Positions 1 through 64,000 of a stretch of 64,000 bases of DNA are shown here, piece after piece (position 1 is the first letter of the stretch; each line of letters begins with the position of its first letter). Source of the DNA: Paraburkholderia phenoliruptrix (GTDB lineage: Bacteria; Pseudomonadota; Gammaproteobacteria; Burkholderiales; Burkholderiaceae); NCBI RefSeq assembly GCF_902859825.1, contig NZ_CADIKB010000001.1:372001-436000 (forward strand), read 5' to 3'. Position numbers and translations under genes: made by a program. The notes under the pieces are model-generated. The model was not told where the DNA came from. It searched no databases and saw only the letters and a program-made list of their open reading frames with translations.

Positions 1-233
1 TCATGGCAATCGTTGTCACGATTATCGGCGCGTTGCGCAGTTTCGACCTTATCTCCGTGATGACGGGCGGCGGGCCATTCGAGAGCTCGACGGTACTCGC
101 CTATTACATGTACGACCAGGCCATCAAGTACTACCGCATCGGTTATTCGGCGGCAATTGCTGTCGTGCTGTTCGGCATCATGCTGGTGTACATCGTCTAT
201 CATCTGCGGCGGATGCTGCGCGCCGAGCAATAA
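1..233 (+). CDS. Sugar ABC transporter permease, MalF/UgpA type (5' end outside window)
   Basis: This is the last ~77 codons of an inner-membrane permease; the reading frame is open to the window edge, so the methionine at base 3 is probably internal. It shows the family's typical 'SFDLISVMTGGGPFESSTVLAYYMYDQA' type region (quoted residues lie at codons 14-41), followed by a last hydrophobic helix and a short basic cytoplasmic tail. Its stop is followed 9 bases later by the start of a second permease, with an AAGGAG site between them, so the two are co-transcribed and pair in one importer. The ATPase and binding-protein genes are presumably upstream, outside the window. The substrate cannot be read from this fragment. 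Confidence 0.9.
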   Translation, partial: MAIVVTIIGALRSFDLISVMTGGGPFESSTVLAYYMYDQAIKYYRIGYSAAIAVVLFGIMLVYIVYHLRRMLRAEQ

Positions 234-242
234 GGAGCGACC

Positions 243-1094
243 ATGTTTCCCGTTCCAATCGACAAATGGAAACCGGCCTCGCGCCGCGTCTACAAACTGA
301 CCTTGCCGATTGCATTGCTGATCTGGCTTTTGCCGATGATCGCCGTGCTCGTCACCTCCGTGCGCTCCACTGAAGAGCTCAGCGAGGGCAACTACTGGGG
401 CTGGCCGAAGCACTTCGCGCTATTCGACAACTATCGCGAGGCGCTTACCACTTCGCCGATGCTGCATTACTTCTGGAATAGCGTGCTGATTACGGTGCCG
501 GCGGTAGTCGGTTCGATTGCACTCGCGGCAATGGCCGGCTTCGCACTGGCGATCTATCGCTTTCGCGGCAACTCCTCGCTGTTCGCCACCTTCGTCGCGG
601 GCAATTTCGTGCCGGTCCAGGTATTGATGATTCCGGTGCGAGATCTGTCGCTGCAACTCGGGCTGTTCAATACGGTCAGTGCGCTCATTCTCTTTCATAT
701 TTCCTTTCAAACGGGCTTTTGCGCACTTTTCCTGCGCAACTTCATCAAGCAGTTGCCGTTCGAACTGGTAGAGGCAGCGCGAATAGAAGGTGCGAATGAA
801 TGGACGGTGTTCTTCAAGATTATATTGCCGCTCATTCGCCCCGCTCTCGCTGCGCTGGCAATTCTGGTGTTCACATTCGTCTGGAATGACTACTTCTGGG
901 CGTTGTGTCTGACGCAAGGCGACGACGCCGCGCCGATTACCGTCGGTGTCGCTGCATTGAAGGGACAATGGACGACCGCGTGGAATCTCGTGTCCGCCGG
1001 GTCCATCCTCGCGGCGTTGCCCTCGGTGGCGATGTTCTTTGCGATGCAGAAGCACTTCGTCGCAGGCTTGACGTTCGGCGCGACGAAGGGTTGA
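243..1094 (+). CDS. Carbohydrate ABC transporter permease, MalG/UgpE type
   Basis: A 283-residue inner-membrane permease of full family length with about six membrane segments. The cytoplasmic EAA loop that contacts the ATPase is clear at residues ~178-200 (EAARIEGANEWTVF, then LPLIRPAL). The ATG follows the upstream permease by 9 bases and has a TAAGGAG site, so the two form a heterodimeric channel made from one operon. The family imports mono- or oligosaccharides, polyols or glycerol phosphate; nothing here fixes the substrate. A perfect hairpin lies just after the stop codon. Confidence 0.93.
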   Translation: MFPVPIDKWKPASRRVYKLTLPIALLIWLLPMIAVLVTSVRSTEELSEGNYWGWPKHFALFDNYREALTTSPMLHYFWNSVLITVPAVVGSIALAAMAGFALAIYRFRGNSSLFATFVAGNFVPVQVLMIPVRDLSLQLGLFNTVSALILFHISFQTGFCALFLRNFIKQLPFELVEAARIEGANEWTVFFKIILPLIRPALAALAILVFTFVWNDYFWALCLTQGDDAAPITVGVAALKGQWTTAWNLVSAGSILAALPSVAMFFAMQKHFVAGLTFGATKG

Positions 1095-1100
1095 AGCGGT

Positions 1101-1127
1101 CGGCGGCTCGCACCGTGCGAGCCGCCG
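1101..1127 (+). terminator. Perfect 13-bp stem-loop after the ABC operon
   Basis: CGGCGGCTCGCAC, one C, then the exact reverse complement GTGCGAGCCGCCG. It starts 6 bases after the permease stop codon. There is no T-run, so it may slow or end transcription weakly or protect the mRNA 3' end. Confidence 0.55.
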
Positions 1128-1178
1128 CTAACAGAATGGAAAGTCCGCAAGGCGCGCGCTGCCTTGCCGGCACGAATG

Positions 1179-1190
1179 GCAAACGTTTGC
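1179..1190. promoter_or_regulatory. LacI-family-like operator
   Basis: GCAAACGTTTGC is a perfect 12-bp palindrome with a central CG, the usual form of LacI/GalR-family sites, which commonly regulate sugar ABC operons. It lies 85 bases after the permease stop and 138 bases before the likely start of the next gene, an odd place for a sugar-operon operator. No LacI gene is in the window. Confidence 0.4.
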
Positions 1191-1327
1191 GCCGCTGTTG
1201 TCACGTTTCCCCTAATTAAAGATTGGGAAGGGCTTGTCGTTATCCAGTGAAATAAGTCAGACCGTCGAACTGACTCGTGCCTGAAGAATGGCACGCGCTG
1301 GACCAAAGCTCATCGGGGGTACTCATC

Positions 1328-2563
1328 GTGAATCAACAACGCTCGCCATGGACGCGCACGGCGGCTCCGGGCGAAGTCATCTACTCGGAAGGCTTCGTGG
1401 CCGACACCGTCATCTACGTGATTGCAGACGGCAAGGTCGAAATCTCCACTCAGTGCGATGAAAAAAAGGTCATTCTCGCCACGCTGGGCAAGGGTGAATT
1501 TTTCGGCGAAGCGGCGCTGCTGCCGCCCGAGCCGCGAGCGCATACCGCCAAGGCACTAAGCTTCTGTCAATTGACGGCCATCGCAGGCGGAATTGTCGAA
1601 GAGGAGCTGGAGCGCGTGTCGCCGCTGCTGCGCCACATCGTGCGCACGATGATACGGCGCGTCAAAAAGAAAGACGACATTCTTGCGACGAATACCCACG
1701 CCGATTTTCTGCCCGGCGTGCTGTCGTACGCGCATGTTCTCTCGTTGATGGCCGGCGCTGAGATGAATGACCGGTTCGATGCGCGCGCACGCCGTCCGCA
1801 AAACGAAGAAGTCTCGATTCCGCTTGCCGAAGTCCTCAAGAAGTGCAATGCCATTGCAGGTCATTCGCGACCGCACGTCATGGCCATGCTCAAGCGCATG
1901 GAAAAGCTCAACCTCGTGTCGATCGAATCCGGGCGCTCCGAGCGGCTCAACAATTCCGCCGGACGCTATTCGGCGAGCGACGGCGCGGCGGGCCGGCAGC
2001 TCGTGACGTTCGATCCGGTGAAGATCACCGAGCGGGCACAGCAGGTGGCGAATCACGACCTCGATGTTTCGATCAGCAGCGAACTCGAACTGATCGAGCT
2101 CGACGATCTGGAGGCGCTTATCGGCGTCGACAGGAAAGTGATTCTGAACAAGCTCTCGCACGCCGAGATCGCCGAGGACATCTTCGCGTTCCGCAAGACG
2201 AAGGTGCTCAATTACGTCGAGGAGAAGGGCCTCAGCTACTTCTCGCGCCGTAATGTGCGCGGCGCGGGCGAGCTGAATTCGCTTGACGACCTCGCCTTTG
2301 TCGACCAGCGAACCCTGTTCGAAGCAGTGAGCGCGTTCGATACCTACGACCTCGCGAAGCTTCTCTCGGCGTCGGCGGGACAGCCGATTGACGAACGCCT
2401 CCAGTCCGTCATGACCGAAGCGCGAAAGAAAGAAGTGTCGTGGGTGATGCGCCGCGAGATCAAGATCGATCCGGTCGAGATCGTCGAGATCGAGCAGCGC
2501 TTCATCGACACGGTTCGAGCACTGAAGTCGCCTGCGGCGCACGCGGCGCCGGCCGAGTCCTGA
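1328..2563 (+). CDS. Cyclic-nucleotide-binding protein with FliG-like C-terminal domain
   Basis: The N-terminus (residues ~11-93) is a Crp-type cyclic-nucleotide-binding beta-roll with an intact phosphate-binding cassette (GEFFGEAALL...EPRAHTAKA: Glu and Arg ligands present). The middle (~160-200) has a helical, weakly HTH-like stretch. The last ~85 residues (~316-400) match the spacing of the FliG C-terminal torque domain: LDDLAFVDQRTLFEA, DTYDLAKLL, then a charged helix and ...EIVEIEQRFIDTVRAL. It is followed by motA- and motB-like genes on the same strand (81 bases, then 44 bases). I infer a cNMP-controlled switch or rotor partner of that stator rather than a plain Crp regulator. GTG at 1328 is preferred because GGGGG lies ~10 bases upstream; GTG at 1277 is an in-frame alternative adding 17 residues. 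Confidence 0.8.
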   Translation: MNQQRSPWTRTAAPGEVIYSEGFVADTVIYVIADGKVEISTQCDEKKVILATLGKGEFFGEAALLPPEPRAHTAKALSFCQLTAIAGGIVEEELERVSPLLRHIVRTMIRRVKKKDDILATNTHADFLPGVLSYAHVLSLMAGAEMNDRFDARARRPQNEEVSIPLAEVLKKCNAIAGHSRPHVMAMLKRMEKLNLVSIESGRSERLNNSAGRYSASDGAAGRQLVTFDPVKITERAQQVANHDLDVSISSELELIELDDLEALIGVDRKVILNKLSHAEIAEDIFAFRKTKVLNYVEEKGLSYFSRRNVRGAGELNSLDDLAFVDQRTLFEAVSAFDTYDLAKLLSASAGQPIDERLQSVMTEARKKEVSWVMRREIKIDPVEIVEIEQRFIDTVRALKSPAAHAAPAES

Positions 2564-2644
2564 TGCCTGTCGCGCCCGGTGTATATGACTGAGCGCGACG
2601 TTTAACTGTAATTCGCAGGCTCGTGCAGCCGCTCGCGAGGACGT

Positions 2645-3409
2645 ATGGATCTTTTGACGGTATTTGGCGTAGTGTTCGGCGTGGCGGCGATCGTCGCGGG
2701 CTTCTCACTCGAAGGCGGCAACTTCACGTCGCTATTTCAACTGGAGGCATTTGTCATTGTCCTTGGCGGTACGTTAGGGGCAGTGATGATCCAGAACACC
2801 TGGGCGCGTTTTTTCGACGGCGTGAAACTGCTGCGCTTCGCGTTTGTGAAGGCGCGGCAAGTGGATCGCGAGAGCCTGTCGGTGCTGCTCGAATGGGGCG
2901 ATCAGGCGAAACTGAACGGTCTGCTCGTGTTCGAGTCGATCGAGGCCAACGGCATCAGCCCGTTTGCAAAGCGGGGCCTCGAGCTGCTTGCAAACGGCGT
3001 ATCTACGGCAGTACTGGAAGATGCGTTGCAGCGGGAAGTCGACGCGTATGAGCGCAATTACCTGGCGGCGGCGCGCATCTGGCAACAGGCGGGCGGTTAC
3101 GCGCCGACTTTCGGCATTCTGGGTGCGGTGCTGGGTCTCATTCAGGTGACGGGACACATGCTCGAGCCGTCGCAATTGGGGCAGGGCATTGCGGTCGCTT
3201 TCGTCGCAACGCTATATGGCCTCGCGTTGGCGAACCTCGTGTTTCTTCCGCTATTCGGCAAGATTCGCGCGCAGGTGGACAGCGAATTGCGTTTCAGGCG
3301 TTTGTACCTGGACGGTTTGCTCGCCATCTCTCGCAAGGAATCGCCGCACACCATCGAAACGCGTTTGGCGGGCGACGTGCGCGAACGTTCCGCCGAATTG
3401 CTCGGCTAG
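2645..3409 (+). CDS. MotA/PomA-family stator protein
   Basis: 254 residues, the length of PomA and shorter than E. coli MotA. Two N-terminal membrane helices (~1-20, ~33-50), a cytoplasmic loop with charged residues (~60-145), then two C-terminal helices (~155-178, ~188-208). The two conserved prolines of the MotA core appear at GGYAPTFGILGAVLG and NLVFLPLFGKI. MotA-family proteins form the pentamer around a MotB dimer and convert ion flow into rotation. The gene is not beside a flagellar operon here but between a cNMP-FliG-like gene and a motB homologue. It may be a second flagellar stator or belong to a separate motor. Start ATG 2645 has upstream GAGGACGT. Confidence 0.88.
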   Translation: MDLLTVFGVVFGVAAIVAGFSLEGGNFTSLFQLEAFVIVLGGTLGAVMIQNTWARFFDGVKLLRFAFVKARQVDRESLSVLLEWGDQAKLNGLLVFESIEANGISPFAKRGLELLANGVSTAVLEDALQREVDAYERNYLAAARIWQQAGGYAPTFGILGAVLGLIQVTGHMLEPSQLGQGIAVAFVATLYGLALANLVFLPLFGKIRAQVDSELRFRRLYLDGLLAISRKESPHTIETRLAGDVRERSAELLG

Positions 3410-3453
3410 CCGCATCGACGAAAGTCGGGCATGACTGATAGCGGACTCCGTGT

Positions 3454-4155
3454 ATGAGCACAACTACTGGTAGCAAGCGTCTTTCAACGGACAAGACCGG
3501 TCACCACGGCCACGATGGCGCTCACGACGGCGGCGAGCAGTCGGACCGCTGGCTGATTTCGTACGCCGATCTGATTACGACGCTAATGGTGCTGTTTCTG
3601 GCGCTGTATGTCTTGCAGCTCGCGAAGAACAGCGAGCTACAGATAAAGACGCTGCAGCATCATCCGGTGAAAGAGGCTGTCGAGGTACAGCCGCCTGCAA
3701 CCACGGCCAATGCAAACGAAGCCGCAAAAAAACATCTTCTGTCATTGCTCGCGCCCTTGCAGGACAATCGCCAGATTACGATTTCCCACACGCCGCAAGG
3801 GGTGGAAATAGCGATCAACGCGAAAGTGCTGTTCAATTCCGGCGATGCGCGTCTTTTGCCGGAATCATTCGCGGTGCTGGGCCAAATCGCCACCGTACTG
3901 CGCGACCGCGCGAAAAATAACATTCTCGTGGAAGGCCATACCGACAGTCTGCCGATAGCGACCGCCAAGTACGAATCCAATTGGGAGCTCTCTTCCGCGC
4001 GCGCGGGGGCCGTGGTGCGCTTTTTCGCCGACAGGGGCATCGAAGCGCATCGCATGGCGGCAATCGGCCGGGCCGACAATTTCCCGCTGATCATCGGCAA
4101 CGATGCGGCGGCGAATGCCGCCAATCGCCGCGTGACGATACTTGTCGAATACTGA
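3454..4155 (+). CDS. MotB/OmpA-family stator protein (short form)
   Basis: 233 residues: a His/Asp-rich cytoplasmic N-terminus (~17-30), one membrane helix with the ion-carrying aspartate at D39 (SYADLITTLMVLFLALYVL), a short linker, and an OmpA-like peptidoglycan-binding domain (~110-232, with VEGHTDSLP and NRRVTILVEY). Flagellar MotB/PomB are ~300 residues, so the periplasmic linker and plug region are short. D39 shows it should conduct ions. It is the last gene of the cassette, 44 bases after motA, and converges on the oxidoreductase gene 17 bases downstream. Confidence 0.88.
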   Translation: MSTTTGSKRLSTDKTGHHGHDGAHDGGEQSDRWLISYADLITTLMVLFLALYVLQLAKNSELQIKTLQHHPVKEAVEVQPPATTANANEAAKKHLLSLLAPLQDNRQITISHTPQGVEIAINAKVLFNSGDARLLPESFAVLGQIATVLRDRAKNNILVEGHTDSLPIATAKYESNWELSSARAGAVVRFFADRGIEAHRMAAIGRADNFPLIIGNDAAANAANRRVTILVEY

Positions 4156-4172
4156 GTGCGAAGCGCCTGGTT

Positions 4173-5846
4173 TCAGGCGTCGAGCGCAAGGTACTGGTGT
4201 AGCGACTGAATCGCGGCCGCGCCTTCTCCCACGGCGGCCGCCACTCGCTTCACCGAGCCGCTACGCACGTCGCCGACTGCGAAGACGCCCGGCCGGCTCG
4301 TTTCGAGAAAGTGCGCCGGGCGCTCGGAGGTCCACTTGTGTGCGACATCCGGGCCGGTCAGCACGAAGCCGTTCCTGTCCAGTTCGACACAGTCACCAAG
4401 CCAGCCGGTGTTAGGCTGCGCGCCGAGAAACAGAAACACATGCCGGATCGGCTTTTCTTCAATTCGCCCTTGCTGATTCCATTGAATCGACTCGAGATGC
4501 GCTTCGCCATTTAGCGCGACGATCTGCGTTCGCACATGAACGGAAATATTCGGCGCCGCCTCGATGCGTCGGATCAAATAGTTCGACATGCTCGCGGCGA
4601 GCCCCTCGCCACGAATCACGATGTGCACATGGCGCGCAAATCCGGACAGAAATACCGCCGCCTGTCCCGCCGAATTGCCGCCGCCCACAATGACGAGTTC
4701 TTCGTTGCCGCAAAACGCGGCTTCCATATACGTGGCGCTGTAATAGACGCCGCGGCCCTGGAAATGTTCGAGACGCGCGAGATCCGGCTTGCGATAACGC
4801 GCCCCCGTCGCGATCACGACCGCGCGACCATAAACATGCTCGTCGTGGCTCAGGCGGATGTGAAACGGCTGGCCTTTATCGCATTCGATACCGAGCGCCT
4901 CGATCGGCACGCCGACTTCCGCGCCGAATTTCCGGCATTGCGAAAGGCCGCGTCCCGCGAGCGCCTGACCCGAAATGCCCGTGGGAAATCCAAAGTAGTT
5001 TTCGATTTTAGAACTCGTGCCGGCCTGGCCGCCGGGCGCCTTCGTGTCGAGCACCGCGACCCGCAATCCCTCGGATGCCGCGTACACCGCCGCTGCGAGC
5101 CCCGCCGGGCCCGCGCCGACCACCACCACGTCGAACCGTTCGCCGTTCAACCGGTCGGGACTCAGACCGATTGCGTCCGCAACGGCACGATTAGTCGGGC
5201 GCTTGAGCACGACGCCTTGCAATGTGACGAGTACCGGCAGATCTTCTTCGGTGGCGCCGTAGCGTGCGAGAAGTAGTTTCGCCTCCTCATGGTCGGCGAT
5301 ATCGAAGTACGCCGACGGTTGTGCATTACGGCTCAAGAAATGCCGCAATACCAGAGTCGGAAACGAAGCAGAGCTGCCGATCACGACCACGCCGCCGTTC
5401 TGGTCCTGAATATAGGCGACCCGGCGCAGAATGTACGCGCGCATGATCGTCTCGCTCAGCTCCGCTTCGGCGATCACGAGCGCGCGCAGCGATTCCTCGT
5501 CGATCACAATGACTTCGCAATCGCTCGTTGCGCGCGCGGACGCCACCGCGCCGCGCCCTGCAAGCGTGCCGACTTCTCCGGTGAAACTGCCTGCGCCGTG
5601 AGCGCCGAGAAAATGCAGGTTCTCGCCGCTGCCGCGCGTCGCCTCGATGGTGCCTGAAACGATGGCGTACATCGGAACGTGTCGATCGCCTTCGGTGAAC
5701 AGGACGTCGCCGGCGCTGAGCTTACGGCGCTCGCCATATCGCTCGAGCACCGCAAACTGCGCATCGTTCAGCTTTGGAAAGATCTGGTGGTGACGGCTGC
5801 CGCCTGCCAGCAGATCTTCACGCTTGCCAGAAGTTTTATCGCTCAT
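4173..5846 (-). CDS. Thioredoxin-reductase-like flavoprotein with N-terminal cNMP-binding domain
   Basis: 557 residues with three parts: a Crp-like cyclic-nucleotide domain (~22-140), a glutaredoxin-like fold (~150-228, VVVIGSSAS...), and a TrxR-like FAD/NAD(P)H module (~236-557). FAD motifs are VVGAGPAGL (242-250) and VFAVGDVRSG (521-530); the pyridine nucleotide motif is VIVGGGNSAG (385-394). The redox-active CxxC expected in TrxR at GVxYCATC is missing: residues 370-373 are SATY. It therefore cannot reduce thioredoxin by the usual route. The phosphate-binding cassette is also degenerate (GRGAVASARA). It converges on the MotAB cassette. Function: inferred redox enzyme or sensor gated by a nucleotide or by ligand loss. 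Confidence 0.85.
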   Translation of the reverse strand: MSDKTSGKREDLLAGGSRHHQIFPKLNDAQFAVLERYGERRKLSAGDVLFTEGDRHVPMYAIVSGTIEATRGSGENLHFLGAHGAGSFTGEVGTLAGRGAVASARATSDCEVIVIDEESLRALVIAEAELSETIMRAYILRRVAYIQDQNGGVVVIGSSASFPTLVLRHFLSRNAQPSAYFDIADHEEAKLLLARYGATEEDLPVLVTLQGVVLKRPTNRAVADAIGLSPDRLNGERFDVVVVGAGPAGLAAAVYAASEGLRVAVLDTKAPGGQAGTSSKIENYFGFPTGISGQALAGRGLSQCRKFGAEVGVPIEALGIECDKGQPFHIRLSHDEHVYGRAVVIATGARYRKPDLARLEHFQGRGVYYSATYMEAAFCGNEELVIVGGGNSAGQAAVFLSGFARHVHIVIRGEGLAASMSNYLIRRIEAAPNISVHVRTQIVALNGEAHLESIQWNQQGRIEEKPIRHVFLFLGAQPNTGWLGDCVELDRNGFVLTGPDVAHKWTSERPAHFLETSRPGVFAVGDVRSGSVKRVAAAVGEGAAAIQSLHQYLALDA

Positions 5847-6111
5847 GAGAGGCCCGATTGGATAGACGCATGATGCACCTTGTCGCTACGCCGCCGGATT
5901 GGCACGCGAATGCGAACAATCGGCGGCATCGGAATGGCTGGGGACAGCCGTTTTCGCTGAGATTGTGCGCCAGACTTCGTTCCCCGGTAAAGAGTGCGTA
6001 AGGCGGGCGACAACCGGCGGGCCACGGCGGTAGCGCGGCACTACTCAAGTTAACGGTTCTTCTGCCGTAAACGATTTGAGAGAAATAGACGACAAAGAGG
6101 GTCTCGGAAGC

Positions 6112-7662
6112 ATGCGCGATTTGACAGTTAAAAAGAGCTTACTTGCAGTGCTCGTCGTGTTTGCCGCGATGATCATGTTTGGCGGCGTGGTCGGCGTATT
6201 GGCGCTCGGCCGCTCGAATGAGAACGCACAGCGGCTTCAGGAGATCGCCAGTCAGGAGATTCTCGCCAACGACGGCTACAAGGACAGCACCCGCACGCGT
6301 GCAGCTCTTACGCGCGCTTATGCGGCGCTCAAGGAGCGCAACGATCTTGCCACGCGCGACTCGGCGCTCGGCAGCGCACAGCGCACACTCGACCGGGCAG
6401 ACGCGGAAACGCGCGATTTTGCGTCGGCATCCCGATTCGTGGGACAGGACGATGCACTGAAACAGCAGCTCGTCGATTCGTCCAATGCTCTCGCGGCCAC
6501 CTTGAAAAAGGCTTTCGACGCGCTCCAGCGCGGCGACACGGACGCCTACGTCGCCATCAATGACCGCGACATTACGCTTGCAGGCCAGGCCTATTCGGCG
6601 AACGTCGAGAAATTCCAGAACCTCGCGAGCGCGCTCGCGAAGGATTCGGCGGCGAGGAACGCACGCGAATACGGGTGGATTGTCGCGATGGTCCTGACGG
6701 GTGTCGCGCTGGCTCTCGCATTGATCGTCGCCACACACTTCGCTCTGCGAACCATCGTGATCGGTCCGTTGCAACAGGCGTCGAAACTACTGGACCGGAT
6801 TGCCGGCAATGACCTGACCGCCTCCATTCCCGAAGGCAGCAAGAGCGAAATCGGCCAGTTGTTCAGCTCCATGTCGCGGATGCAGTCCGGACTCGCGCAC
6901 ACGGTGTCCAACGTGCGCGTCAACTGCGAGGCGATTCACGGCGGCGCGCGCGAGATCGCCGCGGGCAACCTCGATCTGTCGAGCCGTACCGAGCAACAAT
7001 CGGCTTCGCTCGAGGAAACCGCGGCCAGCATGGAAGAGCTGACCTCGACAGTCAGGCAGAACGCGGATAACGCCCGCCAGGCGAGCACGCTCGCCGCAAG
7101 CGCGGCCGACGTCGCGCAGCGCGGCGGCGACGTCGTGCAGCGCGCGGTGCAGACCATGACGGCCATCACCGCGAGCTCGCACAAGATCGCGGAAATCACC
7201 GGCATGATCGACAGTATCGCCTTCCAGACCAATATTCTGGCGCTCAACGCCGCAGTCGAATCCGCGCGCGCCGGCGAGCAGGGCCGCGGCTTTGCCGTTG
7301 TCGCCGGTGAGGTACGCACGCTGGCTCAACGCAGCGCAAGCGCCGCGCAGGAAATCAAGGCACTCATCTCCGCTTCGGTCGACGACGTGCGCAACGGTAA
7401 CGAACTCGTCACGCAAGCCGGCCAGACGATGAACGAAATCGTTGGGGCCGTGCAGGGCGTTGCGACTATCATGGCGGAGATCACTTCGGCGACGGTCGAG
7501 CAGACCGCCGGCATCGAGCAGGTCGGCAAAGCCGTGAGCCAGATGGATCAGGTGACGCAGCAAAACGCTGCGCTCGTCGAGCAGGCCGCCGCTGCAGCGA
7601 GTGCATTGGAGCACCAGGCGCAGTCGATGACCGACGCGGTATCGGCGTTCCGTTTGCGATAA
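6112..7662 (+). CDS. Methyl-accepting chemotaxis protein
   Basis: 516 residues from ATG 6112, which has GGAAG just upstream; an in-frame TTG at 6076 adds 12 residues but has no good site. It has an N-terminal membrane helix (~8-32), a ~150-residue periplasmic four-helix-type sensor, a second helix (~185-210), a HAMP linker, and a full signalling domain with the hairpin tip (SIAFQTNILALNAAVESARAGEQGRGFAVVA). The tip binds CheA and CheW. There is no C-terminal NWETF-type pentapeptide, so it depends on other receptors for methylation enzymes. The ligand is not evident. It is a single gene with convergent gst behind it. Confidence 0.93.
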   Translation: MRDLTVKKSLLAVLVVFAAMIMFGGVVGVLALGRSNENAQRLQEIASQEILANDGYKDSTRTRAALTRAYAALKERNDLATRDSALGSAQRTLDRADAETRDFASASRFVGQDDALKQQLVDSSNALAATLKKAFDALQRGDTDAYVAINDRDITLAGQAYSANVEKFQNLASALAKDSAARNAREYGWIVAMVLTGVALALALIVATHFALRTIVIGPLQQASKLLDRIAGNDLTASIPEGSKSEIGQLFSSMSRMQSGLAHTVSNVRVNCEAIHGGAREIAAGNLDLSSRTEQQSASLEETAASMEELTSTVRQNADNARQASTLAASAADVAQRGGDVVQRAVQTMTAITASSHKIAEITGMIDSIAFQTNILALNAAVESARAGEQGRGFAVVAGEVRTLAQRSASAAQEIKALISASVDDVRNGNELVTQAGQTMNEIVGAVQGVATIMAEITSATVEQTAGIEQVGKAVSQMDQVTQQNAALVEQAAAAASALEHQAQSMTDAVSAFRLR

Positions 7663-7818
7663 CGGTGATGCCACCGGCCGCTATCTGTTCTCGGCTTCAT
7701 GTGACGGCAATCTGCTCGCAGTGACAGAGAGATCCTGCAGTTCGACGAGCCCCACGCCGACCGAGCCTCACGACGCGCTGCGCCCGCGCGCGGCGGCAAG
7801 CGCGCACCGCCTGCCGTC

Positions 7819-8403
7819 TCATTCGATCCCTTCGTGTTTCAACGCGAGCTGCACCGCGGGCCGCGCGCGCATGCGCTCGTCGAATGCCGCGAGCTGTTGC
7901 GGTACCTCTATTTTGACTTTCGTCGCCCACAGAAGCATGGTGAACAGATAGGCGTCCGCCACGCTTGCCTCTGCGCCGAACAGATAGTCGCCCTTGAGCA
8001 TCGTCGCGATAAGTTGAAAGCGCTGGCCGATTTTCTCTCGCGCGGCATTAGCTTCTGCATCCGAAGTCGGTTTGAAGACGCGCCCGAATTGCTTGTGAAG
8101 CTCCGTCGAGATGAAGGCCAGCATCTCGATCAGCCGGGTTGCGCCGAGCTCGCCTGACGGCGCGAGCGAAGGCTTGCGTTGCGCGACCCATGACAGGATG
8201 GCAACGTTTTCCGTGAGCCGCTGACCATCGTCGAATTCAAGCGTCGGCACATAGCTCTTGGGGTTGATCTCATCGAAATTCCGGCCGGTCTCGGTCGTTT
8301 TTGTCTTCAGGTCCACGCGCACGCGCTCGAATTGCAAATCCGCTTCGTGCATCGCAATGTGATCGGCGAGACTGCACGCGCCAGGCGAGTAATAAAGCTT
8401 CAT
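7819..8403 (-). CDS. gstA: Glutathione S-transferase, beta class
   Basis: 194 residues, slightly shorter than the usual ~203. N-terminal thioredoxin fold begins MKLYYSPGACSLADHI, where Cys10 is the beta-class residue that forms a mixed disulfide with glutathione; the cis-proline loop is KSYVPTL and the glutathione-gamma-glutamyl contact is LTENVAIL. The all-helical C-terminal half carries the N-capping box SVADAYLF. It conjugates or reduces electrophiles and peroxides in the cytosol. It lies downstream of a decayed GMC oxidoreductase operon but is itself intact. Confidence 0.9.
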   Translation of the reverse strand: MKLYYSPGACSLADHIAMHEADLQFERVRVDLKTKTTETGRNFDEINPKSYVPTLEFDDGQRLTENVAILSWVAQRKPSLAPSGELGATRLIEMLAFISTELHKQFGRVFKPTSDAEANAAREKIGQRFQLIATMLKGDYLFGAEASVADAYLFTMLLWATKVKIEVPQQLAAFDERMRARPAVQLALKHEGIE

Positions 8404-8475
8404 GATGCGGCCCTCCTTGATCGAGCTGTTGGCGATTCATCGAGTGCAGCATGCCGCATGCCTTGCCTGCAACGC

Positions 8476-9592
8476 TCACAGCTCGCCGCGCGCCGCGAGG
8501 GCCGAAATGCGGTCTGCGGTCCGGCAGGCAATGGCTTGAATCGTCAATGAAGGATTGACGGCGGTCCCTTGTACCACCGTATGTCGTCGTCCATTGTGCC
8601 GTATACGGCCTGGTTCGATTGCACCATCGGATTCTTGCCGACGAGACCCGAGCGGTTCGCGAGACCGTCGGGGAAGCGGCTGTTCGCGGACATCAGCAGC
8701 AGGCGGGGTGTTTCGATTGCATAGCCGGCTACGACGACGTTCTTCGCGCGCTGGAATTACCAGCGCCCCTCGCGTAAGTACTCCACGCCGGTGACGAGCC
8801 CGGCGTCGTTCATGTCGATGCGTCCGACCATCGCGAGATCCCGCACTTCCGCGCGGGCGCGCAGCGCACGCGGAATCCATGTGACGAGCGCGCTTTGCTT
8901 AGCGTTGTCGCGCAACCCGATACGCAAAAGCCGCGATACGCGCAGGGATGCGCTTTGCCGCGCGGCGCGGACAAGGTGGCGAGCGGCGTTGCGCTCCAGC
9001 CGATGCCGAGCGCCTCGCAGCCGCGCGCGAGCACCATGGCGCCCGCATTCAACTCATGCGCACGATACGGATAACGCGGCCGCTTCGGTCCCCACGGGTA
9101 GTTGACCGGTCCCGCGTTTTTGAGCGCGTCTTCGACCTGTGTACTCCCACATTTCTCGCCAGTCGAGCGGCCAGTCCGCGCCGTAGCCTAGCAACGTACG
9201 GGATTTGAACCACTCGGGTCTGAAGCGCAAGGAGACCATCGCGAAGTGCACTATGCTGCCGCCCACGGCTTTGCCGCTGTTGTTGTGGCCGAGCTTGAGC
9301 GGGTTGTCGCCGTCGCAGATGCGCTCGTCGTTCCAGAAAAGCTTTTGCTGATGCGCTTCGTCGGAAGCGAACTCTTCCAGCGGGCGCCCCCACGCACCGG
9401 CATCGAAAGCGACGACCTTGAAGCCTTTTTCCGCGAGACGGCACGCGAGCGTTCCGCCTCCCGCGCCTGTGCCGACAATTGCGAAGTCGACCTCGTCGTC
9501 GTTCGAATATTCGCGCATCGGCACCCAGCCCTGCGGTTCGAACACGTCGGGGGCGCGGCCATGTTTGCCGCGCGGTTGATGGAGAGCGTCAT
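8476..9592 (-). pseudogene. GMC oxidoreductase (gluconate 2-dehydrogenase large-subunit type), multiply broken
   Basis: Fragments in different frames read as one GMC flavoprotein: the FAD fold DFAIVGTGAGGGTLACRL, GHNNSGKAVGGS, WFKSRTLLGYGADWPLDW, RGFCVSGC, and the C-terminus VNPSLTIQAIACRTADRI ending at 8476. Lesions seen: a frameshift just after the start (~9575); another at ~9140; a one-base loss at ~8912; an in-frame TAA at 8758-8760 where WQFQ is expected (CAA to TAA); and a large internal deletion at ~8558-8568 joining DDDIRWYKGPPS directly to AVNPSLT, removing roughly half the enzyme. The original start overlapped the upstream stop as ATGA (9589-9592). It cannot make a working enzyme. 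Confidence 0.88.
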
Positions 9593-10257
9593 CGAACACG
9601 GCGGTTCTTCCTGGCGGCTTTTTCTTCGTTGCCGGATTGCGCCTCGACAGGTTCCCACGGATCGCGGCGATTGAAATACATGCGAACGTATCCGCGCGGA
9701 TTGGCCGGCCCGCCAAAACCCATCTCGCTCCACGCATGCGGATGCGAGTAGTACAGTCCGCAAATGTCGTGCAGCACCCGCTCGGCGAAGAATACTTTAG
9801 GCTGCATGCCGCGCCACGCTGCATGCGCGAGATCGCCGCGCTGCATCTCGCCGAGCAACGCGGTTTGCGCGGCTTTTTCGAGGCTCGCGAACGGTAACTC
9901 GTGTCGCTCGCGGCTCTCGACATCGAGTGCGGCGGGGCCCATGCGCCACGCGTCGCGCATGGGCGGCAACGCGGCGTTCCGGTAACCGTCGCCCTGATTG
10001 ATTCGTGTACAGCCGGTGATCGAGCATCACGGCGATCGGCACGGCGGGCTCGGCATTCGCCTGAGGCACGATGCACGCACAGAGCGACGTGACGGCGCGC
10101 CATTCCGCTGCGGTGAAAAAGCGGGGCTCGCCGGGCAGCGCAAGCCGCTCGTCGATCACAACGCGGGTTACTTCGTCCCACGACGGTGTCTCGCGTTTAT
10201 TTAACACACCGTAGCCGGGATAACGTGTCGCTCTTCTGCTGGCCTGCCGGTTTTCAT
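9589..10257 (-). pseudogene. Gluconate 2-dehydrogenase subunit 3 family, frameshifted
   Basis: The small partner subunit of membrane sugar dehydrogenases. One frame gives LNKRETPSWDEVTRVVIDERLALPGEPRFF...VMLDHRLYTNQ; after a +1 shift at ~10000 the next frame gives AALPPMRDAWRMGPAALDVES...HDICGLYYSHPHAWSEMGFGGPANPRGYVRMYF to a stop at 9589. The ATG overlapping the upstream membrane gene's stop (ATGA at 10254-10257) leads into a third frame, so a further shift near 10225 is likely. Gene order (membrane protein, subunit 3, GMC subunit) is that of a gluconate-dehydrogenase-like operon. Nearby broken genes argue for true decay rather than one sequencing slip. Confidence 0.82.
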
Positions 10258-11228
10258 TTTTCAGTCTTCCTCAGTCGCAGCGCGGCGAGCCCCGCGAGCG
10301 CGAGCGCCGAAAAACTCGGCGGCGCGGGCAGCGGAGGGCCGGCGAAGAGATTCTGGCTCCAGTTGTGCCAGCCGCCCTGGCGCCGTGCGATACCGCGCGC
10401 GTGAAAGGCCGCACCGGCGAAGCCGAGCGCGGTCGTGATGCGCAGCCACAGGCGCGTGAACCACCGTTCGCGCGGCACGGCGAGCGCCGCATGCGCGAGT
10501 AGCGCCGCTGCCACGGGCGGCACGCTCACGGGCGCATACATCGCGCGATGCTGGAAGGAGCCGCGAAAGTGCAGCAAGGCCGCTTCGCCCACCGTGCCGA
10601 AAAGCCCGACGGCGACGAGCAGACCCAACGCGCGGCCCGCCGGCATGCCGAGCAATTGCGGCTCGTGCACGGGTTCGTCGCGCAGGCGTTCGGCGACCGC
10701 GCCTAGTGCGCCGGACAGCAGCAGCGCAATCGGTGCGCCGAGCGGCGCGGCATGGAACAGGTTATTCCAGCTCCACCCGCCGGGGCGCTTCATGACGTTG
10801 TAGAAGTGAAAGCCGGTGCCCGCGATGCCGGCTGCGGCTGCGCTCCGATAGATCGCATGACGCACATGATGGGTCTGCTGCCGGCGGTCGGCGCCGCCGT
10901 GCAAACCGGCGATCAACGAAAGGCTCGCGCTAACGAGCGGCGTGTACATCGCCGGGTTATCGAACGAGCCGCGGTAGTGTTCCATTGCGCTATCCGTCAG
11001 GACGGAAAACGCGAGCAGCGCTGAACTGTGATTGAAGCGCCGCGCGGCTTCGACGTGCGTTTCAGCAACGGGCGCAGGCTGCGGCAGGACCTCGGTGGAA
11101 CCGGGCGGCGGGATTCGCGTTGCTCCATATATGCGCCGATTCGTAGTCGCGCTGTTCGCGGCGAGCGCCGTCAACGCGGCCGCCCCCGCCGCCGTGCATA
11201 ACATTCCGAGTATGCGGTGCGTCCCCAT
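10254..11228 (-). CDS. Multi-pass membrane protein with internal duplication
   Basis: 324 residues, about seven to nine hydrophobic segments. Two halves resemble each other: residues ~81-165 (AMEHYRGSFDNPAMYTPL ... FHFYNVMKRPGGWSWNNLF) and ~217-301 (ALLHFRGSFQHRAMYAPV ... FHARGIARRQGGWHNWSQNLF). The shared signature is HxRGSFxxxAMYxPxx and later GGWxxxxxNLF. I do not recognise a characterised family. It heads the decayed gluconate-dehydrogenase-like operon (ATGA overlap with subunit 3), so it may have been a membrane anchor or quinone-side partner. It is still open although its partners are broken. Confidence 0.72.
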   Translation of the reverse strand: MGTHRILGMLCTAAGAAALTALAANSATTNRRIYGATRIPPPGSTEVLPQPAPVAETHVEAARRFNHSSALLAFSVLTDSAMEHYRGSFDNPAMYTPLVSASLSLIAGLHGGADRRQQTHHVRHAIYRSAAAAGIAGTGFHFYNVMKRPGGWSWNNLFHAAPLGAPIALLLSGALGAVAERLRDEPVHEPQLLGMPAGRALGLLVAVGLFGTVGEAALLHFRGSFQHRAMYAPVSVPPVAAALLAHAALAVPRERWFTRLWLRITTALGFAGAAFHARGIARRQGGWHNWSQNLFAGPPLPAPPSFSALALAGLAALRLRKTEK

Positions 11229-11254
11229 CGATGCATGCTCCTACGTTTTGCCGC

Positions 11255-11700
11255 TTATTTGACGCGGTACTGTGCCGCGTCCTGATGCCTGAACGCGAGA
11301 CCGCAACCCGGTCTCGACAGGTCTGGTGCAATTGCGCCGTCACGCGCTTGCGGTGCTCCGTCAAACAACATTGCCTCGATGCGCACGTGATCGTGAAACC
11401 ACTCCTGATGGCGCAGGCGCGGCACAGCGCACGCCACATGCAGATGCAATGCAGGCGCGCAATGCGCCGACAGCGGCACATTAGATGCATCGCATAGCGC
11501 GCCGGCCTGCATGAAACCGGTGATGCCGCCGCATCGGCTGACGTCGGCTTGCAGCACGTCCACCGAGCGTGCCGAGAGTAATCGCCGGAAATCGTCGGAC
11601 GTGTACCCGTATTCGCCCGCGGCGATGTCCATGCCGGGCGGCGCGTGTTCGCGCACGAAGCGCAAGCCGGTGCAGAGGTCGCCCTGCTCATCGCCGTGCG
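11255..11700 (-). pseudogene. Enolase-superfamily (mandelate racemase/MLE) C-terminal remnant
   Basis: The open frame matches only the C-terminal third of a mandelate racemase/muconate-lactonising-type enzyme: GMDIAAGEYGYTSDDFRRLL, VDVLQADVSRCGGITGFMQ, LSAHCAPALHLHVACAVP, EWFHDHVRIEAMLFDG. The capping domain and the first metal ligands are absent. Recognisable homology starts about base 11690, and the frame then runs into the end of the TPP enzyme gene, so the 5' two-thirds have been lost by deletion up to that gene. No start codon with a ribosome site lies near the remnant. Confidence 0.75.
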
Positions 11701-11702
11701 CC

Positions 11703-13538
11703 TTATTTGTCGTGATGGCCCGGAAGCACCGCGCCAAGCACCTGTTTGGCGGTCTGAACGATCACGTTGCCTTCGTCGGGATCACCCTTCAGCAGTGTCG
11801 AGGCGAACGCCTTCGCCTGGGCGAGCGTGATATGCGGCGGCAGCGGCGCAATGTTCGGGTCGGCCTTCACCTCGATCACCACGGGGCGATCTGCGGCAAG
11901 CGCTGCGTCCCAGGCCGGGCCCATCTGTTCGGCGTCGTCGACGTAAATGCCCTTCAGGCCGATCAGTTCTGCGAACTTGTGATATGGCACCGAAGGAATG
12001 TCCTGCGACGCCTCGAACTTCGGGTCGCCTTCCATGACGCGCTGCTCCCACGTGACCTGATTCAGGTCCTGGTTATTCAGTACCATGCAGATCCAGCGCG
12101 GATCGGCCCAGCCTTTCCAGTATTTCGACACGGTGATGAGCTCAGCCATGTTGTTCATCTGCATCGCACCGTCGCCGACCAGTGCAATGACGGGGCGCTC
12201 CGGATAAGCGAACTTGGCCGCGATTGCGTAGGGCACCGCGGCACCCATCGACGCGAGACCGCCCGACAGCGAGCACATCATGCCGCGCTTGACCTTGAGA
12301 TCGCGCGCATACCAGTTTGCACAGGAGCCCGAATCACTCGTCACGATTGCATTCGACGGAATGCGTGGTGACAATTCCCATACCGTACGTTGCGGATTGA
12401 CCGCGTCCTTGCCCGGCTCGTGCGCGCGCTTGTCGAGCGTCTTCCACCAGTCGGCGGTCCAGCCTTCAATCGTCTTGCGCCACGCGCGGTCCTGCTTGTG
12501 TTCGATGAGGGGCAACAGCGCGCGCAGGGTTTCCGCGCTATCGCCGACGAGGTTCACCTCCATCGGATAGCGCAGACTCAGCATGTCGGCCTTCAGGTCG
12601 ATCTGCACGCCGCGCGCCGCGCCTTCCTTCGGCAGGAACTCCGAATAGGGGAAGCCGGAGCCGATCATGAGCAGCGTGTCGCACTCGGTCATCAGGTCGT
12701 AACTGGGCTTCGTGCCGAGCAGGCCGATCGAGCCGGTAACCCAAGGCAGGTCGTCGGGCAGAACGGCTTTGCCGAGCAGCGCCTTGGCCACGCCTGCGCC
12801 CAGTTTTTCGGCGACGGCGATGACTTCGTCGGTGGCATGCAGTGCGCCTGCGCCGACGAGAATGGCGACTTTTTTGCCGGCATTGAGCACGTCGGCGGCC
12901 TGCTGCAGATCCTGGGTCTGCGGGACCAGCCGCGGGGCACGATAACCCACGCCCGAATGCAGCGTGCCGTGCTTGCGTGCCGGCGGCTCATAAGGCAGGT
13001 CCTGCAAATCGTTCGGCAGCACGAGCGCGGTCACCTTCCGCTCCGAAAGTGCGGTGCGTATCGCGCGATCCACTAGATGGCGCACCTGCGCGGGCACCGA
13101 GGCCTGTCCGACAAACGCACCCGCCACATCCTTGAAGAGCGAGACGAGATCGACTTCCTGCTGGTAATGGCCGCCCAGCGCCGCGCGCGCCTGCTGGCCG
13201 GTGATCGCGAGTACCGGCATGTGGTCCATGCGAGCGTCGTACAGACCGGTCACGAGGTGCGACGCACCCGGCCCCGATGTCGCGATACACACGCCGAGTT
13301 CGCCGGTGAATTTTGCATGGGCGGACGCCATGAAGGCTGCCATTTCTTCATGACGTACCTGAATAAATTCAATGGGTCCCGGCTGATCTGTCATTTTGTG
13401 ATGCTTTTTTGCTTCGGCCTGGGCACGATTCAGCGCGCCGAACACGCCGTTGATGCCGTCGCCCGGGTAGCCGAATATGCGGCGCACGCCCCACGCTTGC
13501 AGCCGCTCGACAATAAAGTCACCAACAGTAGCGGACAT
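11703..13538 (-). CDS. Thiamine-pyrophosphate-requiring enzyme (pyruvate oxidase/acetolactate synthase superfamily)
   Basis: 611 residues from ATG 13538, which has AGAGGAG 7 bases upstream; the frame extends to 13586 without a better start. Three domains: TPP pyrimidine domain (~1-190, catalytic glutamate in IQVRHEEMAAFMA; GPGASHLVTGLYDA), central Rossmann domain (~200-350), and TPP pyrophosphate domain with VGDGAMQMNNMAEL...NNQDLN (GDG-N motif). It resembles PoxB-like and 'TPP-requiring' stress enzymes more than the biosynthetic IlvB. Substrate is probably a 2-keto acid; no partner subunit is adjacent. It is divergent from an SDR gene 164 bases away. Confidence 0.88.
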   Translation of the reverse strand: MSATVGDFIVERLQAWGVRRIFGYPGDGINGVFGALNRAQAEAKKHHKMTDQPGPIEFIQVRHEEMAAFMASAHAKFTGELGVCIATSGPGASHLVTGLYDARMDHMPVLAITGQQARAALGGHYQQEVDLVSLFKDVAGAFVGQASVPAQVRHLVDRAIRTALSERKVTALVLPNDLQDLPYEPPARKHGTLHSGVGYRAPRLVPQTQDLQQAADVLNAGKKVAILVGAGALHATDEVIAVAEKLGAGVAKALLGKAVLPDDLPWVTGSIGLLGTKPSYDLMTECDTLLMIGSGFPYSEFLPKEGAARGVQIDLKADMLSLRYPMEVNLVGDSAETLRALLPLIEHKQDRAWRKTIEGWTADWWKTLDKRAHEPGKDAVNPQRTVWELSPRIPSNAIVTSDSGSCANWYARDLKVKRGMMCSLSGGLASMGAAVPYAIAAKFAYPERPVIALVGDGAMQMNNMAELITVSKYWKGWADPRWICMVLNNQDLNQVTWEQRVMEGDPKFEASQDIPSVPYHKFAELIGLKGIYVDDAEQMGPAWDAALAADRPVVIEVKADPNIAPLPPHITLAQAKAFASTLLKGDPDEGNVIVQTAKQVLGAVLPGHHDK

Positions 13539-13702
13539 GGACAACTCCTCTGGAGAGATCGTCATACAGGAGACGTTGCAAGCCACGTTCCGCGTTCTTT
13601 CATTCAGAAAGAATAATCGCTGCGATATGAGTCCCGCGGGCGCGCTTATTGCTGAGCGCTTGTTTGCAAGAAGAGTCGCACACGCGGTGCAAAGGATTCG
13701 CT

Positions 13703-14701
13703 ATGAATAAAGTGGTCGTCGTGACAGGGGCCGGCGCGGGAGCCGGCCGCGCGAGCGCCGAAGAGTTCGCCCGGCACGGCTGGGACGTCGCATTGCTTTC
13801 GCGCGAACCGGCGCGGCTCGAGCGCGCGGCCGCCGAGCTGCAGCGCAAATATGGCGTGCGAGCGCTGGCCATTCCGACGGATGTCGCCGATGCAGAGCGC
13901 GTCGAGGAAGCCGCATCGCGCACGGAGGCGGAGCTCGGGCCTATCGACGTATGGGTCAACGTGGCCATGGCCACCGTGTTCGCGCCGGTCTCGAAGCTCA
14001 CCGCGCAGGAATTCGAGCGCGGCACGAAGGTGACGTATCTCGGCCAGGTCCACGGCACAATGGCCGCGCTGTCGCGCATGCGCGCGCGCAATCGCGGCAC
14101 CATCGTCAATGTAGGATCCGCGCTCGGTTATCGTTCGGTGCCGCTGCAATCCATCTACTGCGGCGCGAAATTTGCGGTTCGCGGCTTCACCGACGCCCTG
14201 CGCTCCGAGGTCATTCACGATCGCCTGAACGTGCATTTGACGATGGTCGATCTTCCCGCGCTGAATACGCCGCAGTTCGACTGGGCGCTCAACAAGATGG
14301 GCAAGAGAGCGCAACCCGTCGCGCCGATTTTCCAGCCGGAGGTGGCCGCACGCGCCATCTATTTTGCTGCGACGCATAAGCGTCGCGAGATTTGGGTAGG
14401 CTTTCCGACGGTCAAGGCGATTCTTGCCAACTTCATCGCGCCCGGTTTGCTCGACCGATATCTCGCGAAGGCGGGCTACGAAGGCCAGCTCACCGACGAG
14501 CCGCTTCCTCGAGACGCGCCGGCCAATCTGTTCGAACCCGTCGCGGGCGATTACAGCGCGCACGGACGCTTTGACAGCGAGGCCAAGTCGGCGAGTCTTG
14601 AGATGTGCGCGGTCCGGCACCGGGGCCTTCTATGCGCGTTGGCTGGTATCGGCATCGCTGGCGGTATTGGGCTGCTGATAAGAAAAAGCCGCGGCGCATA
14701 A
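13703..14701 (+). CDS. SDR-family oxidoreductase with C-terminal membrane anchor
   Basis: 332 residues from ATG 13703 (AAGGA 7 bases upstream). Rossmann cofactor motif VVVTGAGAGAGRASAEEF at the N-terminus, catalytic Ser ~140 and YCGAKFAVRG (Tyr-x-x-x-Lys) near residue 152. It is longer than the usual ~250-residue SDR and ends in a hydrophobic helix (LLCALAGIGIAGGIGLLI) before a basic tail, suggesting membrane attachment. Homologues in this bacterial family are often annotated as short-chain dehydrogenases of unknown substrate. It is divergent from the TPP enzyme and may share its promoter region. Confidence 0.88.
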   Translation: MNKVVVVTGAGAGAGRASAEEFARHGWDVALLSREPARLERAAAELQRKYGVRALAIPTDVADAERVEEAASRTEAELGPIDVWVNVAMATVFAPVSKLTAQEFERGTKVTYLGQVHGTMAALSRMRARNRGTIVNVGSALGYRSVPLQSIYCGAKFAVRGFTDALRSEVIHDRLNVHLTMVDLPALNTPQFDWALNKMGKRAQPVAPIFQPEVAARAIYFAATHKRREIWVGFPTVKAILANFIAPGLLDRYLAKAGYEGQLTDEPLPRDAPANLFEPVAGDYSAHGRFDSEAKSASLEMCAVRHRGLLCALAGIGIAGGIGLLIRKSRGA

Positions 14702-14797
14702 GTTTCGGCGCCAGAGTGAACGGTTCTGGTGACGTGCTAGGTGAGAGTCGCGAGGATCGGTGACAATAGGGCTCTTCACACAGCCTTCAGGAAAACC

Positions 14798-15454
14798 ATG
14801 TCGCAACCGCTCACCATCGATTTCGTCTCCGACATTGCATGCCCCTGGTGCGCAATCGGCCTTTCGTCGCTGCAACTCGCGTTGGCGCGCGTGGGCGATG
14901 CCGTGGATGCGCAGATCGTCGTGCATCCATTCGAACTGAATCCGCAAATGGGCCCGGAAGGCGAGGCGATTGTCGAGTATCTGGGCAAGAAGTACGGACG
15001 CACGCCCGAGCAGATCGAAGAGACCCAGGAAATGATCCGCGAGCGCGGCGCAAGCGTCGGCTTTAACTTCGGACCTCGCACGCATGTCTATAACACGTTC
15101 GATGCACACCGTCTGCTGCATTGGGCCGGCCTCGAAGGCAAGCAGTTGCCACTCAAGCTCGCGTTGCTGCGTGCCTATCATTCGGACGGCCGCGACCCCA
15201 GCAATCATGACGTGCTCGTCGAAACGGCGCAGTCTGTCGGGCTCGACGCGGACGCCGCGCGCAAGGTGCTGCAAAGCGGCAACTATGCCGACGAGGTCCG
15301 CGCGGAGGAAGAGGAATTCCAGTCGCACGGCATTCAGTCGGTGCCGGCGATCATCTTCAACCGTCGCTATCTGGTGAGCGGCGGGCAACCTGTCGAGACA
15401 TTCGAACAGGTCATTCAGCAGATTCTCGCCGAAGGCGAACCGGCATCATCGTAG
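14798..15454 (+). CDS. DsbA-family oxidoreductase, FrnE-like
   Basis: 218 residues from ATG 14798. Thioredoxin fold interrupted by a helical insertion, with the active-site CPWC at residues ~14-17 (SDIACPWCAIG) and the cis-proline loop GIQSVPAIIFN. There is no signal peptide, so it acts in the cytosol, as FrnE-type proteins do (disulfide exchange or 2-hydroxychromene-2-carboxylate isomerase relatives). Redox rather than isomerase activity is favoured because CxxC is intact. It stands alone, 97 bases after the SDR gene. Confidence 0.9.
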   Translation: MSQPLTIDFVSDIACPWCAIGLSSLQLALARVGDAVDAQIVVHPFELNPQMGPEGEAIVEYLGKKYGRTPEQIEETQEMIRERGASVGFNFGPRTHVYNTFDAHRLLHWAGLEGKQLPLKLALLRAYHSDGRDPSNHDVLVETAQSVGLDADAARKVLQSGNYADEVRAEEEEFQSHGIQSVPAIIFNRRYLVSGGQPVETFEQVIQQILAEGEPASS

Positions 15455-15532
15455 AAGACAAGCCTGTGCACGCACAGGCGCATGAAGACGTAGACGAAAC
15501 ATAGACGACGCACTGCCGGAGGAATTCCCTTC

Positions 15533-17449
15533 ATGGTTGCAAGACGAATCCATGCCGCGTTGCTGGGCTTCGCGTTGATGGCGTTTGCCTGCGTGTGCGA
15601 CGCGCAATACACGACCGACTGGCTCGCCAACACCTATGGCACGCTCGCCGGGCACGTGGGTAACGGCGCGCGTTCAATGTGGGTTGCGCCGGAGGGCGTG
15701 ATTTACACATCTTCGCTTTGGGACGAAAACGAGGGGGGCGTCGCGCTCTATCAGAACGGCCAGAGCCTCGGTTCGATCGGCACGCACGCTGATTTCCAGG
15801 GCAGCGCGATTACCGGCAATGCGACGTCGATTTTCGTGGCCTTGCAGTACAACAGATCGTTCGGCAGCGGTTCAGTCGGACGCTACAACCGTGCGACGAA
15901 AGCGCTCGAATTGCGCATTCCCGTCAGCGTGTGGACCGGCATGCCTCACGCCGATGTCATCACCGGTCTCGCGACGGCGGGCACGTTGCTTTATGTCAGC
16001 GACTTCTACGGCAATCGCGTGCGCGTCTATACGACCGACGGCGTGTGGCAGCAGGATATCGCGGTATCCGGTCCCGGCGCGCTCGCGCTCGACAGCGCGG
16101 GCAATCTGTGGGTCGCGCGCCAAAGCGCCGGCGTGATCGCGCAGTACAACGCGGGCGGCGCGGCGTTGAACACGATCCAGATGCCCGCTGCGTCGCGGCC
16201 TTCTGCGCTCTATTTCGATGCATCCACGGGACGCCTCATGGTCGGCGATGAAGGTCCCGACATGAACATCAAGATCTACAACGTGGCGGGCGCGCCGACG
16301 TTGGCGGGTACATTCGGCATTCAGGGCGGATATCTGGACACGACCGCCGGAATCAAAGGTCAGGTCGGCGACAAGCGCTTTACGCGCGTGGCGGGCATCG
16401 GCAAGGACGCAGCGGGCAACCTGTATGTGCTCAACAATCCGTGGGGCGGCGGCTGGGATCTTGGCCGCAATGGTCCGACCGATCTGCACGCTTATGACAG
16501 CGCAGGCAATCTGAAATGGAAACTGCAGGCGCTCAACTTCGAAGCGGTCGCTGCGCCGGATCCTTTGACAGACGGCGCGTATTTTTACAGCGGCGCGCAC
16601 ATTTACACGGGCAGTGCGGGCGGCACCTTCGTGGCGAATACTGTCGACCCATTCACGTATCCGTCCGATCCGCGCCTGAATGTGAACGACACTCAGCGTG
16701 GCCAGCACTTCGGCCAGCTCGTGGCGATCGGCGGCAACCGCATTCTCGTCGCCTCGGGCCAGAATCCCGATACCTTCAACTTCTATCATTTCAATGCGGC
16801 GAGCGGCTACATTGCGATACCGGATGGCTCGCTGCCGGGCCCCGCGTTCAACACGACGGTGAAAGTGACGGGAGGTTTCTGTATCGATAGCCGCGGCGAT
16901 GTGTGGGCCGGTCTCGACAGAACCAATCAGATCTACCACTACCCGCTCACGGGCTTCGACGGAAGCGGCAAGCCCTTATGGGGTCCCGCGGTCACGACCA
17001 GAATTCCGCTCAGTATCCGACCGCTTACTCGCATCGTCTATCTGCCCGAGAGCGACACGATGATTCTTGCGCAAGGCGTGGCGGGCAGTTGGGACTGGAC
17101 GGCGATACAGTCGCGCATCGAGGTTTATCACGGCTGGAGCGCGGGCAATACCACGCAGCCGCAACCGGTCATCAATCTGACCGGTGCGAATCCGAAGTCG
17201 ATTACCGCAGCGGGCAATTATCTGTTCGTCGGCTACGTGCATACGGTGCCGAACATCGACGCATTTAACCTCACTACAGGCAATCTCGACGCGACGCTCG
17301 TCAACAATAGCCCCGGTACGGTGGATGTGGGCAACGACGTCGATTCGATGTACGGGCTGCGAGCGTTCCTGCGCGCAAGCGGCGAGTACGTGATCACCAA
17401 AGACAACTACAACGGCTCGAGCATCGTCGTGCATCGCTGGACGCCCTGA
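15533..17449 (+). CDS. Secreted beta-propeller (NHL/SMP-30-like) protein
   Basis: 638 residues with a clear signal peptide (MVARRIHAALLGFALMAFACVCDA, cleavage near residue 24). The mature part is a run of short repeats of the type DSAGNLWVARQSAGVIAQYN, KDAAGNLYVLNNPWGG, DSRGDVWAGLDRTNQIYHY, which is the NHL/SMP-30 propeller pattern, probably six or more blades. No catalytic metal triad could be assigned. Likely periplasmic or extracellular binding or lactonase-like protein of unknown role. GGAGG lies ~11 bases before the ATG. A hairpin follows the stop at 17471-17498. Confidence 0.8.
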   Translation: MVARRIHAALLGFALMAFACVCDAQYTTDWLANTYGTLAGHVGNGARSMWVAPEGVIYTSSLWDENEGGVALYQNGQSLGSIGTHADFQGSAITGNATSIFVALQYNRSFGSGSVGRYNRATKALELRIPVSVWTGMPHADVITGLATAGTLLYVSDFYGNRVRVYTTDGVWQQDIAVSGPGALALDSAGNLWVARQSAGVIAQYNAGGAALNTIQMPAASRPSALYFDASTGRLMVGDEGPDMNIKIYNVAGAPTLAGTFGIQGGYLDTTAGIKGQVGDKRFTRVAGIGKDAAGNLYVLNNPWGGGWDLGRNGPTDLHAYDSAGNLKWKLQALNFEAVAAPDPLTDGAYFYSGAHIYTGSAGGTFVANTVDPFTYPSDPRLNVNDTQRGQHFGQLVAIGGNRILVASGQNPDTFNFYHFNAASGYIAIPDGSLPGPAFNTTVKVTGGFCIDSRGDVWAGLDRTNQIYHYPLTGFDGSGKPLWGPAVTTRIPLSIRPLTRIVYLPESDTMILAQGVAGSWDWTAIQSRIEVYHGWSAGNTTQPQPVINLTGANPKSITAAGNYLFVGYVHTVPNIDAFNLTTGNLDATLVNNSPGTVDVGNDVDSMYGLRAFLRASGEYVITKDNYNGSSIVVHRWTP

Positions 17450-17470
17450 GCGGCGTGTGACTGCGTGGAG

Positions 17471-17498
17471 GAGGGCCATCGGATAAGATACGGCCCTC
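17471..17498 (+). terminator. Stem-loop after the propeller gene
   Basis: GAGGGCC and GGCCCTC form a perfect 7-bp stem with a 14-base loop, 21 bases after the stop codon. No T-run follows, so terminator strength is uncertain. Confidence 0.4.
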
Positions 17499-17545
17499 GC
17501 GGCAATTGTCCCGCTTAAAAGTCCCGCCTAAAAGGAGTAGTTTCA

Positions 17546-17878
17546 GTGATTCAGCCGAGCAATGTATTCAAGGAGAACCTTGCGCAAATGCCCGCGATCG
17601 ACGGCATTGCGCGCATCGATCTGATCGACGCGAACGGCGCAGTGGTCGCAAGCATCGAAAACAAGCCGGGAAAACAGGGCTCGCTTGCGGTGTACAACTA
17701 TCTGCAGCAAACGTTCGGTACGCTCGACGCGAAAGCGGCCGGGCACGGACTCGCCGTGTTCGGCGAACATACCGCCGATGCGCGCAAGCGGCCCGGTGCA
17801 CATCCGAATGTCGACCACCTGCTCGCGATTGCCGCGGGGGCGCCGGCATTGCGCATCGACGTGATTGCAGCGGCTTGA
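17546..17878 (+). CDS. DUF2322-family small protein
   Basis: 110 residues starting at GTG 17546, with AAGGAG 10 bases upstream. It has the DUF2322 pattern: FKENLAQMPAIDGIARIDLID, ENKPGKQGSLAVYNYLQQTFG, and a His-containing end GEHTADARKRPGAHPNVDHLLAI. Soluble, no signal peptide, function unknown. It is a lone gene that converges on the PepSY membrane protein across a strong hairpin. Confidence 0.85.
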   Translation: MIQPSNVFKENLAQMPAIDGIARIDLIDANGAVVASIENKPGKQGSLAVYNYLQQTFGTLDAKAAGHGLAVFGEHTADARKRPGAHPNVDHLLAIAAGAPALRIDVIAAA

Positions 17879-17903
17879 TCTTCGCATGAGCGCCGCTTGA
17901 GCG

Positions 17904-17930
17904 GAGCCCGACGCGCGTGCGCGCGGGCTC
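17904..17930. terminator. Bidirectional terminator between convergent genes
   Basis: GAGCCCG...CGGGCTC with an inner CGCGC/GCGCG pairing gives a ~12-bp stem with one bulge and a two-base loop. It lies between the convergent DUF2322 and PepSY genes. No long T-run. Confidence 0.55.
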
Positions 17931-17937
17931 TCACGCT

Positions 17938-19461
17938 TCACTGCGCCGCGCGCTCGTGTTCGCGTTCCCCGCGCGCGGCACAGCCGAATAGCGCACGGTC
18001 GGCGAACCAGACGGCGAGCAGCGTTAGGCCCATCAACGGAAACACGATGCCGAGCATGACGAGGCCGGCTTTCCAGCCGCGCATCGGCGGTGCGGCTCTT
18101 TCTCGCGACGGTGCGCCCAGCGAGCGTTGCGGCCTGCGTTTCCACCACATCACGTAGCCGGTCACGGCCATCAACGCGAGACCCAGCGAAATCGCCGCGC
18201 AGAGAATCTGGTTCGCTACGCCGAAATAGCGGCCCATATGCAATGAGGTGCCGTACGACACCGCTTTCGAAACCGCGCCGTAGTCGGCATAGCGAATGTC
18301 CTTCAGGACGGCGCCGCTGTATTGGTCGATATAGACAGTGCGTTCGAGTTGCGGATCGGCTGGAAAATACGACACGGTATAGACGCCCGTCGCCGATGTC
18401 GGCAATGCGATGTTGTAGCCGCTCGTGACACCGAGCGATGCAGCCTGCGCGACGATGTGTCCGAGCGGCAACGGCGCGGCCCCCTTCGCGTTGGTGTTTG
18501 CGTTTGTATCTGCCGAAGCGGGTACCGCCACCTTGCCGACGGCCCACGGCGTTTGCGGCAGCGGTAAGTCGTCCATCACCATGCCGGGCATCGAATCCGT
18601 CTGGGCGGCGTGTGTTTCGTGGCCGGCGTGCGCGGCGTTCGTCGCATCGGTCTGAGCGCTTTCCTGGCTACCCGAGCCAGCCGGCAGCACTGAGCGCAAT
18701 GCGAGGCCGCCCCACGTGCCGGGCGGCGCACCAAGATGGGCGGCGGTCGCGAGCGCCTTGAATTGCTGGCCCCAGGAGCCGGACCATGGAAGACCCGTCA
18801 GCACGAACGCGAGCGCGCCGAGTGCAAGCCAGATGCCCATAACCGCGTGAACGTTCTTCCACAGCGAGCGGCCTTTTAACGTTAAACGCGGCACCAGTGC
18901 ATCTCGCACGCGCGTTGCTCCGCGCGGCCACCACAGCGCGACGCCGGTGCCGATCATCACGAGCGTCCAGCAGGCTGCCAGCTCCATTAGCAATTCGCCA
19001 GGTTTGCCGAGCAACAGCTTTCGGTGAAGCATGCGGTCCACTTGCATGAAACGATAATCGACGCTCAATGTGCCGAGCACTGCTCCGTTATAAGGATTCA
19101 GGTACACGCTTTGTTTCTCGCCGTCCGCGAGACGGAAGATGAATTCCGTGCTGCGGTCCGGCGCATTGGATATGGCAGCCGTGACCGGCATTGCGTTGGC
19201 GGGCATTGCCGCGCGCGCCCGTGCGAGTAGCGCGTCTTCCGTCATGTGCGGCGCCGTTTGCGGTTCGACGACGAGAAGCTGCGGATAAAGCAGCGGTTCG
19301 ATCTGCGGTTGAAAACAGTACAGCGTGCCGGTTATCGCCAATACGATGAGAAACGGCATAACGAACAGGCCGGCATAAAAATGCCATCGCCAGAGCGTGC
19401 GATAGCCGCTACTGGAATTGGCCGTGCTCAAGGCGGCATTGTGTCGAGAGAGGGTGGACAT
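17938..19461 (-). CDS. PepSY-associated TM (iron-regulated PiuB-like) membrane protein with His/Met-rich loop
   Basis: 507 residues. N-terminal helix (~28-50), conserved membrane histidines and WWPRG after a second helix (~158-180), a third helix in WKNVHAVMGIWLALGALAFVLTGLPWS (~201-227), and a C-terminal helix pair with VTGYVMWWKRRP. A periplasmic insert (~278-296) carries HAGHETH followed by MPGMVMDD, a pattern typical of copper-handling proteins. Family members are thought to help reduce or move metal or metal complexes across the inner membrane behind TonB receptors. It is last in a DUF2946-TonB receptor-PepSY operon, 54 bases after the receptor. Confidence 0.85.
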   Translation of the reverse strand: MSTLSRHNAALSTANSSSGYRTLWRWHFYAGLFVMPFLIVLAITGTLYCFQPQIEPLLYPQLLVVEPQTAPHMTEDALLARARAAMPANAMPVTAAISNAPDRSTEFIFRLADGEKQSVYLNPYNGAVLGTLSVDYRFMQVDRMLHRKLLLGKPGELLMELAACWTLVMIGTGVALWWPRGATRVRDALVPRLTLKGRSLWKNVHAVMGIWLALGALAFVLTGLPWSGSWGQQFKALATAAHLGAPPGTWGGLALRSVLPAGSGSQESAQTDATNAAHAGHETHAAQTDSMPGMVMDDLPLPQTPWAVGKVAVPASADTNANTNAKGAAPLPLGHIVAQAASLGVTSGYNIALPTSATGVYTVSYFPADPQLERTVYIDQYSGAVLKDIRYADYGAVSKAVSYGTSLHMGRYFGVANQILCAAISLGLALMAVTGYVMWWKRRPQRSLGAPSRERAAPPMRGWKAGLVMLGIVFPLMGLTLLAVWFADRALFGCAARGEREHERAAQ

Positions 19462-19515
19462 GAATCCTCCTGAAACGGATCGATCGGGTGCTTGCGGCGA
19501 AGCTCTGTTTGCGCA

Positions 19516-21840
19516 CTACATGCGCAACTTGGCTTCCACGTAGAAGGTGCGTCCGGGATAGGGGTGATAGACGAAGTAGCGCGCATCGAAAATGTTGTCG
19601 ACGCCAATACCCACTTCGCTCAGCTTTGTCGGCCTGAACGTGAACTTCGCATCTGCCACCGTGTACGAGCTCGTGCCGCCGAATACGTCCGGATTCGTGT
19701 CCGCATTCGTGAGTGTGTTGTACTGGCGGCCGGAATAGCGCGCGGCCAGTGTGAGCGCCGCCCGCTCGTCAAAGCGGTAAGTCGCCGCGACATTCACGCG
19801 CCACAACGGAATGCGATAGAAGTACTTGCCGACGCTCGCCGGATTCTGTGCATTCGCAACGATCTTCGACTGCGTATAAGCGACGCTCGCCAGCAGGTCG
19901 AGGCCGCGCACGAATACGTCCTCGCCTGCGTAACTCGTTTCCACGCCTCGCGAACGCACCTTGCCGATGTTCTGGAAGTTCGTCACGTTGGGAATGACGG
20001 TGGTGTCCGTCTGGCTGAAAATCGTGTTCTTCACGTCGTCCTGGAACAGCGAGAAGCGAAAAATGCCGTTCCAGTGCGCCCATTCGGCGGTCAGCTCTTT
20101 CGAAAGATCGTCCTCAGGTTTCAGGTTCGGATTGTTGTTGATGATTGAAGAGCCGTTGATTTGCCCCTGGAACAGCTCGCTGACGGTAGGAAAGCGATAT
20201 GCGCGGCCAACTGACGCACGTAACGTCAGATCGTCGCTGACGTCGAACGAGAGCGAAGCCTTTGGCGAGAAGTGCTGCTGGCTGGCGTCAGCGAGTGCCG
20301 CAGTCGTCCTCGGCAACGCTTGCGAACCGTCGTACGCGCGCCAGTCTTCATACCGCACGCCGTATACGAGTTTCCAGCGCGGCAGAAAACGCCATGCGTC
20401 CTGCGCGTAGAGCGCCTGAGTCTGCGTTTTGCCAGCGAACGCATTGGCGAACGAGCGGGCGGCGCCGTCACGCCAGTTGTTTGTCGAATAGCTTTCGTTG
20501 TCGAGAAAGTAGTTGTCGTAGTGATAGCCGAAGGCGAGCGTGTGATTGAAAAGACCCGCTTGCGTCGAGGCCGGCGTGTAGGTGCTGCGCAAGTCGAGCG
20601 TCTTCCACCCTGTGCCGTCGCCGAAAGTCACGGTGCCTGCGCCATTGCCGGGCGCGCCGGAATTCGCGAGACGCGCGACGCTATTGCCGATGTCGTAATA
20701 CGAAGCGGTGGCCTCGCCATTCCAGCCGGCGGCGTTGCGCGTTTTCAGCGTCACGCCGTAGAGCCAGTTCTCGCTATGGCCGAGGCTCGGCGCGAATGCG
20801 GCCGCGGGAATGGTGTACTCGTAGCCGTCAATTGAAACCTTTCCGCTATACACGGGGTTGCCGTTTGCGTCGCGCAGAAAGCTCGACGTTTCGCTGTTAT
20901 ACGTCTGATGCCAATAGCCCAGTGTGAAGCCGCCTTGCAGTGTCGGCGTGAAGTCGTACTGCATCTTCAGCTTGAACTGATCCTGTACGGTGTGTTCAAT
21001 ACCTTCGCCGTTAATGCCCAGTATCGCGGTCGGCGTGTTTGTCTGGTTGTTGTAGAAGTACGCGCCCGTCACCGGCGTATCGCCGGCTTTTGCGGGCGTG
21101 GCCGATCTGGCCAGCGTCGCGAATTGCAGCGGCTGGCTCGTGTTTTCCAGATGATTCACGCCGAGCAGAAACGAGAACTTGCCTATCCGGTTGCCGATGG
21201 ACGCGCTCGCTTCACTGCCGTTGAAATTCTGATTCACGCCGTAGAGGCTGAAGTGCTGCGTGAATGCTTTGACGTCGGCTTCCGCTTCTAACTTCTTCGG
21301 CATGCGCGTCGTGATCAGCACTGTTGCCCCGAGCGAATTGCCCGGATAGAGCGCGGAATACGGTCCGTAAATGACGTCGACCTGTTGCACCTCGTCGGGA
21401 AAGACCATCGACCAGCGCGGCGGAAAAGAAAAACTGTTGCCAAGCAGATTGCTGAGCAGCAATCCGTCGGCATAGACGAGGCCACGCGCGCTCTGCGTAT
21501 TGCTGGTGCCGCGCACCGCGATGATCGAGTTCAAATCGCCGATAAAACGCTTGCGCACCGCAAGGTTCGGCATGTACTTGAGCACGTCCTCTGTGTTGAC
21601 GACGTTCCAGTTCGAGAACCGATCGCGCGTGAGCGTTTCGACCGAGGCAGGCAGATTCGGATCGACGGCGCGCGGTGTGACGCCCTGATTTAACGCGCTA
21701 CTGGCGCTGACGCTGACGGCGGGCAGCGTCGTGTCGGCACTCGTCGTGTTCGTCGTGCCGGCGTGAACCGGCGCGGCCGCGAACGCCGTCGCGGCAACGG
21801 GCACGAAGGCGGGCAGCCTTCGCAAGGCGAAGAGAGGCAT
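19516..21840 (-). CDS. TonB-dependent outer-membrane receptor
   Basis: 774 residues from ATG 21840, chosen because AAGGA lies 8 bases upstream and it directly begins the signal peptide (MPLFALRRLPAFVPVAATAFAAAPVHA). The plug domain (~70-190) shows ALNQGV..., SIIAVRGTSNTQSARG, and VDVIYGPYSALYPGNSLG; the rest is a 22-strand barrel ending in the aromatic YVEAKLRM. It imports a scarce ligand with TonB energy. The flanking DUF2946 and PepSY genes point to copper or a metallophore; sequence alone does not prove the substrate. No Fur box was recognised. Confidence 0.92.
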   Translation of the reverse strand: MPLFALRRLPAFVPVAATAFAAAPVHAGTTNTTSADTTLPAVSVSASSALNQGVTPRAVDPNLPASVETLTRDRFSNWNVVNTEDVLKYMPNLAVRKRFIGDLNSIIAVRGTSNTQSARGLVYADGLLLSNLLGNSFSFPPRWSMVFPDEVQQVDVIYGPYSALYPGNSLGATVLITTRMPKKLEAEADVKAFTQHFSLYGVNQNFNGSEASASIGNRIGKFSFLLGVNHLENTSQPLQFATLARSATPAKAGDTPVTGAYFYNNQTNTPTAILGINGEGIEHTVQDQFKLKMQYDFTPTLQGGFTLGYWHQTYNSETSSFLRDANGNPVYSGKVSIDGYEYTIPAAAFAPSLGHSENWLYGVTLKTRNAAGWNGEATASYYDIGNSVARLANSGAPGNGAGTVTFGDGTGWKTLDLRSTYTPASTQAGLFNHTLAFGYHYDNYFLDNESYSTNNWRDGAARSFANAFAGKTQTQALYAQDAWRFLPRWKLVYGVRYEDWRAYDGSQALPRTTAALADASQQHFSPKASLSFDVSDDLTLRASVGRAYRFPTVSELFQGQINGSSIINNNPNLKPEDDLSKELTAEWAHWNGIFRFSLFQDDVKNTIFSQTDTTVIPNVTNFQNIGKVRSRGVETSYAGEDVFVRGLDLLASVAYTQSKIVANAQNPASVGKYFYRIPLWRVNVAATYRFDERAALTLAARYSGRQYNTLTNADTNPDVFGGTSSYTVADAKFTFRPTKLSEVGIGVDNIFDARYFVYHPYPGRTFYVEAKLRM

Positions 21841-21957
21841 GGGAGTTTCCTTGATGCATGGCATGGACGATCGCGCACACGGTCGGCGCTGGCGACACAT
21901 GCGGCCCGAACGGGCCGAACGTCGCAAACGCGCGCGGGCGATCAGGAACAGCGGCGA

Positions 21958-22359
21958 TCAGGAAACGGCAGGCGGTGCTCTGGGGCGTCCGGAAGGAAAT
22001 GCGCCGAGCGGTGTAAAGCGGGTGGAGAGCGTGGGCGGTGCGGTGCCGGTCATGACGACGGCAACCGGCGGTTCTGTCGCGGCCACCGTGGGCATCGCGA
22101 CATGATGCTGCAATAGATGACAGTAGCCGCAAGCGCTGAACGCATCGTCGTGGCCAAGATGCACGGCCGCCGCCTCAGCGTGGCCGGCATGGTCCGACAC
22201 GCCGGGCTGCGCGGCCGGCAGCGCCGAACACAGCGCGGCGATCGGCTCCGGCACGCGGTGCGACGCGAGCACCTGGCTCACGACCGGCGCGAACACGACG
22301 AGCCACATGGCGATGAGGCCAAGCCAGGCTGTCAGACGGTTGCGAGAACGTGGAGTCAT
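21958..22359 (-). CDS. DUF2946-family exported metal-associated protein
   Basis: 133 residues: an N-terminal hydrophobic helix (~10-32) that may be a signal or anchor, then a histidine-rich stretch (DHAGHAEAAAVHLGHDD, ~57-72) and the DUF2946 signature ACGYCHLLQHH (C77, C80, H81, H85, H86). These Cys and His residues could bind a metal in the periplasm. It starts the operon and lies 117 bases before the TonB receptor start. Relatives often neighbour copper or TonB receptor genes. Exact function unknown. Confidence 0.82.
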   Translation of the reverse strand: MTPRSRNRLTAWLGLIAMWLVVFAPVVSQVLASHRVPEPIAALCSALPAAQPGVSDHAGHAEAAAVHLGHDDAFSACGYCHLLQHHVAMPTVAATEPPVAVVMTGTAPPTLSTRFTPLGAFPSGRPRAPPAVS

Positions 22360-22558
22360 GGGGATGAGCAGGAAACGCGGGCGATTCTAGCACTGCCCGC
22401 AGCATTTTTCTGCGTGATGCCAGGCATATCCGCGGATTGAAGGCTGAAATCCGCTCATTTCCCGCCGTTACAGCCGGGCCGGATCGCTTAATCTGCGTGG
22501 TACATGTCGGCCTTTTGGCAACACGGGCGATCCCCCACGTGGACGCCGCACTCGCAAC

Positions 22559-24721
22559 ATGATTGGACTCATGACTCTCGCCCAGCCGCTCGCCTCCTCC
22601 ATCGCACAACTGAACCAGCGCGCAATCGCGTTGTACGCCGCCGACGATTTTGCCGCGGCATTGTCGACGGTCATGCCCGCCGTCGAGTGCGACGACAGCA
22701 CGCTAGACGATGCGGCGATACAGGCGATGGCCGACGCGCTCAACATTGCGGGCGCTTCGTCGTGCCGTCTCGGTCAGGTGGACGACGCCGAGCGTCATTG
22801 GCGCCGATGTCTGCGCATCATGCCCGGCTACTCCGAGGTTTATGAAAGTTTCGGCGCATTGCTGAAGATGCGCGGCCGGCTGTCCGCGGCGAAGGCGATC
22901 TATCGGCAGCTCATCGCGTTGCAGCCCGATCATGCGGACGCTCACCATCAGCTAGGGGCTGCGCTGTACGCGCAGGGCCGGCACGAGGAGGCCGAGGCGT
23001 CGTACCGGCGCGCAGTGACGCTTCGTCCGGAGCATGCCGAGGCGCACTATAACCACGGTGTCGTGCTGCACGCGCTGCGGCGTCTGCACGAAGCCGAGGC
23101 GGCGTACCGCGAGACACTGCGGCTTTTGCCGGCGCACGCGGAGGCACATAACAATCTCGGCAATGTGTTGATGGACCTGGGCCGTGTTGCCGATGCGGAT
23201 GCGGCCTATCGCGACGCGCTCACCATCAGGCCGCAATATCCGGAAGCATTGAATAATCTCGCGGGCGCGCTCAAGGCAGCACAGCGCCTGACTGAAGCCG
23301 AACTCGCCTGCCGGCTTGCATTGACCATGCGCCCGGATTACGCCGAAGCTCATGTCAATCTGGGCGCGGCGCTGACCGATCTGGCGCGGCTGCCCGAGGC
23401 CGAGGCGGCCTACCGCAAGGCCATTGCGTTGCGCGCCGATTACGCCGAAGCGCATTACAACCTCGGCGTCGTGCTCTTCAAGCGGGAACGCCTGGAGGAG
23501 GCCGCGGGCGCCTATCGCGAAGCGGTGCGCCTGCGTCCCGACATCGCGCCCGCCTATAACAACCTCGGTTGCGTGCTGCGCCTCGTCGACCGTCTGCCTG
23601 AAGCCGTCGAAGCATTCCAGCAGGCTCTCTCGCTTCAACCCGATCTGGCCGAAGCGCATTACAACGTGGGTGCCGCGTTTGCGCAACTCGGGCATTGGTC
23701 CGAAGCGGAAAGCGCTTACCGCCGCGCGCTTGCCTTGCGCTCCGATTACGGCGATGCGCGCTTCGGGCTCGCGGTGTTGCTGCTCGGCATAGGGCGCTTC
23801 GAGGAGGGCTGGCCGCTCTACGAGTGCCGCTATCAGCAGGCGGGCTTCGTGCATCGGCAGACTGTACAGCGGCTTGCCTGTCCGCAGTGGCAGGGCGATG
23901 CGCTGTCCGGGCGCTCATTGCTCGTCTGGCAGGAAGATGGCCTTGGCGACATGTTGCAATTCAGCCGTTATTTCGCATTGCTGAAGGCTCAAGGCGCCGC
24001 GCATATCGCGTTTGCCTGCATGCCCGCGCTGCAAAGATTGATGTCGCGCGTCGACGGCGTGGACGCGGTGCTGGATCACGACACGGCCGCCGCGCGCGCG
24101 TCGAGCTACGACTGCTGGACGAGCCTGCTGAGCGCGCCGCTGCATATGCGTACCACGCTGGACACCATTCCGCGGCCGGTCCGCCTCGCCGCCGAACCGG
24201 CGCTCCTCGAAAAATGGCGGCCTTTGCTTGATGCCTTGCCGCCGCGCCGCAAGGTCGGTCTCGTGTGGAAAGGCAATGCGAGGCATCACAACGACGTGAA
24301 CCGTTCCATTCCATCGCTCGCCACGCTTCTCCCGCTATGGAGCGTGCCCGGCCTTTGCTTCGTGAGTCTGCAGAAAGGGCAGGGCGAGGACGAAGCGAGC
24401 AACCCGCCCGCTGCTCAGCCCCTGCTTCACGTTGGTTCGATGGTGACCGATCTGGCCGACACGGCCGCCATTGTCGCCCAGCTCGATCTGGTGATTTGCG
24501 TGGATACGTCTATCGCCCATCTTGCCGCGTCGCTCGCCAAGCCCTGCTGGGTGATGCTGCCGGAAAAGGACGTGGACTGGCGCTGGATGCACGCGCGCAA
24601 CGATTCGCCGTGGTACCCGCACACGCTGCGGCTCTTTCGCCGCGAGCGAGGCGAGGACTGGGCGACGACGGTCGAACGAGTCCGGCAGGCGTGCGTGGCG
24701 CGCTTCGGCGTGCGCGATTAG
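22559..24721 (+). CDS. TPR protein with C-terminal glycosyltransferase-like domain
   Basis: 720 residues (ATG 22559; an in-frame ATG at 22571 is possible). Residues ~85-425 are about ten tandem 34-residue TPR units with the repeated core HAEAHYNLGVVL...EAEAAYRxALxLRPDY. Residues ~430-720 form a GT9/SPINDLY-type domain: LVWQEDGLGDMLQFSRY, RKVGLVWKGNARHHND, and CVDTSIAHLAASLAKPCWVML. This layout is common in Burkholderiales as a probable O-linked glycosyltransferase that recognises a protein through its TPRs. No target gene is adjacent. Codon repetition in the TPR array makes it prone to assembly error, but the frame is intact. Confidence 0.85.
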   Translation: MIGLMTLAQPLASSIAQLNQRAIALYAADDFAAALSTVMPAVECDDSTLDDAAIQAMADALNIAGASSCRLGQVDDAERHWRRCLRIMPGYSEVYESFGALLKMRGRLSAAKAIYRQLIALQPDHADAHHQLGAALYAQGRHEEAEASYRRAVTLRPEHAEAHYNHGVVLHALRRLHEAEAAYRETLRLLPAHAEAHNNLGNVLMDLGRVADADAAYRDALTIRPQYPEALNNLAGALKAAQRLTEAELACRLALTMRPDYAEAHVNLGAALTDLARLPEAEAAYRKAIALRADYAEAHYNLGVVLFKRERLEEAAGAYREAVRLRPDIAPAYNNLGCVLRLVDRLPEAVEAFQQALSLQPDLAEAHYNVGAAFAQLGHWSEAESAYRRALALRSDYGDARFGLAVLLLGIGRFEEGWPLYECRYQQAGFVHRQTVQRLACPQWQGDALSGRSLLVWQEDGLGDMLQFSRYFALLKAQGAAHIAFACMPALQRLMSRVDGVDAVLDHDTAAARASSYDCWTSLLSAPLHMRTTLDTIPRPVRLAAEPALLEKWRPLLDALPPRRKVGLVWKGNARHHNDVNRSIPSLATLLPLWSVPGLCFVSLQKGQGEDEASNPPAAQPLLHVGSMVTDLADTAAIVAQLDLVICVDTSIAHLAASLAKPCWVMLPEKDVDWRWMHARNDSPWYPHTLRLFRRERGEDWATTVERVRQACVARFGVRD

Positions 24722-24733
24722 TTGCCCGTGCAG

Positions 24734-25150
24734 CTAACGCGCGCGCTTCGGCTTTGATTTCTTGCTGGACGTGTTGAGCGCGATCGCTGCGTGAATGAGC
24801 GCCTTGAATGCATCCGCGTCGAGTTCTTCGCCTTCGCGGATGTCGATTGCCCGCCTCGCATTGCCGTCGAGACTCGAGTTGAACAGCTTCGCGGGGTCCG
24901 GCAGCGAGGCGCCTTTCAGGAAGGTGAGTTTGACGACCGACTTGTACGACTCGCCGGTGCAGAGGATTCCGTCATGCGACCAAACGGGTGTGCCCATCCA
25001 TTTCCATTCTTCGGTTACCTCCGGATCGGCCTCGTGAATGAGCTGGCGCATTCTGCTCAGGGTCGCGCCGCGCCAGTCCGCGAGATCTGCGATTCTTTGG
25101 TCTATCAGTTCCGAGGCCGGCTGTGCTTCGGCAGACGCTGATCGGTTCAT
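24734..25150 (-). CDS. DUF1801-family protein (YdhG-like)
   Basis: 138 residues matching DUF1801: IDQRIADLADWRGATLSRMRQLIHEADPEVTEEWKW, GTPVWSHDGILCTGESYK..VKLTFLKGASL, and a lysine-rich tail. Small soluble alpha/beta protein; a phosphate-binding, frataxin-like fold is known for relatives but no reaction is established. It sits 24 bases after the SRPBCC gene on the same strand and is probably the third gene of an ArsR-SRPBCC-DUF1801 operon. Confidence 0.88.
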   Translation of the reverse strand: MNRSASAEAQPASELIDQRIADLADWRGATLSRMRQLIHEADPEVTEEWKWMGTPVWSHDGILCTGESYKSVVKLTFLKGASLPDPAKLFNSSLDGNARRAIDIREGEELDADAFKALIHAAIALNTSSKKSKPKRAR

Positions 25151-25174
25151 ATTGTTCTCCTAAGCGTTTTCCGT

Positions 25175-25702
25175 TCAGAGGCCGAATTGCTTCGCGTACT
25201 CGCTGTTCAGCCGCGGCCATTCGAAATTCATCGCATCGCCGGCAACGATACGCCCAAGCGGATCGTCGGCGAGGAAATGATCGAGCACGTCGAGGCAGAT
25301 GTGCCAGCCGGCCGCGCCCATCGAGATGAACTTGCGGTCGATGTTGTGCCACAGCGTGAGACGCGTGCCGTCGCCGAGCGGCTCCAGTTGCCAGCGAAGA
25401 TCGTTCTCGCCCCAGCGATACTCCAGTACGTTCGGCGCGTCGGCACGCGTGATCTGTGTCTCGGAGACCTGCGGAGTGGGCGTGCCGACCGTGGAAAGCT
25501 TGACGGACCCTACCGATGCAAGGCTGCGGTCCGCGTCGAACGGCGCCCATTCGCGCAGGCTCGCCGGGTCCGTCAGCGCGTGCCAGACCCGCTCGGGGGA
25601 ATGACGCAGCTCGCGCACGAGCACGAGCGTCCACCTGTCTCCGTCTTTCTGAACTTCTGCGCCGGCGGCAGGGCCGGGCCTGTATGCGTTGCGATTGCTC
25701 AT
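25175..25702 (-). CDS. SRPBCC/AHSA1-family protein
   Basis: 175 residues with the START-like AHSA1 pattern: LVLVRELRHSPERVWHALTDPASLREWAPFDADR, LEYRWGENDLRWQLEPLGDGTRLTLWHNI, and a C-terminal amphipathic helix. Such proteins have a deep hydrophobic pocket and are commonly paired with ArsR regulators in small stress or xenobiotic operons. Its ATG overlaps the stop of the ArsR gene (ATGA at 25699-25702), showing translational coupling. Ligand unknown. Confidence 0.9.
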   Translation of the reverse strand: MSNRNAYRPGPAAGAEVQKDGDRWTLVLVRELRHSPERVWHALTDPASLREWAPFDADRSLASVGSVKLSTVGTPTPQVSETQITRADAPNVLEYRWGENDLRWQLEPLGDGTRLTLWHNIDRKFISMGAAGWHICLDVLDHFLADDPLGRIVAGDAMNFEWPRLNSEYAKQFGL

Positions 25703-26034
25703 CGTTTCTTGTCCTTGCGGCGTGGTTCGGGATGGGTCTGATCGAGATGACGCTCGAGCGCGTCAAGATGAACCGACCAGAAACGGCGGAATGGGGCGAG
25801 CCACGCGTCGATCTCCATGAGCGGCTCCGGTTTGATCCGATACAGGCGCCGCTGCGCGTCGACGCGCGACTCCACGAAGCCCGCCTCTCGCAGAACGCGC
25901 AGGTGCTTTGAAACGGAAGGCTGCGAGAGGTTGAGCTGCTCCTCGATATCGCCCACGGACCGCTCCGAAGATGCAAGCAGACTGAGAATGGCGCGACGGC
26001 TCGGCTCGGCGATGATGGCGAAGGTTGAGTCCAT
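25699..26034 (-). CDS. ArsR-family winged-helix repressor
   Basis: 111 residues from ATG 26034; upstream in-frame codons would run through its own operator, so this start is preferred. Helix-turn-helix at ~30-60 (SVGDIEEQLNLSQPSVSKHLRVLREAGFV) and wing ESRVDAQRRLYRIKP. There are no CxCxxC-type metal ligands, so it belongs to the non-metal ArsR group found with SRPBCC proteins. A near-perfect palindrome lies 5 bases before its start codon and should be its autoregulatory operator. Confidence 0.9.
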   Translation of the reverse strand: MDSTFAIIAEPSRRAILSLLASSERSVGDIEEQLNLSQPSVSKHLRVLREAGFVESRVDAQRRLYRIKPEPLMEIDAWLAPFRRFWSVHLDALERHLDQTHPEPRRKDKKR

Positions 26035-26038
26035 GGTG

Positions 26039-26064
26039 CTTATATACCTCGTGAGGCATATAAG
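26039..26064. promoter_or_regulatory. ArsR operator palindrome
   Basis: CTTATATACCTC, two bases, then GAGGCATATAAG: 12-bp arms with a single mismatch. It ends 5 bases upstream of the arsR-type ATG, so bound repressor would cover the ribosome site and promoter of the ArsR-SRPBCC-DUF1801 operon. Confidence 0.75.
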
Positions 26065-26423
26065 TGTCAACTCGCGGGGACGGCGAGGTTCGCGACGCGA
26101 AGCACGCACGTGGCTGCGCCGCTGTCTGCCGGCCATGCTGCTGACAATGAAATGTGCGTTGTACTTAGTGACGGCGACGGCATCGCCGAGCACGAGAAAC
26201 CGGCCGGTACGGCAACGATTCGTAATTCGGTCGGCCGCTCATTGGAAGACGTCGCGCGACAACGCGACAGGCGGCGTGATCCGTGCCGAACCCGGCGCCG
26301 GACAGATAAGGGTTAATCCTGGCGGCGAATGGCGTGCCAGGAACGGTTGCACCGACGTTGCCGCAAGTCCGGCGCAACCATGCGATGGGGCGATGCAACC
26401 CACGGCAACCCGTGCTCGAGCCC
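26065..26423. other. Gene-free stretch
   Basis: About 360 bases between the ArsR operator and a small membrane-protein gene. Short open frames exist on both strands but none has a ribosome site or recognisable protein. It must contain the upstream part of the ArsR promoter. Confidence 0.5.
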
Positions 26424-26567
26424 TTATTCTGCGATGGAAAAACGCGCCGGACGGCTTTGGGTCGACTCGCTGGGCCGCTCGACACGCGCCGTGGCGCCGC
26501 GAATGAAGAGCACTGCGCAGAACGCGACCATCGCCCAAATGCCAAGAATTACCGTCAAAGCGCTCAT
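26424..26567 (-). CDS. 47-residue single-pass membrane protein
   Basis: A short frame: MSALTVILGIWAMVAFCAVL, FIRGATARVE, then a Ser/Arg/Pro tail ending SIAE. One strong membrane helix (~4-23) followed by a positive cytoplasmic-type tail is typical of bacterial small membrane proteins. The tail's RVERPSES is hydrophilic and of balanced composition, unlike random frames in GC-rich DNA. The upstream GAGACACGAA is only a weak ribosome site. It lies 62 bases downstream of the 96-residue protein gene on the same strand and could be co-transcribed. Function unknown. Confidence 0.55.
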   Translation of the reverse strand: MSALTVILGIWAMVAFCAVLFIRGATARVERPSESTQSRPARFSIAE

Positions 26568-26629
26568 TTCGTGTCTCGAAGATTGGAAACTGCTGTTGTT
26601 GTGTTGCCCGTGCCGCCATGGCCGGCCGG

Positions 26630-26920
26630 TTAGTGCATCGTGGGTTGGTCGGTGCCGCAGGAAATCAGCTCGTCAATCAGGTGCGTCGCGACGCCAAGCT
26701 GCTGTACCAGCGACTCCCGCGCTGCATGCGCCGCACTTTCATCACCGCGCGCCGCTGCATTGTACGTCTGCATCGCGAGATGCAACACATTCTGCGAAGC
26801 GAGATGCAGCCCGTGCATGGTCTGGCTGTCGGTTGCCGGCGCCGGGTTGCGCCATTCGGCCGTTGCCGGGTCGTAGAGGTTTTTGTCGAACTGGCGATTC
26901 GGGCGATGACGGGAAGACAT
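26630..26920 (-). CDS. Small conserved-looking soluble protein, 96 residues
   Basis: No family recognised. The start has GGAG 9 bases upstream. The N-terminus is polar (SSRHRPNRQFDKNLYDPATAEWRNP), and the rest is a helical hairpin-like region (MHGLHLASQNVLHLAMQTYNAAARG...AARESLVQQLGVATHLIDELI). Composition and amphipathic spacing support a real protein. It may be a stress or phasin-like small helical protein, but this is only a guess. Confidence 0.6.
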   Translation of the reverse strand: MSSRHRPNRQFDKNLYDPATAEWRNPAPATDSQTMHGLHLASQNVLHLAMQTYNAAARGDESAAHAARESLVQQLGVATHLIDELISCGTDQPTMH

Positions 26921-27569
26921 GTGGGGCTCCAGGCGCGATTGGCACGATGTCAGTGTGCTCCCGGCAGCCGCAGTTCAATTCGTCGAATAGCGGGTGTTTT
27001 TGAAGGCAATCAAGGGCATGGGCGGCACGCCGGGATTTGACTGCAGAAATAGCATGTCTTGAGCCCGGCGCAGACGCGAGTGGCTGTCGGCCGATCCCGC
27101 ATGTCAACCTTACCGATAAGCACATCATGTGATAGCGCACACCTCTCCAGGTGTTTGCCCGATACAAGCGAAACCGATGAGACCCGCGTGAGTTGCAGAG
27201 CTATTTCGCGCACAAGCACGTATCTGCGAAGATAGTTAATTCGGATACCAGAATAAAACGCGGCTGCCACCGAAAGCCGAAAGCCCGTGAGCTGGCGCGC
27301 GGCGCAATGCTCGCATCCCACGCTTCTACAGCAATGCGATGTTCAGTCGCCACGCCCCGGTCGACCGGTTTGCTTTCGGCGTCGACATCATTCACCGCTT
27401 CTAACCGATTAGCCGGTCCGACGCTGTGCCAGAAGCCAGGCGGCAGGTGAGCCCGGTTTTCTTCGCGGAACGGTTATTGCTCCCGTGTTGCACGAAATCG
27501 AATGGCGGTACCCGGGCCGCCCGCGAATTCTTCCGCGAAAACAGCAAGCAATTAACAAGGGAGACAATC
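26921..27569. other. Long intergenic region
   Basis: About 650 bases, visibly less GC-rich than its surroundings in the middle (27200-27260). Two short frames on the minus strand (27010-27321 and 27201-27395) have no ribosome site and no family match. It probably holds the promoter of the phosphoesterase gene and perhaps an eroded gene that I cannot identify. Confidence 0.45.
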
Positions 27570-29062
27570 ATGACGACCAAGCCCACGATCTTGGCGACGC
27601 CGGCCGATCCGGCCGATCCAGGCCGCCGCAAGATTCTTGCTGCGCTTGCAGGTTCCATCGCACTGTCGGCTTGTGGAGGCGGCGGTGGCGGCGGCAGCAG
27701 CGGCGGCTCGGGTTCAGGCGCGCCGCAGCCCGTCGGCACGATTCCGCCCGACCGCGCGAATCTTGCGCGCCCCGCGCTGCCTGATCCGGCCACGTCGGGA
27801 ATCGATCACGTGGTGCTGGTCACCATGGAAAACCGCTCGTTCGACCACTTGATGGGCTGGGTCCCGAACGCCGAAACTGCACAGGCCGGCCGAACCTTCA
27901 AGGATGCGTTCGGCGAAACGCACGCTCCCTTTGCGCTCGCAACGAACCCCGCGTATGGCTATCAGGCATGCTCGTTCGCCGACCCCAATCATTCGTACGA
28001 CGCTGGACGCATTCATCTCGCCAATGGCGCCATGAACGGCTTCCTGCTGACACCCGCCACGAGCCTCACGCGCGGCGATCTGCTGCCGATCGGCTATTTC
28101 CAGTCCGCGGACCTCGACTTCTATCGCGGCGCAGTCACCCAGTACACGGTCTGCGACTACTACATGAGCGGCATTCTCGCCGACACCTATCCAAACCGCG
28201 TGTATCTGCACAGCGGGGAAACGGACCGCCTGTCGGACACGCTCGACACGTCGTCGCTGCCGACCATCTGGGATCGCCTCGACGCGAAGGGCATTTCTTC
28301 GACCTATTACTTCCACGACGTGCCGTTTACCGCGCTGTACGGCACGCGCTATGTGGGCCGCTCCAAGCTTTTCTCCGGGTTTCTCACCGACGCGGCGGCC
28401 GGCACCTTGCCCTCGTTCTGCATGGTCGATCCGAGCTTCGGCGGTGAGGCGCAGGGCACGTCGAACGACGACCATCCTCAGCCGACGTCCGCAACGGCCA
28501 GGTGCTGCTCGGTCAGATCTACGACGCCTTGCGCACGAGCCCGAACTGGAGCAAGACGCTGATGATCATCGTGTACGACGAGTGGGGCGGTTTCATGGAA
28601 CACGTGGCGCCGCCGGTCAAGCCTGTGTCCAGTGCGGAAGCTGCGCTCGGCAACGACGGCCGGCTCGGTTTCCGCGTACCGTGCATGCTGCTCGGCCCGC
28701 GCGTGCGCGCCAACTACGTGTCGCGCTATCCGTTCGATCCCAGTTCCATTCACCAGCTGCTCGCCTGGCGCTTCGGCCTCGATCCGCTTGGCGTGCGTGC
28801 GAGCGATTCGACGACATTCAATATGGCATACGCACTCGACTTTACCGATCCCGCGCGCACCGACGCGCCGGCCATTGCGGTGACTCAAGGCACGTTCGGT
28901 TCTGCCTGCTCCAATATCTCGACGGCGACGTCGGGCGCGAGCGGGATCGCGCAACTGGACAAGAGTCAGTTGGTGCCCAATACGGCGATCAGTGCGCCGG
29001 GAGGACGTTTTGCGGAGTTGCGGACCAAAGCGGACGCGTTGGGCTTTCCAGCGCCGAAGTAA
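27570..29062 (+). pseudogene. Phosphoesterase (phospholipase C/acid phosphatase AcpA family) with one-base frameshift
   Basis: ATG 27570 with AGGGAG upstream. It begins with a lipoprotein-like or Tat-like signal (RRKILAALAGSIALSACGGGG, where the Cys fits a lipobox) and a Gly/Ser linker. The catalytic region has SGIDHVVLVTMENRSFDHLMGWVP, with the family's metal-binding ENRSFD. At 28480/28481 one base is missing: frame 1 reads NDDHPQPTSAT..., while the next frame resumes PDVRNGQVLLGQIYDALRTSPNWSKTLMIIVYDEWGG and continues to a stop at 29062. Restoring one base gives HPHADVRNG and a ~497-residue enzyme. It is either a young pseudogene or a sequence error. Confidence 0.82.
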
Positions 29063-29113
29063 TCAGTTGCAATTGAGAGGATCGGCTTGCCGCTGCTCGC
29101 GCCGCGTCGGAAG

Positions 29114-31498
29114 TCAGAACAACTGCTTTTGGCCGGACGTGAGCCGTGTAAAGTCGTCGCGCAGCAGCGGCAAGATTGCATCGGCAACGGGTTGCAATTG
29201 ACGCGTGAGGTAGTGTTCGTAGTCGATTGCGGAACGCAGTGTTTCGAGCGGCTCGGGGCCGGCAATCGTCATCACGTAGCTGATCCAGCCGCCGTTCTGG
29301 TATTGCAGCGGACGGCCCTGCCGGCGGTTGAATTCGTCGGCCACGCGGGCGGCGCGCACATGCGGCGGCACATTGCGTTCGTAGTCGCCAAGCGGTCTGC
29401 GCAGGCGCTTGCGATACACAAGCTGATCGTCGAGCTTGCCGGCGAGCGTATCGCGCACATAGTCGCGCACGTAGTCCTGATAGGGCTGCTGCGTGAAGAT
29501 GCGCCTATAAAGCTCTTGCTGGAACTGCTGCGCGAGCGGCGTCCAGTCGGTGCGTACCGTTTCAAGGCCCTTGTAGACGATCTCTTCGTGCCCGTCCGCC
29601 GACACGGTGAGCCCGGCATAGCGCTTCTTGCTGCCTTCTTCCGCGCCGCGAATCGTCGGCATGAAAAAACGCCGGTAATGGCGCTCGAATTGCAATTCGA
29701 GCGCGCTGTCGAGCCCGAAGCGCCGTTGTAAATCTTGCCGCCACCATGCGTTGATATGTTCAACGAGCGCACGTCCGATGCGGCCCGCGTCGTCTTCGTC
29801 ATGAGCGTGCCTGAGCCAGACGAAGGTCGAGTCCGTGTCGCCGTAGATGACTTCATAGCCTTCGGCCTGGATCAGCTCGCGTGTGCGGTGCATGATTTCA
29901 TGGCCGCGCATGGTAATCGACGAGGCCAGACGCGGGTCGAAAAAGCGGCAACCGGTTGAACCCAGCACGCCGTAAAACGCATTCATGATGATCTTCAGCG
30001 CCTGCGAGAGCGGTTTATTGTGCTCCCGCTTGGCGGTTTCGCGGCCTTGCCAGACCTGGCCCACGATCGACGGCAGACAGTGGCGCGTGCGTGAGAAGCG
30101 TGCGCCGAGAAAGCCCGGCACGGACTCATCGTCGCCGGGATGGAGCATGCCTTCCACGAGCCCGACCGGGTCGATCAAAAACGTGCGAATGATCGACGGA
30201 TACAGGCTCTTGTAGTCGAGCACCAGGACCGAATCGTAGAGGCCCGGGCGTGAGTCCATGACGAAACCGCCCGGACTCGCGGCGCCGGCCACATCGCCGA
30301 CGTTGGGCGCCACATAGCCTTGCCGGTGCATTCGCGGCATGTACAAATGCGTGAACGCCGCCACCGAGCCGCCGCTGCGATCGGCGGGCAGGCCGGTTAC
30401 GGTGGCGCGTTCGAGCAGAAACGGCAGCAGTTCCGTTTTGGCGAAGATGCGCGTGACCAGTTCGCAGTCCTTCAGGTTGTATTGGGCGAGGGCGGGCTTG
30501 TCCTCGTCGAAGCGGCGCTGGATTTCATCCATGCGCTGATAGGGATTGTCGATGGATTTGCCTTCGCCCAGCACGGCTTGCGACACATGTTCGAGGCTGA
30601 ACGACGGAAAGCTCCACGTGGCTGAACGCAGCGCCTCGATGCCGTCGATAATCAATCGTCCCGCGGCGCCCGCGAAATAGTGGTTCTGTTTCAGTCCGTG
30701 CTCGCGCCACTCCATCACGGCGCCGCCGCGTCCAAGCCGCAACGGCACGCGGTATTGTTCGGCGTGCTGCTGCAGCACCCGCAAGTCGAACTGCACGAGA
30801 TTCCAGCCGATGATCGCATCGGGATCGTGCCGCTCCATCCACGTGTTCAATTTTTCCAGCAGCTGTGCGCGCGTTTCACAGTATTCGAGGTCGAAGTCGA
30901 GCTTGCCCGCATCGCCGTTCGGCGGCCCGAGCATGTACACCTGGCGCTGGCCGCAACCTTCGAGAGCGATCGAATACAGCTCTGCGTGAACACTGGTCTC
31001 GATGTCGAGCGACACCAGCCTCAATGAAGGCCGATAGTCCGCAGCCGGTTTCAGCTCGCCATTCACGAGCGCCTTGTCGCTCTTCCGCTCGCCGCTGAAC
31101 CATACCGGCGCGGTGATGAAGCGCTCCATCATATAGCGCTCCGGCGGAAAGACATCGGCCTCGTAAACCTCCACGCCGCCTTGCTTCAGGCGCTTCTCGT
31201 AGCCGGTCAACTGGCGATATTGCGGGCAGTAAAGTCCCAGCACCGGCCGGTGATGAAAGTCTCGCAGTTCGAGGGAGCGCAGATCGCGCGGTGCCTCGCG
31301 GCGCAAAATCGTTTCTGCGCGTTCGCGCTGTTCCGTAGGAATGAATGCAACCGATGTTTGATGGCGCAAACGGATGTGACGGGGCCCGGCGTCCGTTGCC
31401 AGCCAGAAATCGACTTCGGTACCGGCGGGCGTGTCCCGCCAATGCCGCGTCAAGATGAAACCCTGCTCGAACTCTGTCAAACCCACCACCTGTGCCAT
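29114..31498 (-). CDS. polB: DNA polymerase II (family B)
   Basis: 794 residues, close to E. coli PolB (783). Exonuclease motifs: Exo I VSLDIETS, Exo II IIGWNLVQFDLRVL, Exo III YNLKDCELV. Polymerase motifs: A (DYKSLYPSIIRTFLIDP), B (ALKIIMNAFYGVLGS), C (YGDTDSTFVWL). All catalytic aspartates are present, so it should be an active proofreading polymerase used in damage tolerance and replication restart. It is a single gene, convergent with the phosphoesterase and divergent from the PRC-barrel gene. I did not find a convincing LexA box in the 184-base upstream gap. Confidence 0.95.
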   Translation of the reverse strand: MAQVVGLTEFEQGFILTRHWRDTPAGTEVDFWLATDAGPRHIRLRHQTSVAFIPTEQRERAETILRREAPRDLRSLELRDFHHRPVLGLYCPQYRQLTGYEKRLKQGGVEVYEADVFPPERYMMERFITAPVWFSGERKSDKALVNGELKPAADYRPSLRLVSLDIETSVHAELYSIALEGCGQRQVYMLGPPNGDAGKLDFDLEYCETRAQLLEKLNTWMERHDPDAIIGWNLVQFDLRVLQQHAEQYRVPLRLGRGGAVMEWREHGLKQNHYFAGAAGRLIIDGIEALRSATWSFPSFSLEHVSQAVLGEGKSIDNPYQRMDEIQRRFDEDKPALAQYNLKDCELVTRIFAKTELLPFLLERATVTGLPADRSGGSVAAFTHLYMPRMHRQGYVAPNVGDVAGAASPGGFVMDSRPGLYDSVLVLDYKSLYPSIIRTFLIDPVGLVEGMLHPGDDESVPGFLGARFSRTRHCLPSIVGQVWQGRETAKREHNKPLSQALKIIMNAFYGVLGSTGCRFFDPRLASSITMRGHEIMHRTRELIQAEGYEVIYGDTDSTFVWLRHAHDEDDAGRIGRALVEHINAWWRQDLQRRFGLDSALELQFERHYRRFFMPTIRGAEEGSKKRYAGLTVSADGHEEIVYKGLETVRTDWTPLAQQFQQELYRRIFTQQPYQDYVRDYVRDTLAGKLDDQLVYRKRLRRPLGDYERNVPPHVRAARVADEFNRRQGRPLQYQNGGWISYVMTIAGPEPLETLRSAIDYEHYLTRQLQPVADAILPLLRDDFTRLTSGQKQLF

Positions 31499-31682
31499 GG
31501 AAACGGCGCGTCGTCGCCTGATGCGATTTTACCGCCAGGCGCACACAGCGGCGCCCGGTGCTCGCGGGCGCTCATGTCACCGGGCATGCAGCCGCGCGGC
31601 GGAGCCGGTATGATGGTTTCGCAGCGTGTGTTTCGGCGCGATCATGCGCTGGTGAGTCTTCTAAAACAGCGGAGTATATGAA

Positions 31683-32108
31683 ATGACTTTGGGCAAACTT
31701 CTGGTGGCGGCTGCGGTGGCCGCAGCGAGCTTCGGCGCGCACGGGCAGGTCGCGGGCACGCAACCGCTTGGCGTGACTGTCGAGCAATCGAATGCGTTGT
31801 TAAGCGGGTGGAGCGTGAAAAAGAGCATTCTCGGCAAGGCCGTGTACAACGATCAGAACGAGAAGATCGGTTCTATCCGCGATCTCGTGGTGGCGCCGGA
31901 CGGCTCGCTGTCCGCAGCGATTGTCGCCGCAGGCGGGTTTCTCGGCGTTGCGTCGCATGATGTAGCGGTGCCGATTGCCGCGCTCGACATTCGTTCGGGC
32001 AACTTTTATCTGGCCGGCGCGACGAAGGCGGCGTTGAAGGCCACGCCCGAGTTCCAGTACAACAAGGTACAAACGCCGCCGAAGCCGAAGAAGCTGTCGG
32101 CGCAGTGA
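31683..32108 (+). CDS. Exported PRC-barrel protein
   Basis: 141 residues with a signal peptide (MTLGKLLVAAAVAAASFGAHG). The mature part is a PRC-barrel: LGKAVYNDQNEKIGSIRDLVVAPDGSLSAAIVAAGGFLGVASHDVAVPIAAL. It ends in a Lys/Pro-rich tail. GGAG lies 8 bases before the ATG. Periplasmic PRC-barrel proteins are common in Burkholderia; their role is not settled. It converges on the DUF2891 gene across two strong hairpins. Confidence 0.85.
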   Translation: MTLGKLLVAAAVAAASFGAHGQVAGTQPLGVTVEQSNALLSGWSVKKSILGKAVYNDQNEKIGSIRDLVVAPDGSLSAAIVAAGGFLGVASHDVAVPIAALDIRSGNFYLAGATKAALKATPEFQYNKVQTPPKPKKLSAQ

Positions 32109-32131
32109 TGCACAGCGCACGGTGACTTCGG

Positions 32132-32176
32132 AACGGGACCGTCCCGTTTGCAGGCCGGACGCACGCGCCGGCCTGC
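32132..32176. terminator. Twin-hairpin bidirectional terminator
   Basis: Two perfect inverted repeats in tandem: AACGGGAC-C-GTCCCGTT (32132-32148) and GCAGGCCGG, 9-base loop, CCGGCCTGC (32150-32176). They fill the 76-base gap between the convergent PRC-barrel and DUF2891 genes. Confidence 0.65.
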
Positions 32177-32184
32177 ACGTCTCT

Positions 32185-33195
32185 TCACGCCTCGAGGGCG
32201 AGCGTCGCGAAGGTGCCCAGCCAATGCTCGCCCATGTAGTCTCCGGCCACATGAGGCAGCGCACTTTGCAAATGCCGCTCGGCGGAATCGAGCAGCGCGG
32301 CCCGGCGGATGTCGCCCGCGGGCAATGCCCGGGCGAGCGAGCGCTGGCACCAGGCGCGACTCAGATTGAGGCCGTCCAGGTGTGCAATCTTGCCGTCGGT
32401 GCGGTCCGTGACGGTGACCGGCTCGAATAACGTAGTGGGCTTTTTCGCGCCCAGATCGGGCAGAAAGCGTCCGAACCAGTCGACGAATTGTGCGGGCGGC
32501 AAAACACGCCGCATCAATTCCGCTTCCATCAGCGAGGGCGAGAGGAATTCGTCGCCGGCAGGCTCCCACGCCTGGCACCCCACGTCATGCAAAAACCAGC
32601 GCTCCGCGGTGCTGACGATCAACGCCTCCAGCGAGCCGTGCGAGGTTTGTCGCGCGAAATCGAGCGTAAGCGCGAGCGCGAAGGCCATGTTGAAATGCGT
32701 GCCCACCCGCAACGGATAAGTGGCTTTGGGCAGGAACGTCTCGAAGCGCTCGACGAAAACCTCGGTAAGCGGCGCAAAGGTCTTCGACCAGCGCGCGCCG
32801 TGCGAGAGCTTCAACGCATGCAGTTGGGCGCTGAGCGTGAGCAACCACGCCCAGCCATACGGCCGTTCGAAGCCGAGGTTATGCGGCAGGTCGAGGTAAG
32901 CCCGCTCGCCGGCGACGTTCGCAGCCGTGAAGTGCTCGTCGACCACAGCGACGATACGTTCGGCTTCCGGCAGATCCGGAAAGCGCTCGATAAGATGAAG
33001 AACCAGCCAGTAGCCATGCACGCAGGAGTGCCAGTCGTAGCTGCCGTAAAAGATGGGATGCAACGCGCGGGGGCTTTGCACATCTTGCGGGCCGGCGAGC
33101 GAGTGTGTGAGTTTGTTCGGATATTCGCGCGTGAGGTGAGCGAGCGCGAGATTGGCGAATCTGGAAGCGAATTCGCGGGTGAGCAGGGCGGTCAT
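32185..33195 (-). CDS. DUF2891-family protein
   Basis: 336 residues from ATG 33195 (GAGGAA upstream; the open frame continues to 33261 without a better start). The DUF2891 pattern is clear: NKLTHSLAGPQDVQSPRALHPIFYGSYDWHSCVHGYWLVLHL, LPHNLGFERPYGWAWLLTLSAQLH, and GCQAWEPAGDEFLSPSLMEAELM. The conserved Trp/His/Glu set and all-alpha toroid prediction resemble glycoside-processing folds, but no activity is known. Soluble, single gene. Confidence 0.88.
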   Translation of the reverse strand: MTALLTREFASRFANLALAHLTREYPNKLTHSLAGPQDVQSPRALHPIFYGSYDWHSCVHGYWLVLHLIERFPDLPEAERIVAVVDEHFTAANVAGERAYLDLPHNLGFERPYGWAWLLTLSAQLHALKLSHGARWSKTFAPLTEVFVERFETFLPKATYPLRVGTHFNMAFALALTLDFARQTSHGSLEALIVSTAERWFLHDVGCQAWEPAGDEFLSPSLMEAELMRRVLPPAQFVDWFGRFLPDLGAKKPTTLFEPVTVTDRTDGKIAHLDGLNLSRAWCQRSLARALPAGDIRRAALLDSAERHLQSALPHVAGDYMGEHWLGTFATLALEA

Positions 33196-33509
33196 CGGCG
33201 GTTCCTCGAAAGCGGAATACGAACAGGCCACTAGTATCGTATTGGCGGCGCGCAATAGCAAAGCTCTGAACGTTGTGCGCTAGCGGATGCGCTGTCGATA
33301 TTCTAGTCGCAGCAGCGGGACTGCCGCGATATCGGCATTTGCCGAAGCGAACGGCGCGTAATTGCGGCTAAATCTGCCGTTAGCGTTTTTTGCTGGTGCG
33401 CGCGCAAGACTCTCGCGGGAGACGGCGAGCGGATCGTGTTTCTTTCCGGTTCTTTGCGCGGTGGCTGCGGTTTATATGTGCGTGCTATGGTCGCGCTCCG
33501 TCCCAAGTC
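33196..33509. other. Gene-free stretch
   Basis: About 310 bases between the DUF2891 start and a small predicted gene. No hairpin, repeat or open frame that I would support. Confidence 0.5.
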
Positions 33510-33755
33510 ATGCGTCTTTCCGCCGACAACACGAAGATGGAGCAGTTCTTTATGCGGCGCGCGAGCGCCGTCAATTTCCTGCTGGCGCGCCGGCGCGTGT
33601 GCCTCGATAAGATTGCGTCCGCAACGAGTCCGGAATGGGAGCGCGAGCGCGAAGTGGAGTTAATCGAGCGTCTCGTACTCGACGTTCGCGCCGGGCGGCT
33701 CAGTACTTTCGAAATGATGCATGCAAAAGCGGTGACGGTGGTCGTCACCGATTGA
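33510..33755 (+). CDS. Small hypothetical protein, about 81 residues
   Basis: Frame MRLSADNTKMEQFFMRRASA...; the start may instead be ATG 33537 (72 residues), as neither has a good ribosome site. The sequence is mostly helical and charged (PEWEREREVELIERLVLDVRAGRLSTFEMMHAKAVTVVVTD), suggesting a real short protein of the type seen near regulators in Burkholderia. No family recognised. It converges on the ompW gene 22 bases away. Confidence 0.5.
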   Translation: MRLSADNTKMEQFFMRRASAVNFLLARRRVCLDKIASATSPEWEREREVELIERLVLDVRAGRLSTFEMMHAKAVTVVVTD

Positions 33756-33776
33756 GCGCCCGCTATAGGGGCGGCT

Positions 33777-34505
33777 TCAGAAGCGATAGCCGACGGAGAC
33801 AAACGACACGATCGGATCCAGCTTCAGCTTGGTCGTGCTCGTGACCGTGCCGACCGAGGACTTCGTGGTCAGCGTCGCCCGCGTGGAGAGCCACATATAC
33901 GAGAGCGACAGGTCGACCGACCAGTGCTTGTCGATGTCATACGAGAAGCCCGCATTGACCACTGGTGCGAATGAGCTGCCGAGCCTGGCGGTTGTCGTAC
34001 CCTCCAGTGCGGTGCCATATGTGGATGAATAAAGGAAGCTGCCGCTCGACACGGCCGGACTCAATTTCACGCCGCTATACCAGACGTATGCTGCCCCAGC
34101 GCCGAGATAAGGACGGAACCGGCTCTGCGGATCATTGAAGTAGTACTTCATCAGCAGTGTCGGGCTCCATTCGTATGCGGACCCGATCTGCCCGAGTGCC
34201 GCCAGCGAACCGGTACCGGTCAGATTGAACTTCGGCGGAATGCCGAACACGACGGTGGTCGCAATATGATTGGTGAAGAAATAGGTCGCCGTGAGGCCGA
34301 ACGTGTCCGAATCGTCGACGCTCGCGCCGGTGCCGGTTCTCGTGGCGCTCGTGCCCAACGCATTGACCGTCAGCGGTTTGCTCGAGTCTTGGGGCGCGAG
34401 ATGGAACCACCCCGCGTTCAGCACGAAATCGCCGGCGCTTTGCGCGTGAGCGGCAGTACCCGTGAACAGTGCGGCGGCCAAACCGAGTACCCGTGTGTGC
34501 TTCAT
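33777..34505 (-). CDS. ompW: OmpW-family outer-membrane protein
   Basis: 242 residues with a signal peptide (MKHTRVLGLAAALFTGTAAHAQ). It fits an eight-stranded OmpW barrel: FVLNAGWFHLAPQDSS, FGLTATYFFTNHIATTVVFGIPPKF, WSPTLLMKYYFNDPQSRFRPYLGAGAAYVWY, KHWSVDLSLSYMWLST, and a C-terminal phenylalanine (VSVGYRF) required for outer-membrane assembly. OmpW proteins carry small hydrophobic molecules sideways through the barrel wall. Single gene; GGAGACGAAG precedes the ATG. Confidence 0.92.
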   Translation of the reverse strand: MKHTRVLGLAAALFTGTAAHAQSAGDFVLNAGWFHLAPQDSSKPLTVNALGTSATRTGTGASVDDSDTFGLTATYFFTNHIATTVVFGIPPKFNLTGTGSLAALGQIGSAYEWSPTLLMKYYFNDPQSRFRPYLGAGAAYVWYSGVKLSPAVSSGSFLYSSTYGTALEGTTTARLGSSFAPVVNAGFSYDIDKHWSVDLSLSYMWLSTRATLTTKSSVGTVTSTTKLKLDPIVSFVSVGYRF

Positions 34506-34911
34506 CTTCGTCTCCTTCTGTCTGTTATGAGTGGTTCGCCAGGGACGATTCTATGCGTACGGTCGTTCGGTTTGTCGCGTGCTTTATTGAACTTTGCCTC
34601 TGTAATCTGGTAAGGATTTAAAGCTCGCAGTCGGTCAGGCCAAAGCCAAAAGCCCACTGGTGAGAGCGGGCTTCCGGTTGCCTTTTTTGAAAGAGAGAAA
34701 TGCGCTCTCGCAGAGAATAAATCGCGATGACGCGGGGCTATTTAACCCTGCCGCAAACATGCGGCGCAAGCGTTAAAGCAGAGTTCTCAGGCTTGTTTGT
34801 CTTTTGTTTTCTTACTTGCTGCGAATGGCGTCAACGAGGTGATTGTCATGCCGGAAGATAAGTCATCCGTGCGTCCAGTACTGAAAGCGGAAAGCAACAG
34901 AGCGCCTCGCC
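34506..34911. other. Intergenic region with an imperfect hairpin
   Basis: About 400 bases. An inverted repeat AAGCCCACT (34650-34658) / AGCGGGCTT (34665-34673) is followed by TTTTTT about 12 bases later on the plus strand, but no plus-strand gene ends nearby. It could be a remnant terminator or part of the ompW promoter region. No supported gene. Confidence 0.4.
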
Positions 34912-36063
34912 TTACGCATTGCCCCGCGAATTGGCCCGCGCCGCGCTGCTGCACGCAAATATGCGCGCAAACAAGCCACGCGATACTTCTTGCGCCTCTG
35001 CCGCTTCCATCACATGGCGCCACCAACGCTCGCCGCGATGCGGGGCGGCGAGATCGAGCCGCTCGCCCATGCGCGGTGTCGAAAGCGCGACGCCGCGCGC
35101 CGCAGCGAGTCCAAGTACGCGCTCGAACGGCTCATACCACCGGTGCATGGCGAGATCGAATGTGCCGTTGTGAATCGGCACGAGCCAGTGGCCGCGCAAA
35201 TCGACATGGGCCTGCACGGTGTCTTCAGGCTGCATGTGGACATAGGGCCACTGCGCGTCGTACGCGCCGGTTTCCACGAGTGCCACGTCGAACGGCCCGA
35301 AGCGCTCGCCGATCGCCCTGAAGCCGTCGAAGTAGCCGGTGTCGCCGCTGAAGAACACGCGCAGGTCGTCGTCGACAATAACCCACGAGGCCCACAGCGT
35401 GCTATTGCCGTCAAAGAGGCTGCGCCCGGAAAAATGCTGCGCGGGCGTCGCCGTGAATGCAATACCGCCGACGTCCACGCTTTGCCACCAGTCGAGCTGA
35501 CGCACCTTGTTCGCGTCGATACCCCATTCGATCAGCCGGTCGCCGACGCCGAGCGGCGTGACGAAGCGCTCGGTCGTGGCGGCGAGCGCGAGCACGGTTT
35601 CGCGGTCGAGGTGATCGTAGTGATCATGCGAAAGAAGCACGCCGGCGAGCGGCGGCAGATCGGCGAGCGCGATAGGCGGCGCATGAAAACGCCTGGGACC
35701 GACGCGACGGAACGGCGAAGCGCGTTCCGCGAACACCGGATCGGTCAGCCAGAACCGGCCGCGCAACTTGAGCAACAGGGTCGAATGTCCGAGCCGGTAA
35801 AGGCTGCGGTCGGGCGCCGCGTGAAGGTCGTCGCGCGTCAATGCGTCGATGGGTAAGGCGCCTTGCGGCACCGTGCCCGAGGGCTTGTTCAACAGCACAT
35901 TCCACGCAATGCGTAAGGTTTTGCCGAATCCTTCGACGGGACGCGGCTTCACGTTGCGAAAGCGCTCGCCGTCGTGCTGTGCCGAGAGGCCGGACAGCGC
36001 GCGCCCGCGCCTCGCGGCGTGAACCCCCAAGGCACGGCTGATGGAGTCGAGAAACGATGTCAT
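34912..36063 (-). CDS. MBL-fold metal-dependent hydrolase (UlaG/NAPE-PLD-like)
   Basis: 383 residues. Metal ligands: LLSHDHYDHLD (HxHxDH), a later His in TPAQHFSGRS, Asp in FFSGDTGYFDG, and His in VPIHNGTFDLAMHRWYEP. The N-terminal extension PVEGFGKTLRIAWNVLLNKPSG and LGHSTLLLKLRGRFWLTDPVF match the group related to NAPE-phospholipase D and lactonases such as UlaG. It probably hydrolyses a phospho- or lactone ester. It is divergent from a TetR regulator, with a shared palindromic operator just before both starts, so that regulator most likely controls it. Confidence 0.9.
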   Translation of the reverse strand: MTSFLDSISRALGVHAARRGRALSGLSAQHDGERFRNVKPRPVEGFGKTLRIAWNVLLNKPSGTVPQGALPIDALTRDDLHAAPDRSLYRLGHSTLLLKLRGRFWLTDPVFAERASPFRRVGPRRFHAPPIALADLPPLAGVLLSHDHYDHLDRETVLALAATTERFVTPLGVGDRLIEWGIDANKVRQLDWWQSVDVGGIAFTATPAQHFSGRSLFDGNSTLWASWVIVDDDLRVFFSGDTGYFDGFRAIGERFGPFDVALVETGAYDAQWPYVHMQPEDTVQAHVDLRGHWLVPIHNGTFDLAMHRWYEPFERVLGLAAARGVALSTPRMGERLDLAAPHRGERWWRHVMEAAEAQEVSRGLFARIFACSSAARANSRGNA

Positions 36064-36083
36064 GTACGCCGCCCCGAAGTCAG

Positions 36084-36127
36084 AAAGTAGACTGAGGAGT
36101 GTACTTTATAATCTCAAAAAGTAAACT
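36084..36127. promoter_or_regulatory. TetR operator (palindrome plus third half-site) and -10 box
   Basis: AAAGTAGACT-GAGG-AGTGTACTTT (36084-36107) is a 10-bp-arm palindrome with one mismatch. A third half-site, AAAGTAAACT, lies at 36118-36127. Between them is a consensus -10 box, TATAAT (36107-36112), pointing toward the tetR gene. It lies 21 bases from the MBL start and 21 bases from the TetR start, so one repressor could silence both genes. Confidence 0.75.
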
Positions 36128-36147
36128 GCCCGGTGTAAAATTTCTGG

Positions 36148-36762
36148 ATGGACCCCACCGTCACTCATCAACGCCTGACCGACCGCAAGCGGGTCGCCGT
36201 GATTGCCGCGGCGATCGACGAATTTCTCGCGGCGGGCTTCGACGGCACCAGCATGGACCGCATCGCCGCGCGCGCGAACGTCTCGAAGCGCACGGTCTAT
36301 AACCATTTCCCGAGCAAGGAAGCGCTGTTCGCCGAAATCCTGCGGCAGTTGTGGGACGCGAGCCATGCCGGCGACGCGTTTGCCTATCGGGCGACGATAC
36401 CGTTGCGCGAGCAACTGGTCGAACTATTGATGCGCAAGCTGCGGCTTCTCAACGACGAATCGTTCCTCGCGCTTGCCCGCGTGGCGATCGCCGCGGGCAT
36501 TCATTCGCCGGAACGCGCGCGGGACATGGTCGCGCGCCTCGGCGAACGCGAAGAAGACATTACCGTATGGATACGCGCGGCCGCAGCGGACAAACGTCTG
36601 CGGATTGCGGATCCGGTGTTCGCCTCATCTCAGTTGCAGGGCCTCGTCAAGGCGTTTGCGTTCTGGCCGCAGGTGACGATGGGCCAGCCGCCGCTCAGCG
36701 AGACCGAACAGCAGGCCATTGCCGATTCCGCCGCCGACATGTTTCTCGCACGCTATGCCTGA
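36148..36762 (+). CDS. TetR/AcrR-family regulator
   Basis: 204 residues. N-terminal helix-turn-helix: RVAVIAAAIDEFLAAGFDGTSMDRIAARANVSKRTVYNHFPSKEALFAEIL. The C-terminal all-helical ligand domain (~65-204) has no recognised specificity but resembles the AefR-like C-terminal type. It is divergent from the MBL hydrolase and shares an operator with it. It converges on the SulP gene 22 bases downstream. Confidence 0.93.
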   Translation: MDPTVTHQRLTDRKRVAVIAAAIDEFLAAGFDGTSMDRIAARANVSKRTVYNHFPSKEALFAEILRQLWDASHAGDAFAYRATIPLREQLVELLMRKLRLLNDESFLALARVAIAAGIHSPERARDMVARLGEREEDITVWIRAAAADKRLRIADPVFASSQLQGLVKAFAFWPQVTMGQPPLSETEQQAIADSAADMFLARYA

Positions 36763-36784
36763 GTATGCCTGAGCACCGGCGCGC

Positions 36785-38560
36785 TTACGCTTCGTCCTCC
36801 CAATCGTGCCATTCGACGCGATAAGCCCGCACATAATCGCTGACTGCGGCACCCACGGTCGGCATGAAACACCGTTCCCCGAGCTGCTCGAAAATGCCGT
36901 AGCGTTTGAGGCTGTCCTTGACCGGCCCCTTCAATTCCGCAAAGCAAAGATCGATGTGCATCGCCTCGAGCTGTTCGACGAGTTCGGCCAGCATGTCCGC
37001 AGCGGTGATGTCGATGTCGGTCACGGGCTCGGCGGCAATCACGATGCGGCGTGTGGGCGCGGGTGCAGCGTCGATCGCCTGTTGCACACGTTCGCGGAAA
37101 ATCTGCGTGTTGGCGAAAAAGAGCGGCGCGTCCCAGCGCAGGAGTACGAGCCCCGGCACGCGCCGCGCATCGGGATGCCGCGCGATATCGTGGTATCCCT
37201 TCACCCCGTCGAGGCGCCCCAGCACCGCCGCATACGGCCGCCACGCGCGCCACAGAAACATCAGCACGGCGAGCGCCAGGGCGATTCCCACGCCTGTCAC
37301 GACGCCGGACAGCACGACGCCGAGGAAACAGACGACTGCCTGCACGAGCTCGCCGCGCCGCAGGCGATATAGCCGCAGCACGCCGCGCGTTTCGAGCAGG
37401 CTCAGCGAAGCGGCGATGACGACAGCCGCGAGCGCGGCCTGCGGCGTATTGCGCAGTGCCTGCGGCGCGAACAGCAAAAGGCCGGCGACGATTGCGGCGG
37501 CCACCAATCCGGTGAGTTGCGTCTTCGCTCCGGCGGCCTCCGCGACCGGCGTGCGCGAGCCGCTTGCGCTGACGGGAAAGCCCTGAAACAGCGCGGCAGC
37601 CACGTTCGCGACGCCGATTGCGAAGCATTCCTGATTGCGATCGACGTGTTGCCCGCCGCGCAGTCCATAAGTTTGCGACAACAGGCTGACGTCGGTCAGT
37701 GTGACGAGTGAAATCGCCAACGCGGTCGTGCCGAGCACGAGCCACTGGCTCAATGCGAGCAGTGGAAATTCAGGCGCCGGTAGACCGCGCGGCACGCTAC
37801 CGACGACGGCAATGCCCGCACGTGCCGCCAGATCGGCCCACGATGCGGCCAGCGTGGCCGCCGCGACCGCGATAAGAACGCCAGGCAGTCTGGGCGCCCA
37901 GCGCCGACAGGCCAGAATCACGACAAGCGAGCCCGCGCCGATGGCGAGCGCCGCGCCGTTGATCTGGCCCGCCAGTACGCCGCCCGCCAGTTCGTGGACC
38001 CGCGCGAGGAACGATTCGCCCTTCACCGGAAGCCCCAATATCTTGGGTAACTGACTAATTATGATGGTCAGCATGATGCCGTTGAGATAGCCGTGGCGTA
38101 TCGGCGTGGAAAGGAGATCGGCGATATAGCCGAGTTTGAGGAGGCCCACGGCCATGCACAGCAGGCCAGAGAGCAGCGCAAGAGCGCCCGCCAGCATGAC
38201 CGCCTGCGGGCCGCCGTGCGGTGCGAGCGGTATCGCGGCCGCGAGAATCAGCGCGACCAGCGCGGAATCCGGTCCTACCACGAGGATGCGGCTCGAGCCA
38301 AACACGGCGTAGGCGACGAGCGCCGCAAGCGACGCATACAGGCCCGCCACAGAAGACATGCCCGCAGCCTCCGCATACGCCATCCCCGCCGGGACCAGCA
38401 CCGCGCTCAGCGTGAGGCCCGCGGCAGCGTCGTGCGGCAGGCAGGCGAGCCGATACTCGCGCATCCACGTGAGCGCCGGAACCCAGCGCGCAAGCCGCGC
38501 GAGAATGCTGGCGTGACGCCGCGTCGCCGCCGGCTCTGTGTGAACTTTGCCCATCTGCAC
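36785..38560 (-). CDS. SulP-family anion transporter with STAS domain
   Basis: 591 residues. About 12-14 membrane helices (~25-440) with SulP motifs: LACLPHDAAAGLTLSAVLVPAGMAYAEAAGM near the N-terminus, SRILVVGPDSALVALI, and GFPVSASGSRTPVAEAAGAKTQLTG. A C-terminal STAS domain (~460-575) has TDIDITAADMLAELVEQLEA in place of the usual DSTG loop. Family substrates are sulfate, bicarbonate or dicarboxylates; no carbonic anhydrase or sulfur gene is adjacent to decide. Single gene. Confidence 0.92.
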   Translation of the reverse strand: MQMGKVHTEPAATRRHASILARLARWVPALTWMREYRLACLPHDAAAGLTLSAVLVPAGMAYAEAAGMSSVAGLYASLAALVAYAVFGSSRILVVGPDSALVALILAAAIPLAPHGGPQAVMLAGALALLSGLLCMAVGLLKLGYIADLLSTPIRHGYLNGIMLTIIISQLPKILGLPVKGESFLARVHELAGGVLAGQINGAALAIGAGSLVVILACRRWAPRLPGVLIAVAAATLAASWADLAARAGIAVVGSVPRGLPAPEFPLLALSQWLVLGTTALAISLVTLTDVSLLSQTYGLRGGQHVDRNQECFAIGVANVAAALFQGFPVSASGSRTPVAEAAGAKTQLTGLVAAAIVAGLLLFAPQALRNTPQAALAAVVIAASLSLLETRGVLRLYRLRRGELVQAVVCFLGVVLSGVVTGVGIALALAVLMFLWRAWRPYAAVLGRLDGVKGYHDIARHPDARRVPGLVLLRWDAPLFFANTQIFRERVQQAIDAAPAPTRRIVIAAEPVTDIDITAADMLAELVEQLEAMHIDLCFAELKGPVKDSLKRYGIFEQLGERCFMPTVGAAVSDYVRAYRVEWHDWEDEA

Positions 38561-38980
38561 GCAGAATCACCTCGCAGGTTGCATGTGCGGACGTTCGTCT
38601 CCATGCGAGGCGGGCTCAAAACGGGCGCAAGTCATGCATGGGTTAACCGTATGCGTTGCCGTCTTTACCCTGCCATGCGAACTCGCAAGCATTGAACCAT
38701 CCGCACGAGGTTGTACTGGCGACCTTGCGCTACCCGAAGCAATACCAGGCCTGAGCGCCTACAGCCTACAGATTGCGCTTTTTACATGGCATTGCAAGTT
38801 GTACAGGGACAGAAGGCGGTCGCATATTGCGAAGCCGTGCCGTGTCGGCATGCGGGCGATGCGTCTATTTGCAGGCGCTTTTGCGGCAAGTGGCCGATGT
38901 GCGCACGATCTGTCGAAGCAGCCGCGCCTCGCCAAGGGCGAAAAGCGTGACATTCGATGCTCACCAGCGATGAGGAGATT
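38561..38980. other. Gene-free stretch
   Basis: About 420 bases of promoter-type DNA between SulP and a small lipoprotein gene. A 145-codon open frame across it overlaps both neighbours, has no ribosome site and an unlikely Cys/Arg-rich composition; I do not call it. Confidence 0.45.
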
Positions 38981-39166
38981 ATGATGGAACCCGTATTGAG
39001 GAAGGCGATGGCCGCCGTATTGATCGCGGCGCTGGCAGGTGGCACTTTGGGCTGCAAACGCTCCGGCTCGAACGATACGGCGGGAACCGCGGGCATGAGC
39101 GGGCCGGCTGCGACGAGCAACAGCATGGCGCCGCCAGCAACGGCCGCGTCCGGCGCGAGCCAGTAA
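38981..39166 (+). CDS. Small lipoprotein-like protein
   Basis: 61 residues (ATG ATG at 38981/38984 with GAGGAG 4-7 bases upstream). Basic N-terminus (MEPVLRK), hydrophobic core AMAAVLIAALAGG and TLGC, a slightly degenerate lipobox with Cys ~24, then a Ser/Thr/Ala/Gly/Pro-rich tail (SGSNDTAGTAGMSGPAATS). The layout is that of small entericidin-like or stress lipoproteins. It lies about 110 bases before the alcohol dehydrogenase gene and could be co-transcribed. Confidence 0.62.
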   Translation: MMEPVLRKAMAAVLIAALAGGTLGCKRSGSNDTAGTAGMSGPAATSNSMAPPATAASGASQ

Positions 39167-39274
39167 GCCGGCAAAGCGGGCCTTGCCTCGCGTGACGCGC
39201 CATGCGTCGCGCGCGGCGATCCGCAAGCACTGGGGTTCGACGCCGCGCCATCCGCCATGCAAGAGGGGAATGAC

Positions 39275-40261
39275 ATGCGCGCAATGGTGTTCGACGGGAC
39301 CGCTCCGGTGCTGCGTGAAAGGCAGATGCCCGAGCCGCGGCCGGCCGCGGGTCAGTTGCTGATCGACGTTCACGCATGCGGCGTGTGCCGCACTGACTTG
39401 CACGTGATCGACGGAGAACTCGCGCATCCGAAAGAGCCCCTCATTCCCGGACATGAAATCGTCGGGACCGTGGCGGCGCTGGGCGACGGCGTCACGGGCT
39501 TCGCGGCAGGCGATCGCGTCGGCGTGCCGTGGACAGGCTTTACCTGCGGCCACTGCCGCTATTGCGCGAGCGGCCGCGAGAATCTATGCGACGAGCCCGG
39601 CTTCACGGGTTACACGATCGACGGCGGTTACGCGGAACGCACCGTCGCCGATAGCCGCTACTGCCTGCACCTGCCCGAGCGCTATGCCGATGTCGAAGCC
39701 GCCCCGCTTCTGTGCGCGGGCCTGATCGGCTACCGCACGCTGAGCATGGCGGGCGATGCCCGCGCAATCGGCATCTACGGGTTCGGTGCGGCCGCGCATA
39801 TCGTCGCGCAAGTGGCGCTGCACCAGGGGCGCACGGTGTTCGCCCTGACGCGCCCCGGCGACACCGCCGCGCAGCAGTTCGCGTTGCGGCTCGGCGTGCA
39901 GTGGGCCGGCGGCAGCGACGAGACGCCCCCGGAGCAACTCGACGCAGCGCTGATTTTCGCGCCTGCCGGGCCGCTCGTGCCCGCAGCGTTGAAGGCGGTG
40001 GCGAAGGGCGGCGTGGTGGTGTGCGGCGGCATCCATATGAGCGATATTCCGTCGTTCCCGTACGCGCTGTTGTGGGGCGAGCGGCGCGTGTGTTCGGTTG
40101 CCAACCTCACGCGCGCGGATGGTCACGCTTTCATGCAACTCGCGGCGGATGTGCCGCTCGACATCGAGACCACGCCCTATGAACTCGCGGATGCAAACCG
40201 CGCGCTAAACGACCTGCGCGACGGCAGCGTCAACGGCGCGGCCGTGTTGTGTATGCGGTAG
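39275..40261 (+). CDS. Zinc-dependent alcohol dehydrogenase, MDR superfamily
   Basis: 328 residues from ATG 39275 (GAGGGG 7 bases upstream; an ATG at 39257 overlaps this site). Catalytic zinc: CGVCRTDLHVIDGEL and PGHEIVGTV; structural zinc: TCGHCRYCASGRENLCD with four Cys. The cofactor fold carries IGIYGFGAAAHIVAQVA, a GxGxxA variant of the usual GxGxxG. Close in type to AdhA/AdhP that use NAD(P) with simple alcohols. Cytosolic, single gene. Confidence 0.92.
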   Translation: MRAMVFDGTAPVLRERQMPEPRPAAGQLLIDVHACGVCRTDLHVIDGELAHPKEPLIPGHEIVGTVAALGDGVTGFAAGDRVGVPWTGFTCGHCRYCASGRENLCDEPGFTGYTIDGGYAERTVADSRYCLHLPERYADVEAAPLLCAGLIGYRTLSMAGDARAIGIYGFGAAAHIVAQVALHQGRTVFALTRPGDTAAQQFALRLGVQWAGGSDETPPEQLDAALIFAPAGPLVPAALKAVAKGGVVVCGGIHMSDIPSFPYALLWGERRVCSVANLTRADGHAFMQLAADVPLDIETTPYELADANRALNDLRDGSVNGAAVLCMR

Positions 40262-40285
40262 GGCGAGCGGGGTACCGCTAAAAAA

Positions 40286-40705
40286 CTAGCGCGGTTCGGC
40301 GGCAGGATCATAGGGCACGACGCGTTCGTGTTCGTCTGGCTGATTGCGCGCCACGATTGCTCGCGCGGCGACCCGCTCGTCGAGATTGAACGGCTGGTGC
40401 GGCACGCCCGGCGGAATGAACAGAAAATCGCCGGCCTCGGTAATCACGGACTCGCGCAAGCCGGGACCATAGCGCGTCTCGACCCGGCCTTCGAGCTGAT
40501 AAATCGCCGTTTCAAAGTCGGCATGATAGTGCGGCTCCGCGTGAGCACCCGGCGGCACGACGACCAGGTACATCGACAAACCCGTGGCTCGCGCAGTGCC
40601 GGCCGAAATGCCCACGAAATAGGGCAGACGCTGGCTCGTCGCCATCGCGTTGCCGGGACGAACCCTGACGACGGTGGGTTCTGCATCGTGCAGGACGTTC
40701 GACAT
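40286..40705 (-). CDS. Cupin-domain protein
   Basis: 139 residues forming one cupin barrel: motif 1 PGAHAEPHYHADFETAIYQLEG (His, His, Glu metal ligands) and motif 2 GDFLFIPPGVPHQPFNL (His ligand). All four metal-binding positions are present. Similar stand-alone cupins are sugar isomerases, dioxygenases or metal-dependent sensors; the reaction here is unknown. GGAG precedes the ATG. Convergent with the alcohol dehydrogenase gene. Confidence 0.88.
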   Translation of the reverse strand: MSNVLHDAEPTVVRVRPGNAMATSQRLPYFVGISAGTARATGLSMYLVVVPPGAHAEPHYHADFETAIYQLEGRVETRYGPGLRESVITEAGDFLFIPPGVPHQPFNLDERVAARAIVARNQPDEHERVVPYDPAAEPR

Positions 40706-40803
40706 GGCGGCTCCGTTGGCGGGTGCGGGAAGGGTCGTGGTTCAGGCGTGTAGCGAAAAGTCTAGTCGATAGGTGCGGGGTTTGCCGGACCTTCCGCGGG
40801 GCA

Positions 40804-41769
40804 TTATCGGCCCGGCGAGGCCCGTTTGCGCTTGCCGCGCGCCGGGTCCTGACTGCGCAGGATGTCCTTGTCGCGAGCCAGTGCGGCGCGCAAACGCGGC
40901 ACGGTGAAATCGATAAAACTGCGGGTTTTCAGCGGCAATTTTCCCTGACCTGCATGCATGACGCTGACAGGCACGGGCTCGGGTTCGAAGTCGCGCAGCA
41001 CCCGTTTCAGTTTTCCTTCGCTGACGGCGCCGGCCGCCTGATACGACAGCACGTTGGTCAGGCCGACACCGGCAACGGCGGCATCGATCGCCGCCTCCAC
41101 CGTGTTCACCGACAGTCGCGCATAAACCTGCACCGTCTGCTGCGGGCCGCGAGCGGACGCGAAATTCCATAGGAATGCAGAAGGCAGCGCGTCCGAAACA
41201 ATGCATGAAAAGCGCGCGAGATCGGCAGGTGTTTTTGGCTCGCCGGCTTGAGAAAGGTAATGCGGACTCGCGCACACGACGCGGCCAACGGTGCCCACCT
41301 CGATCGCGACCATGCTACTGTCGGGCAGCTTGCCGATGCGCAGCGCAACGTCGATATGCTCGTCGAGCAGATGCAGATTGCGGTCGGCCAGCACGAGCCG
41401 CACAGTAATCTCCGGAAAAGCCGCGAGAAAATCACTGACGATGGGCAGCATATGCAGCCGCCCGAAGACGACAGGCGCGGTCACCACCAGTTCGCCGCGC
41501 GGCGTGCTGTACTCGCCTGCTGCGGCGCTTTCGGCTTCGCTGACCTGCTCGAGAATCTGCTTGCAGGCCGCGAGGTAGGCAGCGCCCGCGTCTGTCAGCG
41601 TGAGCTTGCGCGTGGAGCGCACAAGAAGACGCGCGTTCAGATGCGCCTCCAGTTCCGCGACTTTGCGGCTGACGGTGGGCAGCGGCATATGCAGCTTGCG
41701 GCTCGCGGCGGAGAAACTGCCGCTTTCCGCCGCGGCGACGAGAATCGACATTGCTTCGAGACGGTCCAT
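40804..41769 (-). CDS. LysR-family regulator
   Basis: 321 residues. N-terminal HTH: MDRLEAMSILVAAAESGSFSAASRKLHMPLPTVSRKVAELEAHLNARLLVRSTRKLTLTDAG; periplasmic-binding-like effector domain ~90-300. It ends in a lysine/arginine-rich tail (RGKRKRASPGR). It is divergent from the AhpD-like gene 162 bases away, the usual layout for a LysR regulator and its target, so control of that gene is likely. Confidence 0.93.
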   Translation of the reverse strand: MDRLEAMSILVAAAESGSFSAASRKLHMPLPTVSRKVAELEAHLNARLLVRSTRKLTLTDAGAAYLAACKQILEQVSEAESAAAGEYSTPRGELVVTAPVVFGRLHMLPIVSDFLAAFPEITVRLVLADRNLHLLDEHIDVALRIGKLPDSSMVAIEVGTVGRVVCASPHYLSQAGEPKTPADLARFSCIVSDALPSAFLWNFASARGPQQTVQVYARLSVNTVEAAIDAAVAGVGLTNVLSYQAAGAVSEGKLKRVLRDFEPEPVPVSVMHAGQGKLPLKTRSFIDFTVPRLRAALARDKDILRSQDPARGKRKRASPGR

Positions 41770-41931
41770 GAACCCCCACGCTCATCGAGGAAGAATCGGT
41801 GAAAAATACCCGATTGCCGCGCGTTCGGGAAGCGTGCGAACACCTGTGGACCAAGGAGATGCGCGCGGTGCGGCCAATCCGCGCGAGCGCTACAATCGTC
41901 ATCACCTATCGCGCGATCACGGAGGCACAGC

Positions 41932-42537
41932 ATGGCAACGCTTCAGCCGATCAGCCGCTACCCGGTGCCCGACCCGAGCGAATGGCCCGACGACATCAGC
42001 GCGCGGATTCTCGAAGTGCAGCAGAAGGCCGGCTTCGTGCCGAATGTGTTTCTGACGCTCGCGCATCGGCCCGACGAGTTTCGCGCGTTCTTTGCCTACC
42101 ATGACGCGTTGATGCTCAAAGAGGGCGGCCTCACAAAAGGCGAACGTGAAATGATCGTGGTGGCCACGAGCGCCGTGAACCAGTGCCTCTATTGCGTGGT
42201 GGCGCACGGCGCGATTTTGCGCATCTACGAAAAGGCGCCGCTGCTGGCCGATCAGGTGGCGGTCAATCACCGCAAGGCCGACATCACCGCGCGGCAGAAG
42301 GCCATGCTCGACTTCGCGCTGAAGGTATGCCGGGAATCGGGCCGCGTGGACGAAGCCGATTTCCAGGCCTTGCGCGAACATGGCTTCTCTGACGAGGACA
42401 TTTGGGACATCGCGGCAATCACCGCATTTTTCGGCTTGTCGAATCGCATGGCCAATGTGATTTCCATGCGGCCCAACGACGAGTTCTATTTGATGGGTCG
42501 CGTGCCGAAACCCGCGCCGGATGCCTCGCAAAAATAG
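41932..42537 (+). CDS. Peroxidase-related (AhpD/carboxymuconolactone decarboxylase family) protein
   Basis: 201 residues. The AhpD-like core has the redox pair in VNQCLYCVVAHGAIL (CxxC near residue 84-87, followed by the conserved His), preceded by GGLTKGEREMIVVATSAV. This longer 'peroxidase-related enzyme' type has N-terminal ISRYPVPD and C-terminal SNRMANVISMRPNDEFYLMGR. It likely reduces peroxides by thiol chemistry in the cytosol. Divergent LysR gene probably regulates it. Confidence 0.9.
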   Translation: MATLQPISRYPVPDPSEWPDDISARILEVQQKAGFVPNVFLTLAHRPDEFRAFFAYHDALMLKEGGLTKGEREMIVVATSAVNQCLYCVVAHGAILRIYEKAPLLADQVAVNHRKADITARQKAMLDFALKVCRESGRVDEADFQALREHGFSDEDIWDIAAITAFFGLSNRMANVISMRPNDEFYLMGRVPKPAPDASQK

Positions 42538-42559
42538 GCGTATTTTTTTTAGCCGCCGT

Positions 42560-43810
42560 TCATGCGCCTGCAGGTTCTGACTGCAATGCGGGCGTATGCA
42601 GCGCGGTGTCGTCGATCGGGAAATGCAATAGCGCCGCGACAAGTCCGCTCGCCACTGTGGCCTGCCACAGCAGCGAATACGAGCCCGTCATGTCGAAGAC
42701 CACGCCGCCCAGCCATGCGCCGAGAAACGAGCCGATCTGATGGCTCAGGAAGCAGACGCCGAACAGGCTGCCCAGATGCCGCGTGCCGAAAACTTTCGCC
42801 ACGAGCCCGCTCGTCAGCGGAACGGTGCCGAGCCACGTGAGACCCATCACGGCTGCAAACAGCACGACCGTCATGGCACTTTTTGGCAGTACGAAGAATG
42901 CGCCGATCGTCACGCTGCGAATCAGATACAGCCAGCCGAGCACGTAATGCTGCCGGAACCGGCCGCCCAACCAGCCGCACGCCCAGCTTCCGATCATGTT
43001 GAACAGGCCGATCAACGCGAGCGCCGTTGCACCGAGCCCGAGGGGCATATGGCAAAGCGACAGATAACCGGGCAAGTGCGTGGCGATGAACGCAAGTTGA
43101 AACCCGCAGGTAAAAAAGCCGATTGTGAGCAACCGGTAACCGCGATGTCGCGCGGCTTGTGCGAGCACTTCGCGTAACGGTGTGGCGAGTGCTTCCTGCC
43201 GAGGCGCTCCGGTGTGCGCGCGCCGGTCCAGGATCATGCCGAGCGGGGCCACCATCAGCATCAGGAAGGCCAGCACGAAGAGCGAGGTGGCAATGCCCGC
43301 ATTGAGCCGGATGCCTTGCACGAGCGGGACCATCAACACCTGTCCGGCAGAGCCGCCGGCGCTGACAAGACCCATCGCCATACTGCGTTTTTCCGGCGAC
43401 GCCACGCGGCCGACCGCGGGCAGCACGACGCCGAACGTGGTGCAACTGACGCCGATGCCGACCAGCAAGCCCATGCCGACGATCAGCAATGGGCCACTCG
43501 GCGCCACGGCCGAAAGCGTGAGGCCCGCCGCGAACGTCGTGGCGCCGAAGGCGACCACCGGGGCTGAACCGTAACGGTCCGCCGCCGCGCCGGCGAAGGG
43601 TTGCGCGAAGCCCCACACGAGATTGTGCAGCGCAATGGCGAACGCGATGAGCGTGACGGGCAAGCCGCGATCGAATGAAAACGGGCCGATAAAAAGCCCG
43701 AACGTTTGCCGGATCCCCATTGCCGCGCTGAGGATGAGCGCGGCGGCGAGAATGACGAGTGTGGTGTGATTGAAAGCGGGCGCGAAGCGCTTGCTGCTGG
43801 CGGTCGACAT
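42560..43810 (-). CDS. MFS transporter
   Basis: 416 residues from ATG 43810 (AAGGAG 10 bases upstream; the frame upstream of it is non-coding in character). Twelve predicted helices; MGIRQTFGLFIGPFSFDRGLPVTLIAFAIALHNLVWGFAQPFAGAAADRYG covers helix 1-2 and the motif A region. It is of the CynX/OxlT-like monocarboxylate or cyanate-type MFS group; substrate not determined. A LysR gene lies 110 bases upstream on the same strand and may control it. Confidence 0.88.
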   Translation of the reverse strand: MSTASSKRFAPAFNHTTLVILAAALILSAAMGIRQTFGLFIGPFSFDRGLPVTLIAFAIALHNLVWGFAQPFAGAAADRYGSAPVVAFGATTFAAGLTLSAVAPSGPLLIVGMGLLVGIGVSCTTFGVVLPAVGRVASPEKRSMAMGLVSAGGSAGQVLMVPLVQGIRLNAGIATSLFVLAFLMLMVAPLGMILDRRAHTGAPRQEALATPLREVLAQAARHRGYRLLTIGFFTCGFQLAFIATHLPGYLSLCHMPLGLGATALALIGLFNMIGSWACGWLGGRFRQHYVLGWLYLIRSVTIGAFFVLPKSAMTVVLFAAVMGLTWLGTVPLTSGLVAKVFGTRHLGSLFGVCFLSHQIGSFLGAWLGGVVFDMTGSYSLLWQATVASGLVAALLHFPIDDTALHTPALQSEPAGA

Positions 43811-43920
43811 GGCTCTGATCTCCTTTGACGCCATGGTCGCAGCGAGAACCCGAAGCAGCAAAAGAAAAGTTTTTGACGACAGGTGAGCGGGGCTCACCTG
43901 CGTGCGGTTACCGCCGGCGC

Positions 43921-44847
43921 TTATTGCGCCGCGGCCGCATCGACGCTCGTGTCGCACGAGAACTGCGCCGCCTCCGCCAGTATCCATTGCCGGAAATCAA
44001 GCAGTTCGGGCCGACGGTCGGCGTTCTCCGCGCTGACGAGCCAATAGGCAGTGGCCGAGTTGACCGTGTTGAATGCGGCTTGCACGAGCGCGCCGCTTTC
44101 GAGGTCGCGATTCACCAGCGGCCTGCGGCCGAGTGCAACGCCAAGTCCCATGCTCGCGGCTTCGAATGCGAGTTGGATCGTGTCGACCCGCAAGCCGGCG
44201 TCCGGATCCACGTGCTCCGCGCCCGTGGCTTCGAGCCAGGTCTGCCAGTCTTCGCTCGCGGCATTCACATGAATCAGTGTCGCATTGCTTAACAACGGCG
44301 TGCCGTGCACATCGCGCAGCGACTCCAGATAGCCGGGACTGCATACGGGTACGAGCTGTTCCCCAAAGAGCCGCGTCCACGCGGAGCCCGCAACCGGAGC
44401 GCGGCTCAGGCGGATGGCGAAATCGAATCCGTCAACAGGAAAACCGACCTGACGATGCGACGTGTCGACCGTCACATTCACTTTCGGCCAACGCGCCCTG
44501 AAATGCGGCAAGCGCGGCAGCAACCAGCGCGACGCAAATGTCGGCGCGCAACTCAGCGCAATCGGGCGGTTCGCGCGATGATTCGGCAGACGCTGCGTGC
44601 CGATCGCGATCAGCGAGAACGCCTCGGAAACATACGACAGATAGTCGGCGCCCGTTGCCGTCAGCGAAATGCCGCGCGGCTCGCGCACGAAGAGTTCGAC
44701 CCCAAGCGCCTCCTCGAGACCGACAATGCCGTGACTCACGGCACTGGGCGTGACGTTCAACTCGGCGGCGGCGAGCTTGAAACTTTGATGCCGGCCCGCC
44801 GCTTCAAAAAAACGAAGCGCGGGCAAGGGCGGCAGACGGAGCGGCAT
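43921..44847 (-). CDS. LysR-family regulator, GcvA-like
   Basis: 308 residues. The N-terminus MPLRLPPLPALRFFEAAGRHQSFKLAAAELNVTPSAVSHGIVGLEEALGVELFVREPRGISLTATG is typical of the GcvA/AmpR subgroup. The effector-binding domain spans ~92-295. It ends with an Ala/Asp-rich tail. The same-strand MFS gene begins 110 bases after its stop; the divergent side faces the DUF899 gene, 253 bases away. Either may be its target. Confidence 0.92.
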   Translation of the reverse strand: MPLRLPPLPALRFFEAAGRHQSFKLAAAELNVTPSAVSHGIVGLEEALGVELFVREPRGISLTATGADYLSYVSEAFSLIAIGTQRLPNHRANRPIALSCAPTFASRWLLPRLPHFRARWPKVNVTVDTSHRQVGFPVDGFDFAIRLSRAPVAGSAWTRLFGEQLVPVCSPGYLESLRDVHGTPLLSNATLIHVNAASEDWQTWLEATGAEHVDPDAGLRVDTIQLAFEAASMGLGVALGRRPLVNRDLESGALVQAAFNTVNSATAYWLVSAENADRRPELLDFRQWILAEAAQFSCDTSVDAAAAQ

Positions 44848-45100
44848 GTTGCATCCTCATATGACGGCGCCACGCGAGCGAGGCCGCGTGCGTGCGGTTT
44901 GGCGACAGCATACCGCGACGTGCGGATCATTTTCCGGCGGCTTTTCATTGCAGTGCGCAAAGGCCCGCCTTCAGCGCCCTCGTGAAAAATTCTTCGCGCG
45001 GGATGTCGATTCGCTGCAGAGTAGATCGTCGTGTGCATAGGGCGGCTTTGCGCATACCGCGGGCCGCCTGCTTGTTCTTCTTCTCGACAGGAGATGGCAG

Positions 45101-45829
45101 ATGACTCAACCGAACGAAGCCGCACCCAAGCTCAGGCCGGCCCGCGAACTGGCGGACTCGCCGTGCCGTTTCCCCGGCGAAAGCGCCGAATATCGCCGGG
45201 CACGCAACGACCTGCTTGCTGAAGAAATAGAATTGCGCCGCCATATCGAGCGCGTCGCCGCACAGCGCCGCGCGCTGCCGCTGGGCGGCGTGGTGCCGGA
45301 GGACTACCGCTTCGAAGCCGAGGCGGGACCGGTCACGCTCAGTGAAATGTTCGGCGCTCACGACACGCTCGTCACCTATAACTGGATGTTCGGTCCGAGG
45401 CGCGAGCGCCCTTGCCCGATGTGCACTTCGCTGCTGAGCGCTTACGACGGCGAAATGCCCGACATTTTGCAGCGCGTCGCGTTTGCGGTCATCGGCCGCT
45501 CGCCTATCCAGAAGCTCGCCGCTTTCGCGAAGCACCGCGGCTGGCGGTATCTGCGGCTCTATTCGTCGGCGGGGAACACGTTCAACCGCGACTATGCGGG
45601 CGAAGATCCCGACGGAGACGACGTCCCGGCGTTCAACGTGTTCACGCGGTCCGGCGGCACGGTGCGGCACTTCTGGGCCCAGGAAATGGGCCCGTGGACC
45701 GCCGACCCGGGGCAGGATCCACGCGGCGCGCCGGACGTCATGCCTTTGTGGACCGTGCTCGATATGACGCCGGGCGGCCGCGGACGCGACTGGTATCCGA
45801 AGCTCGAATACGACGCTGCACCGCGTTAG
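45101..45829 (+). CDS. DUF899-family thioredoxin-like protein
   Basis: 242 residues. The DUF899 pattern is clear: ESAEYRRARNDLLAEEIELRRHIERVAAQRRALPLGG, FGAHDTLVTYNWMFGPRRERPCPMCTSLL, FAKHRGWRYLRLYSSAGNTFNRDY, and the C-terminal WYPKLEYD. It has a thioredoxin-like fold with a CPMC in the usual redox position. Cytosolic; role unknown, probably in thiol stress. AGGAGATG precedes the ATG. Confidence 0.9.
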   Translation: MTQPNEAAPKLRPARELADSPCRFPGESAEYRRARNDLLAEEIELRRHIERVAAQRRALPLGGVVPEDYRFEAEAGPVTLSEMFGAHDTLVTYNWMFGPRRERPCPMCTSLLSAYDGEMPDILQRVAFAVIGRSPIQKLAAFAKHRGWRYLRLYSSAGNTFNRDYAGEDPDGDDVPAFNVFTRSGGTVRHFWAQEMGPWTADPGQDPRGAPDVMPLWTVLDMTPGGRGRDWYPKLEYDAAPR

Positions 45830-45848
45830 CCGGCTCGCGGCATCGCGA

Positions 45849-47822
45849 TCAGTGCGGGGCGTCGTTCGCCTGACTTTGTTCGCGCGCCGATTGCAGATAG
45901 CTGGAGATGGCGCCCGAACGCATGGGCGGGCTGAACAGATAGCCCTGCACCGCGCGGGCGCCCAGTGCCTTGACGACCTCCGCTTGCGACGACGTTTCGA
46001 GCCCCTCCACGACGCATTCCAGCCCGAGGTTCTTGCACAGATCCAGCACCGATTTGACAATCTTCTTCGACGCGCTATTGGAATCGACGTCCGTCATGAA
46101 ACTGCGGTCGATCTTGATCGAATCGAACGGCAGGCGGTGCACGTAGCTGAGGCTGGAATAACCGGTGCCGAAGTCGTCGAGCGAAACGCGGCAGCCTGCC
46201 GCCTTGATCATCGTGAGGGCGGAGCGGGCCTGTTCGAAATCTCGCGTGAGCGCGGTCTCTGTAATTTCGAACGACACGCGGTGCGGCGGCACGCTGCTCG
46301 CCGCGACAATGTCGATCAGCCGGCGCGCACGTGCCGACGTCGAAATATCGATAGCCGAAAGATTGAACGACAGATAAAGCTCGGACGGCCAGTGCGGCAC
46401 TTCCGCGAGCGCCTTGTGCAGCAGCACTTCGGTGATGCGCAAAATGAGTTCGGTGCGCTCCGCGATGCGGATGAACTCCTCCGGCTTGACTGCGCCGAGC
46501 CGCGGGTTGTGCCATCGGCCAAGTGCTTCGAGCCCGATCGTGCGTCGCGTCACGACATCCGAGATCGGCTGAAACTCGAGAAACAGTTCGGACTCCAGAT
46601 CGGCATGACGCAGTTCCTGCGTGACGAGGCTCGAGCGTCGAATGCGCGTTTCGTGTTCGGTCGAGAAAATCACGGCGGTGCCGCGGCGGCTTTCCTTGCC
46701 CACGTACATCGCGGCATCGGCGCGCTCGAACACCTGCGTGACCGTCTTGCCTGCGTCCGGAAATGCGGCCCAGCCGATCGTGCCCGACAGTTCCGCAATA
46801 TTGCCCCCAACGCGATAAGGCTGGCTCAGTGAGTCGCAAATGCGCTGGCCTAATTCCAGCAGCGCATCTTTCGATTGCCGGTCTTGCGCGAGCACGCCGA
46901 ACTCGTCGCCGCCGAGCCGCGCAAAGAAAATGCCGGGCTCCGCGAGCGCAAGGAGCCGCGCGCCCACTTCCTGCAGCACGAGGTCGCCGCTTGCGTGGCC
47001 GTAAATGTCGTTGACCTGCTTGAAGCCGTCCAGATCGATGAGTCCCACGTTGAAGGCCCCGTCCGTCGCGAGCGCCTGCTCGGACAGCGCCCGCAGGGAG
47101 GCGAAGAAACTGCGGCGGTTGGGCAGATCGGTCAGACTGTCGATGCTGGCGAGGCGAAAGTTCTCGTCGCTGAGCCTTTGGGTTTTCTCCTGACTCGCCT
47201 GCAAATCGCGCTGCGTATGCACGACGCCGGCAAACGACCGGTAATACAGTTCGATGATAAACGCGAGGGCGAGTCCGACGAGCGACATGTCGACGGCCAT
47301 TGCGATGAAAACCGGAGACCCCGTGAAGACGAGAAACGTCGCAAAGCTGAGAATGACAATGGAGAGCAACAGCAACGCGGCCACGCGCAGGTGCATCAGG
47401 CAGAACACGCAGCCCACCACGGTCGTCGCCATATAAAACGCCACCTGTGCCTGTTCGTAGGGCGTGCCGTAGGGCAGCAGCATGAGCGACCAGGCGGTGA
47501 ACGCAATGCCGAAAATGCCGGCCATCCAGATGAGTTTGCGCAGCTCCGGTACGGCTTTGTCATGAGTGAGCACGCGATTGCGGCCGCGCCACCAGCGCAC
47601 GCATCGCACGATACACAGCGCGCATAGCACGCCCGGAACGTACATTGTCATCCACGCCGGTGCACTGCGCAGATGCGTGACCGTGACGGCCATCGTATTG
47701 ACGATCAGGATGAAGTAAAGGAGCGGAATCTGGCGGCCGAATGCCTGCACCTGCGAACGCACGAGTTCGGGGTCTCCTTCGGCAACAGACAACGCTTCCC
47801 TCAATCTGGCTATTGCAACCAT
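45849..47822 (-). CDS. Membrane-bound diguanylate cyclase/phosphodiesterase (GGDEF-EAL)
   Basis: 657 residues. Six membrane helices (~32-195) form an MASE-like sensor with no PAS domain. GGDEF domain ~222-390 with intact GGDEF (304-308) and substrate loop DIDGF-type LIDLDGFKQVNDIYGH; no RxxD inhibition site is seen before it. EAL domain ~405-650 with LEALGRW (432-434), ITETAL, and DDFGTGYSSL (metal and loop 6 residues). Both activities look possible; degradation of c-di-GMP is often dominant in this layout. It may matter to the cNMP/motility genes at the start of the window, though it is 42 kb away. Confidence 0.93.
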   Translation of the reverse strand: MVAIARLREALSVAEGDPELVRSQVQAFGRQIPLLYFILIVNTMAVTVTHLRSAPAWMTMYVPGVLCALCIVRCVRWWRGRNRVLTHDKAVPELRKLIWMAGIFGIAFTAWSLMLLPYGTPYEQAQVAFYMATTVVGCVFCLMHLRVAALLLLSIVILSFATFLVFTGSPVFIAMAVDMSLVGLALAFIIELYYRSFAGVVHTQRDLQASQEKTQRLSDENFRLASIDSLTDLPNRRSFFASLRALSEQALATDGAFNVGLIDLDGFKQVNDIYGHASGDLVLQEVGARLLALAEPGIFFARLGGDEFGVLAQDRQSKDALLELGQRICDSLSQPYRVGGNIAELSGTIGWAAFPDAGKTVTQVFERADAAMYVGKESRRGTAVIFSTEHETRIRRSSLVTQELRHADLESELFLEFQPISDVVTRRTIGLEALGRWHNPRLGAVKPEEFIRIAERTELILRITEVLLHKALAEVPHWPSELYLSFNLSAIDISTSARARRLIDIVAASSVPPHRVSFEITETALTRDFEQARSALTMIKAAGCRVSLDDFGTGYSSLSYVHRLPFDSIKIDRSFMTDVDSNSASKKIVKSVLDLCKNLGLECVVEGLETSSQAEVVKALGARAVQGYLFSPPMRSGAISSYLQSAREQSQANDAPH

Positions 47823-47998
47823 TCCTGTCCTTTAACGTTTGCGCCGCATACGCAGCTAGATATATCGGCAGGGCCGGTCGGACCTTGAGCGCGCTAGACC
47901 CGGTGCTCGGTGTCGGTATTCGGTAATAACGACGCGCGTGTGCCGCGCGGCACCGTGTTATACCGCATCATTTCAGTAAATTTGACCCGTGATGGCGC

Positions 47999-48382
47999 TC
48001 AAAGCGTCGGGCAGGACAGCACGCGCAACGGGCCGAGCGTCGTTCCGGGTTCGCCGTGCGTGGCCGGGCTGCCTTGCGGCGGAGTGGAAACGAGGCGCAC
48101 GGCATTCTCGCCGGCATTCGCCAGAACATACTTTTCGGCGCTGTTCTCCGGCTGCCAGTAAGCGCGAAATACGCCATTTGCGCCGAACACGAGCAACTTG
48201 CCGTGCACCGTTTTCGCCCCGCTTATGAGGTCCACCGCCTCACCGTCGCGCACCTGGAAAGGCTGCGGGGTGCTTGCGGTGCCCGCGCGCGCGAGCGTCG
48301 CGCAGCCGTTTTCATCGGCAAAAACGCTCGTGCAAAAGAGCGTGCCGACCAGGACACCTGTTGCAATATGGCGAAATTTCAT
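47999..48382 (-). CDS. Small secreted hypothetical protein
   Basis: 127 residues from ATG 48382 (GGGAGAAAG upstream). Signal peptide MKFRHIATGVLVGTLFCTSVFA with cleavage at ~22. The mature part has two cysteines (near 27 and at the C-terminus, LRVLSCPTL) that could form a disulfide, and beta-rich stretches (AVDLISGAKTVHGKLLVFGANGVFRAYWQPENSAEKYVLANAG). No family recognised. Its stop is in a quiet intergenic space beside the GGDEF-EAL promoter. Confidence 0.68.
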   Translation of the reverse strand: MKFRHIATGVLVGTLFCTSVFADENGCATLARAGTASTPQPFQVRDGEAVDLISGAKTVHGKLLVFGANGVFRAYWQPENSAEKYVLANAGENAVRLVSTPPQGSPATHGEPGTTLGPLRVLSCPTL

Positions 48383-48732
48383 TTTTTCTTTCTCCCGATT
48401 GCCGGCTTGCACGGCGCCTTGCAAGGCGAGTGCCGGCGCTCGCGCGCGGCACGCCAACCCGGTCAAAAAGCGCTGTGCGCGCGCTTTAACGCTCGCTAAA
48501 GCCCTGAAATTGCAACGGATTGTGATTCAAGGCTCGTGCCGGTCAAGCCGGAGAAACACGTAAGCGCGCGATTCTTATGGCACTTTGCCCGCGAAAATCG
48601 TCAAATCGCCCGTGGACGGGTGAAACAAGGCTTACACGCAGGGTTTGCGCGAAAGCGCGCGGATGCGTTAGTGTGTCGGTCCCGGCGCGACAGATGTAGC
48701 GCCGGTTCCATGATTACCATACGGGAAGTGCT
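48383..48732. promoter_or_regulatory. Upstream region of the HU gene
   Basis: About 350 bases between divergent genes. It should contain the HU promoter, but I could not fix a clear -35/-10 pair; a GGAAG ribosome site lies just before the ATG at 48733. Confidence 0.4.
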
Positions 48733-49011
48733 ATGAACAAACAGGAACTGATTGATGCAGTCGCCGCAGCGACGGGCGAAAGCAAAGCGGCCACTGGCCA
48801 AACCATCGACGCTATCGTTGAAGCGGTGACCAAAGCCGTGGTCGGTGGCGATACGGTGCAACTGGTCGGTTTCGGTTCTTTCTCGACCGGCGCGCGTGCA
48901 GCACGCGTGGGCCGCAATCCGTCGACGGGCGCCGAGATCCAGATCGCCGCGGCCAAGACGGTGAAGTTCACCGCAGGTAAAGCGTTCAAGGAAGCGGTCA
49001 ACGCGTCGTAA
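48733..49011 (+). CDS. hup: HU-family DNA-binding protein
   Basis: 92 residues: [39 protein letters not shown], then [45 protein letters not shown]. The beta-arm with the intercalating proline (RNPSTGAEI) is intact. As a dimer it bends and compacts DNA. GGGAAG 6 bases upstream. It may be one of several HU paralogues in the genome. Single gene. Confidence 0.95.
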
Positions 49012-49202
49012 TGCAACGCGCTTCGCGCCGGAGCGTCCGCACTGCCCCCCGCATCATGCTGTCAGGGCACTGCGAGCGACGCCTCGGGTGCGAAGAATCA
49101 CGCGCTGCCCAGCCCCGATCAGACGAATTCATCGGCGGATGGCGCGGCGCGTGTGCGCGGCTTGTCTCGAGCCGGCTTGCCGCACTCAGGCGGCTTGTGG
49201 CA

Positions 49203-50321
49203 TCAGCCCGCGCGGCGCTTGCGGGTCGCCTCGGCGAGGGTTTCCAGCACCGGTTCGGTTTGCGCCCAGCTGACGCAGGCATCCGTAATGGACACGCCGT
49301 AACGCAGCGGCTCTCCGGCCTTCAGATCCTGACGGCCTTCTTCCAGATGACTTTCAAGCATCACGCCGATAATGCGGCGCTCCTGCGCCGACAATTGCTG
49401 CGCGAGATCCTGAACCACATCCAGCTGACGCAAATGCGATTTGCCGGAATTCGCGTGCGAGCAGTCAATCATTACCTGTTCGCGCAAGCCCGCTGATTTG
49501 AGCGCCGCACAGGTTGCGGCCACGGAAGCGCTGTCGTAGTTCGGCCCTTTCTTACCGCCGCGCAGAATCACGTGGGCGTCGTCGTTGCCGCGCGTTTCGA
49601 AAATCGCGGCCATGCCCATTTTCGTCATGCCCATGAATGCGTGGCTCGCGCGTGCGGCGACGATTGCGTCAGCAGCGATCTGCACGCCGCCGTCGGTGCC
49701 GTTCTTGAAACCGATGGGGCAGCTGAGGCCGGAAGCCAGCTGCCGGTGACTCTGGCTTTCCGTTGTGCGCGCACCGATTGCGCCCCAGGCGATCAGGTCC
49801 GCAATGTACTGCGGGCTCAGCAGGTCGAGAAATTCGGTGGCGGTGGGCAAGCCGAGACCGTTGATGTCGAGCAGCAATTGCCGCGCGAGACGCAGGCCCT
49901 CGTTAATGCGGAAGCTGCCGTCCAGACGCGGATCGTTGATATAGCCTTTCCAGCCGACCGTGGTGCGCGGCTTTTCGAAGTACACGCGCATGATGATCAG
50001 CAGGTCGTCTTTGTACGCATCCGCGGCGGCTTTCAGTTTGTGCGCGTAGTCGATGGCCTGGTCGTGGTCGTGAATCGAGCAGGGCCCGACGATCATCACG
50101 AGGCGGTCGTCGCGCTCGTGCAGAATGTCCGCGATTTCCACGCGGGTGTGTTCGACGAGCGATTGCACCGCGGGCGGCACGGGTAGCTCGTCTTGCAAGA
50201 GAGCAGGGGAAATCAGCGGGCGGACGGCGCCGATGCGCACGTCGTCGATGCGCGTGGTGTCCTGGGTGGCGTCGGCCGAGCCGACTTCCTGGTCGTGCAA
50301 AGGATTGTCGATGGCGCTCAA
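49203..50321 (-). CDS. aroG: 3-deoxy-7-phosphoheptulonate (DAHP) synthase, class I
   Basis: 372 residues, full class I (AroG/AroF) length. It condenses phosphoenolpyruvate and erythrose 4-phosphate, the first step of aromatic amino-acid synthesis. Signatures: VMIVGPCSIHDHDQAIDYA (metal Cys), MRVYFEKPRTTVGWKGYINDP, GARTTESQSHRQLASG, FKNGTDGG, VMIDCSHANSGK (metal His/Asp side), GVMLESHLEEGRQ (Glu) and ITDACVSW (Asp). Which amino acid inhibits it cannot be stated with certainty. Single gene. Confidence 0.95.
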   Translation of the reverse strand: MSAIDNPLHDQEVGSADATQDTTRIDDVRIGAVRPLISPALLQDELPVPPAVQSLVEHTRVEIADILHERDDRLVMIVGPCSIHDHDQAIDYAHKLKAAADAYKDDLLIIMRVYFEKPRTTVGWKGYINDPRLDGSFRINEGLRLARQLLLDINGLGLPTATEFLDLLSPQYIADLIAWGAIGARTTESQSHRQLASGLSCPIGFKNGTDGGVQIAADAIVAARASHAFMGMTKMGMAAIFETRGNDDAHVILRGGKKGPNYDSASVAATCAALKSAGLREQVMIDCSHANSGKSHLRQLDVVQDLAQQLSAQERRIIGVMLESHLEEGRQDLKAGEPLRYGVSITDACVSWAQTEPVLETLAEATRKRRAG

Positions 50322-50461
50322 GGTATTCTCCCGGACTTGTCGATGTGAGCTGGCCTCGCGGCCTTGAATATGAATGGGGTGGCGTGTGATGCGCTGCCGG
50401 GATTATGACATTCGCGTGCCGCTGCCGAGAAACGGCGCTGTGCGAGGGTGCTGGGCGCTGC

Positions 50462-51265
50462 TTAAAGCCGCCCGATTAGCGCCATCGCCGCAGCCGGATT
50501 GCGTTCCTTGAAGCCGCTGATCACATAGAGATAAACGTCGCGCGCGGCGGCTTTCGCGGGAGCCTTGCCGCAGGTCTCCAGATCGCCGGGCGTCGTGCCC
50601 GCCGCCAGTTGGCGCGCGCGCTCGGCCCATGCGTCGAGCGCTTTGGTTGAATAGCCCATGGCCTGTTTGTCGGTGGTGCCCATGATGCGCGCGTAGACGA
50701 ACGGCGCGGTGACGTCGGCGATTTGCGGGTAGTCGCTGTCCCCGGCCAGCACCACGGCGACCTTGTATTTGCGTGCCAGCGCGATGAACTCAGGCGTCCT
50801 GAAGCTTTCGTTACGCACTTCAATGGCGTGGCGGAGTTTCACCCCTTCGATGCTCGCCGGCAGCAGCTTCAGAAAGGCCTCGAAATCTTCGCTGTCGAAT
50901 TTCTTGGTTGGCGCGAACTGCCAGTTGATAGGCCCGAGCTTCTGCTTGAGCAACAGCACGCCGCTCGCGAAAAAACGCTCAATGGTCTCGCCGGCGTCCG
51001 CCAGCACTTTTCGATTTGTCGCGTAACGCGGCGCCTTCAGCGAAAAGACGAAATTCTCCGGCGTTTCCTGATACCACTTTTCATAGCTCGCCGGTTTTTG
51101 CAAACCGTAGAACGTGCCGTTGATTTCTATGGTTGTCAGCTGGCGGCTCGCGTATTCGAGCTCGCGCTTTTGCGTCAGATCCGGCGGATAAAACGCCCCG
51201 CGCCATGGGCCATAGGTCCAGCCTCCAATGCCAACCCGGATTCGCGGTTTCGTGGGTGTCGCCAT
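50462..51265 (-). CDS. DUF72-family protein
   Basis: 267 residues with the DUF72 TIM-barrel-like pattern: VGIGGWTYGPWRGAFYPPDL, LEYASRQLTTIEINGTFYGLQKPASYEKWYQETPENFVFSLKAPRYAT, and LGPINWQFAPTKKFD. Relatives occur in nearly all bacteria; a nuclease or SF1-type role has been suggested but not proved. It lies downstream of aroG's promoter side and is probably a single gene. Confidence 0.9.
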   Translation of the reverse strand: MATPTKPRIRVGIGGWTYGPWRGAFYPPDLTQKRELEYASRQLTTIEINGTFYGLQKPASYEKWYQETPENFVFSLKAPRYATNRKVLADAGETIERFFASGVLLLKQKLGPINWQFAPTKKFDSEDFEAFLKLLPASIEGVKLRHAIEVRNESFRTPEFIALARKYKVAVVLAGDSDYPQIADVTAPFVYARIMGTTDKQAMGYSTKALDAWAERARQLAAGTTPGDLETCGKAPAKAAARDVYLYVISGFKERNPAAAMALIGRL

Positions 51266-51728
51266 ATGCCGTTATCCTCGTAACCCGCGTTGCCTTGGGG
51301 CGCTCAGGTGTCGACTACACCTCGATAGCTGTACCGTGCGTCCATGCAGGCATGAGCTGCGGGTCGCGTTAGTGTTACTGCACCGTCTTAAGCTAGCGCC
51401 TAGCGTAGCAATCGGCAGTTCGCCATGCAAGCGCGGAACGCTTAAAACAAGGGATATTCTTCGTGGAAAAAGTCAGCGATTGTTTTTCCGACCGTGGGCA
51501 TGCGGTTCGCTCAGCTATTATGCAGCGACGCTTCCCGTGTATAACGGTCCCAGGACAAGAAAACGGGCATGATCGCGCCTATAGGTCCAGCGATCGACTT
51601 GCTAGTCAGCAAGTTTATAGATTGACGGGCTGATGTTTAATCGGACGAAGCACCGACGCCGGACCTGGCGACGTGCGAACCCCGCATAGAGTTGAACAGA
51701 CTGTTGACGCGAAAACAGAACTATTGCG
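51266..51728. other. Intergenic region before LysR
   Basis: About 460 bases, visibly lower in GC than the flanking genes. A perfect short inverted repeat CTTGCT-AGTC-AGCAAG lies at 51598-51613, about 115 bases before the LysR start, and could be part of its operator. No gene seen. Confidence 0.4.
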
Positions 51729-52694
51729 ATGAGTAACCTCGATCTGAACTTGCTGCGTGTGTTCGATGCGATCCTTCGGGAACGGAACGTTCTTCGTGCA
51801 AGCGATGCGATCAATCTAAGTCCGTCCGCAGTCAGCCACGCACTGTCGCGTCTGCGAGCATTTCTCGATGATGATCTGTTTGTGCGAACGGCGACCGGGA
51901 TGGAACCCACGGCCCGCGCGCTGGAGATGGCGCCGCTCGTACGGGACGCACTCGTAGTCATTGAGCGTGCAATCGGACCGAAGCAGTTCGACCCCGCCAG
52001 CACGCAGCGGCAATTCTGCATCGCGGCGACCGACTACGTCACCGCGGTGATTTTGCCCAGATTTCTTCGTGCGACGTCGCTCGCCGCGCCCAACGCGGGC
52101 ATCGCGCTGTTGCCTGCGAGCAGGATCGATCTGACCACTCAGATCGATGTGGGCCGGGTCGAAATCGCACTTGGATCGTTTTCGAATGTGCCACCCCGAA
52201 TTCAAGAAAAGGTGTTGTTCGAAGAACGGGACATGATGGTGATCGCCTCCGATCACCCGCTCGCGGGATGGGAGATTGGCCTGAAAGATTTCGCCAGTCT
52301 GCCACTGTTGGTGGTCTCAACCGGAGTTTCCGAGGATGGCTTCCTCTCCGAGCGCGGACTGACGAGAAGGACAGAGATGTTCGATCGCACCGCGCTGGAA
52401 GCGGCCTTCGAATCGATCGGCAAGCGGCCCGACTTCAAGATCGTCCAACCACACTTCCTCGCGATCCCGAGCTTGCTCGCCGGGACGCAAATGGCAGCGA
52501 TCGTGCCGGCGCCGCTCGCCCGACTTTTCACGCAATCGCGCACGGTCTACGCAGCGGAACTGCCATGGGAACCGACGACGCGCGCGCTGCAGATGATCTG
52601 GCACGAGCGGCATACGGAGGATCGGGGTCATGCCTGGCTGCGTGCCATGTTGTTAGACGCGGCCGTGGCGGCGGCCGCGACGAAGGCCGCGTAG
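51729..52694 (+). CDS. LysR-family regulator, NodD/NahR-like
   Basis: 321 residues. HTH: MSNLDLNLLRVFDAILRERNVLRASDAINLSPSAVSHALSRLRAFLDDDLFVRTATGMEPTARA. This 'DLNLLRVFDA' subgroup often senses aromatic or xenobiotic molecules. The nitroreductase gene follows 120 bases downstream on the same strand and is a probable target. It is clearly paralogous to the LysR at 62131. Confidence 0.92.
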   Translation: MSNLDLNLLRVFDAILRERNVLRASDAINLSPSAVSHALSRLRAFLDDDLFVRTATGMEPTARALEMAPLVRDALVVIERAIGPKQFDPASTQRQFCIAATDYVTAVILPRFLRATSLAAPNAGIALLPASRIDLTTQIDVGRVEIALGSFSNVPPRIQEKVLFEERDMMVIASDHPLAGWEIGLKDFASLPLLVVSTGVSEDGFLSERGLTRRTEMFDRTALEAAFESIGKRPDFKIVQPHFLAIPSLLAGTQMAAIVPAPLARLFTQSRTVYAAELPWEPTTRALQMIWHERHTEDRGHAWLRAMLLDAAVAAAATKAA

Positions 52695-52814
52695 CGCGGG
52701 TGGGCAGGCTTACAGAGCTGCATGTCATGCATTTAGCTCTTCAGAAAAATGCACTTCTTGGAACCGGGCTGGCCGTGTAGCCTGCAACCAGGTATCCATT
52801 GAAGGGCTCTTGAC

Positions 52815-53522
52815 ATGTTGACCGATGAAATCGAAACAGCACTTGATTTGACCGAACTCGAAAGAGTCATGATCAGCCGATTTGCCAACCGGTTCTTTCT
52901 GAATCGTGAGGTCGACCCGGCAATTGTGAAGGGAATTCTCAACTCGGCGCGTTACGCCGCTACAGGTGCCAACGTTCAACCCTGGCGCGTTCACGTCGCG
53001 GCCGGCAGCGCAAGAAGGCAGCTGATTGATGCGATCAGTACTGCGCACGAGACTTCCCCAGGTGATCACTCGTCCGAGTATCGCTACCTTCCGAAGACAT
53101 TACCTGAGCCGTTCGCGTCGCGTCTACGCGAGTTCGGCGCGGTTTTTTTCGGGTCCCTGGGTATCGGTCGGGAAGACGTTGCAGCCCGCGCAGCCAATAC
53201 GGCGCGGAACTGCCGATTCTTTGACGCGCCCGTCGCGTTAATCTTTACGATCGATCGGCGTCTGGAGAGAGGCAGTTGGCTGGACCTCGGCATGTTCATC
53301 CAGAACGTCATGCTCGCGGCAAAGGCACGGGGATTGGACACCTGCACACAGGAGTTTCTTTCGCGTTATCACGCAGTCATTCGGGAAGAGCTGACTCTCG
53401 GCCCCGAGGAGCTGGTAGTCTGCACGATGGCAATGGGTTACGGCGATCCTGACTGGGCAAAGCGACGCCCGCAGATGCCGAAGGTACCCGTTGACGAGTT
53501 TGCATCGTTTTACGGGCTCTAA
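52815..53522 (+). CDS. Nitroreductase-family FMN protein
   Basis: 235 residues. Nitroreductase fold: RFANRFFLNREVDPAIVKGILNSARYAATGANVQPWRVHVAAG (FMN phosphate side), SWLDLGMFIQNVMLAAKARGLDTCTQEFLSRYHAVIREEL, and VVCTMAMGYGDPDWAKRRPQMPKVPVDEF. NfsB/NfnB-like; reduces nitroaromatics or quinones with NAD(P)H. Downstream of a NodD-type LysR, fitting a xenobiotic-responsive pair. Confidence 0.9.
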   Translation: MLTDEIETALDLTELERVMISRFANRFFLNREVDPAIVKGILNSARYAATGANVQPWRVHVAAGSARRQLIDAISTAHETSPGDHSSEYRYLPKTLPEPFASRLREFGAVFFGSLGIGREDVAARAANTARNCRFFDAPVALIFTIDRRLERGSWLDLGMFIQNVMLAAKARGLDTCTQEFLSRYHAVIREELTLGPEELVVCTMAMGYGDPDWAKRRPQMPKVPVDEFASFYGL

Positions 53523-54031
53523 CGAGGCAACGAAGCTTACCGCTTGGGAAAAGTCGCTGCTGCCCGACCACGATCGGTTCAGGGCGACGTGTTCGGGACG
53601 GCGCCTGCCGAAAACGACGTGGCTTGACGTCGCACCCGATGCGTCTGACGGACATCGGCTACATGCGCGTGATGCGCCAGCCTCTCACGCGCATATGTTT
53701 GCTGGTTGCTCGTCGCGGCGTGTATCCACGGCAGCACCACGCCGCAACTGAATGCGCCGTCAACGAACGCGGCGGCCAGCCGCGCGGGAGCGATGACTAG
53801 GCGCAAGCGCATGGGCAGGCGGCAGTAGGGTGTCGTGCCCGATTGCCGGCACGGCCATGCCGAAGGCCATGGCGGTACAGGCGGCTCTTGCGATGGATCG
53901 AATGTTCATGAAAATCGGGCTCCCGTGTGTGCTTCCGCATTCCCGTGTGTGGGCTGAGCACGCGAAAGCACCAGGAACGAACATTTTCGATGCACCAAGA
54001 TGCGAGGCAGAGGCAGGTTGTCGCTAGTCCG
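53523..54031. other. Intergenic region with a possible eroded gene
   Basis: About 510 bases. On the minus strand at 53760-53909 a 49-codon frame starts like a signal peptide (MNIRSIARAACTAMAFGMAVPAIGHD) and then becomes arginine-rich and stops. It looks like the start of an exported protein that has lost its body. I do not call it as a gene. Confidence 0.4.
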
Positions 54032-55441
54032 TCAATGGCGCCCGCGAACGAGTTCCTGCAGGCGGGAACAGTTGGCGGCCAGCGTTGTTTCATCCAGATT
54101 TGTCACGCCCAGCAGTAGCCCCTGCCGCCTTGGATCGTCCATGTACCACGGGGAGAGAGGAACGGGAGCCAACCCGAAAGCTCGCGCCCGCAAAGCGATA
54201 TCGACATCCGATACGGATGGGGCAAGCGCGGCCACGACGGTCATGCCGGCGGCCGCCTGCACCTTGAGGGAATCCGTCGCCTGGTCCTGCAGGCAACGAA
54301 CGAGGGCCGCCTGCCGGGCAGCGTAGAGACGCTTCATCCGTCGCAGATGGCGGAGATAGTGTCCCTCGTGCATGAACTCGGTGACGGCGTGCTGCACGGA
54401 TGCAGCCGGGGCGGGCGCGAGGCACGCCGCGACGTCGCCGAAGCGGCGCGCCATGTCCGGCGGGACAATAATAAATCCCAGGCGCAAGGCCGGGCTGATT
54501 GTCTTGCTGAAGGTTCCGATGTGCAGCACTCGTCCATCGCGATCGAGCGAGGCCAGCGCCGGTGTGGCCCGTCCTTTTAGCTGGAGCTCGCCGAGATAAT
54601 CGTCTTCGACGATCCACGCGTCGTGCCGTTTGGCCCAGCTGAGCAGTGAAATCCGTCGAGCGAGGGACATCGTCATCCCGAGCGGCGCCTGCTGACCCGG
54701 TGTCACCACCGCGAGGGCGGCTTCGGGCGCGATCCGCGTGCCAGCGTCGATATCGATCCCCTCCGGGTCCACCGGCACCGCTGCCACAGTCATGCCTGCC
54801 AGCCCGAGCGCCATGCGCGTCAGCGGAAAGCCCGGGTCTTCCAGCCAGGCCTGTCTGCCTTCCACCCTGAGGGCGCGAATCGTGAGATTGAGCGCGCCGG
54901 AGAAACCTGCCGTAACGAAAACCTGGGAGGGACTGCATCGAAGCCCGCGTGAGACACCGAGATATGCGGCGATCTCCCGCCGCAAATCCGGTTCGCCTCG
55001 TGGATCGGGGTAGCCGACGGGAGCCGCTGCCGCCCGGCGCGCGGCGCGTGCCTGAATACGTGACCAGAGCTTGAACGGAAAGGCGTCCTGGGAAGGCACC
55101 CCCATTTGAAACGCCAAAGGCGCCGAACTGAAATCGTAGAACAGGTCTGGCAGCGGCGGCGCCTCCGGCGACCATCCGGCCGTCGCGGGAACCGGCCGCG
55201 CGGCTACACGGGTGCCGGCCGCGCCCAGGCCGATGGCGAACTGCTCGTCGATCAGTCGTTCATAGGCGGCCCGCACGGTGCCCCGGGACACGCCCAGCTG
55301 CGCGGCAAGATCCGACCACGAGGGTAGCCGCGCGCCCGCGGCAAGCTGGCCCGATTGGATCGCATCGCGAAGGGAGCCATAAATTTGCGCCGATAGAGAG
55401 GTGCGTCCGGAGCGATCCAGGCGGACAGAAAGCGTTGTCAT
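54032..55441 (-). CDS. MocR/PdxR-family regulator (GntR HTH plus aminotransferase-like domain)
   Basis: 469 residues. GntR-type winged helix at ~12-75 (SLSAQIYGSLRDAIQSGQLAAGARLPSWSDLAAQLGVSRGTVRAAYERL), linker, then a fold-type I aminotransferase domain (~115-465) with VFVTAGFSGALNLTIRAL, VVTPGQQAPLG, DDYLGEL and the PLP lysine in HIGTFSKTISPALRLGF. MocR proteins use PLP as a sensor rather than an enzyme cofactor. It is divergent from the HD-domain gene (183-base gap), its probable target. Confidence 0.93.
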   Translation of the reverse strand: MTTLSVRLDRSGRTSLSAQIYGSLRDAIQSGQLAAGARLPSWSDLAAQLGVSRGTVRAAYERLIDEQFAIGLGAAGTRVAARPVPATAGWSPEAPPLPDLFYDFSSAPLAFQMGVPSQDAFPFKLWSRIQARAARRAAAAPVGYPDPRGEPDLRREIAAYLGVSRGLRCSPSQVFVTAGFSGALNLTIRALRVEGRQAWLEDPGFPLTRMALGLAGMTVAAVPVDPEGIDIDAGTRIAPEAALAVVTPGQQAPLGMTMSLARRISLLSWAKRHDAWIVEDDYLGELQLKGRATPALASLDRDGRVLHIGTFSKTISPALRLGFIIVPPDMARRFGDVAACLAPAPAASVQHAVTEFMHEGHYLRHLRRMKRLYAARQAALVRCLQDQATDSLKVQAAAGMTVVAALAPSVSDVDIALRARAFGLAPVPLSPWYMDDPRRQGLLLGVTNLDETTLAANCSRLQELVRGRH

Positions 55442-55624
55442 GGACGCGATGGTACATGCGGATCGTTCGAACTTGGGCCTTTTCCATAACCCGACGAAAG
55501 CGTAACTTTCTCCGTATAACGCCGCCGGGCAGTTCCCCGGCGGGATCAGCGACGAGGCGGTGAGGTCAGAAAGTCAGGCGTGCTGCAGGAATCGCACGCT
55601 CCCTACAGTTGGAGGAGGAATCCG

Positions 55625-56284
55625 ATGAAGCAGGATAAACCCGCGCTGGCGCACGACATGCCCGGCGTCGTCATTCCGGACAGCCAACTGGCGCGCGAGG
55701 TAGCCGAGCTCATTCGCGACACCGAAAGCGAATTGCTGTTTAACCACTCGACACGGGTCTACCTGTGGGGCGCGCTGCTGGGAAAACGCAAGAGTATCGC
55801 CTTCGATCCGGAGCTGCTCTATGTCGCGGCCATGTTCCACGACATCGGCCTGACGTCGGCCTATCGCGACAGCGAACTGCGTTTTGAAGTCGACGGCGCC
55901 AACGCCGCGCGCGATTTTCTGCGCAGTCATCATATCGACGAGGTGGACGTGGCCAGGGTGTGGGCCGCTGTGGCGCTCCACACGACGCCGGGCATTCCCG
56001 AGTACATGGACGGTGAAATCGCGCTGGTGCAAGCAGGCGCCGGTATGGATGTGGCGGGACGGGGCTTCGATGCGTTTTCGGAGGAACAGCGCGCGGCGGT
56101 GGTCGCGGCCTATCCGCGCGGCGCCGATTTCGCCGGCAAGATGATTGATGCTTTCTACGACGGGATGAAGCATCGTCCGGGCACCACGTTCGGCACGTTC
56201 AACGACGATTTTCTGGCGCACAAGGATCCCAGCTTCGAGCGCGTGAACCTGTGCAGCATCATTCTGAATTCCCGGTGGGGTTGA
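55625..56284 (+). CDS. HD-domain hydrolase, cyanamide-hydratase/Ddi2-like
   Basis: 219 residues from ATG 55625 (GGAGGAGGAA 5-14 bases upstream). HD superfamily metal site: LLFNHSTRVYLWGALLG (His), LLYVAAMFHDIGLT (His-Asp), VWAAVALHTTPGIPEYM (His), and a later Asp. This spacing resembles the cyanamide hydratase/DDI2 group rather than HD-GYP or nucleotidases. Cytosolic. It starts a short operon with a truncated SDR gene and is divergent from a MocR regulator. Confidence 0.82.
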   Translation: MKQDKPALAHDMPGVVIPDSQLAREVAELIRDTESELLFNHSTRVYLWGALLGKRKSIAFDPELLYVAAMFHDIGLTSAYRDSELRFEVDGANAARDFLRSHHIDEVDVARVWAAVALHTTPGIPEYMDGEIALVQAGAGMDVAGRGFDAFSEEQRAAVVAAYPRGADFAGKMIDAFYDGMKHRPGTTFGTFNDDFLAHKDPSFERVNLCSIILNSRWG

Positions 56285-56328
56285 CTGGGCCGCAAACGGG
56301 CTCAACTCTACATCTATAAGGTTTTGCA

Positions 56329-56508
56329 ATGCCCAAAAGAACATTTTTGGTCACCGGCGCCAGCAAGCTCGTGCCGATGAAGCGTTTCGGCAAGCCTGAG
56401 GAACTGGCCGCGTCCGTGGCGTTTCTTCTGTCCGAGGATGCCGGCTTTATCACTGGACAGACCTTATTTGTTGACGGTGGTGCGTCGGTAGGGAAGGCGT
56501 CATTCTGA
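56329..56508 (+). pseudogene. SDR remnant with large in-frame internal deletion
   Basis: 59 codons that join the first strand of an SDR ([13 protein letters not shown]) directly to its extreme C-terminus ([36 protein letters not shown], then ASVGKASF). The catalytic Ser/Tyr/Lys part, about 180 residues, is missing, but the frame is kept and a normal stop follows. AAGG lies 8 bases before the ATG. It is 45 bases after the HD gene, so it is still transcribed and may be translated, yet it cannot act as a dehydrogenase. Confidence 0.85.
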
Positions 56509-56576
56509 CAGCCCCGTTGCTCTCGAATACGCGAGGGCAACGACACCCCCTCGATTCATATTACCCGAAGCGATCT

Positions 56577-57308
56577 CTACAAAACCGCTTCGGCGACGAG
56601 TTGCAAAGCGGGCGCAAGCTTCAGATACACCTCGGGCCGCTCGAGAGCGTAGGTCAGATTGCGTTGCGCGATCTGCACGTGCTCAGTGGCGAGCGATTGC
56701 GCCCGCGTGCCTTCGCCGCGTTCCATCGCCTGCACGAGGCTGTGATGCTGCTGGTGTGCCATGAAAAGCCATTGGCGGCCTTCCTCGATCGCGGATTGCA
56801 TCGGCAGCATTGCGCTGGCTGCGGCAAACGGCAGACGGTTGTTCATGTCGATTGCACGAATCAGCGCCGCGTTGCCCGAACCTTCGACGATCAGCTTGTG
56901 AAAACGGTTGTTCATGTCCGTGTATGCAGCGTAATCGTCGAGATCGAGTTCCGACTTCGCGAGCAGGCGGTCGCCAGCGCGCAGACATTCGTTCAGACTG
57001 TTCGCTAACTGACGCTGCACGCCGTGCTCGGCGACGAGGCGCGCTGCCATGCCTTCCAGATGTCCACGCACGGCGATCGCGTCGGCGATTTCCGCCGCGG
57101 TGATACGCCGCATCACGTAACCGCCTGCGGGCGACGGCTCGACGAGTCCTTCCTGTTCCAGCGTGGTGAGCGCGAGCCGGACCGGCGTGCGCGACGCTTG
57201 CAGCCGTTCGGCAAGGGCCACCTCGCCGAGGCGCTCGCCAGGGGCGAATTCACCCTTGAGTATGAGGTCGCGCAGATGCACCAGCACCCGCTCCTGTTGC
57301 GTCTCCAT
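56577..57308 (-). CDS. GntR-family regulator, FCD type
   Basis: 243 residues from ATG 57308 (AAGGAG 8 bases upstream; the frame extends to 57437 but without such a site). Winged helix: VLVHLRDLILKGEFAPGERLGEVALAERLQASRTPVRLALTTLEQEGLV. FCD ligand domain ~85-225 with metal-binding His/Asp pattern (RGHLEGMAARLV, NNRFHKLIVEGSGN, HQQHHSLVQAM). Divergent from the Rieske operon; shared 11-base operator-like repeats lie upstream of both genes, so it most likely represses that operon and itself. Confidence 0.92.
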   Translation of the reverse strand: METQQERVLVHLRDLILKGEFAPGERLGEVALAERLQASRTPVRLALTTLEQEGLVEPSPAGGYVMRRITAAEIADAIAVRGHLEGMAARLVAEHGVQRQLANSLNECLRAGDRLLAKSELDLDDYAAYTDMNNRFHKLIVEGSGNAALIRAIDMNNRLPFAAASAMLPMQSAIEEGRQWLFMAHQQHHSLVQAMERGEGTRAQSLATEHVQIAQRNLTYALERPEVYLKLAPALQLVAEAVL

Positions 57309-57691
57309 TTCTGCTTCTCCTTTGCCCCCGAAGGCGTCGTGCCGTCTTGCGCAGTGCCCGGCTTGCTTTTGCATTGTAGCTGAGCGTTGGTTCAACGGTG
57401 AAGACAACTGAAGGGTCATGTTCTTAACTGTATGCAAAGACGGGGAGAATCCTAGGCATTGGCTAGAGAGACTCGCACCAGGGAAAACGACTAATCTGTC
57501 AAAAATATACGCAAAATCAATAAATTAAGTGCGATCACGGCCTCAGGGTGCAAGCTGAAAAGCAGTCGCGGGCAAGCAGTAATGTATGCAGGGATTGAAA
57601 ACGTGGATTCAATGACATAGTCTTTGCATAAATCAAGCGAGACGCTGCATGCAATGCACGATCGTTTGCATCCAACCAAGGAGACAGTGTC
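57309..57691. promoter_or_regulatory. Divergent GntR/Rieske control region
   Basis: TATGCAAAGAC at 57431-57441 recurs exactly, inverted, as GTCTTTGCATA at 57620-57630. Related TGTATGCA is at 57583-57590 and TTTGCAT at 57663-57669. A possible Rieske promoter is TTGAAA (57595-57600), 17 bases, TAGTCT (57618-57623), overlapping the second repeat. The stretch 57470-57540 is unusually AT-rich. The layout suits repression of both directions by the GntR protein. Confidence 0.6.
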
Positions 57692-59008
57692 ATGATGAGT
57701 TCCGCGCAAAACGACGCGATCACGCGCGTCGGCAAAGGCACGCCGGCAGGCGAACTGTTACGCAATTACTGGCAACCGGTCGCGCTCGTGGAGGAGCTCC
57801 CCGACGTGCGGCCGGTACGCGCGGTGCGACTGATGGGTCAGGACTTCGTCGTATTCAGGGACCAACAGGGCCGTTACGGAATGCTCGACCGGGATTGCCC
57901 GCACCGCGGCGCGGATCTCGCCGCCGGCCGACTCGAAGCAGGGGGCTTGCGCTGCGCTTTTCATGGCTGGCTTTTCGACGTCGACGGCCAGTGTCTGTCC
58001 ACGCCGGGAGAACCGGTTGGGAGTTCGCTGTGCAAGCGGGTTCGTCAGAGCGCGTATCCGGTTATCGAGCGCAGCGGCATTCTGTTCGCCTACATCGGCA
58101 AAGGTGAGCCACCGGCATTCCCCCAGTTCGACTGTTTCGCGGCGCCGAACGAGTACACATTCGCGTTCAAGGGACTATTCGAATGCAACTGGTTGCAGGC
58201 ACTCGAGGTAGGCATCGACCCCGCGCACGCATCGTTTCTTCATCGGTTCTTTGAAGACGAAGATGTGAGCGCAAGCTATGGCAAGCAATTTCGCGGCGCG
58301 TCGGCGGACTCGAATATGCCCATTACCAAGGTGCTGCGCGAATATGAATCACCTGAAATTCTCGTCAGCCCCGCCGACTACGGTCTTCGGCTAATCGCAA
58401 AGCGACCGATCGACGACGAGCACACGCATGTGCGTGTAACGAACGTCGTGTTCCCTCAGGCCTTTGTGATTCCGATGAGCGCTGAGATGACCATTACGCA
58501 GTGGCACGTTCCCGTCGACGACGAGAACTGCTACTGGTACGCGATCTTCACGAGCTTCGGCGCGCCGACGAACAAGCAGCAGATGCGTGAACAGCGGCTC
58601 GAACTGTACGAATTGCCCGACTACACATCGCGCAGGAACAAGCGCAACCACTACGGCTTCGACGTGCACGAGCAATTGACGCAAACGTACACAGGTATGG
58701 GCTTCGACATCAACGTGCACGATCAGTGGGCGGTGGAATCGCAAGGGCCCATTCAGGATCGCACGCGAGAGCATCTGGGCACGACTGACAAGGGAATCAT
58801 TGCGTACCGGCGGCTGCTCGTCGACGCAATAGAAAAGACGCAAGCCGGCGAGAAGACGTTGATGGTGATCGATGATGAGGCGGCGGCACATCTGACCGGG
58901 CCCGCGTCGATCGACGGCATTGCTCCCGCTGAGCGGTGGGACGAGTACTGGAAGGAAGCAGACGCCAGCCGCCGCGCTGCCGCCCCTTGGCCCACGCCCA
59001 AGGCCTGA
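57692..59008 (+). CDS. Rieske non-heme iron ring-hydroxylating oxygenase, alpha subunit
   Basis: 438 residues (ATG 57692 or 57695; AAGGAG 8 bases upstream). Rieske [2Fe-2S] ligands: DRDCPHRGADLAAG (C69, H71) and LRCAFHGWLFDVDG (C88, H91). Mononuclear iron ligands: NWLQALEVGIDPAHASFLHRFF (D176 bridge, H179, H184). It is of the phthalate 4,5-dioxygenase/KshA-like homotrimeric type, with no beta subunit. Electrons should come from the ferredoxin and reductase coded just downstream. It heads the operon Rieske-GS-like-ferredoxin-reductase. Substrate unknown; the neighbour ligase suggests a gamma-glutamylated amine. Confidence 0.93.
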   Translation: MMSSAQNDAITRVGKGTPAGELLRNYWQPVALVEELPDVRPVRAVRLMGQDFVVFRDQQGRYGMLDRDCPHRGADLAAGRLEAGGLRCAFHGWLFDVDGQCLSTPGEPVGSSLCKRVRQSAYPVIERSGILFAYIGKGEPPAFPQFDCFAAPNEYTFAFKGLFECNWLQALEVGIDPAHASFLHRFFEDEDVSASYGKQFRGASADSNMPITKVLREYESPEILVSPADYGLRLIAKRPIDDEHTHVRVTNVVFPQAFVIPMSAEMTITQWHVPVDDENCYWYAIFTSFGAPTNKQQMREQRLELYELPDYTSRRNKRNHYGFDVHEQLTQTYTGMGFDINVHDQWAVESQGPIQDRTREHLGTTDKGIIAYRRLLVDAIEKTQAGEKTLMVIDDEAAAHLTGPASIDGIAPAERWDEYWKEADASRRAAAPWPTPKA

Positions 59009-59062
59009 GCCCCTGTCCCAACCGGAACGGAGCGCGCGGCTTTCAGGCTGCGCGGAAGAGAC

Positions 59063-60499
59063 ATGTCTTTCGTTAAAACCCATGGTCTTTGGACCGACGC
59101 GCAGAACGCGGCCTTCGCGCAGCTTCTGGAGCGCCTGAAGGAAAGTGCCGTACAGGTCGTGCGATTCTCGTTTCCCGACCAGCATGGACTGCTGCGCGGC
59201 AAGACGCTTGTCGTCGACGATGCAATCAAGGCCTTCGAATCCGGCGTGACGCTGACGAGCACACTGCTTGCCAAGGATACGTCGCATCGCACCGTGTTTC
59301 CGGTCTTCACCGCGGGCGGTGGATTCGGCATGCCCGAGATGCAGGGAGCGTGCGACACGCTGATGATCGCCGATCCGCAGACGTTTCGAATTTTGCCTTG
59401 GGCACCGCATACGGGCTGGGTGCTCTGCGATCTCTACTTCCCTAACGGCAGGCCTGTGCCGTTCGGCACGCGGCATCTGTTTCGTCGCGCGCTGGAGCGG
59501 CTCGCGAATCAGGGGTTCGAACTGGTCAGCGGCCTCGAGGTCGAGTTTCATGTGTTCAAGCTCACGAACCCGAATATGAAGCCCGAGCATTCCGGCCAGC
59601 CCGGCTTGCCGCCCGATGTCGAACTGCTGTCGCATGGCTATCAGTACCTGACGGAGCTGCGATACGACGCCGTCGATCACGTCATGGAAATGCTGCGCAA
59701 CGGGATCGACGGACTTGAGCTTCCGGTGCGGTCACTCGAAGTCGAGTACGGACCGAGTCAGTTCGAGTTCACCTTTGCGCCGACGAAGGGGATCAAGAGC
59801 GCCGACGACATGATCCTCTTTCGCAGCGCTGTCAAACAGATATGCCAGCGCAACGGCTATCACGCGACTTTCATGTGCAGGCCGCGTATTCCGAACGTGG
59901 TGTCGAGCGGCTGGCATCTGCACCAGTCGCTCGTGCATATCGACAACGGCAGCAACGCGTTCATGCCGTCCGATGCGACTGCTCCGCTGTCGTCTGTTGG
60001 GCAAGGGTACCTTGCGGGGCTGCTCGCCCATGCGCAAGCGGCGACCGCTTTATCGACGCCCACAATCAACGGTTACAGGCGGTATCGGCCGTATTCAAAT
60101 GCGCCCGATCGCGCGAACTGGGGATGTGACAACCGCGGCGTCATGCTGCGCGTGCTGGGCGGGGCGAACGATCCGGCGACGCGCGTGGAGAACCGCGTCG
60201 GCGAACCTACGGCGAATCCGTATCTGTATTTCGGCACGCAGGTGCTATCGGGGCTCGACGGGTTGCAGCGCAAGCTGGAATTGCCGCCTTCAGCGGATAC
60301 GCCGTATGAGACTGAAGCGCAATCGCTGCCCCGTTCACTCGGCGACGCGCTCGACGCACTGCGTGCGGACGAATGCCTGCGCGAAGGTTTCGGCAGCGCC
60401 TTCATCGACTACTTCTGCAAGCTCAAGGAAGCAGAGATCAACCGCTTCAATCTCGAAGTAACCGACTGGGAACACCGCGAGTACTTCGAAACGTTCTGA
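59063..60499 (+). CDS. Glutamine-synthetase-like ligase (gamma-glutamylamide/anilide synthetase type)
   Basis: 478 residues. GS catalytic domain: VSGLEVEFHVF (E159, E161), SLEVEYGPSQFEFTF (E226, E228, E235), SSGWHLHQSL (H285), YRPYSNAPDRANWGCDNRG (ATP/Glu site arginine region), and RVENRVGEPTANPYLYF (E376, R378). The N-terminal part (PDQHGLLRGKTLVV) lacks the Asp50 ammonium loop of true GS, as in PuuA and aniline- or isopropylamine-pathway ligases. It likely joins glutamate to an organic amine using ATP. 54 bases after the Rieske gene and in its operon. Confidence 0.9.
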   Translation: MSFVKTHGLWTDAQNAAFAQLLERLKESAVQVVRFSFPDQHGLLRGKTLVVDDAIKAFESGVTLTSTLLAKDTSHRTVFPVFTAGGGFGMPEMQGACDTLMIADPQTFRILPWAPHTGWVLCDLYFPNGRPVPFGTRHLFRRALERLANQGFELVSGLEVEFHVFKLTNPNMKPEHSGQPGLPPDVELLSHGYQYLTELRYDAVDHVMEMLRNGIDGLELPVRSLEVEYGPSQFEFTFAPTKGIKSADDMILFRSAVKQICQRNGYHATFMCRPRIPNVVSSGWHLHQSLVHIDNGSNAFMPSDATAPLSSVGQGYLAGLLAHAQAATALSTPTINGYRRYRPYSNAPDRANWGCDNRGVMLRVLGGANDPATRVENRVGEPTANPYLYFGTQVLSGLDGLQRKLELPPSADTPYETEAQSLPRSLGDALDALRADECLREGFGSAFIDYFCKLKEAEINRFNLEVTDWEHREYFETF

Positions 60500-60527
60500 G
60501 TGCGCTCAATCATCAAGGAGACATGTG

Positions 60528-60851
60528 ATGCCTATCGTCACTTATATTCTGCGCGACGGTCAACGCACTGAAATAGAAGTACCCGCCGGTACCAGCGTGA
60601 TGGAGGCCGCGATCCATAACAATGTGCGCGGCATCGAGGCCGAGTGTGGCGGGTGCCTGTCGTGCGCGACATGCCACGTCTATATCGACCCTTCTTCGAC
60701 GGCCGAGCTTGCGGCGCCCGACGATGCAGAGGAGGAACTGCTCGAAGGCGTGGCAGCAGAACGTCGTCCGGAAAGCCGGCTCAGTTGCCAGCTCGTCGTC
60801 GCGTCGACGATGAGCGGACTTGTCGTGCGGATCCCCGAAAAGCAGGGATGA
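60528..60851 (+). CDS. [2Fe-2S] ferredoxin, putidaredoxin/adrenodoxin type
   Basis: 107 residues from ATG 60528 (AAGGAG 7 bases upstream; GTG 60525 is just before). Cluster ligands C40, C46, C49 (ECGGCLSCATC) and C87 (SRLSCQLVV) with the C-x5-C-x2-C spacing of the plant/vertebrate-type bacterial ferredoxins. An extra Cys at 43 is unusual. It should carry electrons from the following reductase to the Rieske oxygenase. Starts 28 bases after the ligase gene. Confidence 0.93.
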   Translation: MPIVTYILRDGQRTEIEVPAGTSVMEAAIHNNVRGIEAECGGCLSCATCHVYIDPSSTAELAAPDDAEEELLEGVAAERRPESRLSCQLVVASTMSGLVVRIPEKQG

Positions 60852-60855
60852 GATC

Positions 60856-62115
60856 ATGAAACCCAGGCTTGTGATTGTCGGCGCGTCGTACGCGGGGCTG
60901 CAACTCGCGGCATCCGCGAGAGAGTCGGGTCACGACGGCGATATCGTGTTGATCGGCGACGAACCTCACGCGCCCTATCAGCGTCCGCCGTTATCCAAAG
61001 GTTTTCTGACGGGCAGCTTCGCGAAAGAACGTCTGCCGCTGCGTTCGCCAGCGTTTTACGGTGAAATGCAAATTCAGTGGATGCCTTCGACGCGCGCACT
61101 GCGCATTAACCGCGAACGCAAAGAGATCGAATTGCATGACGGTGCGCGGCTCGCCTACGACCATCTTGCGCTGACCACAGGGGCGCGTGTGCGCAAGCTC
61201 GATTGCAAAGGCGCGTCGCACGATGCTGTTTACTACTTGCGCGATCTGCGTGATGCCAGACGCCTCGTTGAGCGCACGCAAACCGCGCGGCGTGCGGTCG
61301 TGGTGGGTGGCGGATACATCGGCCTCGAAGCAGCTGCATCGCTACGTCAGAAGGGCCTCGACGTCACGGTCGTCGAGACCGAGGCGCGCGTGCTTGCCCG
61401 CGTTGCTTCGCCATCTATCTCCGTCGTCATGCAGCGCGCTCACACGAGGCACGGCGTGTCGCTTGCGCTGGGACGGAAAGTAGTCGCTATTCACGATGTA
61501 GCAGACGGCGTCGCCGTCGAGCTGGATGACGGTGCGCGGTTGTCGTGCGATCTCGTCGTGGTCGGCATTGGCGTGCTGCCGAATACAGAGCTGGCTGCGG
61601 GCTGCGGATTGGAGGTGGCGGGCGGCATCGTCGTGGATGCGTGTGCGCGCACCAGTGACCCGTCGATCGTCGCCGCCGGCGATTGTGCGGCTTTTGTGCC
61701 GTACTGGGCGCCGGCTGGCAGCGCCGCCTGCCGCATCGAGTCGGTGCAGAACGCAAACGATATGGCGAGGACAGCGGCCGCTTCGGTCCTCGGGCGATCC
61801 GAGCCCTACCGCGCGGTGCCCTGGTTCTGGTCGGATCAATACGATCTGAAGCTGCAAATGGCCGGTGTCAATACGGGGTTCACCGATTTCGCGGTGCGCG
61901 GCTCTATCGACGAAGGCAAGTTTTCGCTGTTCTACTTTCGCGACGACACGCTCGTCGCTGTGGACAGCATTAACCGGCCACAAGACCATATGCTCGCACG
62001 CAAGCTGCTCTCAGCCGGTACGCGGCTAAGCGTGGAAGACCTCGCCGACCCTGGGTTCGACCTCAAGGCATTCGCGAACCGCGACGTCGGCGTCGCGCAT
62101 GGAGCGGCATCATGA
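60856..62115 (+). CDS. NAD(P)H-ferredoxin reductase, FAD-dependent (putidaredoxin-reductase type)
   Basis: 419 residues from ATG 60856. FAD motif VIVGASYAGLQLAASA (residues ~6-20), NAD(P)H motif AVVVGGGYIGLEAAASLRQKG (~150), FAD-binding SIVAAGDCAAF (~270), and a reductase C-terminal domain with WFWSDQYDLKLQMAG. It reduces the neighbouring ferredoxin, completing a three-component oxygenase. Its start lies 4 bases after the ferredoxin stop, so translation is coupled. It ends with FANRDVGVAHGAAS. Confidence 0.93.
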   Translation: MKPRLVIVGASYAGLQLAASARESGHDGDIVLIGDEPHAPYQRPPLSKGFLTGSFAKERLPLRSPAFYGEMQIQWMPSTRALRINRERKEIELHDGARLAYDHLALTTGARVRKLDCKGASHDAVYYLRDLRDARRLVERTQTARRAVVVGGGYIGLEAAASLRQKGLDVTVVETEARVLARVASPSISVVMQRAHTRHGVSLALGRKVVAIHDVADGVAVELDDGARLSCDLVVVGIGVLPNTELAAGCGLEVAGGIVVDACARTSDPSIVAAGDCAAFVPYWAPAGSAACRIESVQNANDMARTAAASVLGRSEPYRAVPWFWSDQYDLKLQMAGVNTGFTDFAVRGSIDEGKFSLFYFRDDTLVAVDSINRPQDHMLARKLLSAGTRLSVEDLADPGFDLKAFANRDVGVAHGAAS

Positions 62116-62130
62116 GAGCGGGTGAGAGCC

Positions 62131-63105
62131 ATGTCCGCTAACCGGATCGACCTCAATTTGCTGCGCGTGTTCGACGCGGTATTCGAGGACCGCAACCTCG
62201 CACTGGCGGGCAAGCGTCTGAACCTGAGCCAGTCAGCCATCAGCCATGCGCTCGCGCGCATGCGTGAGGTAGTCGGGGACGATCTGTTCGTGCGCACCGC
62301 GAGAGGAATGGAGCCGACCGTGCGCGCGCTGCGCATGGCAGGCCAGGTGCGCGGCGCGCTACAGCAGATTGTGGCCGCGTTGGGTGTGGATGACTTCGAT
62401 CCGCAGGTCGCGCAACGCAAGTTTGTCGTGGCTGCGAACGACTACATCACGTCCCTCGTATTGGGGCGGCTGAGTCAGCGCCTATGCGCGGAGGCGCCGC
62501 TCGCGGACCTGGTCGTGCGGCCGTCTACGCGGCTCGATCTGGCAGGTCAGATTGACGTAGGCCGAATTGATATTGCAATCGGCATCTTCGCGGACGTACC
62601 AGCGCGCTTTCGCTCGATGGCGTTGTGGGAGCAGACAGACGTACTGCTGGTGAACCGCGACCATCCGATTGCCGAGCGGCCGGTTACGCAGCAAGATCTT
62701 CTCGCGTATCCACTCGTGGCGATCTCGCAAGGCGGCTCGGAAGAGGGCGCCGTAAGCGGCTTTATTGTCGAACGTGGCCTGGCGCGGCAATCGGAGATGT
62801 TCGATCGCGATGCGCTCAACCGGGCGTTCGCCGACACGCCCGACATGCCGCGCATGCGCATGTCCGTCGCGCACTCGCTTGCGATTCCCGCACTGCTTCG
62901 CCATAGCGAGATGCTCGCACTGGTTCCGTCGTCGCTCGCTCGGGAACTCGAACGTTATGGCGAACTGAAGATGTGCGCAACGCCCTATGAATGTCCCAAC
63001 GTGACGGTGCGGGCCGTATGGCATGAGCGCAATGACGCGGATCCAGCGCTGCAATGGCTGAGACAACAGCTTGCGGATGTCGCGCGACAGGTTCGTGCTG
63101 GCTGA
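62131..63105 (+). CDS. LysR-family regulator, NodD/NahR-like
   Basis: 324 residues from ATG 62131 (an ATG at 62122 is in frame but its upstream region overlaps the reductase end). HTH: ANRIDLNLLRVFDAVFEDRNLALAGKRLNLSQSAISHALARMREVVGDDLFVRTARGMEP. It lies 15 bases after the reductase gene and is likely co-transcribed, giving the cluster a second regulator besides the divergent GntR. Effector probably the pathway's amine or aromatic product. Confidence 0.92.
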   Translation: MSANRIDLNLLRVFDAVFEDRNLALAGKRLNLSQSAISHALARMREVVGDDLFVRTARGMEPTVRALRMAGQVRGALQQIVAALGVDDFDPQVAQRKFVVAANDYITSLVLGRLSQRLCAEAPLADLVVRPSTRLDLAGQIDVGRIDIAIGIFADVPARFRSMALWEQTDVLLVNRDHPIAERPVTQQDLLAYPLVAISQGGSEEGAVSGFIVERGLARQSEMFDRDALNRAFADTPDMPRMRMSVAHSLAIPALLRHSEMLALVPSSLARELERYGELKMCATPYECPNVTVRAVWHERNDADPALQWLRQQLADVARQVRAG

Positions 63106-63482
63106 ACCCATTCGTTCAAGATACCTATGCAAACAATTCACGGCTCGCGAGCCGGCGAGCAGTGCTGTGTCAACATCGCCGAGACCCTGCAAAGCGCGGC
63201 CTTTTTTTACGCAACGCGCACGCATCGCGCGAACGAATCGGCGATGCGCGTGCTTGCTCATTGCCCCCTTTGCGCGATTTGCCGGGTTGTAGAGGTGTTT
63301 TGGCGATCCTAAGCTTGGTCCCCGTCGATACCTGCCATCTCATCAGGTATCGGCATTCTGGCGAACCGCGAGAGCGGATGGCTTTTCAATCAAACCGGCA
63401 AGCGTCACAACGAGCGGGCCGCGCCGGCAGTTCAATCTCCGCGAGGACGCAATAGAAGAGACAAGACCAGTCGATGTACAAG
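63106..63482. promoter_or_regulatory. Intergenic region with a spaced dyad upstream of the transporter
   Basis: CGATACCTG (63326-63334), 9-base spacer, and its exact reverse complement CAGGTATCG (63344-63352). It lies about 130 bases before the AAHS-type transporter frame and could be a LysR/GntR-type operator or a hairpin. An imperfect GC-rich inverted repeat is also present at 63216-63251. No supported gene. Confidence 0.45.
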
Positions 63483-64000
63483 TGCTCATCAACGAGCATC
63501 CCTTTTCGCCGTTTCAGCGGCTCATCTTTGCAATGTGCTTACTGATCGTGCTGATGGACGGATTCGATACCGCCGCGATCGGTTTTATCGCACCTTCGCT
63601 ACTGCAGGAATGGCACATCGGCAAAGCAGCGCTCGCCCCGGTGCTCAGTGCGGCACTGTTCGGTCTCGCGTGCGGCGCTGGTTTCCGCGCTGTTTCCGCT
63701 TGGCGGCGTAGGCACAGTGCTATGCGGGATGCTGATGGACCGCTTCAACCCCAATCGCGTCGTAGCCGCTGCCTATGCGCTCGGCGCGGTCAGTGTGTAC
63801 GCGATCGGCCAGGCGGTCGGCAATCTCGGGCTGCTGATGTGCGCGGTGTTCGTCGCGGGCGCGTTAGTGAATACGGCACAGGCGTCGATGCCAGCGCTCG
63901 CCGCGGCCTTTTATCCCACAGCGGGGCGCGGGACAGGCGTTGCATGGATGCTCGGTGTCGGGCGCTTCGGCGGAATTGCCGGTTCGTTTCTTGTCGCGGA
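63483..64000 (+). pseudogene. AAHS-family MFS transporter with internal deletion (3' end outside window)
   Basis: The frame from GTG 63483 reads LINEHPFSPFQRLIFAMCLLIVLMDGFDTAAIGFIAPSLL...LSAALFGLACGA, the first two helices of an aromatic-acid:proton symporter with its DGFD motif. At ~63672-63678 it changes frame and continues LVSALFPLGGVGTVLCGMLMDRFNPNRV...TAQASMPALAAAFYP...GVAWMLGVGRFGGIAGSF, the C-terminal half. About 240 central residues are missing and the join is out of frame. No ATG start is present before it. The uptake function for the upstream amine/aromatic pathway is therefore lost here. Confidence 0.85.

What the first reader, a model, noticed from the sequence alone, without database searches (positions are those of the whole stretch)
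1328..4155. cNMP-binding protein with FliG-like C-terminus next to MotA and short MotB: a possible nucleotide-gated motor system
Seen in sequence: three consecutive same-strand genes. The first joins a Crp-type nucleotide-binding domain (intact phosphate-binding cassette) to a C-terminal region whose spacing and residues match the FliG torque domain (LDDLAFVDQRTLFEA...DLAKLL...EIVEIEQRFIDTVRAL). The next are a PomA-sized MotA homologue with both conserved prolines and a MotB homologue with D39 in the membrane helix but a short linker. Known: MotA/MotB plus FliG generate torque; MotAB-like motors also occur outside flagella (for example Zorya). Inference: this cassette is a stand-alone or accessory stator-rotor unit controlled directly by cAMP, c-di-GMP-like or another nucleotide, not a transcription factor plus a spare stator. 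A chemotaxis receptor and a second cNMP protein lie beside it.
Basis: partly seen in the sequence, partly recalled or inferred. Interest (0 to 1): 0.82.

Follow-up and report, generated by a model that had tools for sequence, protein, structure and literature searches.

The report
Nucleotide-sensing FliG mimic with own stator
Paraburkholderia and relatives carry, in one conserved gene row, an extra flagellar-type stator (MotA and MotB) and a protein that joins a cyclic-nucleotide-binding domain to the torque domain of the rotor protein FliG; it likely lets a nucleotide signal gate that stator, which would be a new way of controlling the flagellar motor.

Summary
Gene 1 (1328-2563) has a CRP-type nucleotide-binding domain, a CRP-like winged-helix region, an HTH-like region and a FliG C-terminal (torque) domain. 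A profile of its C-terminal half, built without FliG, has six FliG chains as its top PDB hits; the model superposes on FliG at 1.8 A. FliG's N and middle domains are missing. The order gene1-motA-motB holds in 89 of 92 loci, including gammaproteobacteria at 26-30% identity, whose MotA belongs to another stator lineage (single clade rejected, p=1.4e-6). The MotA arginine that pairs with FliG Asp289 is present in 42 of 42 other stators and replaced in 90 of 90 cassette MotAs; Asp289 is absent in 99 of 99 cassette rows. A sigma28 (late-flagellar) type promoter element precedes gene 1 in 70 of 85 Burkholderiaceae loci (background 11 of 1233; pattern chosen after inspection). Except G008, whose copy is frameshifted, every cassette genome examined has flagellar FliG. 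I therefore prefer a nucleotide-gated accessory flagellar stator, with gene 1 as a detachable FliG mimic, over a stand-alone machine. Binding, ligand and direction of control are untested. No paper describing it was found in the open library.

The parts
1217..1243 (+). sigma28 (FliA)-type promoter-like element TAAAGATT-N11-GTCGTTAT, 12 of 16 matches to the E. coli consensus, 111 bases upstream of the GTG
   Evidence: the stricter pattern occurs once in the 64-kb window, the relaxed one twice; relaxed pattern in 70 of 85 Burkholderiaceae upstream regions against 11 of 1233 other ORFs
1328..2563 (+). gene 1: cNMP-binding protein with CRP-like winged helix, second HTH-like region and FliG C-terminal torque domain (411 aa, GTG start)
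1349..1678 (+). cyclic-nucleotide-binding domain and C-helix (residues 8-117)
1811..1930 (+). CRP-like winged-helix region (residues 162-201); DNA binding not established
   Evidence: secondary structure; (CRP model PRK11753 matches residues 35-216 of the 428-aa form at 33.4 bits, cut-off 266)
2270..2533 (+). FliG C1-6 torque domain (residues 315-402)
2645..3409 (+). gene 2: MotA (PRK09109 type) stator subunit, with Lys-Leu in place of the conserved Arg-Lys of the FliG contact
3454..4155 (+). gene 3: MotB (nearest model MotD) stator subunit, Asp39, OmpA peptidoglycan-binding domain

Best explanation
The three genes encode an accessory flagellar-type stator (MotA-MotB) and a protein that joins a cyclic-nucleotide-binding domain to a FliG torque domain, and this protein likely docks on the rotor-facing side of its own MotA ring and lets a cyclic nucleotide decide whether that stator works. 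Shown: FliG_C homology by profile and predicted fold, no detectable ring-building FliG domains, the conserved gene order, two separate stator lineages paired with the same protein, replacement of the MotA Arg / FliG Asp289 contact on both sides, a late-flagellar type promoter-like element in most Burkholderiaceae loci, and a real FliG in every cassette genome examined but one with a frameshifted copy. Inferred: direct binding to MotA, binding of cAMP or a similar ligand, FliA-dependent transcription, and the outcome. I take the most likely outcome to be a reversible clutch or brake: one nucleotide state would hold the extra stator away from the flagellar rotor, the other would let it engage. 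This would be the cyclic-nucleotide counterpart of the c-di-GMP protein YcgR.
For: FliG homology: (the profile retrieves true FliG in 8 other genomes). Pairing with a stator: gene order in 89 of 92 loci; among 58 congeners a full-length cassette-type MotA (394 bits or more) occurs in the same 29 genomes as gene 1 and in no other. Two stator lineages: the Burkholderiaceae cassette MotA groups with stators L197/L201 (92/96), the gammaproteobacterial one with PomA and PomA-like stators (100/99); one clade rejected, AU p=1.4e-6. Matched loss: PomA position 88 is Arg in 42 of 42 other stators, against Lys in 87 of 87 Burkholderiaceae cassette rows (followed by Leu, Val or Ile) and Ile/Met/Leu in 3 of 3 gamma cassettes; FliG Asp289 is absent in 99 of 99 cassette rows. 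MotA Arg90-FliG Asp289 and MotA Glu98-FliG Arg281 are the published contact pairs (PMC7564593, abstract and passages; PMC12505986, passages); that PomA 88 and 96 correspond to E. coli 90 and 98 is recalled. In the gamma-type cassettes the second pair is kept on both sides (Glu in 3 of 3 MotA; Arg in 10 of 11 rows, 8 of 9 distinct proteins). Flagellar link: FliG in 72 of 73 family genomes with a gene 1 match; among 70 family genomes without FliG only one has a match; FliG in 4 of 4 gamma genomes; promoter element in 70 of 85, with similar elements before genes that I read as flgM, fliC, flagellar motA, flgK and fliS in the same genome; an MCP-like gene near the cassette in 24 of 35 g277 loci. 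Nucleotide link: cNMP domain and, in one gamma locus, a class III cyclase gene (PF00211, 31.8 bits) directly upstream.
Confidence: 0.55

Rival explanations
1. Membrane-tethered transcription factor: the protein is a two-HTH CRP relative whose FliG-like tail lets the stator hold it or sense motor state, so that stator engagement plus cyclic nucleotide set gene expression.
For: CRP-like winged helix conserved in Burkholderiaceae; NBD-HTH1-HTH2 architecture like Bdellovibrio Bd2879 (9sfa), described as a putative transcription factor (passages of PMC12750041).
Against: In the distant copies the recognition-helix residues are not kept and the orphan L119 lacks part of the second HTH-like region; of the three CRP base-contact residues (recalled) only one is kept in the window protein; no DNA-binding test was possible.
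Confidence: 0.2
2. Stand-alone rotary machine: MotA-MotB and gene 1 form a motor independent of the flagellum, with gene 1 as its rotor or power take-off.
For: MotA and the FliG domain have both departed from the canonical contact, as expected of a private pair; MotB scores with Zorya ZorB models (70.9 bits), though less than with MotD (177.2 bits).
Against: No ring-building FliG parts detected; cassette genomes have flagellar FliG; late-flagellar type promoter element; in the one FliG-less genome with a match, G008, genes 1 and 3 are frameshifted, though neighbouring genes are too; PADLOC finds no ZorA in MotA.
Confidence: 0.13
3. Rotor-side insertion: the torque domain replaces or decorates some FliG torque domains in the flagellar C-ring, giving nucleotide-controlled torque or switching.
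For: Homology to FliG C1-6 over its whole length.
Against: No FliG_N or FliG_M detected and the MFXF hinge motif (recalled) is not kept, so there is no obvious way into the ring; the Arg/Lys at 297 is Asp in 97 of 99 rows (Glu and Asn in the other two) and Asp289 is lost in all.
Confidence: 0.07
4. Chance neighbours: an ordinary CRP/FNR regulator beside a spare stator.
For: Public names of many copies are 'Crp/Fnr family transcriptional regulator'.
Against: Gene order conserved in 89 of 92 loci down to 26-30% identity, two stator lineages, identical presence pattern in 58 congeners, FliG homology and fold.
Confidence: 0.02

Closest known systems
YcgR / FlgZ (c-di-GMP PilZ effectors at the flagellar motor)
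   Same: Soluble second-messenger protein proposed to act on stator MotA; c-di-GMP strengthens YcgR binding to MotA and FliG (abstracts of PMC10140304 and PMC12713396). FlgZ is named from search listings and recall.
   Different: No PilZ domain found; carries a cNMP domain and a FliG torque domain; encoded with its own stator; binding untested.
FliG (flagellar rotor protein)
   Same: Homologous C1-6 torque domain, same fold and length.
   Different: No N or middle domain detected; Asp289 and Arg297 counterparts replaced in all rows examined; fused behind a cNMP/HTH module.
Bd2879 of Bdellovibrio (PDB 9sfa), putative cNMP transcription factor
   Same: N-terminal nucleotide-binding domain followed by two winged-helix regions (passages; profile match over positions 9-227).
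   Different: Ends in a predicted disordered zinc-finger region instead of a FliG domain; no stator neighbours are mentioned in the passages seen.
PRK09109-type secondary stators (MotC-MotD; the name MotC is recalled)
   Same: Gene 2 passes this model's cut-off; gene 3's best model is MotD, below cut-off.
   Different: The FliG-contact Arg-Lys pair is replaced by Lys-Leu.
Zorya ZorA-ZorB
   Same: A stator-like motor with non-flagellar partners (recalled); MotB scores with ZorB models.
   Different: No ZorA match in gene 2 and no other Zorya model among the three genes.

Membership tests
FliG | FliG_C (C1-6) torque domain | tested here: met
   the window protein alone scores 18.4 bits, below the Pfam cut-off
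FliG | FliG_N and FliG_M rotor-building domains | tested here: not met
   no Pfam match; the profile comparison aligns only 105 C-terminal columns
FliG | charged torque residues Arg281, Asp288/289, Arg297 (E. coli numbering) | tested here: not met
   Asp289 in 0 of 99 rows, Arg/Lys at 297 in 0 of 99, Arg281 in 0 of 88 Burkholderiaceae and 10 of 11 gamma-type rows; Asp288 in 4 of 99
MotA-MotB stator | MotA with both channel prolines; MotB with membrane Asp, plug and OmpA domain | tested here: met
MotA-MotB stator | torque-interface Arg (E. coli Arg90) | tested here: not met
   replaced in 90 of 90 cassette MotA rows (Lys in 87, Ile/Met/Leu in 3)
YcgR/FlgZ | PilZ domain | tested here: not met
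   no match
YcgR/FlgZ | second-messenger-dependent binding to MotA | not testable with these tools
   needs protein work
CRP/FNR regulators | cNMP-binding domain | tested here: met
   63.7 bits
CRP/FNR regulators | DNA-binding winged helix | tested here: inconclusive
   helix-helix-strand pattern in the model and CRP model matched far below its cut-off; recognition residues not kept in distant copies
Zorya | ZorA with long tail | tested here: not met
   no PADLOC match in gene 2; 254 aa
AbiE antitoxin (AbiEi) | AbiEi profile match | tested here: inconclusive
   weak PADLOC match, 19.2 bits, E 1.8e-4, residues 295-379 of the 428-aa form; not followed further because FliG tests are much stronger
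FliA (sigma28) regulon | promoter TAAAGTTT-N11-GCCGATAA | tested here: inconclusive
   12 of 16 in the window; positional conservation in 70 of 85; consensus from PMC2859248 (passage); transcription not tested

The most novel reading that the evidence does not exclude
A rotor torque domain has become a soluble, cyclic-nucleotide-gated ligand of a private stator: it occupies the MotA face meant for FliG through a rewired contact, it has been paired with two different stator lineages, and it gives flagellated bacteria a cAMP-type clutch for one stator set.
Probability: 0.35. Interest if true: 0.86.

Novelty: new variant of a known kind. Interest (0 to 1): 0.72.

Why it matters
Second-messenger control of the flagellar motor is known for c-di-GMP through PilZ proteins. 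A cyclic-nucleotide domain fused to the rotor's own torque domain, encoded with a dedicated stator, would be a second, independent solution. It would offer a natural mimic for studying how stators recognise rotors: the same contact residue has been replaced in two stator lineages. It would also explain a family now named 'Crp/Fnr family transcriptional regulator' in many Burkholderiaceae records.

Tried and rejected
Stand-alone motor: disfavoured by co-occurrence with FliG and by the promoter element. G008 first looked like a flagella-free genome that keeps the cassette, but its genes 1 and 3 and several neighbours carry frameshifting gaps, so it is not used as support for independence. Conserved neighbours: of the window's other genes the cNMP-reductase fusion is found beside 6 of 92 loci; the window's ABC permease and GST also appear only beside close relatives, while MCP genes of lower identity occur near many loci. 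A named-genome scan with the distant C-terminal profile gave only 2 loci, both already found. The first structure model (25 close homologues) was poor in the N-terminal half; 40 sequences gave mean pLDDT 71. Promoter patterns: three were tried. One search used a stricter one (43 of 85 Burkholderiaceae regions, 6 of 1233 other ORFs) and a mis-spaced one (17 of 85, 4 of 1233); the relaxed one is the one quoted. 4 of 93 regions (92 loci and the window) dropped out for lack of a start anchor or upstream sequence. Scored against the E. coli consensus with fixed spacing the window site has 12 of 16, reached by 2 of 232 control stretches of the window; many relatives score only 8-10 that way. Paper searches for such a protein or cassette: 154 papers hold 3 of 4 broad terms; 20 titles seen, none on this; none. 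A 2025 survey of MotAB evolution has no occurrence of 'cyclic' or 'Burkholderia' in its main text (PMC12505986, find). Sigma70 and terminator scans gave nothing above chance.
Full report
WHERE IT IS. The window lies in a 7.25-Mb genome whose closest named protein records are Paraburkholderia (P. caledonica, P. strydomiana and others). The three genes are at 1328-2563, 2645-3409 and 3454-4155, all on the + strand, with gaps of 81 and 44 bases. The same genome has its flagellar fliG on another contig (C13), and a second MotA there at C13:129358, which I take to be the flagellar one.

ONE UNIT. The protein occurs in 29 of 58 congeners, in 73 of 299 family genomes from 5 of 25 genera, and outside the family in 4 of the 369 genomes of a draw of the class, at 26-30% identity over the full length. 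I fetched the locus from every matching genome other than the window's: 87 family genomes (one of them with two contig pieces) and the 4 gammaproteobacterial ones, 92 loci. In 89 of 92, gene 1, motA and motB are adjacent and on one strand. The three exceptions are L048 (G290), L119 (G840, a diverged orphan) and L190 (a contig-end fragment). In 58 congeners a full-length cassette-type MotA (394 bits or more) is in exactly the 29 genomes that have gene 1; G051 has only an 87-residue MotA remnant. The window's cNMP-reductase fusion is a neighbour in 6 of 92 loci. In the group g277 a cluster of genes that I read as MCPs is found near the cassette in 24 of 35 loci, at a median 3.2 kb downstream of the middle of gene 1, that is about where motB ends (28 of the 29 cluster loci on the same strand). 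In the plasmid collection 8 records hold the protein: Burkholderia 4, Paraburkholderia 2, Caballeronia 2.

TWO STATOR LINEAGES AND A REWIRED CONTACT. In a 24-row MotA tree (8 Burkholderiaceae and 3 gamma cassette rows, 13 others) the Burkholderiaceae cassette MotA groups with two stators of the gamma genomes (L197/L201, 92/96), the gamma cassette MotA with PomA and PomA-like stators (100/99; its nearest row, L215, is a long branch); holding the cassette rows as one clade is rejected (AU p=1.4e-6). So either the stator was recruited twice or it was exchanged. Published work names MotA Arg90-FliG Asp289 and MotA Glu98-FliG Arg281 as contact pairs, the first more important for positioning, the second for torque (PMC7564593, abstract and passages; also PMC12505986, passages). 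At the Arg90 position (PomA 88; the correspondence is recalled) 42 of 42 other stators have Arg: the 29 nearest non-cassette MotAs for which the class search returned loci and 13 others. Cassettes have Lys followed by Leu/Val/Ile in 87 of 87 Burkholderiaceae rows (86 loci and the window) and Ile/Met/Leu in 3 of 3 gamma rows. Glu98 (PomA 96) is kept in 89 of 90 cassette rows and 41 of 42 others. In the cassette FliG domain, 99 rows were read: 88 from Burkholderiaceae loci and 11 gamma-type rows, of which P0121 and P0123 repeat L045 and L046, so 9 distinct; the organisms of P0122 and P0124-P0127 are not named. Asp289 is absent in 99 of 99 (Val/Ile/Leu, or Thr/Ile), position 288 is Trp in 87 of 88 Burkholderiaceae rows and Asp in 4 of 11 gamma-type rows, Arg/Lys297 is Asp in 97 of 99, and Arg281 is kept in 10 of 11 gamma-type rows but in 0 of 88 Burkholderiaceae rows; of 19 true FliGs, 19 keep Arg281 and 18 Asp289. 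Thus the positioning pair is altered on both sides in both lineages. In the gamma cassettes the torque pair is kept on both sides; in Burkholderiaceae only MotA keeps its half.

FLAGELLAR LINK. All 4 gamma genomes have a flagellar FliG over 140 bits; so do 28 of the 29 cassette-bearing congeners (over 130 bits). In G008 gene 1 carries a 1-base and gene 3 two 2-base gaps relative to the window; neighbouring genes are hit too, so this may be general decay or poor sequence. Upstream of gene 1, TAAAGATT-N11-GTCGTTAT matches the E. coli sigma28 consensus TAAAGTTT-N11-GCCGATAA (PMC2859248, passage) at 12 of 16 positions, a score reached by 2 of 232 control stretches of the window. A relaxed pattern, fixed after seeing the sites, is found in 70 of 85 Burkholderiaceae upstream regions (35 of 35 g277, 10 of 10 g484, 2 of 2 g473, 2 of 2 g274, 21 of 36 Paraburkholderia), 69 of the 70 at -103 to -137, against 11 of 1233 other ORFs; a stricter pattern gave 43 of 85 against 6 of 1233. 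On this genome's flagellar contig 8 sites reach 13 of 16 with spacings of 10-12, and 5 of them lie before translations that I read as FlgM, flagellin, flagellar MotA, FlgK and FliS. The 4 gamma loci lack the pattern.

NUCLEOTIDE LINK. The cNMP domain keeps the FGE motif, and the cassette arginine is at least 90% conserved in 40 sequences. Three of the four gamma copies have the usual RSAT form; L047 has REMN and the window RAHT, each off the usual motif (recalled). In L045 the gene directly upstream, on the same strand, encodes a class III cyclase (PF00211, 31.8 bits), and in L046 a second small cNMP protein lies between gene 1 and motA. These point to a cyclic mononucleotide but prove nothing about binding.

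HOW IT PROBABLY WORKS. A protein with a FliG torque domain but no ring-building parts is unlikely to be a rotor in the usual sense; it looks like a soluble ligand of MotA. Together with its own stator, a late-flagellar type promoter element and the near-invariable presence of a real rotor, the simplest reading is a nucleotide-controlled clutch or brake for an accessory stator, comparable in logic to YcgR with c-di-GMP (abstracts of PMC10140304 and PMC12713396). Docking, ligand, promoter use and direction of control are inferred.

NOVELTY. Searches of the open library showed no paper on such a protein or cassette; most subscription journals and preprints are not covered. I rate it a new variant of a known kind: second-messenger control of stators, with a new sensor, a new docking domain and a dedicated stator.

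Noticed in passing
4173-5846 (-): A cNMP-binding domain fused to a thioredoxin-reductase-like flavoprotein (PF00027 plus PF07992); neighbour of the cassette only in 6 of 92 related loci.
   Followed up: partly
L045:9695-11917 (-): Class III adenylate/guanylate cyclase gene (PF00211) directly upstream of the gene 1 homologue in gammaproteobacterial genome G173, with a long N-terminal region.
   Followed up: partly
L046:7849-8322 (-): A second, 157-aa cNMP-binding protein gene inserted between the gene 1 homologue and motA in G289.
   Followed up: no
L112:1486-3090 (-) and L116:1-2832 (-): Methylococcales MAG G290 has two further non-FliG proteins with FliG_C matches: 534 aa, beside a DnaK-like gene, and at least 944 aa with two FliG_C copies. 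FliG_C may have been reused more widely.
   Followed up: no
L119:6429-7583 (-): Diverged orphan gene 1 homologue (33.5% identity) without motAB in G840, beside a sigma54-type regulator gene; it lacks part of the second HTH-like region and scores no FliG_C in Pfam, though the family profile finds it.
   Followed up: partly
G051:C57:1-261 and G051:C64:29405-29665: Remnant of cassette MotA (87 aa, 98% identical to the window) at a contig start and in a second contig of a congener that lacks gene 1.
   Followed up: no
L251:1411-2885 (+): In G290 a motAB pair on another contig, whose MotA is the nearest tree relative of the gamma cassette MotAs, follows an MCP-like gene; it could be the stator partner of that genome's lone gene 1 homologue.
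   Followed up: no
1277-2560, residues 295-379 of the 428-aa form: Weak PADLOC match to the AbiEi antitoxin model (19.2 bits, E 1.8e-4) over the end of the HTH-like region and the start of the FliG domain.
   Followed up: no
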